A stretch of 32,529 nt of DNA from an uncultured Blautia sp. (GTDB taxonomy: Bacteria; Bacillota; Clostridia; Lachnospirales; Lachnospiraceae), in assembly GCA_934409175.1 (NCBI GenBank), contig CAKRVX010000018.1:1-32529 (forward strand), given 5' to 3'. Both the position numbers and the translations under genes were made by a program. A model generated the notes under the pieces. It searched no databases and had not been told where the DNA came from. It saw nothing but the letters and a program-made list of their open reading frames with translations. The stretch's first letter is position 1. Each line of letters begins with the position of its first letter. Of the stretch, positions 1-32,529 are shown piece after piece.

Positions 1-264
1 ACAGAACTCTTCCGCGACCTGTACGATTCACTTCTTAATACAAAGAACACAGACAGAGCAGACCGTTACTTCATCCTCGCAGACTTCCGTTCCTATGCAG
101 ACGCACAGAAACGAGTAGAAGAAGCATACAAAGATGAAAAAGGCTGGGCTAAGAAAGCACTTCTCAACACAGCATGCAGCGGTAAGTTCACATCTGACAG
201 AACTATCCAGGAATATGTAGACGATATCTGGCATCTGGATAAAGTAATCGTAAGAAAGAAATAA
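1..264 (+). CDS. glgP: Alpha-glucan (glycogen/starch) phosphorylase, C-terminal end only
   Basis: The window opens inside this gene. Only the last 87 codons are present, ending at a TAA at 262-264. The residues (ADYRSY-like segment ADFRSYADAQ, then WAKKALLN, then the terminal YVDDIWHL) match the conserved C-terminal end of the glycogen phosphorylase family, which releases glucose-1-phosphate from alpha-1,4-glucans in the cytosol using pyridoxal phosphate. The cofactor lysine and active site lie upstream of the window and cannot be checked. A strong intrinsic terminator follows 26 bases after the stop, so this is the last gene of its transcript. The glycogen branching enzyme gene glgB lies 16.6 kb downstream on the same strand, so the two glycogen genes are not in one operon. 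The family call rests on a short fragment but the tail is characteristic. Confidence 0.85.
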   Translation, partial: TELFRDLYDSLLNTKNTDRADRYFILADFRSYADAQKRVEEAYKDEKGWAKKALLNTACSGKFTSDRTIQEYVDDIWHLDKVIVRKK

Positions 265-290
265 TTAATAAAATCACAGTAAAAATAAAG

Positions 291-341
291 CTCCTGGCAG
301 TATAGTCATAAGATCGGATTATACTGCCAGGAGTTTTTCTT
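291..341 (+). terminator. Intrinsic terminator after glgP
   Basis: A perfect 14-bp inverted repeat (CTCCTGGCAGTATA at 291-304 with its complement at 320-333) encloses a 15-base loop. It is followed directly by TTTTTCTTATTTT. This is a textbook rho-independent terminator that closes the phosphorylase transcript before spmA. Confidence 0.95.
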
Positions 342-416
342 ATTTTATCCTGTGCCCAATAAAAGTTCTGTCTGGTAAAAATCCAGAATAAGATAGCATA
401 ACGGAGGGCATGGATA

Positions 417-1028
417 ATGACTTATTTGTGGAGCGGTATGATTCTGACGGGAATTATTTACGGGCTTCTGACAGGGAACCTGAAAGCTGTGACAGAAGCG
501 GCGGTAGCTTCATCCAGAGAAGGGGTAAATTTATGCATTTCCATGGCAGGTATCGTAGGCATGTGGACAGGACTTATGAAGATTGCTGAAGGGGCCGGCA
601 TGGTAGAAAAACTTTCCGGAAAAATGAAGCCTGTGCTCAGATTTCTTTTTCCGGAACTGGATCCGGATTCCCGGGCAGGCAGATATATTTCGGTTAATTT
701 CCTGTCAAATGTTTTGGGACTTGGCTGGGCTGCAACACCTGCAGGACTGAAAGCTATGGAAAATCTGGCAGAGGCAGAGGAAGAAAAAAGAATTTCCGGA
801 GTACCGGCAGTGCCGACGGGAACTGCTACGGCTGAGATGTGTACATTTCTGATCATCAATATTTCTTCTCTGCAGCTTGTTCCTGTGAATATCATTGCAT
901 ATCGTGTACAGTACGGAAGTGCAGATCCTGCGGCTGTCATAGGTCCCGCTATTGCAGCAACAGCCGTAAGCACAGGTGCAGCAGTGCTTTTTTGCAGGAT
1001 CATGAACAGAGCAGGGAGGAAGAAATGA
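417..1028 (+). CDS. spmA: Spore maturation protein A
   Basis: This 203-aa polytopic membrane protein is of the nucleoside-recognition (Gate) family. Its length is close to that of Bacillus subtilis SpmA. It starts with a hydrophobic segment (MTYLWSGMILTGIIYGLL). A second region around residues 36-60 carries the typical SMAGIVGMWTGLMKIAE, and VNFLSNVLGLGWAATPAGLKAM and GTATAEMCTF follow, both characteristic of SpmA. In Bacillus, SpmA and SpmB act together in dehydration of the spore core and heat resistance; the molecular activity is not settled. The start at 417 has GGAGGG at 403-408 with an 8-base spacer. An ATG at 410 is out of frame and too close to that site. The stop overlaps the spmB start by 4 bases (ATGA), so the two are translationally coupled. 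I could not identify a convincing sporulation-sigma promoter in the 75 bases upstream. Confidence 0.92.
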   Translation: MTYLWSGMILTGIIYGLLTGNLKAVTEAAVASSREGVNLCISMAGIVGMWTGLMKIAEGAGMVEKLSGKMKPVLRFLFPELDPDSRAGRYISVNFLSNVLGLGWAATPAGLKAMENLAEAEEEKRISGVPAVPTGTATAEMCTFLIINISSLQLVPVNIIAYRVQYGSADPAAVIGPAIAATAVSTGAAVLFCRIMNRAGRKK

Positions 1029-1552
1029 AATTTTTAACATATATATCAGAATTGCTGATGCCTTTTTTGATTCTGTATGTAATCTGCTATGGGCTGGCAT
1101 CCAGACGGGATATTTATGGTGATTTTCTGGAAGGTGCCAAAGATGGACTGAAAACAGCACTGGGGATCTGCCCTACACTGATTGGTCTTATGACAGCTGT
1201 GGGCATTCTCAGGGCATCAGGATTTCTGGATTTTGTGGGAAAAATTCTTAGCAGATTTACGGAAACCCTGGGGATTCCCCCGGAAATCCTTCCCCTCACA
1301 GTTGTGCGGATGTTCTCTTCCAGTGCAGCAGTAAGCTTGCTGCTGGATATTTTCAAGCAACATGGAGCAGATTCTGTAACGGGGATGATGGGAGCAGTGA
1401 TTCTGAGCGCTACAGAAAGTGTATTTTACTGCATGAGTGTTTATTTCGCAGCAGCAAAAATTGAAAAAACCAGATATACATTACCGGGAGCGCTGATCGC
1501 TACTCTGGCCGGGACTGTTACGGCCATACTTCTGGTAAGATTTATTCTGTAA
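1025..1552 (+). CDS. spmB: Spore maturation protein B
   Basis: This 175-aa membrane protein pairs with SpmA. The true start is the ATG at 1025, inside the ATGA overlap with the spmA stop and preceded by GGGAGGAAG. A longer open frame begins at 839 but runs through spmA in another frame and has no ribosome site. Recognisable SpmB segments are the first helix (ISELLMPFLILYVICYGL), LKTALGICPTLIGLMTAVGILRASG, PLTVVRMFSSSAAV, and GAVILSATESVFYCMSVYF. The last of these is the signature of the nucleoside-recognition domain in SpmB. As in B. subtilis, the pair is expected to support spore core dehydration. A terminator lies just after the stop, in the convergent gap with plsC. Confidence 0.92.
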   Translation: MKFLTYISELLMPFLILYVICYGLASRRDIYGDFLEGAKDGLKTALGICPTLIGLMTAVGILRASGFLDFVGKILSRFTETLGIPPEILPLTVVRMFSSSAAVSLLLDIFKQHGADSVTGMMGAVILSATESVFYCMSVYFAAAKIEKTRYTLPGALIATLAGTVTAILLVRFIL

Positions 1553-1558
1553 AAACAT

Positions 1559-1603
1559 AAACTCCCTGTAAACTGATATATTTCAGTTCGTAGGGAGTTT
1601 GTT
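1559..1603. terminator. Bidirectional terminator between spmB and plsC
   Basis: An inverted repeat pairs AACTCCCT (1560-1567) with AGGGAGTT (1592-1599), and AACTGA/TTTCAGTT extends the stem inward. The plus strand continues TTTGTTGTTATT. The minus strand continues with TTATGTTTTT. It sits in the 55-base gap between two convergent genes and can serve both. Confidence 0.8.
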
Positions 1604-1607
1604 GTTA

Positions 1608-2354
1608 TTATTTCTCTGTCAGTGGTTTGTTTTTTTCCAGCATTTCGTGAATGATATTCCGGGTATATTCACCAATATGTTTTTTGTCTTCTTTACTTAA
1701 CTCATCCGGATAAATAGGTTTTCCATATTCGACCACAACCTTTGCAGGATGTATGAATGGAAAATGAGCTTCGAAAATATCTGCGGAATTGTTGATAGCA
1801 ATAGGGATGATCGGACATTTTGCCTTGATAGCGATCTTAAAGCTTCCTTCGTGGAAGGGAAGCATATCCAGTTCATTCTCATTTTTATTTCTGGTTCCTT
1901 CCGGGAAGATACAGATGGAAATTCCGGATTTTACTTTCTCGATTGCAGTCAGAATGGTTTTCAGACCCTGTTTGATATCTTTTCTGTCCAGGAAAAGACA
2001 GTGCAGGTAACGCATCCAGCTGGAGAGAAGCGGGATTTTTTCCATTTCCTTTTTTGCAATGTATCCTGTGCGGATCGGGCACCGGGAATAAGTGAGAAGA
2101 ATGTCAAAATAGCTTCTGTGATTGCCGATATAAAGTACTGGGGTATCTTTCGGGACATTTTCTTCACCAATAACAGTAATCTTCGATCCAGTGATCCACA
2201 GGATAAAGCGGAACATAAACTGAACAATACGCAGAGAACTGACATCTTTTGCCATAGGAGCAAATTTGCCGATGATCCATTCTACCAGAAGAATTGGAAT
2301 AGAAAGAATCAGAAATCCGATCACTACAATACAGACTAATATAAAACGTATCAT
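1608..2354 (-). CDS. plsC: 1-acyl-sn-glycerol-3-phosphate acyltransferase
   Basis: This 248-aa protein has one long N-terminal membrane segment (FILVCIVVIGFLILSIPILL), then the LPLAT/PlsC domain. The catalytic NHxxxxD motif appears as NHRSYFDILL at about residues 77-86. The substrate-binding block is FPEGTRNK near residue 152, and the later PIIPIAINNS block is also present. Members move an acyl chain from acyl-ACP or acyl-phosphate to lysophosphatidate, giving phosphatidic acid for phospholipid synthesis on the inner face of the membrane. The start at 2354 has AAGGA about 7 bases upstream. It stands alone on the minus strand, with its own promoter (TTGCAG-17-TATAAT at 2409-2437). Acyl specificity cannot be read from sequence. 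Confidence 0.92.
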   Translation of the reverse strand: MIRFILVCIVVIGFLILSIPILLVEWIIGKFAPMAKDVSSLRIVQFMFRFILWITGSKITVIGEENVPKDTPVLYIGNHRSYFDILLTYSRCPIRTGYIAKKEMEKIPLLSSWMRYLHCLFLDRKDIKQGLKTILTAIEKVKSGISICIFPEGTRNKNENELDMLPFHEGSFKIAIKAKCPIIPIAINNSADIFEAHFPFIHPAKVVVEYGKPIYPDELSKEDKKHIGEYTRNIIHEMLEKNKPLTEK

Positions 2355-2369
2355 GATAATTTCCTTTCC

Positions 2370-2394
2370 GGGTCATCATATGCAGATATGACCC
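2370..2394. repeat. Inverted repeat in the plsC leader
   Basis: GGGTCAT (2370-2376) and ATGACCC (2388-2394) form a 7-bp inverted repeat with an 11-base centre. It lies between the predicted plsC transcription start (about 2402) and the plsC ribosome site. It could be a repressor site or an mRNA hairpin. There is no direct evidence for either. Confidence 0.5.
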
Positions 2395-2408
2395 ATAATC
2401 ATAAAGAC

Positions 2409-2437
2409 ATTATACGGAATCCCGTAAAAACCTGCAA
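2409..2437 (-). promoter_or_regulatory. Sigma-A type promoter for plsC
   Basis: Read on the minus strand: -35 TTGCAG (2437-2432), 17-base spacer, -10 TATAAT (2414-2409). Transcription would start near 2402, about 48 bases before the plsC start codon. Confidence 0.75.
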
Positions 2438-2518
2438 TGCTTTTTGAACTAAAAGGACATAAGCACTGGAATTTTCTCATAGAATGGGTAATAAGGGAAC
2501 CGCAGCAGGCAGGGGATA

Positions 2519-2929
2519 ATGAGGAAAAAAATATGGAGACCTGTAGTATTGGTACTTTTGTCGGTACTGTTATTTACCGGCTGTCAGGTTATACGGATTG
2601 AAGAAGGAGAACGTACACCTCTGAAATATACCATAGAAAAACAGACAGATCTTCCGGAAGAAGTACTGGAATTCATAGAGCAGAAGAAAGAAAAGGAATT
2701 TCAGATGACCTACAGTGCCGGAAATGATCTGTATCTGCTGAAAGGGTATGGCGTGCAGATGACGGGTGGTTACAGTATTCAGGTGGAAGAAGTTTCGGAA
2801 TCAGAAAATGCAGTCTTTTGCAGGACACGGCTTCTTGGACCGTCAAAGGAAGATCAGGGGGGCGAACCATCCTGCCCATGTATTGTTCTGAAAATAAAAA
2901 ACACAAAAAAACCGGTGCAGTTTTTCTGA
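2519..2929 (+). CDS. PrcB-like (protease complex subunit family) lipoprotein
   Basis: This is a 136-aa lipoprotein. The N-terminus is basic (MRKKIW), followed by a hydrophobic stretch and a lipobox LFTGC with the lipidated Cys at residue 22. The mature part (residues about 60-130) has the pattern of the PrcB C-terminal domain: a YLLKGYG strand, then the hallmark TGGYSIQVEEV, and a final PCIVLKIKN strand. PrcB is known as a partner of the PrtP protease in Treponema; in Firmicutes these small proteins have no assigned role. AGGGG at 2511-2515 lies only 3 bases before the ATG, a tight spacing, but no better start is in frame. The sipL gene begins 55 bases downstream on the same strand with no terminator between, so the two may be co-transcribed. 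A spore-envelope link is only inferred from that. Confidence 0.7.
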   Translation: MRKKIWRPVVLVLLSVLLFTGCQVIRIEEGERTPLKYTIEKQTDLPEEVLEFIEQKKEKEFQMTYSAGNDLYLLKGYGVQMTGGYSIQVEEVSESENAVFCRTRLLGPSKEDQGGEPSCPCIVLKIKNTKKPVQFF

Positions 2930-2984
2930 TACTGCCCGAAGAAATTAAAAAGAATCAAAGATTAAAAAAGGAAGGAAATAGAGA

Positions 2985-4544
2985 ATGTTGGAATTAAAAA
3001 AAGAAAGTGTTCAGATGCTCCGTATAAAGAATAAAGCAGTCAGTCAGGTTACTTTTGATGTGGATTATAATGTGCCGGATGTGAAACCGGATATGGGAAG
3101 GATCGTTCAGAGTGAAGCCGATATTTCCATGGATGAAGTTCGGCTCAGTGAAGGAAAGGCCTTTCTGAAAGGAATGCTGCATGCGGATATTTTGTATGTA
3201 AGTGAAAATGAAGGAATGATCTGCAGTTTTCAGGCCGGGCTGCCTATGGATGAAACCATGAACCTGGAAGGGATTCAGGGAGGAGATAAACTGTGTCTTA
3301 ACTGGGAGATAGAAGATCTGAGTGTACGAATGATTCATTCACGAAAACTGAATATTAAAGCCATTGTAACTTTTTATGCAGCAGTGGATGAGCTGGCTCA
3401 GGTGCAGATCCCTGTTGCTCTGGAAGAAAAGGACGTTTCTATAAAAAAGAAAAAAATACGAATTATGAGTCTGAGTGTAAATAAGAAGGATACGCTTCGT
3501 ATTAAGGAAGATATAAATCTTGCATCCAACAGACCGAACATAGAGTCCCTTTTATGGTACATAACTGAACCGCGAAATCTGGATCTGAGGCCGGAAAATG
3601 ATAAGATTTTTGTCAGAGGTGAATTATCGGTATTTGCCCTGTATATGGGAGCGGAAAAAGAAAATCCTCCCCAATGGCTGGAATATACTGTGCCATTTAA
3701 CAACGAGGTAGAATGTATTGGCTGTACAGAAGACCTGATTCCCCATATTGAGGTGGCGGTTTTGCATCATGCCATGGAGGTAAAACCTGACGGAGACGGG
3801 GAGGAGAGAATCCTTCAGACAGATGTGGTGCTGGAATTGAATATGAAACTTTACAGGGAAGAAGAACATGAACTGATCATGGATGTATACACACCTCGTA
3901 AAGAGTGCGTGATACAAAGAAATAAAGAACAGATGGAAAGTCTTCTGGTAAGAAATTTTTCCAGATGTAAAGTAACAGACCGTGTGGAAGTGAAAGAAAG
4001 TCAGGGAAAGGTATTGCAGCTCTGTCACAGCAATGGCAAAGTGAAAATCGATAAAACCAAAGTAACAGAAGACGGAATTATGGCAGATGGAATCATTATG
4101 ATGAAAATTCTGTATATTATTGGAAATGATGAAATGCCGTTCTATTCTATGGAAGTTATGCTTCCTTTTACACATCTGATCGAGGCAAAAGGCATCACAG
4201 AGGACTGCACATTCTTTCTTCAGGCGAATCTGGAGCAGCTGTCTACTACTATGGCAGATGGAGATGAAATTGAAATCAGGGCAGCCGTTGGACTAAATGT
4301 GCTGGTAATACATCAATGGGAGGAAATGGTTATTGATCAGGTAGATGAAAAGCCGCTTGACATAAAGAAAATAGAAGAAATGCCCGGCATTACAGTTTAT
4401 ATGGTAAAAACAGGAGATACATTATGGGATATTGCGAGACAGTTTTATACCACAGAGGATGAAATCTGTGCTGTAAATGGAATTACAGGGAAGGAAGTAA
4501 AAGCAGGGCAGTCGTTGCTCCTGATCAAACAGGTGCAAAATTAA
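2985..4544 (+). CDS. sipL: SipL-like spore morphogenetic protein (SPOCS/DUF3794 repeats plus LysM)
   Basis: This 519-aa protein contains SPOCS (DUF3794) repeats and a C-terminal LysM domain. A repeat is clear at about residues 25-150 (VDYNVPDVKPDMGRIVQSEA, then GMLHADILYVSENE). A second covers roughly 155-300, and a third roughly 305-445 (GIIMMKILYIIGNDEMPFYS, then LPFTHLIE). LysM lies at about 470-515 (YMVKTGDTLWDIARQFYTT ... VKAGQSLLLI). This order matches SipL of Clostridioides difficile, which binds the coat ATPase SpoIVA through its LysM domain and is needed to attach coat to the forespore. Its length is also close to that protein. There is no signal peptide, consistent with action in the mother-cell cytosol. 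AAGGA sits about 9 bases before the ATG. I see no strong terminator after the stop. Confidence 0.85.
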   Translation: MLELKKESVQMLRIKNKAVSQVTFDVDYNVPDVKPDMGRIVQSEADISMDEVRLSEGKAFLKGMLHADILYVSENEGMICSFQAGLPMDETMNLEGIQGGDKLCLNWEIEDLSVRMIHSRKLNIKAIVTFYAAVDELAQVQIPVALEEKDVSIKKKKIRIMSLSVNKKDTLRIKEDINLASNRPNIESLLWYITEPRNLDLRPENDKIFVRGELSVFALYMGAEKENPPQWLEYTVPFNNEVECIGCTEDLIPHIEVAVLHHAMEVKPDGDGEERILQTDVVLELNMKLYREEEHELIMDVYTPRKECVIQRNKEQMESLLVRNFSRCKVTDRVEVKESQGKVLQLCHSNGKVKIDKTKVTEDGIMADGIIMMKILYIIGNDEMPFYSMEVMLPFTHLIEAKGITEDCTFFLQANLEQLSTTMADGDEIEIRAAVGLNVLVIHQWEEMVIDQVDEKPLDIKKIEEMPGITVYMVKTGDTLWDIARQFYTTEDEICAVNGITGKEVKAGQSLLLIKQVQN

Positions 4545-4600
4545 CAGAAAAACCAAAATAGTTATTGAAAAATTTTTCATAAAAAACTGTTGTTCTCTTA

Positions 4601-4629
4601 TTGAAATAAAAAAAAAAATGTTTTAAAAT
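4601..4629 (+). promoter_or_regulatory. Sigma-A type promoter for ispE-gntR
   Basis: -35 TTGAAA (4601-4606), a 17-base A-rich spacer, -10 TAAAAT (4624-4629). Transcription would start near 4636, about 10 bases before the TTGTATACAA palindrome at 4645 and 58 bases before the ispE start. Confidence 0.7.
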
Positions 4630-4644
4630 AAAAACCAGAATGTA

Positions 4645-4654
4645 TTGTATACAA
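4645..4654. promoter_or_regulatory. Candidate FadR/GntR-type operator
   Basis: TTGTATACAA is a perfect 10-base palindrome. It fits the general TNGTNNNACNA half-site pattern described for the FadR subfamily of GntR regulators. It lies just downstream of the predicted transcription start of a unit that itself encodes a FadR-type regulator (5594-6313). Autoregulation by roadblock or promoter occlusion is a reasonable inference but is not proven. Confidence 0.5.
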
Positions 4655-4693
4655 AGTACAAAAAAACAACACAAAAGAATGTCGGAGGTATAT

Positions 4694-5563
4694 ATGCGGT
4701 TACGTGCACTGGCGAAGATAAATCTGGGACTGGATATTCTGAGAAAAAGAGAAGACGGGTATCATGAAGTGAGAATGATCATGCAGACCATACAGATGTA
4801 TGATGTTCTTGAATTGAAAAAAAAGAAAGCGCCAGGTATATCTCTTGCGGTAAATTATCCTTTTATTCCATCGGATGAGCGAAATCTGGTGTATAAGGCT
4901 GCGAAACTTCTGATGGACGAATTTCAGGTAGAACAGGGAGTTTCCATACGTCTTGATAAATTTATTCCGGTAGCGGCAGGTATGGCAGGAGGAAGTTCGG
5001 ATGCTGCTGCTGCTCTGGTGGGAATCAATCGTCTGTTTAAGCTGGGGCTTACAGAGAAAGAACTTATGGAGCGTGCAGTGAATATTGGGGCAGACGTACC
5101 TTATTGTGTAATGCGTGGAACTGCGCTGGCAGAGGGAATCGGTGAGAAACTTACCAGAATTTCCTGTATTCCGGAGTGCTATGTACTGGTAGGAAAGCCC
5201 GGGATCAATGTGTCCACAAAAACTGCATATGAGAGTCTGGAACTGGATAAGATACAGACTCATCCGGATATTGATGGAATGATTTGTGACATAGAGAATG
5301 GAGACCTTTATTCTATGGTCGAAAAAATGGGAAATGTATTTGAACAGGGAATTATTGGGAAATATCCGGTTATTCAGGATATAAAGAATCTGATGGAGAC
5401 ACATGGGGCATTAAAGGCTATGATGAGCGGAAGTGGTCCTACTGTGTTTGGAATATTTGACGACAGGGATAAAATGGAGAAAGCAGCAGCAGTTCTTCGG
5501 GAAAGCAAACTGGCGAAGACTGTTTTTGGCACAGAGATTTTTAATACACCGGTTTTGAAATAA
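4694..5563 (+). CDS. ispE: 4-diphosphocytidyl-2-C-methyl-D-erythritol kinase
   Basis: This 289-aa GHMP-superfamily kinase phosphorylates the 2-hydroxyl of CDP-ME with ATP in the MEP pathway to isoprenoid precursors. The N-terminal motif AKINLGLDI carries Lys8. The glycine-rich ATP loop PVAAGMAGGSSDAAAAL begins at about residue 92 and includes Asp103. The third GHMP motif near the C-terminus is MMSGSGPTVFG. The start is placed at 4694: GGAGG (4684-4688) lies 5 bases upstream, and MRLRALAKIN aligns with the usual family N-terminus. An in-frame ATG at 4640 would add 18 residues, lacks a ribosome site and falls almost on the predicted transcription start. gntR follows after 30 bases, probably in the same transcript. 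Confidence 0.95.
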   Translation: MRLRALAKINLGLDILRKREDGYHEVRMIMQTIQMYDVLELKKKKAPGISLAVNYPFIPSDERNLVYKAAKLLMDEFQVEQGVSIRLDKFIPVAAGMAGGSSDAAAALVGINRLFKLGLTEKELMERAVNIGADVPYCVMRGTALAEGIGEKLTRISCIPECYVLVGKPGINVSTKTAYESLELDKIQTHPDIDGMICDIENGDLYSMVEKMGNVFEQGIIGKYPVIQDIKNLMETHGALKAMMSGSGPTVFGIFDDRDKMEKAAAVLRESKLAKTVFGTEIFNTPVLK

Positions 5564-5593
5564 TGATGCATCAGAGAGCAGGAGGCAATACAA

Positions 5594-6313
5594 ATGACAA
5601 GTGATTTTTCTGTAAATATGAATGAATATCTGCCGTTACGTGATGTGGTGTTTAATACATTGCGTCAGGCTATCCTTAAGGGAGAACTTAAACCAGGAGA
5701 AAGGCTGATGGAAATTGCTCTGGCCGAGAAACTTGGAGTAAGCAGAACTCCCATCAGGGAAGCTATGCGTAAGCTGGAGCAGGAGGGGCTTGTAGTAATG
5801 ATTCCCAGAAGGGGAGCCCAGGTTGCCAACATCACGGAAAAAGATCTGAATGATGTTCTGGAAGTTCGAATTGCACTGGAAAATGTGGCAATTGAGAAAG
5901 CCTGTGCGCGTATGTCAGAAGAAGAAATGAGCAGATTGTGGCTGGCGGCCAAGGAGTTTGAACATACGATTGCAGAGGGTAATCTGGTAAAACTTGCAGA
6001 GGCGGATGTGGCATTTCATGAGATTATTTATCAGGCATCTGATAATAAAAGACTGATTCAGGTACTGAACAATATGCGGGAACAGATCTACCGTTATCGT
6101 GTGGAATATCTGAAGGAGGGCGAGACCAGAGATCTGTTGGTAAAGGAGCATGAGGAGCTGACAAAAGCTATCAGAGACCGGGATGTGGAGCGTGCGAAAA
6201 AGTTATCTTTTCAGCATATTGAAAACCAGCGAATGGCAATCATGCGTTCCATTGAAGCGGAGAATGCAGAGAGAGCCAAAGCTGAAAAAGAGAAATCAAG
6301 AGGACATAAATAA
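5594..6313 (+). CDS. GntR family (FadR subfamily) transcriptional regulator
   Basis: This 239-aa protein has an N-terminal winged helix-turn-helix at about residues 12-80. Characteristic GntR residues are AILKGELKPGERLME, LAEKLGVSRTPIREAMRKLE, and LVVMIPRRGAQVA. The all-helical FCD ligand-binding domain spans about residues 85-215. Its metal/ligand positions include Asp and His residues in the EADVAFHEIIYQAS segment and later helices (KEHEELTKAI, SFQHIENQRMAI), as expected for metal-dependent FCD domains that sense organic acids. The C-terminal tail is charged. GGAGG (5581-5585) lies 8 bases before the ATG. It is in the ispE unit and is followed by a strong terminator. A matching palindrome upstream of ispE suggests autoregulation. 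The ligand is unknown. Confidence 0.88.
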   Translation: MTSDFSVNMNEYLPLRDVVFNTLRQAILKGELKPGERLMEIALAEKLGVSRTPIREAMRKLEQEGLVVMIPRRGAQVANITEKDLNDVLEVRIALENVAIEKACARMSEEEMSRLWLAAKEFEHTIAEGNLVKLAEADVAFHEIIYQASDNKRLIQVLNNMREQIYRYRVEYLKEGETRDLLVKEHEELTKAIRDRDVERAKKLSFQHIENQRMAIMRSIEAENAERAKAEKEKSRGHK

Positions 6314-6335
6314 TATCCGAAAATCTGGAGATTCT

Positions 6336-6365
6336 AAGAGAGGTGAGCAGCCTCTCTTTTTCTTT
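6336..6365 (+). terminator. Intrinsic terminator after gntR
   Basis: AAGAGAGG (6336-6343) pairs with CCTCTCTT (6351-6358) around a 7-base loop and is followed by TTTCTTT. It ends the ispE-gntR transcript. It also shows that the in-frame ATG at 6343, which falls on the stem, is not the start of the next gene. Confidence 0.9.
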
Positions 6366-6397
6366 GCAAAAATATGAGAAGTTTTGCCGGAGGAAGA

Positions 6398-6445
6398 ATG
6401 CTGCAGGGTACAGTAAAACAGGAGGAATTGTTTTGGAAGAAATAG
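6398..6445 (+). CDS. Possible 15-codon leader ORF overlapping the gerA start
   Basis: ATG at 6398 has GGAGG (6389-6393) 4 bases upstream and opens a 15-codon frame ending in TAG at 6443-6445. It overlaps the TTG start of the GerA-type gene (6433) by 13 bases in a different frame. The ribosome site is good for such a short frame. It could couple or damp translation of the receptor. No homology can be claimed for the peptide, and it may be chance. Confidence 0.3.
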   Translation: MLQGTVKQEELFWKK

Positions 6446-7938
6446 CAGACAGAGAAAGAAAGATATCCGTAAATCTCCGTGAAAATGAGAAATATCTTGG
6501 AGAACGGCTGAAAAACTGCAGTGATATTCTTGTTCGTTCCATGAAGCTTGGGGACAGGCAAAAAGTAGACTGTCTGATGGTTTATGTGGAAGTAGCAGTG
6601 TCCAATATGATGCTGGATGATTCGGCCCTTGGGAAAATGATCAATCATTTCTGGGAAATCTCTCCGGATCAGATACAGGAATTTGTACAGAATAACAGCC
6701 TGGGAATTGCCGATGTAAAAAAACTTGAAGGGATGGAAGAAGCTATTGAAGCTATGCTGACCGGAGATGCTGTATTTTTTATGGATGGCTATGATAAGGC
6801 CATGAAAATTTCCAGTAAAGGATATCCTGGAATAGGAGTGTCACAGGCAGAGACGGAGAAAGTTCTCAGAGGATCGAAAGAAGGGTTTTCAGATAGTGTA
6901 AAGAGCAACAGTGCGCTTGTAAGGAAAAGACTGCGGGATACCCGAATGAAGGTGGAAGAATATCGTATAGGTGTTCGTTCTCATACATTGGTGCAGATAT
7001 TGTATATGGATGATCTGGTACATGAAGAACTTCTGGAAGAGGTGAAGGAACGGATGGAGGAATTTGAGATTGACGGAATCATGGACAGCGGTATGCTGGA
7101 ACAGCTGACGGAAGATGCGTGGTATTCACCATTTCCCCAATATCAGACTACAGAGAGACCGGACAGGGCTGTGCAGGAAATCCTGAATGGAAAAGTAGTG
7201 ATTTTGTGTGATAACTCTCCGGAAGCGTTGATTCTTCCAGGGAATTTCAACAGTTTTATGGAGAGCAGTGAGGACTGGTATCACAGGTTTGAGATGGCAT
7301 CTTTTCTTCGGAGTTTGCGGTATCTGGCTGTGATCATGGCAACAATCCTTCCGGGACTTTATCTGGCAGTAATTCGTTTTCATACTCAGATTTTGCCTTC
7401 CAATCTGATTCTGTCTTTTGCGGAAGCGAGGGAAGGAGTACCTTTTTCCAGTGTTGTGGAACTTGTTTTTCTGGAACTTGCATTTGAGCTGATCAGAGAA
7501 GCGGGAGTACGGGTTCCGGGATCCCTGGGAAATGCAATAGGAATTGTAGGAGGTCTGGTGATCGGACAGGCTGCTGTGGAGGCTAATCTCGTAAGTCCTA
7601 TTGTAGTGATGATCGTCGCGCTTACAGCGCTGGGATCTATGACAGTTCCCAATGAAGAGTTTGCTTCAGCCTTTCGCCTACTGAAATATTGTTTCCTGAT
7701 CCTGGGCGGATATCTTGGGATTTATGGGATTGTTTTGGGAATTTATTTTACGGTAGGACATCTGGCAGGACTGTTAAGTTTCGGAGTCCCGTATATGGTA
7801 CCATTTATTAAAAAAGAAAACAGGCAGCAGGCCGGAGAGGGAATCTGGAGGATTCCTCTTCGCAAAAGGAAAAAGCGTCCATTGTATGCCAGGGAAGAAC
7901 AAAGTGTCCGGCTGAAAAGAAAGGAGGAGAGACAATGA
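6433..7938 (+). CDS. Spore germination protein, GerA family (germinant receptor A subunit)
   Basis: This is a 501-aa GerA-type subunit of a spore inner-membrane germinant receptor. Residues about 1-250 form the cytosolic N-terminal region, with segments typical of the family (DILVRSMKLGDRQKVDCLMVYVE near the start and KSNSALVRKRLRDTRMKVE later). The rest is the membrane domain, which begins after FASFLRSLRYLAVIMATILPG and contains GVPFSSVVE, ELIREAGVRVP, GNAIGIVGGLVIGQAAVEAN and SMTVPN. These are the GerA signature blocks. I place the start at TTG 6433, 7 bases after GGAGG (6421-6425). The frame stays open to an ATG at 6343, but that lies in the preceding terminator hairpin. The stop overlaps the next gene by 4 bases. 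A and B subunits together form the channel-like receptor that responds to small nutrients. The germinant is unknown. Confidence 0.93.
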   Translation: MEEIADRERKISVNLRENEKYLGERLKNCSDILVRSMKLGDRQKVDCLMVYVEVAVSNMMLDDSALGKMINHFWEISPDQIQEFVQNNSLGIADVKKLEGMEEAIEAMLTGDAVFFMDGYDKAMKISSKGYPGIGVSQAETEKVLRGSKEGFSDSVKSNSALVRKRLRDTRMKVEEYRIGVRSHTLVQILYMDDLVHEELLEEVKERMEEFEIDGIMDSGMLEQLTEDAWYSPFPQYQTTERPDRAVQEILNGKVVILCDNSPEALILPGNFNSFMESSEDWYHRFEMASFLRSLRYLAVIMATILPGLYLAVIRFHTQILPSNLILSFAEAREGVPFSSVVELVFLELAFELIREAGVRVPGSLGNAIGIVGGLVIGQAAVEANLVSPIVVMIVALTALGSMTVPNEEFASAFRLLKYCFLILGGYLGIYGIVLGIYFTVGHLAGLLSFGVPYMVPFIKKENRQQAGEGIWRIPLRKRKKRPLYAREEQSVRLKRKEERQ

Positions 7939-9647
7939 AATTTGCAGAAAATAACAGAGTCTCTCATCGACAATTGTACAGGCAGATCATATTGGAACTA
8001 CTGGCGCCGTTTTTACTTTGCATGTCGGGAAAGGACTGGCCTTATGCAAAGGGTGGGCTGGATGATGGAAACGGACTGCTGGGGTTGGGAATTGCGTTGG
8101 TATTGCTGGGACTTTATGTGGTTTTTCTGATCAGGCTGGAGCCATATTTTGCGGACCTGACAAAAACAACAGGTATATTTATGGGGCGGGTTATCGGCAT
8201 TTTTTTCTTGGTGTTTGTTTTGCTTGCCGGAGGATATCTGGTGTCTGTAATTGCAGATCTGGTACCCGTAAGTTTGATCACAGGAATAGATGGGAAATGG
8301 ATTTCTCTTTGGGCGGTGATCGTGTGTGCAGCAGGTACCTGGAAGGGAATGCAGCGCAGAGGAAGAATGGCAGAAGTATCGGGAGGATTTTTTGCCGGGG
8401 GAATTCTGCTTATGATAATTCTTTGTATTCTGCAGGGAAATCTGTCATATCTGAAAGAGATGACAGAGACATGGACCTTTTCACCGGGAACTGTTCTGGA
8501 GAAGATGTACGGGATTTTGTGTGCGTTTTCAGTGATCGGGCTACTTCCGTTTCTTCTGAAAGATGTAGAGAAATATGGGAGTGCGGGTAAGGCGGTTGCG
8601 GGGGGGATTTTCACGACAGGAGGAATTCTGGCAGGAGTGAAGATCCTTCTTCCGGCGGTCCTGGGAATGGACAGGGTGAGAGCAGAAGACTATCCGGTAC
8701 TGCCGTTGCTGGATGGAGCTGATCTGCCGGGAAATGTGCTGGCGAGGTTTGATGTTCTGTGGATAGGCTTTCTGTTGTACAGTCTGCTCTTTGCACTGGG
8801 CAGTCTGATGCATTATGGGCATCAGATTAGTTGCGGGACGCGACTGGGAAAAGGACGCATATGGATGCCGGCAATAATCTGGATTTTTTCACAGATTTCC
8901 ATAGATGGACTGGAAATCCGACAGTATTTTGTCTGGTATCTGAGCTACATTTTTGTGCCTGGACTCCTGATCTGCCAGGTTTATGTGTATTTTAAAGGAA
9001 AAGGCCGATACAGGAAAAAGACGGTGGCATTGGCTTTGTTCATGGTCTGCAGTCTGTTCTTTGGGGGCTGTGGATCTGCAGTAGAACCGGAAAAAAGGAT
9101 GTATCCACTGGCTCTGGGAGTAGATGCTTCTGCGGAGGGAATACTTGTTACTTATGGAATGCCGGATCTTTCGCAAAGTACGGGGCAGGGTAAGGAGGAA
9201 GAGGACAGCAGTGCACGGGTACTGCAGATTACTGGCAGTGATTTTCATGAGATCACACAAGTCTATGATCGTTCTCAGGAGAAATTTCTGGATATGGGAC
9301 ATGTTCAGGTCCTTATTCTTGGACAAACAATTCTGGAAGATGGAAGATGGAGAATGGTACTGGAATATTTGAAAGAGAATCCGTTTACAGGGGAGGATAT
9401 TTATGTTTTCGAAACTACACAGGCGCAGGAGGTTCTGAAGTGGCATGGGGAAAATAACTCCTGTGCAGGAGAGTATATTACCGGTCTGATGGAAAACCGG
9501 ATGTCCGGGCAGAGAAATTCAGCTGTTACATTGAGAGATGTATTTTATCAATGGTATAAAAACGATTCATTGCCTGTATTGCCGGAAATCACAGTGACAG
9601 ATTCTTCACTGGAAATTGTGGGGCTTAAACAGAGACAGACTGAATAA
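7935..9647 (+). CDS. GerB-GerC fusion: germination permease joined to a GerC-like lipoprotein domain
   Basis: This 570-aa protein appears to join two receptor subunits. Residues about 1-355 form a GerB-type spore permease of the APC superfamily with about ten hydrophobic helices; YFVWYLSYIFVPGLLICQVY is the last. Next come a basic patch (KGKGRYRKK), a hydrophobic run and a lipobox-like LFFGGC with Cys at residue 379. The rest (GCGSAVEPEKRMYPLALGVD onward) resembles the N-terminal domain of GerC lipoproteins, including FLDMGHVQVLILG and YLKENPF. The reading frame is continuous, with no internal ATG and ribosome site at the junction. The GerC part is only about 190 residues, roughly half a usual GerC; the C-terminal Spore_GerAC region is not seen. 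The start overlaps the gerA stop by 4 bases, with GGAGGAG upstream. Signal peptidase II could in principle release the C part as a lipoprotein. Confidence 0.8.
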   Translation: MKFAENNRVSHRQLYRQIILELLAPFLLCMSGKDWPYAKGGLDDGNGLLGLGIALVLLGLYVVFLIRLEPYFADLTKTTGIFMGRVIGIFFLVFVLLAGGYLVSVIADLVPVSLITGIDGKWISLWAVIVCAAGTWKGMQRRGRMAEVSGGFFAGGILLMIILCILQGNLSYLKEMTETWTFSPGTVLEKMYGILCAFSVIGLLPFLLKDVEKYGSAGKAVAGGIFTTGGILAGVKILLPAVLGMDRVRAEDYPVLPLLDGADLPGNVLARFDVLWIGFLLYSLLFALGSLMHYGHQISCGTRLGKGRIWMPAIIWIFSQISIDGLEIRQYFVWYLSYIFVPGLLICQVYVYFKGKGRYRKKTVALALFMVCSLFFGGCGSAVEPEKRMYPLALGVDASAEGILVTYGMPDLSQSTGQGKEEEDSSARVLQITGSDFHEITQVYDRSQEKFLDMGHVQVLILGQTILEDGRWRMVLEYLKENPFTGEDIYVFETTQAQEVLKWHGENNSCAGEYITGLMENRMSGQRNSAVTLRDVFYQWYKNDSLPVLPEITVTDSSLEIVGLKQRQTE

Positions 9648-9759
9648 GAAATGGAAAATATGTCCATGATATAGGGGAACAGTGAAAATCAGAATAACAA
9701 TGAGCCAGAAAATTGAGAAGAGAATATACATCTGGTGTGAAAAAGGAGATATGAATATT

Positions 9760-10017
9760 ATGGACAGAAAAAAATTCAGAATGAAACAATTACGAAAAAG
9801 GATCCGTGCAGCGTTTCTGGCAGGGCTGGCAGGTGCTGTTCTGGTAAATGCTGCGCCAGGATATATAAATATTTTAGCGTCAAGGAACAGAGAGCAGAGA
9901 GCAGTATCTGCGTGGTGGGGAACTATTTACCCCAAATTCTGTTTTGCAGATGCGAAAAAGGACGGAAAAGACAGTGTAAAGATTTCCTTGTGGCTTGCAC
10001 AGGCTCTGGATTGGTGA
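9760..10017 (+). CDS. Small exported or membrane protein of unknown function in the germination operon
   Basis: This protein is 85 aa from the ATG at 9760, which has AAAAGGAG (9741-9748) 11 bases upstream. An in-frame ATG at 9751 is only 2 bases from that site. A longer 111-aa version could begin at GTG 9682, which has AGGGG 4 bases upstream. I do not recognise the family. The N-terminus is strongly basic (MDRKKFRMKQLRKRIR), followed by one hydrophobic segment (AAFLAGLAGAVLVNAA) that could be a signal peptide cut after VNA or a membrane anchor. The remaining 50 or so residues include WWGTIYPKFCF with a single Cys and end in WLAQALDW. It lies 112 bases after the GerB-GerC gene and 41 bases before murI on the same strand. 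Some ger operons encode small D subunits, which is one possible role. Confidence 0.6.
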   Translation: MDRKKFRMKQLRKRIRAAFLAGLAGAVLVNAAPGYINILASRNREQRAVSAWWGTIYPKFCFADAKKDGKDSVKISLWLAQALDW

Positions 10018-10058
10018 TAAAATAATCAGACAATCAAAAAAGAGATGGAGATAAATCG

Positions 10059-10880
10059 ATGAAGATAGATAGAGATGCACCGGTAGGCGTGTTTGATTCC
10101 GGTGTGGGAGGACTGACAGTTGCGCGTGAAATTATGCGGAACCTTCCTTCCGAGAAAATTGTATATTTCGGTGATACGGCGAGAGTTCCATATGGAAGCA
10201 AGTCAAAGGAGACTGTGATCCGGTATTCCCGCCAGATCATCCGGTTTCTGCAGGAGCAGCAGGTAAAGGCCATTGTAGTGGCCTGCAATACAGCAAGTGC
10301 ATTTGCGCTGGATACAGTGAGGGATGAATTTGATATACCGATCATCGGTGTGATCGAATCAGGGGCTAAAGTAGCAGCTGCCCAGACACGCAATAAACGT
10401 GTAGGCGTTATCGGAACAGTGGGAACAGTAGGAAGCGGTATTCATGCTCAGTATCTTAAGAAACTGGATCCGGAGATCACGGTTTTCGGAAAGGCATGTC
10501 CGCTGTTTGTACCACTTGTAGAGGAAGGCTGGCTTCATGATCCTGTAACTGTGGAAGTGGCATCCAGATACCTGAAGGAACTGCAGGAGAAAGATGTTGA
10601 CACTTTAATTCTGGGATGTACCCATTATCCTCTGATCCGTTCTACCATACGTCAGGTTATGGGGGAAAATGTATGTCTCGTAAATCCGGCGTACGAAACA
10701 GCTCTGGAGCTTGGGAAGCTTCTGAAAGAGAACGGGCTGTCCAGTACCGGAACAGAACAGAAGGAATTTCCGTATCGTTTTTACGTAAGTGACCTGGCAG
10801 ATGAGTTTAAGGAATTTGCCAATTCCATACTTCCATATGATGTGGAAATGACGAAGAAAATTGATATTGAGAAATATTAG
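10059..10880 (+). CDS. murI: Glutamate racemase
   Basis: This 273-aa cytosolic enzyme interconverts L- and D-glutamate and so supplies D-Glu for peptidoglycan. Both catalytic cysteines are present: Cys76 in VVACNTAS and Cys187 in LGCTHYPLI. The N-terminal motif PVGVFDSGVGGLTV carries the conserved Asp13-Ser14, and YFGDTARVPYGSKS is also present. The length is normal for the cofactor-independent family. GGAG (10047-10050) lies 8 bases before the ATG. It follows the germination genes with no terminator visible between, and its stop TAG is part of the ribosome site (AGGAG, 10879-10883) of the next gene, so murI and the DUF1934 gene are coupled. Confidence 0.96.
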   Translation: MKIDRDAPVGVFDSGVGGLTVAREIMRNLPSEKIVYFGDTARVPYGSKSKETVIRYSRQIIRFLQEQQVKAIVVACNTASAFALDTVRDEFDIPIIGVIESGAKVAAAQTRNKRVGVIGTVGTVGSGIHAQYLKKLDPEITVFGKACPLFVPLVEEGWLHDPVTVEVASRYLKELQEKDVDTLILGCTHYPLIRSTIRQVMGENVCLVNPAYETALELGKLLKENGLSSTGTEQKEFPYRFYVSDLADEFKEFANSILPYDVEMTKKIDIEKY

Positions 10881-10891
10881 GAGTAAAAAAG

Positions 10892-11338
10892 ATGGATAAA
10901 GAAGTACTGATTCATGTGCGTGGACTTCATATGATGGATGAGGATGGAGAACAGGAGCCGGTGGAGATCGTTGTGCCTGGTGAATATTATTTTCGCAATG
11001 GCAGTCATTATCTGCGCTATGAGGAAATCCTGGAGGATTTTGCAGAGCCTACGATCAATTACATAAAAATATCTCCCAAGGGAATGGAAGTCCGTAAAAA
11101 AGGGATTGTAAATGTACACATGGTTTTTGAACAGGGAAAGAAAAATATGACTTATTATACGACTCCTTATGGAACTATTGAAATGGGAATCGCGGCTACA
11201 AATATGAATCTGGAAGAGAATGAAAGTGGACTGAACATGAAAGTGGATTATGCGCTTGATATGAATCAGGAGCATGTAGCGGACTGCTGTCTTGCTATTC
11301 AGGCTCAGTCGAAAAATAGCAAAGATTTTACGCTGTAG
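10892..11338 (+). CDS. DUF1934 (YwiB-like) beta-barrel protein
   Basis: This is a 148-aa cytosolic protein of the DUF1934 family, represented by B. subtilis YwiB. It has the usual order of strands: VLIHVRGLHMM at the start, a GEYYFRNGSHYLRYEE block, then IKISPKGMEVRKKG, YYTTPYGTIEMGI, and the final MKVDYALDMNQEHVADCCLAIQ. The fold is a calycin-like barrel; no biochemical role is established. Two adjacent cysteines occur near residue 135. AGGAG overlapping the murI stop lies 8 bases before the ATG. It is the last gene of the run that starts with the germination operon and is followed by a terminator. Confidence 0.82.
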   Translation: MDKEVLIHVRGLHMMDEDGEQEPVEIVVPGEYYFRNGSHYLRYEEILEDFAEPTINYIKISPKGMEVRKKGIVNVHMVFEQGKKNMTYYTTPYGTIEMGIAATNMNLEENESGLNMKVDYALDMNQEHVADCCLAIQAQSKNSKDFTL

Positions 11339-11380
11339 ATTCCAGGAGACAGGATAAATAAAGTAATATGGAAATAACAG

Positions 11381-11430
11381 AAAACAGACTGTGACCCGAT
11401 ATTATATCAGGTGTACAGTCTGTTTTTGTT
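11381..11430. terminator. Terminator after the DUF1934 gene (convergent gap)
   Basis: AAAACAGACTGT (11381-11392) is the exact complement of ACAGTCTGTTTT (11415-11426), with a 22-base loop and T-rich continuation on the plus strand. The minus-strand gene ends at 11436, so the hairpin can also serve that gene, though its minus-strand U-run is weak. Confidence 0.85.
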
Positions 11431-11435
11431 CAATA

Positions 11436-11882
11436 TTATTTGTCCTTTTTAAAACGGGCGAAAAATCCCTTTTTCTTGGCAGGTTTGGTTTCGAGGGAAC
11501 CACGGATTCCTTTTACACCTACGATATAAAGACCGCTTACTTCTGCTTTGATCTCTTTCTTTATAGGGATAAGATCAAAAACTTTCTCATCTGCGATAAG
11601 GATGGAGATCTTTGGACCGATTTTTGCTTTAACGATCGGAAGTTTGGAGCGGCGCATAAGTTTAGGTGTTTGGTCAATAACCATCTGAGGAAGTCCGGAA
11701 TCTTTCAGAGGCATCCTCTTTTTATCGATAACCAGCATGGAAATTGTCTGTTTGGTAGCATCGATCTGAGCCTGCTGTTCTTCCTGTTTCTTCTGGGCTT
11801 TTTTGCCGAAGAAATATAAACCGATCAGTGCAGCGATCAGGATAACAAGAATGACCAGAAGGACTATTGTTACTGTACTCAT
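11436..11882 (-). CDS. Membrane-anchored protein of unknown function
   Basis: This protein is 148 aa. I do not recognise a named family. It has a single N-terminal transmembrane helix (TIVLLVILVILIAALIGLYF), then a short Lys/Gln-rich coiled stretch (GKKAQKKQEEQQAQID). A globular region of about 90 residues with many beta-type strands follows (ISMLVIDKKRM, LPIVKAKIGPKISILIADE, LIPIKKEIKAEVSGLYIVGV). The tail is very basic (PAKKKGFFARFKKDK). The short outside N-terminus suggests that the globular part is cytosolic. The start is set at 11882 because AGGAGG (11894-11889) lies 6 bases upstream; the in-frame ATG at 11888 directly abuts that site. It has its own promoter (11927-11955) and is monocistronic. 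Function unknown. Confidence 0.75.
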   Translation of the reverse strand: MSTVTIVLLVILVILIAALIGLYFFGKKAQKKQEEQQAQIDATKQTISMLVIDKKRMPLKDSGLPQMVIDQTPKLMRRSKLPIVKAKIGPKISILIADEKVFDLIPIKKEIKAEVSGLYIVGVKGIRGSLETKPAKKKGFFARFKKDK

Positions 11883-11926
11883 TTGCATCCTCCTAATATG
11901 TGAAATATAAACATTGCATAGATTTC

Positions 11927-11955
11927 ATTTTATCATTAAACAGGAGAAAAGGCAA
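11927..11955 (-). promoter_or_regulatory. Sigma-A type promoter for the 11436-11882 gene
   Basis: On the minus strand: -35 TTGCCT (11955-11950), 17-base spacer, -10 TAAAAT (11932-11927). The transcript start would be near 11920, leaving a leader of about 38 bases. Confidence 0.65.
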
Positions 11956-12099
11956 TTAAATTAATGGAATTATTGGAATAAAAGCGGTAGAAATTTATAT
12001 TGTAACAGGTTATAATTAAAAATAAGATATTTTTTTGACAGGATAGAATAACCGGAAATGGTCATACTATTCTTATTCTGCAGATAAAGGAGATCAGAT

Positions 12100-13836
12100 A
12101 TGAGTGAAAAAAAGCCTGACTCTGAAATGACAGAGGAGAGACTTTCAGAAGAGACAGAAGTTCATACGAAAGAGCCGGAAACTCCGGAAGAAGAGATGGA
12201 AACTGCTACAGAAGAAACAGAAACTCCGGAAGAAGAGCCGGAAACTGTTGCAGAAGAAACAGAAACTTCCGACGAGGAAAAAGAAGGCACAGATACGGAG
12301 GATGGGGACTTTTTTTATGATGATGAAAAGGCATATGAAGCCAGAAAAGCAGCACGTATGGAACGTCGCCTGAGACAGAGACGCCGGAAAAGAAGACGGC
12401 GTATTGTGGGCGGCGTTATTGTAGCAGCTGCGGCAGCAGTGGGTATAAGTGTTGGATTTTATGGCGATCAACTGCAGGCATTTGTGAAAGAGCAACAGGT
12501 TAGGATTGTGCAGTTTGTAGAAAAAAAGAATACGGAAATCCAGAAAGAAACAGAGATTGCCCAGACTTCCGCAGAACCTGAGCAGGAAGTGGACCAGACA
12601 CAGGAGACAGTATCGGATCAGGATGCGTTAAGTGCAGATGATAAAAAACTGTACAGAAGAGCAAAGCGCTGTGCCCAGCAGTATGATTATGATAAAGCGA
12701 TCCAATTATTAAAGAGCAGTCCTAATTATAAGACAAATAAGAAACTGAGAAAAGCGGCCAGAGTTTATAAAAAGAAAAAAGAATCCTGTGTATCCTGGCC
12801 TCTGGATCAGGTTACCCATGTGTTCTATCATACGTTGATCAAGGATACATCCAAGGCCTTTGACGGTGATTACAAGTCAGGTGATTATGATCAGGTTATG
12901 ACTACTATCGATGAATTTAACAAGATCACTCAGAGTATGTATGACAGGGGCTATGTCATGGTCAGTATTTATGATCTGGCGAAGGCGGATGAGAATGGCA
13001 ATATGACAAGCGGAGAAATCCTTTTACCAGAAGGTAAAGTGCCGTTTGTGCTTTCTGAGGATGATGTATGTTATTATCATTATATGGATGGCGATGGATT
13101 TGCATCCAAACTGATCGTAGATGATGATGGAAAAGTACGTAATGAATATATAGAAGATGATGGCAGTGTTTCAGTGGGAGACTATGATGTGGTACCGTTA
13201 ATTGACCGGTTTGTGGAGGAACATCCTGATTTTTCCTATCGTGGAGCCAAGGGTATCGTAGCACTTACCGGATACAACGGAATTTTGGGATATCGTACAG
13301 ACAGCAGCTATGAGACGCGACCGGATGATCTGGATGCAGATAAAGTACAGTGGCTTGAGAATCATCCGGATTTTGATCTGAATACAGAAAGAGAAGGAGC
13401 TAAGAAAGTTGCACAGGCGATGAAGGATGAAGGATGGCTGTTTGCAAGCCATACCTGGGGGCATCAGAATGTAAGTCAGATCAGTCTGGAGAAACTGCAG
13501 ACGGATACCCAGAAATTTAAAGAAAATGTAGATCCTCTCATAGGAGGAACAGATATTATTATTTTCGCCTTTGGGGCAGATCTTACAGGTGCAGAAGATT
13601 ATTCGGGAGAGAAATTTGAATATCTTAAGAGTCAGGGATATAATTATTTCTGTAACGTAGACTCCAGCAAGTATTTTGTTCAGATACGCAGCAATTATCT
13701 CCGTATGGGAAGAAGAAACCTGGATGGATACCGGATGTATTACAATCCGGATATGCTTTCGGACCTGTTTGACGCTCAGGAAGTCTTTAACCCTGACAGA
13801 CCGGTACCTGTACCTCCAATGGGTAACAGTAACTAA
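12100..13836 (+). CDS. Membrane-anchored polysaccharide deacetylase-like protein with an acidic N-terminal tail
   Basis: This is a 578-aa protein with three parts. Residues 1-80 are extremely acidic with repeated ETPEEE and TEETET units. Residues about 82-103 are Arg/Lys-rich (RRLRQRRRKRRRRI), followed by one membrane helix (VGGVIVAAAAAVGISVGF). This places the acidic tail in the cytosol and the rest outside. After a helical stalk, residues about 235-560 resemble a NodB-type deacetylase. The first motif reads LSEDDV (Asp321, Asp322) instead of TFDDG but keeps both Asp. The second is SHTWGH (His451, His455), the usual metal-binding HxxxH. Activity on peptidoglycan or another surface glycan is therefore plausible but not certain. 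AAAGGAG lies 7 bases before the ATG. The next gene starts 12 bases after the stop, so they form an operon. Confidence 0.8.
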   Translation: MSEKKPDSEMTEERLSEETEVHTKEPETPEEEMETATEETETPEEEPETVAEETETSDEEKEGTDTEDGDFFYDDEKAYEARKAARMERRLRQRRRKRRRRIVGGVIVAAAAAVGISVGFYGDQLQAFVKEQQVRIVQFVEKKNTEIQKETEIAQTSAEPEQEVDQTQETVSDQDALSADDKKLYRRAKRCAQQYDYDKAIQLLKSSPNYKTNKKLRKAARVYKKKKESCVSWPLDQVTHVFYHTLIKDTSKAFDGDYKSGDYDQVMTTIDEFNKITQSMYDRGYVMVSIYDLAKADENGNMTSGEILLPEGKVPFVLSEDDVCYYHYMDGDGFASKLIVDDDGKVRNEYIEDDGSVSVGDYDVVPLIDRFVEEHPDFSYRGAKGIVALTGYNGILGYRTDSSYETRPDDLDADKVQWLENHPDFDLNTEREGAKKVAQAMKDEGWLFASHTWGHQNVSQISLEKLQTDTQKFKENVDPLIGGTDIIIFAFGADLTGAEDYSGEKFEYLKSQGYNYFCNVDSSKYFVQIRSNYLRMGRRNLDGYRMYYNPDMLSDLFDAQEVFNPDRPVPVPPMGNSN

Positions 13837-13848
13837 AAGGAGTGAAAA

Positions 13849-15132
13849 ATGAAGAAAAAATTATATCTTATAATGTTTGCCGCATGCCTTGCCCTGACAG
13901 GTACAGCCTGTGGCAGCAGTAAGGATACAGATACAGTCGCAGATACTGCGAAAACACAGGAGAATAAAGAAGAGAAGAAGGCCGAAGTAGGGAACGGAAG
14001 ACTTGTTTCTGTGGAAAATGTAGATAAATATATTACTATCGGTGAATATAAAGGGCTTGTTCTTGATAATACTGTAACAGCAATCTCTGACGAAGATGTA
14101 CAGGTACAGATAGATGAAGATCTTCAGGATAAAGCTGAGCCTGTATCAGATGGAGCACAGGATGGAGATCTGGTTACGATCAACTATGTAGGAACTGTTG
14201 ATGGTAAGACCTTTGATGGCGGTACAGCGAATAATTATGATTTTGTTGTGGGCCAGGGAACCATGTTTGATGAATTTGAACAAGGTGTTGTTGGAATGAA
14301 GAAGGGGGATACCAAGGAGATTGATATAGATTTTCCATCCGACTATGGTGACAGTACTGTGGCAGGACAGAGTGTTGCATATAAAGTTACTGTGCAGAAT
14401 GTACGCCGTGCATCTGAACTTACGGATGAATGGGTAGCAAAAAATACAGATTATACTACTGTAGATGAGTACAAAAAAGCAGTTCGCACTCAACTTGAGA
14501 AAGATGCAAGAGATTCTGCCGAAGAGGTATTGAAAAATACTGCATGGAGTACAGTACTTGAGAACTCAGAGGTGAAAGAATATCCACAGGAAGATCTTGA
14601 TAATGCCATTGCTGAATTTAAAAAAAGTATGGAAGTTTATGCGAAACAGGCAGATATGACGCTGGATGAATTTGTCGAAAGCCAGGGTATCTCTCAGGAT
14701 GACTTTGAAGAGCAGAGCCGTCAGTATGCGGAGGGAAAAGTAAAACAGAATCTTATTGTACAGGGGATTATGGATGCAGAAGGCATTTCTCTGGACGATA
14801 AGGAGAGTCTTCAGTTACAGAATAAGCTTGTGAAACAGATGTCGGCAGGCAGTCTTGCAGAACTGGTGGATACTTATGGACAGACTTATGTGGATGAGTC
14901 AGTAGGCCTGCTCAGAGTGGAGAATCTGATTGTGGACAGTGCGAATGTCAGTGAGAAAGTGGCGGCAGGTGACAGTGTTGCAGAAAATGCAGATGGAGCT
15001 GCAGCGAATACAGACGCAACTGTTCAGGATACAGAGTCCGAGACAAATAAAGATATAGAAAAAGAACTTGGAACAGAAAGTACGGATGATACAGTGGATT
15101 CAGGCAGCGATCAGACAGAAATTGATGAATAA
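13849..15132 (+). CDS. Trigger-factor-like FKBP peptidyl-prolyl isomerase, lipoprotein
   Basis: This 427-aa protein has a signal peptide (KKKLYLIMFAACLALTGTAC) whose Cys, near residue 21, is followed by GSS, so it is probably lipidated, though the residue at -3 is off consensus. Residues about 104-187 form an FKBP domain (DGDLVTINYVGTVDGKTFDG, then GQGTMFDEFEQGVVGMKKGD, and the final AYKVTVQNVRR). Residues about 190-370 match the helical C-terminal chaperone domain of trigger factor (YAKQADMTLDEFVESQGIS, then YAEGKVKQNLIVQGI). The ribosome-docking N-terminal domain of cytosolic trigger factor is replaced by the signal peptide and a linker. The tail (about 375-427) is acidic and disordered. 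It probably folds exported proteins at the outer face of the membrane. It is 12 bases downstream of the deacetylase-like gene, with AAAAGGAG before the ATG. Confidence 0.88.
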   Translation: MKKKLYLIMFAACLALTGTACGSSKDTDTVADTAKTQENKEEKKAEVGNGRLVSVENVDKYITIGEYKGLVLDNTVTAISDEDVQVQIDEDLQDKAEPVSDGAQDGDLVTINYVGTVDGKTFDGGTANNYDFVVGQGTMFDEFEQGVVGMKKGDTKEIDIDFPSDYGDSTVAGQSVAYKVTVQNVRRASELTDEWVAKNTDYTTVDEYKKAVRTQLEKDARDSAEEVLKNTAWSTVLENSEVKEYPQEDLDNAIAEFKKSMEVYAKQADMTLDEFVESQGISQDDFEEQSRQYAEGKVKQNLIVQGIMDAEGISLDDKESLQLQNKLVKQMSAGSLAELVDTYGQTYVDESVGLLRVENLIVDSANVSEKVAAGDSVAENADGAAANTDATVQDTESETNKDIEKELGTESTDDTVDSGSDQTEIDE

Positions 15133-15205
15133 TGGTCATTGTATTTCACTCATAAATGAGTTATGATTAAAGCCAAGACATTAACCGGTTCAGGTTACAG
15201 TGGAG

Positions 15206-15234
15206 TTGCCCGGTTATATGCGGCAGATTATAAA
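15206..15234 (+). promoter_or_regulatory. Sigma-A type promoter for the secreted deacetylase
   Basis: -35 TTGCCC (15206-15211), 17-base spacer, -10 TATAAA (15229-15234). It lies in the 152-base gap after the trigger-factor-like gene. Transcription would start near 15241, 44 bases before the start codon. No clear terminator precedes it, so readthrough from upstream is also possible. Confidence 0.55.
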
Positions 15235-15284
15235 TATCTGTTTAATTGAAAGAAACATAAAGTAAAAGCGGGGAAAGTAAAGAA

Positions 15285-16634
15285 ATGGATAAGCGGGTCT
15301 TGCGCGAGAGAATGCGCAGAAAAAAACGTCAGATGATGATTCGACGGTACACGAAAATGGGCTTGTATGTAGTTGGGCTGATTCTGGCAATCGTGTTTGT
15401 GGTCAGAGGGATTATTATTCCTGTAGCACACCATATAGCTGGTGGTGGAAGTGGGAAAGAAACAGTACAGGCTCAGGCCGAAACTGAGCAGGAGGCTTCA
15501 GATCCTAATGCAGCAGTGCGACAGCCGCTAAAGGGTCAGTCGGATACAGATAAGATTACTACTGTTACGGCTGGATGGCATGAGGATGCCAATGGAAAAT
15601 GGTATCAGAATGCAGATGGTACATATTATGCAAATGGATTTCAGGATATAGATGGAACAACGTATTCCTTTGATGAGAACGGTTATATGCAGACGGGTTG
15701 GATCACAAAGGGAGTGAATGACTATTATTTTAATGATGATGGTTCTTATGACCCATCACAGAAACGACCGATGCTTGCATTAACTTTTGATGATGGTCCT
15801 GGGGAGTACACGGATGAACTTCTGGATTGTCTGGAACAGAATAATGCTCATGCGACATTCTTTATGCTTGGACAGAATGTATCAGCATATCCGGATGCGC
15901 CGAAGCGTATGCTTGAATTAGGATGTGAGATTGGCAGTCATTCCTGGGATCATACACAGCTTACTACAATTGACATTGATTCGGTTGCCAAACAGTTTTC
16001 TGATACAGATAATGCACTGATCGATGCGTGCGGACAGGCAGCATCTGTTGCACGAGCACCATACGGAGATGGAAACACGGACATTTATAATACGGTAGGA
16101 AAGCCGTTCTTTATGTGGTCATTGGATACAGAAGACTGGAAACTGCTGGATGCAGATGCCGATTATAATGCAGTTATGAATGGAGATCTTACAGATGGCT
16201 CTATTATTCTGATGCATGACATTCATGAACCATCGGTGCAGGCAGCATTAAGACTGATTCCTGATCTCATTGCCAAGGGATATAAACTTGTAACAGTCAG
16301 TGAGATGGCAGAAGCGAAGAATGTAACCTTGCAGAATGCCTGCTATGTGGATTTCTGGCAGAGTAATCTGGACAGTGGACAGGTGGCCGGATATCAGGGT
16401 AATACAAATACGGACGCAAATACGTCAGATGGTTCAGATACATCATCAGATGGAAGTGATTCTTCTGACAGCAGTGATTCTTCAGACGTAAGCTCTGATG
16501 GAGATGGATCTGACAGCTATGATGACGGAAGTTCGGATGACGAAAATTATGACGATGGAAGCTCCGGCGACGACAGTTACGATGATGGAAGTTATGATGA
16601 TTCTGAAGATTACAGTGATGACAGTGGATATTGA
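15285..16634 (+). CDS. Cell-surface polysaccharide deacetylase (NodB) with cell-wall-binding repeats and Ser/Asp tail
   Basis: This is a 449-aa exported protein. A basic N-terminus (RERMRRKKRQMMIRRYTK) precedes a signal anchor (MGLYVVGLILAIVFVVRGII). Residues about 98-148 carry choline/cell-wall-binding-type repeats (GKWYQNADGTYYANGFQDID, then YSFDENGYMQTGW). The NodB domain spans about 160-345. Its first motif is LTFDDGPGEY (Asp169 metal ligand), the second is GSHSWDH (His219, His223), RAPYGDG is the third, and MHDIH near residue 310 supplies the last. These are the complete catalytic motifs of peptidoglycan N-acetylglucosamine or related deacetylases. From about residue 378 the tail is almost only Ser, Asp, Gly and Tyr. 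GGGG lies about 11 bases before the ATG. A strong terminator follows. No LPxTG sorting motif is present. Confidence 0.92.
   Translation: MDKRVLRERMRRKKRQMMIRRYTKMGLYVVGLILAIVFVVRGIIIPVAHHIAGGGSGKETVQAQAETEQEASDPNAAVRQPLKGQSDTDKITTVTAGWHEDANGKWYQNADGTYYANGFQDIDGTTYSFDENGYMQTGWITKGVNDYYFNDDGSYDPSQKRPMLALTFDDGPGEYTDELLDCLEQNNAHATFFMLGQNVSAYPDAPKRMLELGCEIGSHSWDHTQLTTIDIDSVAKQFSDTDNALIDACGQAASVARAPYGDGNTDIYNTVGKPFFMWSLDTEDWKLLDADADYNAVMNGDLTDGSIILMHDIHEPSVQAALRLIPDLIAKGYKLVTVSEMAEAKNVTLQNACYVDFWQSNLDSGQVAGYQGNTNTDANTSDGSDTSSDGSDSSDSSDSSDVSSDGDGSDSYDDGSSDDENYDDGSSGDDSYDDGSYDDSEDYSDDSGY
16426..16631 (+). repeat. Low-complexity Ser/Asp/Gly-coding repeat
   Basis: Degenerate GATGGAAGT / GATGATGGAAGT units repeat through the 3' end of the secreted deacetylase gene, coding for SDGSD, SDSSD and DDGSYDD-type units. 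The region is coding, in frame and free of stops until the gene end. Confidence 0.8.
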
Positions 16635-16659
16635 TTTTTAAGTGTAATGTAAAAAATAT

Positions 16660-16706
16660 GAGAACAGATTCTGTGGGAAAGCAGGAATCTGTTCTCTTTG
16701 TTTTTG
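16660..16706 (+). terminator. Intrinsic terminator after the secreted deacetylase
   Basis: GAGAACAGATTC (16660-16671) pairs perfectly with GAATCTGTTCTC (16685-16696). The downstream sequence is TTTGTTTTTG. It separates the envelope block from glgB. Confidence 0.93.
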
Positions 16707-16761
16707 TACAAAAAAGTCTATAAATTTACAAAAAAATTGTTGAATATACACAGTGTTTTGA

Positions 16762-16790
16762 TTGACGTAAGAGAAACGTGTTGGTATAAT
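16762..16790 (+). promoter_or_regulatory. Strong sigma-A promoter for glgB
   Basis: -35 TTGACG (16762-16767), 17-base spacer, -10 TATAAT (16785-16790) with an extended -10 TGG just before it. The transcript would start near 16797, giving a leader of about 90 bases that contains a small TGACT/AGTCA hairpin at 16804-16816. Confidence 0.88.
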
Positions 16791-16886
16791 AAAGACTATA
16801 GAATGACTAAAAGTCAGTTCACATCCGTGAAAAAATAGAGCAGAAATAAAAGGATTGCGAAGCTGAAAATCAAGGGAGGACTCCAG

Positions 16887-18770
16887 ATGGGTGAATGTAT
16901 GAAATTTACGGATTTAGACCAGTATTTATTTGGTCAGGGGACCAATTATGAAGTATATAAAAAACTGGGAGCTCATCCGGTTACATATCGTCGTAAGAAG
17001 GGTGTATATTTCGCGGTATGGGCGCCGAATGCACAGTCTGTATCTGTAATCGGGGAATTTAATGACTGGAATGAAGAGGTAAATCCGATGAAGAAAGTCG
17101 GACCGATTGGTGTTTATGAACTGTTTGTGCCGGGAGCGAAAATCGGGCAGCTTTATAAATTTTTTATTGTGGGAGCGCACGGAGAACATTTATATAAGGC
17201 GGATCCTTATGCCAATGAAGCTGAGAAACGTCCAGGTACAGCATCCAGAATCACAGATATTTCTGATTATAAATGGAAAGATTCAACATGGATCAAGAAC
17301 AGGGAAACATTTGATGAAAAAGTAGAAGCTATGGCAATTTATGAAGTCCATCCGGGTTCCTGGAAAAAGCATCCCTGGTCTGAAGATAATGAAGAGGGGT
17401 TTTATAATTACCGTGAACTTGCGCATTCCCTTACAGATTATGTAAAAAAGATGGGATATACACATGTAGAACTTATGGGAATTGCAGAACATCCTTTTGA
17501 TGGTTCCTGGGGGTATCAGGTAACCGGCTATTACGCACCTACCTCCCGTTATGGAACGCCACAGGATTTTAAATATATGATCGATTATTTTCATCAGCAT
17601 AAGATCGGTGTTATTCTGGACTGGGTACCGGCGCATTTCCCAAAAGATGCTCATGGTCTGGCAAATTTTGATGGAACAGCAGTTTATGAACATGCGGACC
17701 CAAGACAGGGAGAGCATCCTGACTGGGGAACCAAGATTTATAACTACGGCCGCCCGGAAGTGAAGAATTTCCTGATTGCAAATGCTCTTTACTGGGTAGA
17801 AGAGTGTCATGTAGATGGCCTTCGTGTAGATGCTGTTGCGTCTATGCTTTATCTGGATTACGGTAAGAAGGATGGAGAATGGGTAGCCAATAAATATGGT
17901 GGAAATAAAAATCTGGAGGCAATTGAATTTTTCAAACATCTTAATACAGTAGTGCTTGGCAGAAACCATGGTACAGTTATGATTGCTGAGGAATCCACTG
18001 CATGGCCGATGGTTACCGGAGATGCAGAGAAAGACGGACTGGGATTCAGTCTGAAATGGAACATGGGCTGGATGAATGATTTTCTGGAGTATATGAAACT
18101 TGATCCGTATTTCCGTAAATTTAACCATAATAAGATGACATTCTCCATGACCTATGCTTACAGTGAGAGGTATGTACTGGTTCTTTCTCATGATGAGGTA
18201 GTACATCTGAAATGTTCCATGCTGGAGAAGATGCCGGGAGAAATGGAAAATAAATATAAGAATCTGAAAGCTGCATATTCTTTTATGAATTGCCATCCGG
18301 GCAAAAAACTTCTGTTTATGGGGCAGGAATTTGGACAGCTTCGTGAGTGGAGTGAGGAAAGAGAACTTGACTGGTTCCTCCTGCAGGAACAGCCGCATCA
18401 GGATCTTCAGAATTATGTGAAAGATCTTCTTACGATTTATAAAAAGTATCCGGCCTTATATGCCACAGATAATGATCCTGAGAGTTTCGAATGGATCAAT
18501 GCCAATGATGGAGACAGGAGTATTTTTAGTTTTATAAGAAAATCACCGACAAAGAGAAATAATATTCTTTACGTAGTAAACTTTACACCTGTAGACCGTC
18601 CGGATTATAGAGTGGGAGTACCGAAGAAAAAACAGTATAAGCTGATCATGGATGAACATGGTCTGACAGAATCAAGAATATTCAAATCTGTAAAACAGGA
18701 GTGTGATAACAGACCATTTTCTTTCGCATATCCACTTCCAGCGTATGGAGTTGCTATTTTTGTATATTAA
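16887..18770 (+). CDS. glgB: 1,4-alpha-glucan (glycogen) branching enzyme
   Basis: This 627-aa GH13 enzyme cuts alpha-1,4 chains and rejoins them as alpha-1,6 branches in glycogen. Residues about 20-110 form the CBM48 module (VYFAVWAPNAQSVSVIGEFN and GQLYKFFI). The catalytic barrel follows, with DGSWGYQVTGYYAPTSRYG and then the three acidic catalytic positions: Asp315 in DGLRVDAVASML, Glu368 in MIAEEST, and Asp436 in LSHDEVVH. The length fits forms that lack the extra N-terminal N1 module. The start at 16887 has GGAGG (16875-16879) 7 bases upstream; an in-frame ATG at 16899 is a less likely alternative. It stands alone behind a strong promoter. The phosphorylase gene at the left edge is the only other glycogen gene seen. 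I see no clear terminator after the stop. Confidence 0.96.
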   Translation: MGECMKFTDLDQYLFGQGTNYEVYKKLGAHPVTYRRKKGVYFAVWAPNAQSVSVIGEFNDWNEEVNPMKKVGPIGVYELFVPGAKIGQLYKFFIVGAHGEHLYKADPYANEAEKRPGTASRITDISDYKWKDSTWIKNRETFDEKVEAMAIYEVHPGSWKKHPWSEDNEEGFYNYRELAHSLTDYVKKMGYTHVELMGIAEHPFDGSWGYQVTGYYAPTSRYGTPQDFKYMIDYFHQHKIGVILDWVPAHFPKDAHGLANFDGTAVYEHADPRQGEHPDWGTKIYNYGRPEVKNFLIANALYWVEECHVDGLRVDAVASMLYLDYGKKDGEWVANKYGGNKNLEAIEFFKHLNTVVLGRNHGTVMIAEESTAWPMVTGDAEKDGLGFSLKWNMGWMNDFLEYMKLDPYFRKFNHNKMTFSMTYAYSERYVLVLSHDEVVHLKCSMLEKMPGEMENKYKNLKAAYSFMNCHPGKKLLFMGQEFGQLREWSEERELDWFLLQEQPHQDLQNYVKDLLTIYKKYPALYATDNDPESFEWINANDGDRSIFSFIRKSPTKRNNILYVVNFTPVDRPDYRVGVPKKKQYKLIMDEHGLTESRIFKSVKQECDNRPFSFAYPLPAYGVAIFVY

Positions 18771-18852
18771 CAGGATATGGAAACAGAAAAACTATCTGCG
18801 AAACGTTACACGTAAAATGCAATAATCGATAAAATTCGTGCAAAATAAATAA

Positions 18853-18881
18853 TTGCTTTTTCATATTAATTGAGTTATAAT
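18853..18881 (+). promoter_or_regulatory. Sigma-A type promoter for the GTPase cassette
   Basis: -35 TTGCTT (18853-18858), 17-base spacer, -10 TATAAT (18876-18881). Transcription would start near 18888, about 52 bases before the 77-aa gene. I looked for a Zur-like palindrome here and saw none. Confidence 0.75.
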
Positions 18882-18939
18882 GAGCGCGAAAACAAAGAGA
18901 TGATTGAAAAGAAATGTGCATGTTGAAAGGAGAACAGAC

Positions 18940-19173
18940 ATGAAAGTATCTAATATTAAAAATATTGAAAAATTTTTTGACGTAGTAGACAGCTGCACCG
19001 GCAGAGTAGAATTAGTTACAGGCGAAGGTGACAGACTGAACCTTAAATCCAAATTATCCCAGTATGTATCTCTGGCAAACATCTTTTCAGGCGGAGAAAT
19101 TCCGGAACTTGAGATCGTTGCATATGAGAAAGAAGACATCGATAAATTAATGAGCTTCATGATCAACGGTTGA
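18940..19173 (+). CDS. Small conserved-looking cytosolic protein, function unknown
   Basis: This protein is 77 aa from the ATG at 18940, which has AAAGGAG 9 bases upstream. A longer frame from 18904 lacks a ribosome site. There is no signal peptide or membrane segment. The composition is mixed, with an N-terminal helix (IKNIEKFFDVVDSCTGRVEL), a possible strand pair (ELVTGEGDRLNL), a helical part (LSQYVSLANIF) and a C-terminal helix (EKEDIDKLMSFMI). One Cys is present. I do not recognise the family and will not name a function. It is the first gene after a strong promoter and is followed 74 bases later by the CobW-type GTPase, so it may be part of the same transcript. A short GGGG-rich stretch (19189-19212) in that gap could form a weak hairpin. 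Confidence 0.75.
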   Translation: MKVSNIKNIEKFFDVVDSCTGRVELVTGEGDRLNLKSKLSQYVSLANIFSGGEIPELEIVAYEKEDIDKLMSFMING

Positions 19174-19247
19174 TTATAGAAATATATTGGGGGGCATGAT
19201 ATAGTCATGTCCCCTTATTTGACGTAGAGAAAAAGGAGAAATAGATT

Positions 19248-20303
19248 ATGGCAACAAAAATTGATATTATTTCTGGATTTTTAGGTGCGGGTAAAACTAC
19301 ACTGATCAAGAAACTTCTGAAAGAGGCATTTGGTGATGAACAGGTTGTACTGATCGAGAATGAATTTGGTGAGATTGGTATTGATGGCGGTTTCCTGAAA
19401 GAGGCAGGAATTGAAATCCGTGAAATGAATTCCGGATGTATCTGCTGCTCTCTGGTTGGCGATTTCGGTACTTCTTTGAAAGAAGTTGTAGACAAGTATC
19501 ATCCGGACAGAATTCTGATTGAACCATCAGGGGTAGGTAAACTTTCTGATGTTATTAAAGCTGTGCAGGGCGTTCAGGGAGATGTTGATATTGTACTGAA
19601 CAGTTATACAACTGTAGTAGATGCAAAGAAATGCAAAATGTATATGAGAAACTTTGGCGAGTTCTTTGATAATCAGGTAGAATATGCCGGAGCTATCATT
19701 ATGAGCCGTACAGATATTGTGGATGAGAAAAAAGCACAGCAGGCAATGGAACTTCTCCGTGGCATGAATGAGAAAGCAGCGATCATCACCACTCCGATTG
19801 ACAAACTGGATGGAAAGAAAATTCTGGAAGTTATGGAGAAACCTGTATCTCTGGCAGACGAACTTATGGCAGAAGAAGAGGTTTGCCCGGAATGCGGACA
19901 TGTACATGAGCATGGAGAGCATCACCATGATCACGATCACGAAGAACATGAACATCATCATGATCACGACCATGAATGCGGCTGCGGACATGATCACCAT
20001 GATCATCACCACCATCACGCAGATGAGGTGTTCACAAGCTGGGGACGTGAGACGATTAAGAAATATACAAGAGAAGATCTGGAGAAGAAGCTGGAAGCTC
20101 TTTCTGCTTCTGAAGATTATGGAATCATTCTTCGTGCAAAAGGTATGCTTCCTGCAGAAGACGGAACATGGATCTACTTTGACATGGTTCCGGAAGAAAC
20201 AGAAATTCGTGAAGGTGCTCCGGAATATACAGGACGTCTGTGTGTGATAGGTTCCAAGTTGAAAGAAGATAAACTGGCAGAGCTTTTCGGACTGGCAGAA
20301 TAA
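19248..20303 (+). CDS. CobW/G3E family metallochaperone-type GTPase with CxCC and His-rich loop
   Basis: This is a 351-aa G3E GTPase. The P-loop is GFLGAGKTT (residues 10-18), followed by ENEFGEIGID. The metal-binding CxCC appears as GCICC (Cys64, Cys66, Cys67). The Walker B-like segment is ILIEPSGVG, and the base-specificity motif is SRTD. Residues about 211-258 form a metal-binding insert with CPECGH, many alternating His and Asp, and CGCGH. The C-terminal CobW_C domain (about 262-351) contains ILRAKGMLPAEDGTWIYFD. Members insert or deliver metals such as zinc or cobalt to target proteins using GTP. The metal and client here are unknown; the loop favours zinc, cobalt or nickel. AAAAGGAG precedes the ATG. 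The related gene at 20336 follows 32 bases later. Confidence 0.9.
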   Translation: MATKIDIISGFLGAGKTTLIKKLLKEAFGDEQVVLIENEFGEIGIDGGFLKEAGIEIREMNSGCICCSLVGDFGTSLKEVVDKYHPDRILIEPSGVGKLSDVIKAVQGVQGDVDIVLNSYTTVVDAKKCKMYMRNFGEFFDNQVEYAGAIIMSRTDIVDEKKAQQAMELLRGMNEKAAIITTPIDKLDGKKILEVMEKPVSLADELMAEEEVCPECGHVHEHGEHHHDHDHEEHEHHHDHDHECGCGHDHHDHHHHHADEVFTSWGRETIKKYTREDLEKKLEALSASEDYGIILRAKGMLPAEDGTWIYFDMVPEETEIREGAPEYTGRLCVIGSKLKEDKLAELFGLAE

Positions 20304-20335
20304 GAATAAACATAAATATAAAGGAATGAAAAGTT

Positions 20336-21286
20336 ATGGATGATATCAGAGTTCCCATTTATTTGATAACCGGTTTCCTGGAAAGCGGAAAGACTACTTT
20401 CCTGGATTTTACATTACAGCAAGATTATTTTTCCATTGACGGAAAAACTCTGCTCATTCTTTGCGAAGAAGGCGAAGAAGAATATGATATGGATAAACTG
20501 AAACTCGCAAACACAGTTGTAGAGGTGATCGAGGACGAGGAAGACCTGACTCCAGAACGTCTGGCTGCAATGGATATCATCCATCAGCCGGAGCGTGTAG
20601 TCATTGAGTATAACGGAATGTGGCTGGTAAGCAAATTTGAACAGATGGAACTTCCGGAAGGATGGGGAATTGAGCAGCAGATTACCTGTGTAGATGCAAC
20701 CACTTACCAGGTTTATATGGCAAATATGAAATCTCAGTTTATGGACATGATAAAAAATACAGATATGGTAGTTTTTAACCGCTGTAAAGAGGGAGATCCT
20801 CTTCCTGCATATCGTAGAGGGATTAAAGTTGCAAACCAGAGTGCGGAAGTTATCTTTGAGGATGAAGAAGGCGAACTGGATGATATTTTTCAGGATGAGA
20901 TGCCATTTGATATCAATGCCCCGATTATTGAAATCCCACCGGAAGATTATGGAATCTGGTTTGTGGATGCGATGGATAATCCTGATAACTATGTGGGTAA
21001 GATCGTACGTTTCAAGGGCCGTGTCATGAAACCGCGTGGAATGGGAAGTAAATTTTTTGTTCCAGGTCGTGTGGCGATGACCTGCTGTGCAGACGATACT
21101 ACCTTCCTGGGATATGTATGCAGAAGCGATGACGCACCGCATATAAAAGAAGGAAGCTGGGTGGAGATTACTGCAAAAGTAGCATTTGAGAATCGCACTG
21201 AGTATCAGGGAGAGGGCATTGTGCTTTATGCAAGTGCTGCGAAACCATGCGAGCCACTGAAAGAAGAAATGGTATACTTTAACTGA
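20336..21286 (+). CDS. CobW-like GTPase without CxCC, fused to a DUF1980/YcgQ-like C-terminal domain
   Basis: This 316-aa protein begins like a G3E GTPase: PIYLITGFLESGKTTF (P-loop near residues 13-20), a degenerate switch (CEEGEEEYD where the family has NEFGE), and VVIEYNGMW in the place of the IEPSG block. The CxCC of CobW proteins is absent. A possible NKxD equivalent reads FNRCKEGD. From about residue 195 the sequence changes character: VGKIVRFKGRVMKP, then FFVPGRVAMTCCADD and EGSWVEITAKVAF. These resemble the C-terminal domain of YcgQ/DUF1980 (TIGR03943) proteins, an OB-like fold with a conserved MTCC pair. In Bacillus, ycgQ neighbours zinc-responsive CobW genes. The fusion suggests the two functions act in one pathway. 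AAGGA lies 10 bases before the ATG. Confidence 0.78.
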   Translation: MDDIRVPIYLITGFLESGKTTFLDFTLQQDYFSIDGKTLLILCEEGEEEYDMDKLKLANTVVEVIEDEEDLTPERLAAMDIIHQPERVVIEYNGMWLVSKFEQMELPEGWGIEQQITCVDATTYQVYMANMKSQFMDMIKNTDMVVFNRCKEGDPLPAYRRGIKVANQSAEVIFEDEEGELDDIFQDEMPFDINAPIIEIPPEDYGIWFVDAMDNPDNYVGKIVRFKGRVMKPRGMGSKFFVPGRVAMTCCADDTTFLGYVCRSDDAPHIKEGSWVEITAKVAFENRTEYQGEGIVLYASAAKPCEPLKEEMVYFN

Positions 21287-21318
21287 TTGCCGGCGGCAGC
21301 AGTGGACGGAGAGACGAT

Positions 21319-21900
21319 ATGTATTTAATAGTAGGTTTGGGAAATCCCGGGAAGCAGTATGAAGCAACCCGCCATAATATGGGTTTCGACACAATAGATT
21401 ATCTGGTAGAGGAATACAAGGTTCCCCAGGGCGGCGTAAAGTTCAACGCCATGTATGGTAAGACCATGATCGGCGGAGAGAAGGTTATTCTTATGAAACC
21501 TCTGTCCTTCATGAATTTAAGCGGCGGTCCTGTCAGAGCAATGGCAGATTATTTCAAGATTGATCCTGAGACGGAACTGATTGTGATTTATGATGATATT
21601 GATCTGGATCCGGGTCAGCTTCGTATCCGTAAGCAGGGAAGCGCAGGCGGACATAATGGAATTAAGGATATCATCCGCCAGCTTGGAACTGAGAAATTCC
21701 TGCGTATCAAAGTTGGCGTAGGTGCTAAGCCAAAGGGATGGGATCTGGCAGATCATGTACTTGGCAGATTTTCCACAGAAGATCGTAAACTTGTGGATGG
21801 AGCTATTGAAAAAGCAGCGAAAGCTGTGGATATCATGATTTCACAAGGCGCAGATGCAGCCATGAACGAATACAACAGAAAAGTGCCTGTACAGAAATAA
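21319..21900 (+). CDS. pth: Peptidyl-tRNA hydrolase
   Basis: This 193-aa cytosolic enzyme cleaves the ester bond of peptidyl-tRNA that drops off ribosomes. Conserved residues are visible: Asn9 in VGLGNPGKQYE, the catalytic His19 in TRHNMGFD, KPLSFMNLSGG, the Asp of YDDIDLDPGQ, and SAGGHNGIKDI with its conserved His-Asn. The length is standard. It starts 32 bases after the second GTPase gene, with GGAGAG upstream, so it may share that transcript. The order pth then mfd is common in Firmicutes. Confidence 0.96.
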   Translation: MYLIVGLGNPGKQYEATRHNMGFDTIDYLVEEYKVPQGGVKFNAMYGKTMIGGEKVILMKPLSFMNLSGGPVRAMADYFKIDPETELIVIYDDIDLDPGQLRIRKQGSAGGHNGIKDIIRQLGTEKFLRIKVGVGAKPKGWDLADHVLGRFSTEDRKLVDGAIEKAAKAVDIMISQGADAAMNEYNRKVPVQK

Positions 21901-21915
21901 TACATGCAGGTAAAA

Positions 21916-21966
21916 GAAGCGGTAGCTGTCATGAGACATTATGTTGAAACAGATACCGCTTTTCGT
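21916..21966 (+). terminator. Weak terminator-like hairpin after pth
   Basis: AAGCGGTA (21917-21924) pairs with TACCGCTT (21954-21961), and inner GCTGT/ACAG pairs may extend it. The tail is TTCGTTGCTGTTT, a poor U-run. It may attenuate rather than stop transcription into mfd. Confidence 0.45.
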
Positions 21967-22018
21967 TGCTGTTTACAGATAGATCCCGAGGGGGAGTATT
22001 GATATCAGAGAGGTTGAT

Positions 22019-25000
22019 ATGAAAGGTTTTTTAATACCACTGCAGGGACTTGCAGAATTTGAACAGATATGTGAAAAAAGTAAAAATAATAAAGGAATTC
22101 TCCAGGTTTCAGGGTGCCTGGAATCTCAGAAATCCCATCTGATCTTTGGACTCAGCCGCATTGTATCCCATCGTCTGATCCTGGCGGAGGATGAGCGCAG
22201 AGCCAGGGAAATTTATGAAGATTACCGTTTTTATGATAAAAAAGTATATTTGTATCCAGCCAAAGATCTGCTTTTTTTTCAGGCAGATATTTATGGGAAT
22301 CTTCTGATTCGGCAGAGAATGAAAGTTATCAAGGCACTGCTGGAGGAAAAAGAGCTGACAGTAGTTACCAGCATTGACGGATGTATGGATTACCTGGAAC
22401 CTCTGGAAAATATCCGTGGAAAACTGATTCATTATCAGAGTGACAGCGCTGTGGATATCGATAAACTTAAGGATGATCTGGTAAGTTTGGGTTACGAACG
22501 TGTAGGGCAGGTAGAAATGCCCGGACAGTTTTCAATCAGGGGAGGAATCATAGATGTCTACTGTCTGACAGAGGAAAATCCATGGAGGATTGAACTGTGG
22601 GGTGACGAGATCGATTCTATCAGAAGCTTTGATGCGGAAAGTCAGCGTTCGTTGGAGAATCTGGATGAGATCACAATCTATCCGGCAGCAGAATATACAG
22701 GTGAAAAAGGAATGGTTCCTTTTCTGGATTATTTTCCACAGGAGAGTACAATGGTTTTTCTGGATGAGCCCAATCATCTGTCAGAGAAAGGTGAGGCTGT
22801 AGAAGAAGAATATCGGCAGAGCAGACAGCACAGGGAGGCAAAGGGAGAACAGAATCTGCCCGATAAGTGGATCTGTTCCTTTGAAGAGCTTCAGAAGAAA
22901 CTGAATAAATGGAATTGTATCTCGGTCTGTGCTCTGGAACCCAGACAGTCAGGCTGGAAGATCCGCGACAAATTTTATCTGGAAGTAAAGTCCGTGAGCT
23001 CTTATAACAGCAGTTTCGAACTTCTGGTAAAGGATCTTTTGCAGTATAAGAAGCAGGGATATCGTATAGCCTTACTTTCTGGTTCGCGAACCAGGGCAGA
23101 ACGGCTGGCTAAGGATCTTTGTGAGCAGGGGCTTAGTGCTTTTTATGGTCAGGACTATGACAGGGAAATCCAGCCAGGCGAGATCATGGTAGTGTACGGT
23201 CATGCGAAGAAAGGATTTGAATATCCTCTGATTAAATTTGCCGTAATGACAGAATCCGACATTTTTGGTCAGGAACAGAAAAAAAAGAAGAAGAAAAAGA
23301 ATTACAATGGTAAACGTATCCAGGATTTCGCAGAACTTTCTATCGGAGATTTTGTAGTGCATGAAAAGCATGGGCTGGGAATCTATCGTGGAATCGAGAA
23401 AATAGAAGTAGACAGGATTGTCAAGGATTATATCAAGATTGAATATAAAGGCGGAAGCAATTTGTATATTCTGGCAACTCAGCTGGATTCACTTCAGAAA
23501 TATTCCGGTGCAGACAGTGCGAAACCACCAAAACTGAATAAGCTTGGTACGCAGGAATGGAATAAGACCAAGAATAAGGTCCGCGGAGCAGTCAGGGATA
23601 TTGCGAAAGACCTGGTAGATCTTTATGCGGCCCGTCAAGAAAAAGAAGGATATGTATGCGGACCGGATACGGTATGGCAGAGGGAATTTGAAGAAATGTT
23701 TCCTTATGAGGAGACCGAGGATCAGCTGAATGCTATTGAAGATGCCAAAAGAGACATGGAAAGTACGAAAATCATGGATCGTCTGATCTGTGGGGATGTA
23801 GGATACGGCAAAACTGAGGTAGCACTGAGAGCTGCATTTAAGGCAGTGCAGGAGAGCAGACAGGTGGCATATCTGGCGCCTACAACTATTCTGGCACAGC
23901 AGATTTATAATACTTTTTCTCAGAGAATGAAAGAATTTCCGGTTCGTGTGGAACTCCTTTGCCGTTTTCGTACTCCTGCACAGCAGAAAAAAGCCATCGA
24001 GGACCTGAAAAAAGGCCAGGTGGATGTGATCATTGGAACTCACAGGATTCTCTCAAAGGATGTACAGTTTAAAAATCTGGGGCTGTTGATCATAGATGAG
24101 GAACAGCGGTTCGGAGTGGCGCATAAGGAGAAAATCAAGCAATTGAAAAAAGATGTAGATGTACTGACACTGACTGCTACGCCGATTCCGCGTACTTTGC
24201 ACATGAGTTTGATTGGTATCCGCGATATGAGTGTTCTGGAAGAACCGCCCATGGATCGAATGCCGATTCAGACTTATGTTATGGAATATGATGAGGAAAC
24301 GGTTCGTGAAGCTATCAATCGTGAGCTTCGCAGAGGAGGACAGGTCTACTATGTGTATAATCGTGTTACAGATATCGCGGATGTGGCGCTGCGTATTGCG
24401 AAGCTGGTTCCGGATGCTCGGGTGGATTTTGCTCATGGACAGATGAGCGAGAGAGAACTGGAGAATGTAATGTACAGTTTTGTAAATGGAGATATTGATG
24501 TGCTGGTGTCTACTACTATCATTGAAACCGGGCTGGATATTTCCAATGTAAATACCATGATTATTCATGATTCAGACAGATACGGTCTGTCACAGCTTTA
24601 TCAGCTCAGGGGAAGGATTGGACGTTCCAACAGGACTGCTTATGCATTTTTGATGTACAGACAGAACATGATGTTGAAGGAGACGGCAGAGAAACGTCTG
24701 GCAGCAATCCGGGAATATACAGATCTGGGAAGCGGATTTAAGATTGCTATGCGTGACCTGGAACTTCGTGGTGCCGGAAATCTTCTGGGAGCTCAGCAGC
24801 ATGGACATATGAATGCAGTGGGATATGATCTTTACTGCAAGATGCTCAGTGAAGCTGTCAAAGAAGCAAAAGGAATCCATACAATGGAGGATTTTGAAAC
24901 TTCGATTGATCTGAATATTGATGCGTATATTCCGGACAGTTATATCAGTAATGAGTTTCAGAAACTGGATATTTATAAACGTATTGCGGGGATTGAGAAC

Positions 25001-25336
25001 CAGCAGGATTATGATGATATGCTGGAAGAACTTCTGGACCGCTTCGGGGAACCGGGTAAGGCAGTGCTTAATCTTCTGTCGATTGCGAAGTTGAAAGCTA
25101 TCGCGCACCAGGGATATGTAACAGAGATCAAACAGCTGGGCAAAGAAGTGCGGATTACTCTGTATGAAAAAGCAAAATTAAATCCGGAAGGAATTCCGGC
25201 GCTTATGCAGAAATACAGACGCGGACTGCAGTTTAAAAATGAGCAGGAGCCGAAATTTATCCTGGAACCTCAGGGGAATCTGATCCAGGCACTGACAGAA
25301 TTTGCACAGGAACTAGAAAATCTGGCAGAATCGTGA
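22019..25336 (+). CDS. mfd: Transcription-repair coupling factor
   Basis: This is a 1105-aa ATP-driven DNA translocase that removes RNA polymerase stalled at lesions and recruits the UvrA repair system. The N-terminal UvrB-homology region (about 1-400) contains [12 protein letters not shown]. Next comes a very basic spacer of seven lysines near residue 422. The CarD-like RNA-polymerase-interaction domain starts at about 440 ([19 protein letters not shown]). The helicase core has Walker [11 protein letters not shown] (residues 592-601), [18 protein letters not shown], Walker [21 protein letters not shown], and motif [11 protein letters not shown]. The TRCF C-terminal domain completes the protein. 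The length is normal. The ribosome site is weak (AGAGGT). A perfect inverted repeat begins directly after the stop. Confidence 0.97.
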
Positions 25337-25364
25337 TAAATATGTGAATTGAAACACATATTTA
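25337..25364. repeat. 10-bp perfect inverted repeat between mfd and the foldase gene
   Basis: TAAATATGTG (25337-25346) and CACATATTTA (25355-25364) flank an 8-base centre. The repeat begins at the base after the mfd stop and ends 9 bases before the -35 box of the next promoter. It has no U-run, so it is a poor intrinsic terminator. A protein-binding site or an mRNA-end hairpin is possible. Confidence 0.7.
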
Positions 25365-25373
25365 GGAAATTAC

Positions 25374-25402
25374 TTGCTCTGTGAAGAAAAAAAGTTTATA
25401 CT
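25374..25402 (+). promoter_or_regulatory. Sigma-A type promoter for the foldase lipoprotein gene
   Basis: -35 TTGCTC (25374-25379), 17-base spacer, -10 TATACT (25397-25402). Transcription would begin near 25409, leaving a leader of about 140 bases with a possible short ORF. Confidence 0.72.
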
Positions 25403-25426
25403 CTAATAATAGCACAGTCAGGAGGC

Positions 25427-25480
25427 ATGTCCGGACTGATGAAGAGTATACGGGTCAAAATCATTAATAAAAGTGACTGA
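25427..25480 (+). CDS. Possible 17-codon leader ORF before the foldase gene
   Basis: ATG at 25427 opens a 17-codon frame (MSGLMKSIRVKIINKSD) that ends in TGA at 25478-25480. GGAGG (25421-25425) is just 1 base upstream, a poor spacing; an internal ATG at 25439 is 13 bases away. The same GGAGG lies in a near-perfect hairpin: AGTCAGGA (25417-25424) against TCCGGACT (25430-25437) with one mismatch. It may be a leader peptide, a remnant ribosome site, or chance. Confidence 0.25.
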   Translation: MSGLMKSIRVKIINKSD

Positions 25481-25548
25481 AAGTGGATTTTGGTCTGGAA
25501 TTGTAAAATACTGAACAGTTACAGATTCAGTTAAATATGGAGGAAGAA

Positions 25549-26760
25549 ATGAAAGAAATGGCAAAGAGAACAGCCGTTGTGACACTGGCTGGTATTATGG
25601 CAGCAGGAATGCTTACAGGCTGTGGCAGTAAGGGATTAGATGGAACGAAGACAGTGGCAACGATTGATGGAACAGATATTCCACTGGGAATTGTAAGTCT
25701 GTATGCGCGTCAGCAGCAGGAACAGACTACGGCCATGTATTTAAGTTTCATGGGAAGTGCAGATAATATCTGGGATCAGACATCGGATGATTCTGGAGAG
25801 ACATATGGAGAGCAGGCGGTAGACAGCAGTCTGAAAGCGGTAGAGCTTATGTATCTGTTGAAGGAGAAGGCATCTGATTATAAAGTAGAAGTGACAGATG
25901 ATGAGGAAACAGCCATTGCAGATGCTGCATCACAATTTATGGCCGCAAACAGTGAAGATACGATCAAAGAGCTGGGTGTTACAGAAGACCAGGTAAAGAC
26001 ACTTCTGGAACTTCAGACAATTCAGAAAAAGATTTATGATCCAATCGTAGCAGAGGGGAATATTACAGTATCGGATGATGAAGCAAACCAGTCTTCTTTT
26101 ACTTATGTCAGTATCTCCACAAGTGGTGAGGATATGACAGATGATGAAAAGACTAAGAAGAAAGAACAGGCACAGGAGATTCTCGATAAAATGAAAGAGG
26201 ATCCGACTGCTGATATGAGCGAAATTGCGAAAGCAGTAGATGACAGCTATTCTGCAGTACAGGGTAACTTTACAGTTAAAGAAAATGAGGATGAAGATGA
26301 TTCCAGTTCTTCTGCATATCCTGAAGAGGTTCTGAAAGTACTTCGTGGTCTGAAAGACGGAGAGGTTGCATCTGATATTATTGAAACAGATACAGGATAT
26401 TATGTAGTAAGACTTGATAAAACTTTGGATGAGGATGCTACAGCTTCCAAGAGAGAGTCTCTCCAGAAGTCTAAAGAGAGTGATTATTATACAGAGACAA
26501 CGGATGGATGGCTGGATAAAGCTGATGTGAAAGAAGTTAAGAAAGTTCTTAAGACTCTGAAGATTACGGACAGTCATACATTTACAGCACCGACTTCAAC
26601 CCCGACACCGTCACCGGAGGCAACAGAAACTCCAGAAGTGACTGAAGTACCTGAAGCAGAGACAACAGCGACTCCAGAAGTTACTGAAACACCAGAGGCT
26701 ACCGAAACGCCAGAAGCTACCGAGACACCGGAAGCAACAGTTACGGAAGCTGCCAAATAA
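25549..26760 (+). CDS. PrsA-like peptidyl-prolyl isomerase / foldase lipoprotein
   Basis: This lipoprotein is 403 aa from the ATG at 25549, which has GGAGG (25539-25543) 5 bases upstream. The frame also allows an ATG at 25537, but it overlaps that site. The signal peptide ends in the lipobox MLTGC followed by GSKG. Residues about 30-180 are helical and SurA/PrsA-like. A parvulin-type rotamase domain spans about 180-300 (FTYVSIST, EEVLKVLRGLKDGEVASDII, then TDTGYYVVRLDKT). It should help exported proteins fold outside the membrane, as PrsA does. The last 55 residues are a Thr/Pro/Glu tail of TPEATE-type units, probably disordered and possibly wall-spanning. A very strong terminator follows. 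It is the second exported isomerase lipoprotein in the window, after the trigger-factor-like one. Confidence 0.86.
   Translation: MKEMAKRTAVVTLAGIMAAGMLTGCGSKGLDGTKTVATIDGTDIPLGIVSLYARQQQEQTTAMYLSFMGSADNIWDQTSDDSGETYGEQAVDSSLKAVELMYLLKEKASDYKVEVTDDEETAIADAASQFMAANSEDTIKELGVTEDQVKTLLELQTIQKKIYDPIVAEGNITVSDDEANQSSFTYVSISTSGEDMTDDEKTKKKEQAQEILDKMKEDPTADMSEIAKAVDDSYSAVQGNFTVKENEDEDDSSSSAYPEEVLKVLRGLKDGEVASDIIETDTGYYVVRLDKTLDEDATASKRESLQKSKESDYYTETTDGWLDKADVKEVKKVLKTLKITDSHTFTAPTSTPTPSPEATETPEVTEVPEAETTATPEVTETPEATETPEATETPEATVTEAAK
26594..26745 (+). repeat. TPEATE-coding tandem repeat
   Basis: Imperfect units of 15-18 bases (ACTCCAGAAGTTACTGAA and variants) repeat in the 3' end of the foldase gene and code for TPE(A/V)TE. 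The codons vary between units, which points to selection on the protein rather than recent slippage. Confidence 0.8.
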
Positions 26761-26774
26761 TTAAAAGTAAGTAT

Positions 26775-26821
26775 AAATGCCGCATGATCATTGGAAAAAA
26801 TGATCGTGCGGCATTTTTGTG
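26775..26821. terminator. Strong terminator between the foldase gene and the diguanylate cyclase gene
   Basis: AAATGCCGCATGATCA (26775-26790) pairs with TGATCGTGCGGCATTT (26801-26816), with one G-T type position and a 10-base A-rich loop. TTTTTGTGGG follows on the plus strand. It lies in a convergent gap and probably acts in both directions. Confidence 0.93.
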
Positions 26822-26855
26822 GGTTTTGCTATATTGAAAAAAGTATGATCTGCGG

Positions 26856-27917
26856 TTAGAAAATAACGGTATTTCTTCCGTGAGTTTTCCCATAATATAA
26901 TTTTTCATCGGCATGTTTTATAAGCTGAGTAAGGTCAGAAGAATAATCATATTCTTCTATACCAAAGGTCATGGTAATCTGCAGTGTTGTATCTTTGTAG
27001 ATAATAGGAAGTCGGCTGACAGACATCTTTATGTCATTGATCAGTGAACTGGATTCATCCAGGTTCATTCGGGGGAAAAAGAAGAGAAATTCTTCTCCGC
27101 CCCAGCGACAGACATGTCCCTTACCCATGGTTTTTTCTTTAAACAAAGCTGAAAGGGACTGGAGTACCAGATCTCCACAGTCATGGCCATAGGTGTCATT
27201 TACAGACTTAAAGAAATCGATATCACCAATGGAAATGCAGAAATTTTCATTAGGATTAGCTGCAATGTGGTTTTTCAGAACTTCTTCCATACGCCTTCTG
27301 TTATATAAAGTAGTCAGTGGATCTGTACCTGCCTGCTGACGCAGTTCCATATTATAAAGAAGCAAATGTTTTTCTGCTTTTTGAAGGTTTGTGCTGAAGG
27401 TGATACAGATTACGCCCATGATAACGAAAGACAGTACTGTATTTACGATCTGTAATACAAGCATCTGTTCGTCTGTCAACGGGTAAACGATCGGATGTGT
27501 CTGGCAATGAAAAAACAGAGCCATTCGCAGCAAAAATAAAAATACAGTAAATGCAATTTTGGTAAAGAATGTATCATATACAGAAAACATGGACATAAGC
27601 ATAAGTGGCAGGATAAAATTAGTGCCGCCGCAGTTCCAGCCATAATAATAAATAAAATAAGAAATCCATCCAGCTGAGATGATGACATAAAAAAGGACAT
27701 TCCATCGAACCCAGAGGTGATCAACACCATATCTGGCTGCAACTGTAAAAGTAAGCCACAGGAAGACAGGAATGCAGTTATGAGGATATCCGAATCCGGC
27801 AATACAGATAATAAAAACTGCAAAATATACAATAAAAATATTATAGGATCGTTTTAGTGCCAGAGAAAAATACACAGGTGTTATTTCTCCATCAAATTTA
27901 TGATTAATTAATTTCAT
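26856..27917 (-). CDS. Membrane-bound GGDEF diguanylate cyclase
   Basis: This is a 353-aa protein. Residues about 25-180 form roughly six hydrophobic helices (including IFIVYFAVFIICIAGFGY and VLSFVIMGVICITF) that probably serve as the sensor or anchor. The GGDEF domain (about 190-353) starts at GTDPLTTLYNRRRMEE. It contains ISIGDIDFFKSVNDTYGHDCGD (first-metal Asp and substrate Asn) and the active-site loop RWGGEEFLF near residues 271-278. It should make cyclic di-GMP from two GTP. The product-inhibition I-site RxxD, usually 5 residues before GGEEF, is not seen; MGKG occupies that position. The start at 27917 has AAGGA about 9 bases upstream. It lies 24 bases after the HAD gene and is the last gene of the minus-strand operon. 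Confidence 0.93.
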   Translation of the reverse strand: MKLINHKFDGEITPVYFSLALKRSYNIFIVYFAVFIICIAGFGYPHNCIPVFLWLTFTVAARYGVDHLWVRWNVLFYVIISAGWISYFIYYYGWNCGGTNFILPLMLMSMFSVYDTFFTKIAFTVFLFLLRMALFFHCQTHPIVYPLTDEQMLVLQIVNTVLSFVIMGVICITFSTNLQKAEKHLLLYNMELRQQAGTDPLTTLYNRRRMEEVLKNHIAANPNENFCISIGDIDFFKSVNDTYGHDCGDLVLQSLSALFKEKTMGKGHVCRWGGEEFLFFFPRMNLDESSSLINDIKMSVSRLPIIYKDTTLQITMTFGIEEYDYSSDLTQLIKHADEKLYYGKTHGRNTVIF

Positions 27918-27941
27918 ATGACAAGGTCCTTAATATGAAAA

Positions 27942-28745
27942 TCATATAAGATGAAAATGTTTTAATGCATTGGCAATTCCATTTTCCTCTATATTGGTGG
28001 TCTGATACGTGCAATGAGGAAGAATCTTCGGATCCGACTGGCCCATTGCAATGCTGGTTCCGGCAAACTGCAGCATAGGAAGATCGTTGGTGCTGTCTCC
28101 GAATGCGAAAGTATCCTTTACGGACACTCCCAGATGATTTGCCAGAAACTGGATTCCGGTGGCTTTACTGTATTCTTTCTGGGTCAGCTCCCAGGCTGCA
28201 TCCTCATGAACGAAGCAGGTGAAATGCTGATCTGCGAATGCACGGAATGCCTCCGTATCTGCTTCTGGAACTGGAAATGCCAGAAATTTGTCAAAAGTGA
28301 ATGTGTGGTAAATTTCCGGGCTGTAGAGAGAAAGATCCTCTACAGTGGCCTCAGCTTTTAACTGAGCAAGGGCATCAGGAAGAGCACTGGCTGCGCCGTC
28401 ATACAGGATTTTGTCCGGACGTTCGAAGAATGCGGGCATCTGGCACTGACGAAGCCTTTCCACAGTTTCTCTGCACAGCTCGTTGGGATTAGAACTGGAG
28501 AAGAGAAGCTCTCCGTTCATGTAAATCTGGCTTCCGCAGCCGCATACGTATCCATCGAAATTCATCTCCTTGATCATGCTGGAGATCATGGCATAGGTAC
28601 GTCCGGAATTAATGAAAAGAAAATGACCATTGTCATGAGCCTTTTTTAATGCCTGACGTGTGCTTTCCGGGACTTTCCATGGATATGGTGTCAGTAAAGT
28701 ACCGTCTATATCGAAAAATAAAAGCTTACGTGTATTATTCGCCAT
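27942..28745 (-). CDS. HAD-superfamily (Cof type) phosphatase
   Basis: This is a 267-aa cytosolic HAD hydrolase of the Cof/C2B-capped type, which dephosphorylates sugar phosphates or similar small molecules. Motif I is FFDIDGTLLTP (nucleophile Asp near residue 10). Motif II is FINSGRTYA. Lys appears in TQKEYSKATGIQFL. Motif IV is AFGDSTNDLPML. The start is set at 28745: GAGGAGG lies 9 bases upstream and the family N-terminus begins just before motif I. The frame is open to 28790 but that extension lies inside the upstream gene. Its first 11 bases overlap the end of the DUF4317 gene, indicating coupling. The substrate is unknown. Confidence 0.9.
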   Translation of the reverse strand: MANNTRKLLFFDIDGTLLTPYPWKVPESTRQALKKAHDNGHFLFINSGRTYAMISSMIKEMNFDGYVCGCGSQIYMNGELLFSSSNPNELCRETVERLRQCQMPAFFERPDKILYDGAASALPDALAQLKAEATVEDLSLYSPEIYHTFTFDKFLAFPVPEADTEAFRAFADQHFTCFVHEDAAWELTQKEYSKATGIQFLANHLGVSVKDTFAFGDSTNDLPMLQFAGTSIAMGQSDPKILPHCTYQTTNIEENGIANALKHFHLI

Positions 28746-29898
28746 AAACGTTATCCTCCTCGCCAGAGCTGTGTTCACCTGTATATACACGAATTCCGTT
28801 TAATTCTACGTTATCCTCCATAGGGATTACCAGACATTTGCGTCCATCAATGATTCTGGTCTCCACCAGATCTGCACGTTCAGGATCTACATGAATTACA
28901 ACGTCAGGAGTTTTGATTTCGAAGCGACGTGTATTAGTGATATTGGAAGCAACTAGAGAAGATTTTTCACCGGCAGTGATCTCATATTGTTCATCGAAAG
29001 ACTGAAGTTTGTCCTCCTCTACACCGCAGTCCTCGAAGAGACGCTTTACTTCGGGTTTGGTCAGAATGACAGGCTCTGGTTCGTCTTTCTGGGATTCTAT
29101 CAGTTCGTTTAATTTTTCGTGAATGTTCAGAACTGTATCGTATCTACAGTCATCTCCCAGTGTATCTTCCACCAGTGCGTTAAAGGAATCGCGCTGCCCG
29201 CCGGCGGAAAGAGGAGCTGTACATCCCAGAAGTTCATCAATGAAAATATCCCGGAGTTCATTGGTATTTTTGCTATAATAAAGAACACCGTGGATATCTG
29301 TGCTTCTGTCATTAAACTGAGGAAAAAGAAATGCCACATCAGGGAGTTCTACAATCCAGTCACGGATGCGGTCCTGAATACTGTTTGTTTCTGCATTATA
29401 GCAAAGCCCGGCCTTGGATAGTTTAACAGGGCAGATACAGCACATGATATGGTCATAAATTTCATCAGAAGCATCAAACATTTCGGCTCCGTCAGAAGAT
29501 TTGCCTGGTATATCATAGACACCGTGGATTAATATGATATAGTAATTTTCAGGGTAATCATAGGTTTCTATGATACGGTCGTAAAAACTCTCAATCAGAG
29601 TGTCGTCTTTCAGTTTGCTCTCTCGCAGCTTCATAAGAAAATGCTGTGTTCCTCCCTCTGCTTCCTGGTCCAGAGGAAATTCCATATTCATCAGATTTTT
29701 ACCGATGGTTCCGGAGAGGGATTTGCGGAAAATTTCAAAATATTTAAACATTTCTTCCTCAGAAAGAGAAAGAAATGCTTCTTTCAATTCTGTCTTTTTA
29801 TTCTTTTCTCCATCTACGTAACATCCGCAGATTCTTGTAATAGAACAGTTTTCCGGGGTAAATTGTTTCTTGATCTCGGAAATTTCTTTTTTATTCAT
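28735..29898 (-). CDS. DUF4317 family protein
   Basis: This is a 387-aa cytosolic protein of the DUF4317 family, which is common in Clostridia and without a known function. It begins MNKKEISEIKKQFTPENCSI, then has ITRICGCYVDGEKNKK, SLSEEEMFKYFEIFRKSLSG, and a mid-region with YYIILIHGVYDIPGK and CCICPVKLSKAGL. The last 90 residues are acidic with DVVIHVDPERADLVETRIIDGR and a C-terminal strand pair. I place the start at ATG 29898, with GAGGTG 9 bases upstream. A GTG at 29910 overlaps that site. A consensus promoter lies 34 bases further upstream. It leads an operon with the HAD phosphatase and the diguanylate cyclase. What links the three is not evident from sequence. Confidence 0.85.
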   Translation of the reverse strand: MNKKEISEIKKQFTPENCSITRICGCYVDGEKNKKTELKEAFLSLSEEEMFKYFEIFRKSLSGTIGKNLMNMEFPLDQEAEGGTQHFLMKLRESKLKDDTLIESFYDRIIETYDYPENYYIILIHGVYDIPGKSSDGAEMFDASDEIYDHIMCCICPVKLSKAGLCYNAETNSIQDRIRDWIVELPDVAFLFPQFNDRSTDIHGVLYYSKNTNELRDIFIDELLGCTAPLSAGGQRDSFNALVEDTLGDDCRYDTVLNIHEKLNELIESQKDEPEPVILTKPEVKRLFEDCGVEEDKLQSFDEQYEITAGEKSSLVASNITNTRRFEIKTPDVVIHVDPERADLVETRIIDGRKCLVIPMEDNVELNGIRVYTGEHSSGEEDNVYGE

Positions 29899-29931
29899 GT
29901 TATGTTGCACCTCGTAGTTAATTTACCTAGT

Positions 29932-29960
29932 ATTATATCTCAGTTCAGGAAAAGGGGCAA
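29932..29960 (-). promoter_or_regulatory. Sigma-A promoter for the DUF4317-HAD-GGDEF operon
   Basis: On the minus strand: -35 TTGCCC (29960-29955), 17-base spacer, -10 TATAAT (29937-29932). Transcription would start near 29925, about 27 bases before the DUF4317 start codon. Confidence 0.82.
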
Positions 29961-30008
29961 GAAGGAATGGCGGAAAGCAAACAGTAACGTGCATTTTCCG
30001 GGAGTGCG

Positions 30009-30017
30009 TGTTATAAT
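30009..30017 (+). promoter_or_regulatory. Extended -10 promoter for the nitroreductase gene
   Basis: TGTTATAAT (TG at 30009-30010, TATAAT at 30012-30017) forms an extended -10. The -35 position (about 29989-29994, GTGCAT) is poor, as is usual for this promoter type. Start near 30024, 24 bases before the gene. Confidence 0.6.
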
Positions 30018-30047
30018 TAGAAAAAACGAGCACAGGAGGATAAACGC

Positions 30048-30566
30048 ATGAACGAAACATTAAAAACACTGCTGGAACGCAGAAGTGTACGTGGATATAA
30101 AAAAGACCTGGTACCTGCAGAGGTTCTTGATCAGATCCTGGAAGCGGGCGAATATGCACCCAGTGGAATGGGAAAACAGGGAACTTTGATGGTGGTAACA
30201 CAGGATCCGGAACTGGTAAAGAAGCTTTCTGATATGAATGCGGCAGTAATGGGAACGACATCGGATCCGTTCTACGGAGCACCTACTGTGATCATCGTAT
30301 TTGCAGACAGTGAACAGGGAACCTATGTGGAGAACGGAAGTCTTGTTATGGGTAATCTGATGAACGCAGCGCATTCGCTGGGAGTAGATTCCTGCTGGAT
30401 TCACCGTGCCCGTGAAGTATTTGACTCTCCGGAGGGGAAGGGATTAAAAGCACAGTGGGGCGTGCCGGAAAATTACGTAGGTGTAGGCCATTGTGTACTT
30501 GGATACCGCAGTGCAGAATATCCACAGGCTAAAGCACGCAAAGAAGGCTTTGTGATTCGCGTATGA
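30048..30566 (+). CDS. Nitroreductase family protein
   Basis: This is a 172-aa FMN-dependent oxidoreductase of the nitroreductase family. The N-terminal flavin-binding motif is LLERRSVRGYKKD (the RRSVR signature, residues about 9-18), followed by LDQILEAGEYAPSGMGKQ. The central part has GAPTVIIVFAD and a helix MGNLMNAAHSLGVDSCWIHRA, and the C-terminal part has VGVGHCVLGY. Members reduce nitro compounds, quinones or similar electron acceptors with NAD(P)H; the short length is that of the small class common in anaerobes. GGAGG lies 7 to 8 bases before the ATG. The stop overlaps the acylphosphatase start (ATGATGA). Confidence 0.9.
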   Translation: MNETLKTLLERRSVRGYKKDLVPAEVLDQILEAGEYAPSGMGKQGTLMVVTQDPELVKKLSDMNAAVMGTTSDPFYGAPTVIIVFADSEQGTYVENGSLVMGNLMNAAHSLGVDSCWIHRAREVFDSPEGKGLKAQWGVPENYVGVGHCVLGYRSAEYPQAKARKEGFVIRV

Positions 30567-30829
30567 TGATACGGAGACATTACTGGTTTTCAGGAAGAGT
30601 GCAGGGAGTGGGATTTCGATATAAAGCCTATTATATCGCCCGTTCACTGGGAGTTACCGGATGGGTAAGGAACAACTGGGATGACCGTGTAGAAATGGAG
30701 GCTCAGGGTACCGGTGAAGACCTGGACAGAATGGTTCAGATGTTGAATGAGCAGCACTTTATCTGCATCGAAAATATAGAAATGGAAACCATAGAAACAG
30801 AAGAAGAACACAGCTTTTACGTAAAGTAA
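30563..30829 (+). CDS. acyP: Acylphosphatase
   Basis: This is an 88-aa cytosolic enzyme that hydrolyses acyl phosphates such as acetyl phosphate or carbamoyl phosphate. The phosphate loop is GRVQGVGFR with catalytic Arg19. The second catalytic residue, Asn37, is in GWVRNNWDDRVE. VEMEAQGTGEDLDRMVQML completes the family pattern. Two adjacent ATG codons (30563 and 30566) overlap the nitroreductase stop, so translation is coupled; GGAG-like sites are weak there. The 3' end of the gene contributes the left arm of the terminator hairpin. Confidence 0.95.
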   Translation: MMIRRHYWFSGRVQGVGFRYKAYYIARSLGVTGWVRNNWDDRVEMEAQGTGEDLDRMVQMLNEQHFICIENIEMETIETEEEHSFYVK

Positions 30830-30843
30830 GGGCTGTGTTCTTC
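30803..30843. terminator. Terminator overlapping the acylphosphatase stop
   Basis: GAAGAACACAGC (30803-30814) pairs perfectly with GCTGTGTTCTTC (30832-30843). The left arm is coding sequence of acyP (EEEHS region) and the stop TAA at 30827-30829 lies in the loop. The plus-strand tail is TTTCATATTATTT; the minus-strand tail is TTCTGTTTC. It sits between convergent genes. Confidence 0.85.
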
Positions 30844-30850
30844 TTTCATA

Positions 30851-32068
30851 TTATTTATAAAACAGTTCAACAATCTTAAACACTACTTCTACAGCTGTAT
30901 CCATTCCTTCTATAGTAATATGTTCGAATGGACCGTGGTAAGCATGACCGCCTGTTCCAAGGTTCGGGCACGGCAGTCCCATGAAACTTAACTGAGCACC
31001 GTCTGTGCCGCCGCGGATCGGTGTGATCAGAGGTGTGACTCCACAGCTTTCGCAGGCTGCTTTGGCATATTCGATCAGTTCCGGGCAGGTATCGATGATT
31101 TCTTTCATATTACGATACTGATCTGAAATAGCAAGTGAAACAGTTTCGTTGCCCCATTTTTCATTCAGAATGGAAGCGATATGCTCCATAGTTTCCTTGC
31201 GGCAGCGGAAATGCTCAGCATCATGATCCCGGATGATATATTCCAGAGATGCTTTGGAAACATCGCCTTTCATGGAATAAAGATGGAAAAATCCCTCATA
31301 CTCATCGGTATCTCTGGGAGTATCAGCAGAAGGAAGCATGGAATTAAACTCCATAGCCACAAGAGCAGCGTTCACCATAGTATTTTTGGAAGAACCGGGA
31401 TGAACATTGACACCTGTAAAATTTACTACTGCTTTGGCAGCATTGAAATTCTCAAACTGGATCTCACCTTCTGTGTCACCGTCCAGGGTATAGGCGTAAT
31501 CTGCATCAAATTTCTTTACATCAAAATGAGCAGGCCCCATACCGATCTCTTCATCAGGCGTAAAAGCGATAGAAATCTGGCCATGAGAGACGGGATTACT
31601 GTTCAGGCGTTCGATCATGGTCATGATCTCTGCGATACCGGCTTTGTCATCGGCGCCCAGAATGGTGGTCCCGTCGGAGGTGATAAGAGTCCGGCCTTTC
31701 AGGGAAGAAAGATGAGGGAACATTTTTGGGGAAAGAATCCGGCCGCTTTTTCCCAGTGGCAGATCCTGTCCATCATAGTCCGGGGTCAGTATCGGTGTTA
31801 CTTCATGATCGCAGAAATCTGAAACAGTGTCCATATGTGCGATGAACCCAAGTTTCTTATTGGAAATACAATCCGGGGTAGCCGGAATATGTCCATATAC
31901 ATAACAATATTCATCTACAGAAGCATCTGTGACTCCAAGCTCCTGTAATTCTTTGACCAGTATCCGGGCCAGATCAAACTGGCATGCGGAAGATGGAGAA
32001 GTATCACTGTTTTCGTTGCTGGGTGTAAAAACTCTTACGTAAGATAATAAACGTTCATATGCTTTCAT
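30851..32068 (-). CDS. pepT: Peptidase T (tripeptide aminopeptidase)
   Basis: This is a 405-aa cytosolic M20B metallopeptidase that removes N-terminal residues from tripeptides. The two-zinc site is complete: His78 and Asp80 in FIAHMDTVSD, Asp in TILGADDKAGIAE, the catalytic Glu-Glu in FTPDEEIGMG, Asp in YTLDGDTEGE, and the last His in NLGTGGHAYHGPFEH. A dimerisation lid domain lies between about residues 205 and 320 (including GVNVHPGSSKNTMVNA). The N-terminal ERLLSYVRVFTPSNENSDT is typical. AGGAG lies 7 bases before the start and is followed by its own complement CTCCT. It is a single gene with its own promoter, convergent with acyP. Confidence 0.96.
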   Translation of the reverse strand: MKAYERLLSYVRVFTPSNENSDTSPSSACQFDLARILVKELQELGVTDASVDEYCYVYGHIPATPDCISNKKLGFIAHMDTVSDFCDHEVTPILTPDYDGQDLPLGKSGRILSPKMFPHLSSLKGRTLITSDGTTILGADDKAGIAEIMTMIERLNSNPVSHGQISIAFTPDEEIGMGPAHFDVKKFDADYAYTLDGDTEGEIQFENFNAAKAVVNFTGVNVHPGSSKNTMVNAALVAMEFNSMLPSADTPRDTDEYEGFFHLYSMKGDVSKASLEYIIRDHDAEHFRCRKETMEHIASILNEKWGNETVSLAISDQYRNMKEIIDTCPELIEYAKAACESCGVTPLITPIRGGTDGAQLSFMGLPCPNLGTGGHAYHGPFEHITIEGMDTAVEVVFKIVELFYK

Positions 32069-32094
32069 AGGAGAACTCCTTTCGTAAATATCAG

Positions 32095-32124
32095 GTCAGG
32101 AGCAAAATACTGTTGGATCCTGAC
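32095..32124. repeat. Inverted repeat in the pepT leader
   Basis: GTCAGGA (32095-32101) and TCCTGAC (32118-32124) form a 7-bp inverted repeat with a 16-base centre. It lies downstream of the predicted pepT transcription start and could be an operator or an mRNA hairpin. Confidence 0.4.
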
Positions 32125-32135
32125 ATCATATCTAT

Positions 32136-32164
32136 AGAATAAACACTGCTAAAACTATTGTCTA
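32136..32164 (-). promoter_or_regulatory. Promoter for pepT
   Basis: On the minus strand: -35 TAGACA (32164-32159), 17-base spacer, -10 TATTCT (32141-32136). The leader would be about 60 bases. It stands back to back with the rRNA-type promoters. Confidence 0.55.
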
Positions 32165-32194
32165 CAAAAAAATAAAAAAATCTCAAAAAAGTTG

Positions 32195-32223
32195 TTGACA
32201 TACAGAAACAGTAGTGGTATATT
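32195..32223 (+). promoter_or_regulatory. rRNA-type tandem promoter P1
   Basis: -35 TTGACA (32195-32200), 17-base spacer, -10 TATATT (32218-32223), with TGG just before the -10. It is preceded by an A-rich tract (32165-32190) that looks like an UP element. Confidence 0.85.
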
Positions 32224-32240
32224 AATTGAGCTGTCGGAAA

Positions 32241-32267
32241 TAATTGTTTCTGAAACAGAGACAATTA
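32241..32267. repeat. Hairpin between P1 and P2
   Basis: AATTGTTTCTG (32242-32252) pairs with CAGAGACAATT (32256-32266) with one T-G pair and a 3-base loop; TA extends it. It may be an RNase III-type processing stem or an attenuating hairpin in the P1 transcript. Confidence 0.6.
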
Positions 32268-32307
32268 ATATTGATTTCTGAAATAAAAAAGAAATTTAAA
32301 AAAGTGC

Positions 32308-32336
32308 TTGACAACTTCGAAAAGATATGATAAAGT
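32308..32336 (+). promoter_or_regulatory. rRNA-type tandem promoter P2
   Basis: -35 TTGACA (32308-32313), 17-base spacer, -10 TAAAGT (32331-32336). It shares the AAAAAAGTGCTTGACA lead-in with P3 (AAAAAAGTTCTTGACA). The -10 is the weakest of the three. Confidence 0.75.
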
Positions 32337-32424
32337 AATCAAGTCGCTTGAACAGAGCCGACAATCACAAAACGGAAAAGCTTTTCGGAACTTCGAAAAA
32401 GTTTGAAAAACTTGAAAAAAGTTC

Positions 32425-32453
32425 TTGACAAAGTAAAACGGATGTGGTAAAAT
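32425..32453 (+). promoter_or_regulatory. rRNA-type tandem promoter P3
   Basis: -35 TTGACA (32425-32430), 17-base spacer, -10 TAAAAT (32448-32453), with TGG before the -10. Transcription would start near 32460, at the CTGTC-GCAA-GACAG hairpin (32461-32474). Confidence 0.85.
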
Positions 32454-32460
32454 AAATAAG

Positions 32461-32529
32461 CTGTCGCAAGACAGACAACCTTGATAACTAAACAGTGAAA
32501 CACATACGATTCTCGAAAATTCTTTACAT
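32461..32529 (+). promoter_or_regulatory. Start of an rRNA operon leader, with boxA-like element
   Basis: After P3 there is a tight GCAA-loop hairpin (32461-32474), then ACCTTGATAACTAAACAGTG (32478-32497). This resembles the conserved CTTTGAAAACTAAACA boxA-type leader found before 16S rRNA in Firmicutes. The window ends before any mature rRNA sequence, so the 16S gene itself is inferred. Confidence 0.7.

Follow-up and report, generated by a model that had tools for sequence, protein, structure and literature searches.

A receptor gene joining GerB to half a GerC through a lipobox in Blautia and other Lachnospiraceae

How would a germinant receptor work when its B subunit and half of its C subunit are encoded as a single polypeptide, with a lipoprotein-type signal between them? 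This question is raised by a locus of an uncultured Blautia sp. in a 32,529-nt stretch of DNA (contig CAKRVX010000018.1; hereafter the window), in which all features given below lie on the + strand. The gerBC fusion gene (7935..9647) is one ATG-to-stop frame of 570 codons; this length, the basic patch, the motif LFFGGC, and Cys379 had been given exactly in the initial annotation. The gene follows gerA (A subunit, 6343..7938; PF03323, 550 bits), which is listed as 531 aa from a GTG and for which the TTG at 6433 behind AGGAGG appears, from the sequence, to be the likelier start. The start codon of gerBC and the stop codon of gerA share four bases (ATGA at 7935-7938). Within the frame the GerB part, an APC-type permease (residues 1-353; 7935..8993), is followed by a basic linker of sequence KGKGRYRKK (residues 354-362; 8994..9020), a lipoprotein-type signal helix of 16 residues (residues 363-378; 9021..9068), the lipobox Cys379 (9069..9071), and the GerC N-terminal domain (residues 380-570; 9072..9644). 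The fusion is labelled only 'GerAB/ArcD/ProY family transporter' in public records. A promoter scan gave 8 sites vs. 6.6 expected. SpoIIR, a neighbour of gerBC, is also shrunken.

Pfam searches of the 570-residue protein placed PF03845 (Spore_permease) at residues 49-287 (35.1 bits; gathering cut-off 23.4) and PF25198 (Spore_GerAC_N) at residues 382-554 (90 bits; cut-off 27), in agreement with the initial reading of GerB and an N-terminal part of GerC in one frame with a lipobox between them. The B-subunit model TIGR00912 (NCBIfam) scored 41.3 bits, below its cut-off of 139.55, and the GerB part is thus a divergent Spore_permease member. TIGR02887 (Ger(x)C), a model of the whole GerC, was matched in part, with residues 365-564 falling on model positions 4-205 of 371 at 84.9 bits (cut-off 163.25). 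PF05504, the GerC C-terminal domain, had no match in the protein up to E 1, and its absence had also been noted in advance. The next open reading frame after gerBC (9682-10017) was considered as the missing domain and ruled out by Pfam search. Judged by these profile matches, the GerC part of gerBC is half a GerC.

The GerB part has the APC transporter fold, and LAT1 (8kdg_B) ranks first in a Foldseek search with the B model (E 7.0e-8). The model of the GerC part matches the fold of the B. subtilis GerBC crystal structure 3n54 weakly; Foldseek with this model found nothing at E 0.001, and 3n54 was absent among the 50 rows listed. The pLDDT of the predicted structure is below 50 at residues 358-389. 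In sequence searches of the PDB, the sole match of the fusion profile was an amino acid transporter at E 0.038, and the GerC part of the window alone gave nothing near GerBC.

We compared the window with its 13 nearest relatives from a genome contig scan (together 14 sequences, hereafter the group); eight of the relatives are titled Blautia and five only Clostridia or Eubacteriales. All 13 carry B and C in a single frame of 555-588 aa preceded by gerA, and murI lies behind it in most. A protein search matched 782 sequences, and among the 120 listed 116 have both Pfam domains, three PF25198 only, and one PF03845 only. Gly378 and Cys379 are invariant in 56/56 aligned sequences, the helix ahead of them varies freely, and the linker is basic in 14/14 group sequences. 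The NG86 dN/dS was 0.07-0.23 for the B part (6/6 pairs), 0.09-0.16 for the C part (5/6 pairs; dS was saturated in one), and 0.14-0.30 for the junction, values to be read with the caution that many dS estimates exceeded 1 and that one pair was saturated in two regions. PF25198 and PF03845 matched once each per genome in 13/13 relatives, always in the fusion frame, and PF05504 matched in none of these genomes in a profile search in which the B. subtilis control was positive for PF25198 and PF05504. By the PF25198 and PF03845 searches, gerA-gerBC seems to be the sole Ger-type receptor of this Blautia group, and the reduced receptor supposed at the outset is borne out. Signal peptidase II (LspA, PF01252) is encoded in 12 of the 13 genomes; no PF01252 match was found in genome G003.

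The survey was then widened to 298 drawn Lachnospiraceae genomes, among which 65 have one PF25198 match each and 233 have none. Leaving aside a Blautia wexlerae genome already among the relatives, 64 further loci were studied, with A, B, and C annotated by profiles built for this analysis. B and C are fused in 28 and split in 36. The arrangement A-BC occurs with a half GerC at 16 loci and a full GerC at 12, A-B-C with a half GerC at 20 and a full GerC at 11, and A-C-B with a full GerC at 5, 'full' being assigned by length and 7/28 such loci having no PF05504 match (PF05504 matched in 21/64 loci, 18 over the cut-off). Adding the window and its 13 relatives brings the set to 78 loci, 42 of them fused, and a GerA profile match is present in 78/78. 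In the comparison of the locus among relatives proposed in the initial annotation, the fusion holds throughout the nearest relatives. It is not species-specific: fused and split genes are mixed within the family, and fusions occur in other Clostridia as well.

Half-length GerC was found at 36/64 further loci and 50/78 overall. It is equally common in split and fused loci (Fisher p 0.61, 73 loci; independent pairs were inconclusive), and the shortening is therefore not a product of the fusion; the two are separate traits. The half GerC noted in the initial annotation is real, and its shortening is independent of the join. At two loci (L087 and L106) the tails behind the half GerC are SpoIIR and not the GerC C-terminal domain; L087 encodes a three-part chain GerB-GerC-SpoIIR.

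Trees built from GerA alone and from A+B+C require at least 17 changes of the fused or split state and at least 6 of the GerC length state. Shuffled labels require 20-32 and 18-27 changes, respectively, so both fusion and length follow kinship. After branches with SH-aLRT below 99 were collapsed and resolved most favourably, at least 14 fusion and at least 4 length changes remained; such counts give no direction of gain or loss. There are 17 maximal fused clades, seven of them with at least two genomes. A single origin of all fusions was rejected by an AU test of one fused clade (p-AU 5.9e-6), performed on a quick tree and with the group defined once the states were known. In the class as a whole, PF25198 was found in 272/391 genomes, and among the best-scoring matches listed no frame exceeded 542 aa; the fusion profile A1 matched 44/391 class genomes, G002 being the only one in which it covered both halves. 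Eight further class loci were taken, six picked for long frames and two more. The B and C profiles fall within one frame at five of them (L112, L114, L115, L116, and L117), L113 has the C profile only and yet looks alike, and two are not fused. The GerA scores of 364-452 bits at these class loci suggest a place outside Lachnospiraceae.

The split loci indicate how such a frame may have arisen. Of the 31 split A-B-C loci, 26 have a best GerC start that overlaps gerB at its end, and in 14 of these the two genes share four bases (ATGA/GTGA); the overlap of 137 bases at L102 is doubtful. In the nearest split relatives (L065 and L076), B and C overlap by ATGA and GTGA, and GerC is already half-length. 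A Shine-Dalgarno start of -8 or better within 45 codons before the Cys is present in 28/31 split genes vs. 0/14 group fusions and 2/28 other fusions, the threshold having been picked after the energies of internal ATG codons and GerB starts were seen (means of -3.55 for in-frame ATG inside B and -10.56 for GerB starts). The overlap has thus become one frame and the separate C start has decayed, which marks an established fusion rather than a recent slip. From the sequences, the best explanation is that gerBC arose by the joining of two overlapping cistrons, in this lineage or an ancestor. These data also bear on two alternatives. A separate C could additionally be made by initiation within the frame, and the window does have in-frame GTG and TTG codons ahead of Cys379, the best being a TTG 11 codons before the Cys at -6.7; two other fusions, L062 (-10.7) and L071 (-8.4), retain a C start. 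With no group fusion reaching -8, we rejected this explanation for the group and regard it as very improbable overall. That the frame is an artefact, two genes merged by a missed frameshift, is hardly credible: a single indel at the overlap would suffice in principle, and lone fused rows from draft genomes could be such cases, but the same frame in 13 independent assemblies refutes it for the group, it recurs in most of the 120 listed homologues, and the fusions have also lost the C start with its ribosome site.

The segment between B and C keeps the properties of a lipoprotein signal. A lipobox Cys was found in 14/14 group members, 23/28 other fusions, and 28/31 split GerC genes, with eight loci set by hand as being without a clear lipobox; an automatic pattern accepts L093 and L097 and gives 25/28 other fusions. 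The Cys-less fusions are mostly from one clade (L091, L092, L093, and L108), the other being L097. The charge-free length before the Cys is 15-19 residues in the group, 13-20 in other fusions, and 13-20 in split GerC, and the medians of signal length are 17, 16, and 16, respectively (p 0.39). On these sequence features, the 16-residue helix, which ends in FFGGC, is not a plain membrane span but a lipoprotein signal. Given the general course of the lipoprotein pathway, its retention in independent fusions suggests that it remains a substrate of Lgt and, by default, of signal peptidase II, and the likeness of signal length and lipobox to those of separately made GerC favours cutting somewhat over a permanent tether.

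Our preferred reading, to which we assign a probability of about one half, is that B and half GerC are made 1:1, that the chain receives a lipid at Cys379 and is probably cleaved there by signal peptidase II, and that the result is a receptor like the three-protein kind. We infer the lipidation, cutting, topology, and ligand sensing of GerBC as follows. B and the half-length GerC would be translated only as one chain. GerB would be a ten-helix APC permease with its C-terminal end in the cytosol and, by analogy with GerAB, would sense the ligand; ten helices are also reported for clostridial GerXB (PMC4161481). With ten B helices the linker would lie inside, and the basic tail and former GerC signal peptide, the first helix after an even number, would cross the membrane outward and put the GerC domain on the proper side. 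Lgt would lipidate Cys379, and signal peptidase II would probably cut before it. Two products would result, an ordinary GerC N-terminal domain held by its lipid on the outer side of the inner spore membrane and a GerB carrying one additional helix at its C-terminal end, and B and C would always be synthesized 1:1. The interchange of fused and split states is what one would expect of a chain that yields two proteins. A broader proposal, which we put at a little under even odds, is that of a polyprotein receptor with a functional internal lipoprotein signal behind a ten-helix sensor, from which Lgt and signal peptidase II free C, so that the fusion is cost-free and repeatedly gained or lost in Clostridia, with SpoIIR drawn into the chain in one case (L087). 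To our knowledge, there is no protein in which signal peptidase II is proven to cut behind a ten-helix domain. Two literature points count against the preferred reading: the diacylglycerol addition presumably blocks the signal peptidase II cut, according to a review (PMC11841064), and it is apparently not essential (PMC4161481).

The strongest competitor, which we judge about one chance in three and so less probable than cutting, is that the chain stays whole, the helix remaining as an eleventh span and the GerC domain permanently on B, with Cys379 possibly lipidated. This tether and the cut polyprotein are the two alternatives named in the initial annotation. The frequent swapping of fused and split states fits this too, and an uncut tether seems to work somewhere, since in 5/28 other fusions B and C share one frame although no clear lipobox Cys adjoins the domain. 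B and C adjoin in the receptor anyway (PMC13170314; PMC8617281). OpuABC-type transporters likewise have a binding domain joined behind a transmembrane domain via a former signal sequence that serves as signal anchor (PMC2861598). The families are unrelated, however, and OpuA has a signal anchor whereas gerBC keeps the full lipobox; a pure span would need neither this nor the signal-peptide length, and the wide distribution of LspA in the group genomes also speaks against an uncut chain. It is improbable that gerBC, with its fusion and its missing GerC half, belongs to a receptor decaying through disuse in poorly sporulating gut bacteria. The many family genomes without PF25198, the loss of PF05504 in the group, and the shrunken SpoIIR next door would agree with decay, but dN/dS is well below 0.3 in both halves, the lipobox, frame, and neighbourhood are conserved in the 13 relatives, and half GerC is found at most of the loci surveyed.

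The gerBC gene is a real and widespread variant of a known receptor. As in GerA-family receptors (B. subtilis GerA, GerB, and GerK; clostridial GerXA/XB/XC), PF03323, PF03845, and a lipobox with PF25198 are clustered; unlike in these, B and C form one chain and PF05504 is missing from all 13 genomes. In LAT1-4F2hc the partner is a separate, disulphide-linked protein. The B model resembles LAT1, with no sequence kinship shown, and PMC8617281 makes the comparison with an APC transporter that has an outer partner. In receptor models A is a channel, B binds the germinant, and C forms an outer-face ring, with five or six protomers (PMC13170314; PMC11841064); A and C need B for stability (PMC8617281). 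A B-C chain is compatible with a 1:1 receptor complex of this kind. Judged from listings and passages, no paper on a natural GerB-GerC fusion was found in the open-licence literature without preprints; the words fusion, fused, and truncated are all absent from PMC5083711.

The role of GerC is described as unknown (PMC8617281). An apparently sole Ger receptor with half a GerC tied to its sensor narrows the essential part of GerC to the N-terminal domain. According to the description of SpoMAG, gerC and spoIIR are among its 16 most telling genes, and all 24 Lachnospirales MAGs, Blautia included, were called non-sporulating (PMC12536801). A fused half GerC and a shrunken SpoIIR could escape sporulation predictors based on gene lists, and missed GerC and SpoIIR may be a cause of these calls. 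If the chain is cut, an internal lipoprotein signal would be serving as the joint of a polyprotein. The fused, split, full, half, and Cys-less forms within one family provide a natural set in which the lipid anchor, the 1:1 ratio, and the need for a free GerC can be tested.

Downstream of gerBC, a mini-SpoIIR frame was found on the plus strand (window 9682-10017), with a likely start at ATG 9760 that gives 85 aa. This short membrane-anchored protein contains AWWGTIYPKFCF and ends in KISLWLAQALDW, and its position is occupied by a full SpoIIR in relatives. Profile comparison of the mini-SpoIIR with 40 SpoIIR-like frames gave a probability of 95 and an E-value of 3.3e-8 over 37 columns. The mini-SpoIIR motif was detected by pattern search in 13 loci, the window included; the pattern used did not match it in L004 and L011, while L065 and L076, the nearest relatives with separate gerB and gerC, carry a variant of the motif. 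The search for the SpoIIR domain PF09551 gave no match in any of the 13 group genomes (the nearest relatives with the same fusion), nor in genomes G233, G129, and G177; G302, G303, and G034 carry the domain.

SpoIIR can also be joined to GerC. Locus L087 encodes a three-part fusion of GerB, half GerC, and SpoIIR (3840-6170, minus strand of L087; 776 aa; PF03845, PF25198, and PF09551), and L106 encodes half GerC and SpoIIR in one 404-aa frame (4800-6014), with gerB as a separate gene.

Elsewhere in the window, short tandem repeats (15-42 bases) occur inside genes at 12170-12267 (within the acidic N-terminal stretch of a 578-aa frame at 12100-13836), 16518-16600, 19905-19969, and 26674-26735. 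A terminator-like hairpin with a T-run lies immediately 5' of gerA (6336-6358, plus strand); such hairpin sites numbered 5 in the region vs. 2.5 expected.

Five fused loci (L091, L092, L093, L108, and L097) have no clear lipobox Cys adjoining the GerC domain, and are natural candidates for an uncut tether, in which GerC stays joined to GerB.
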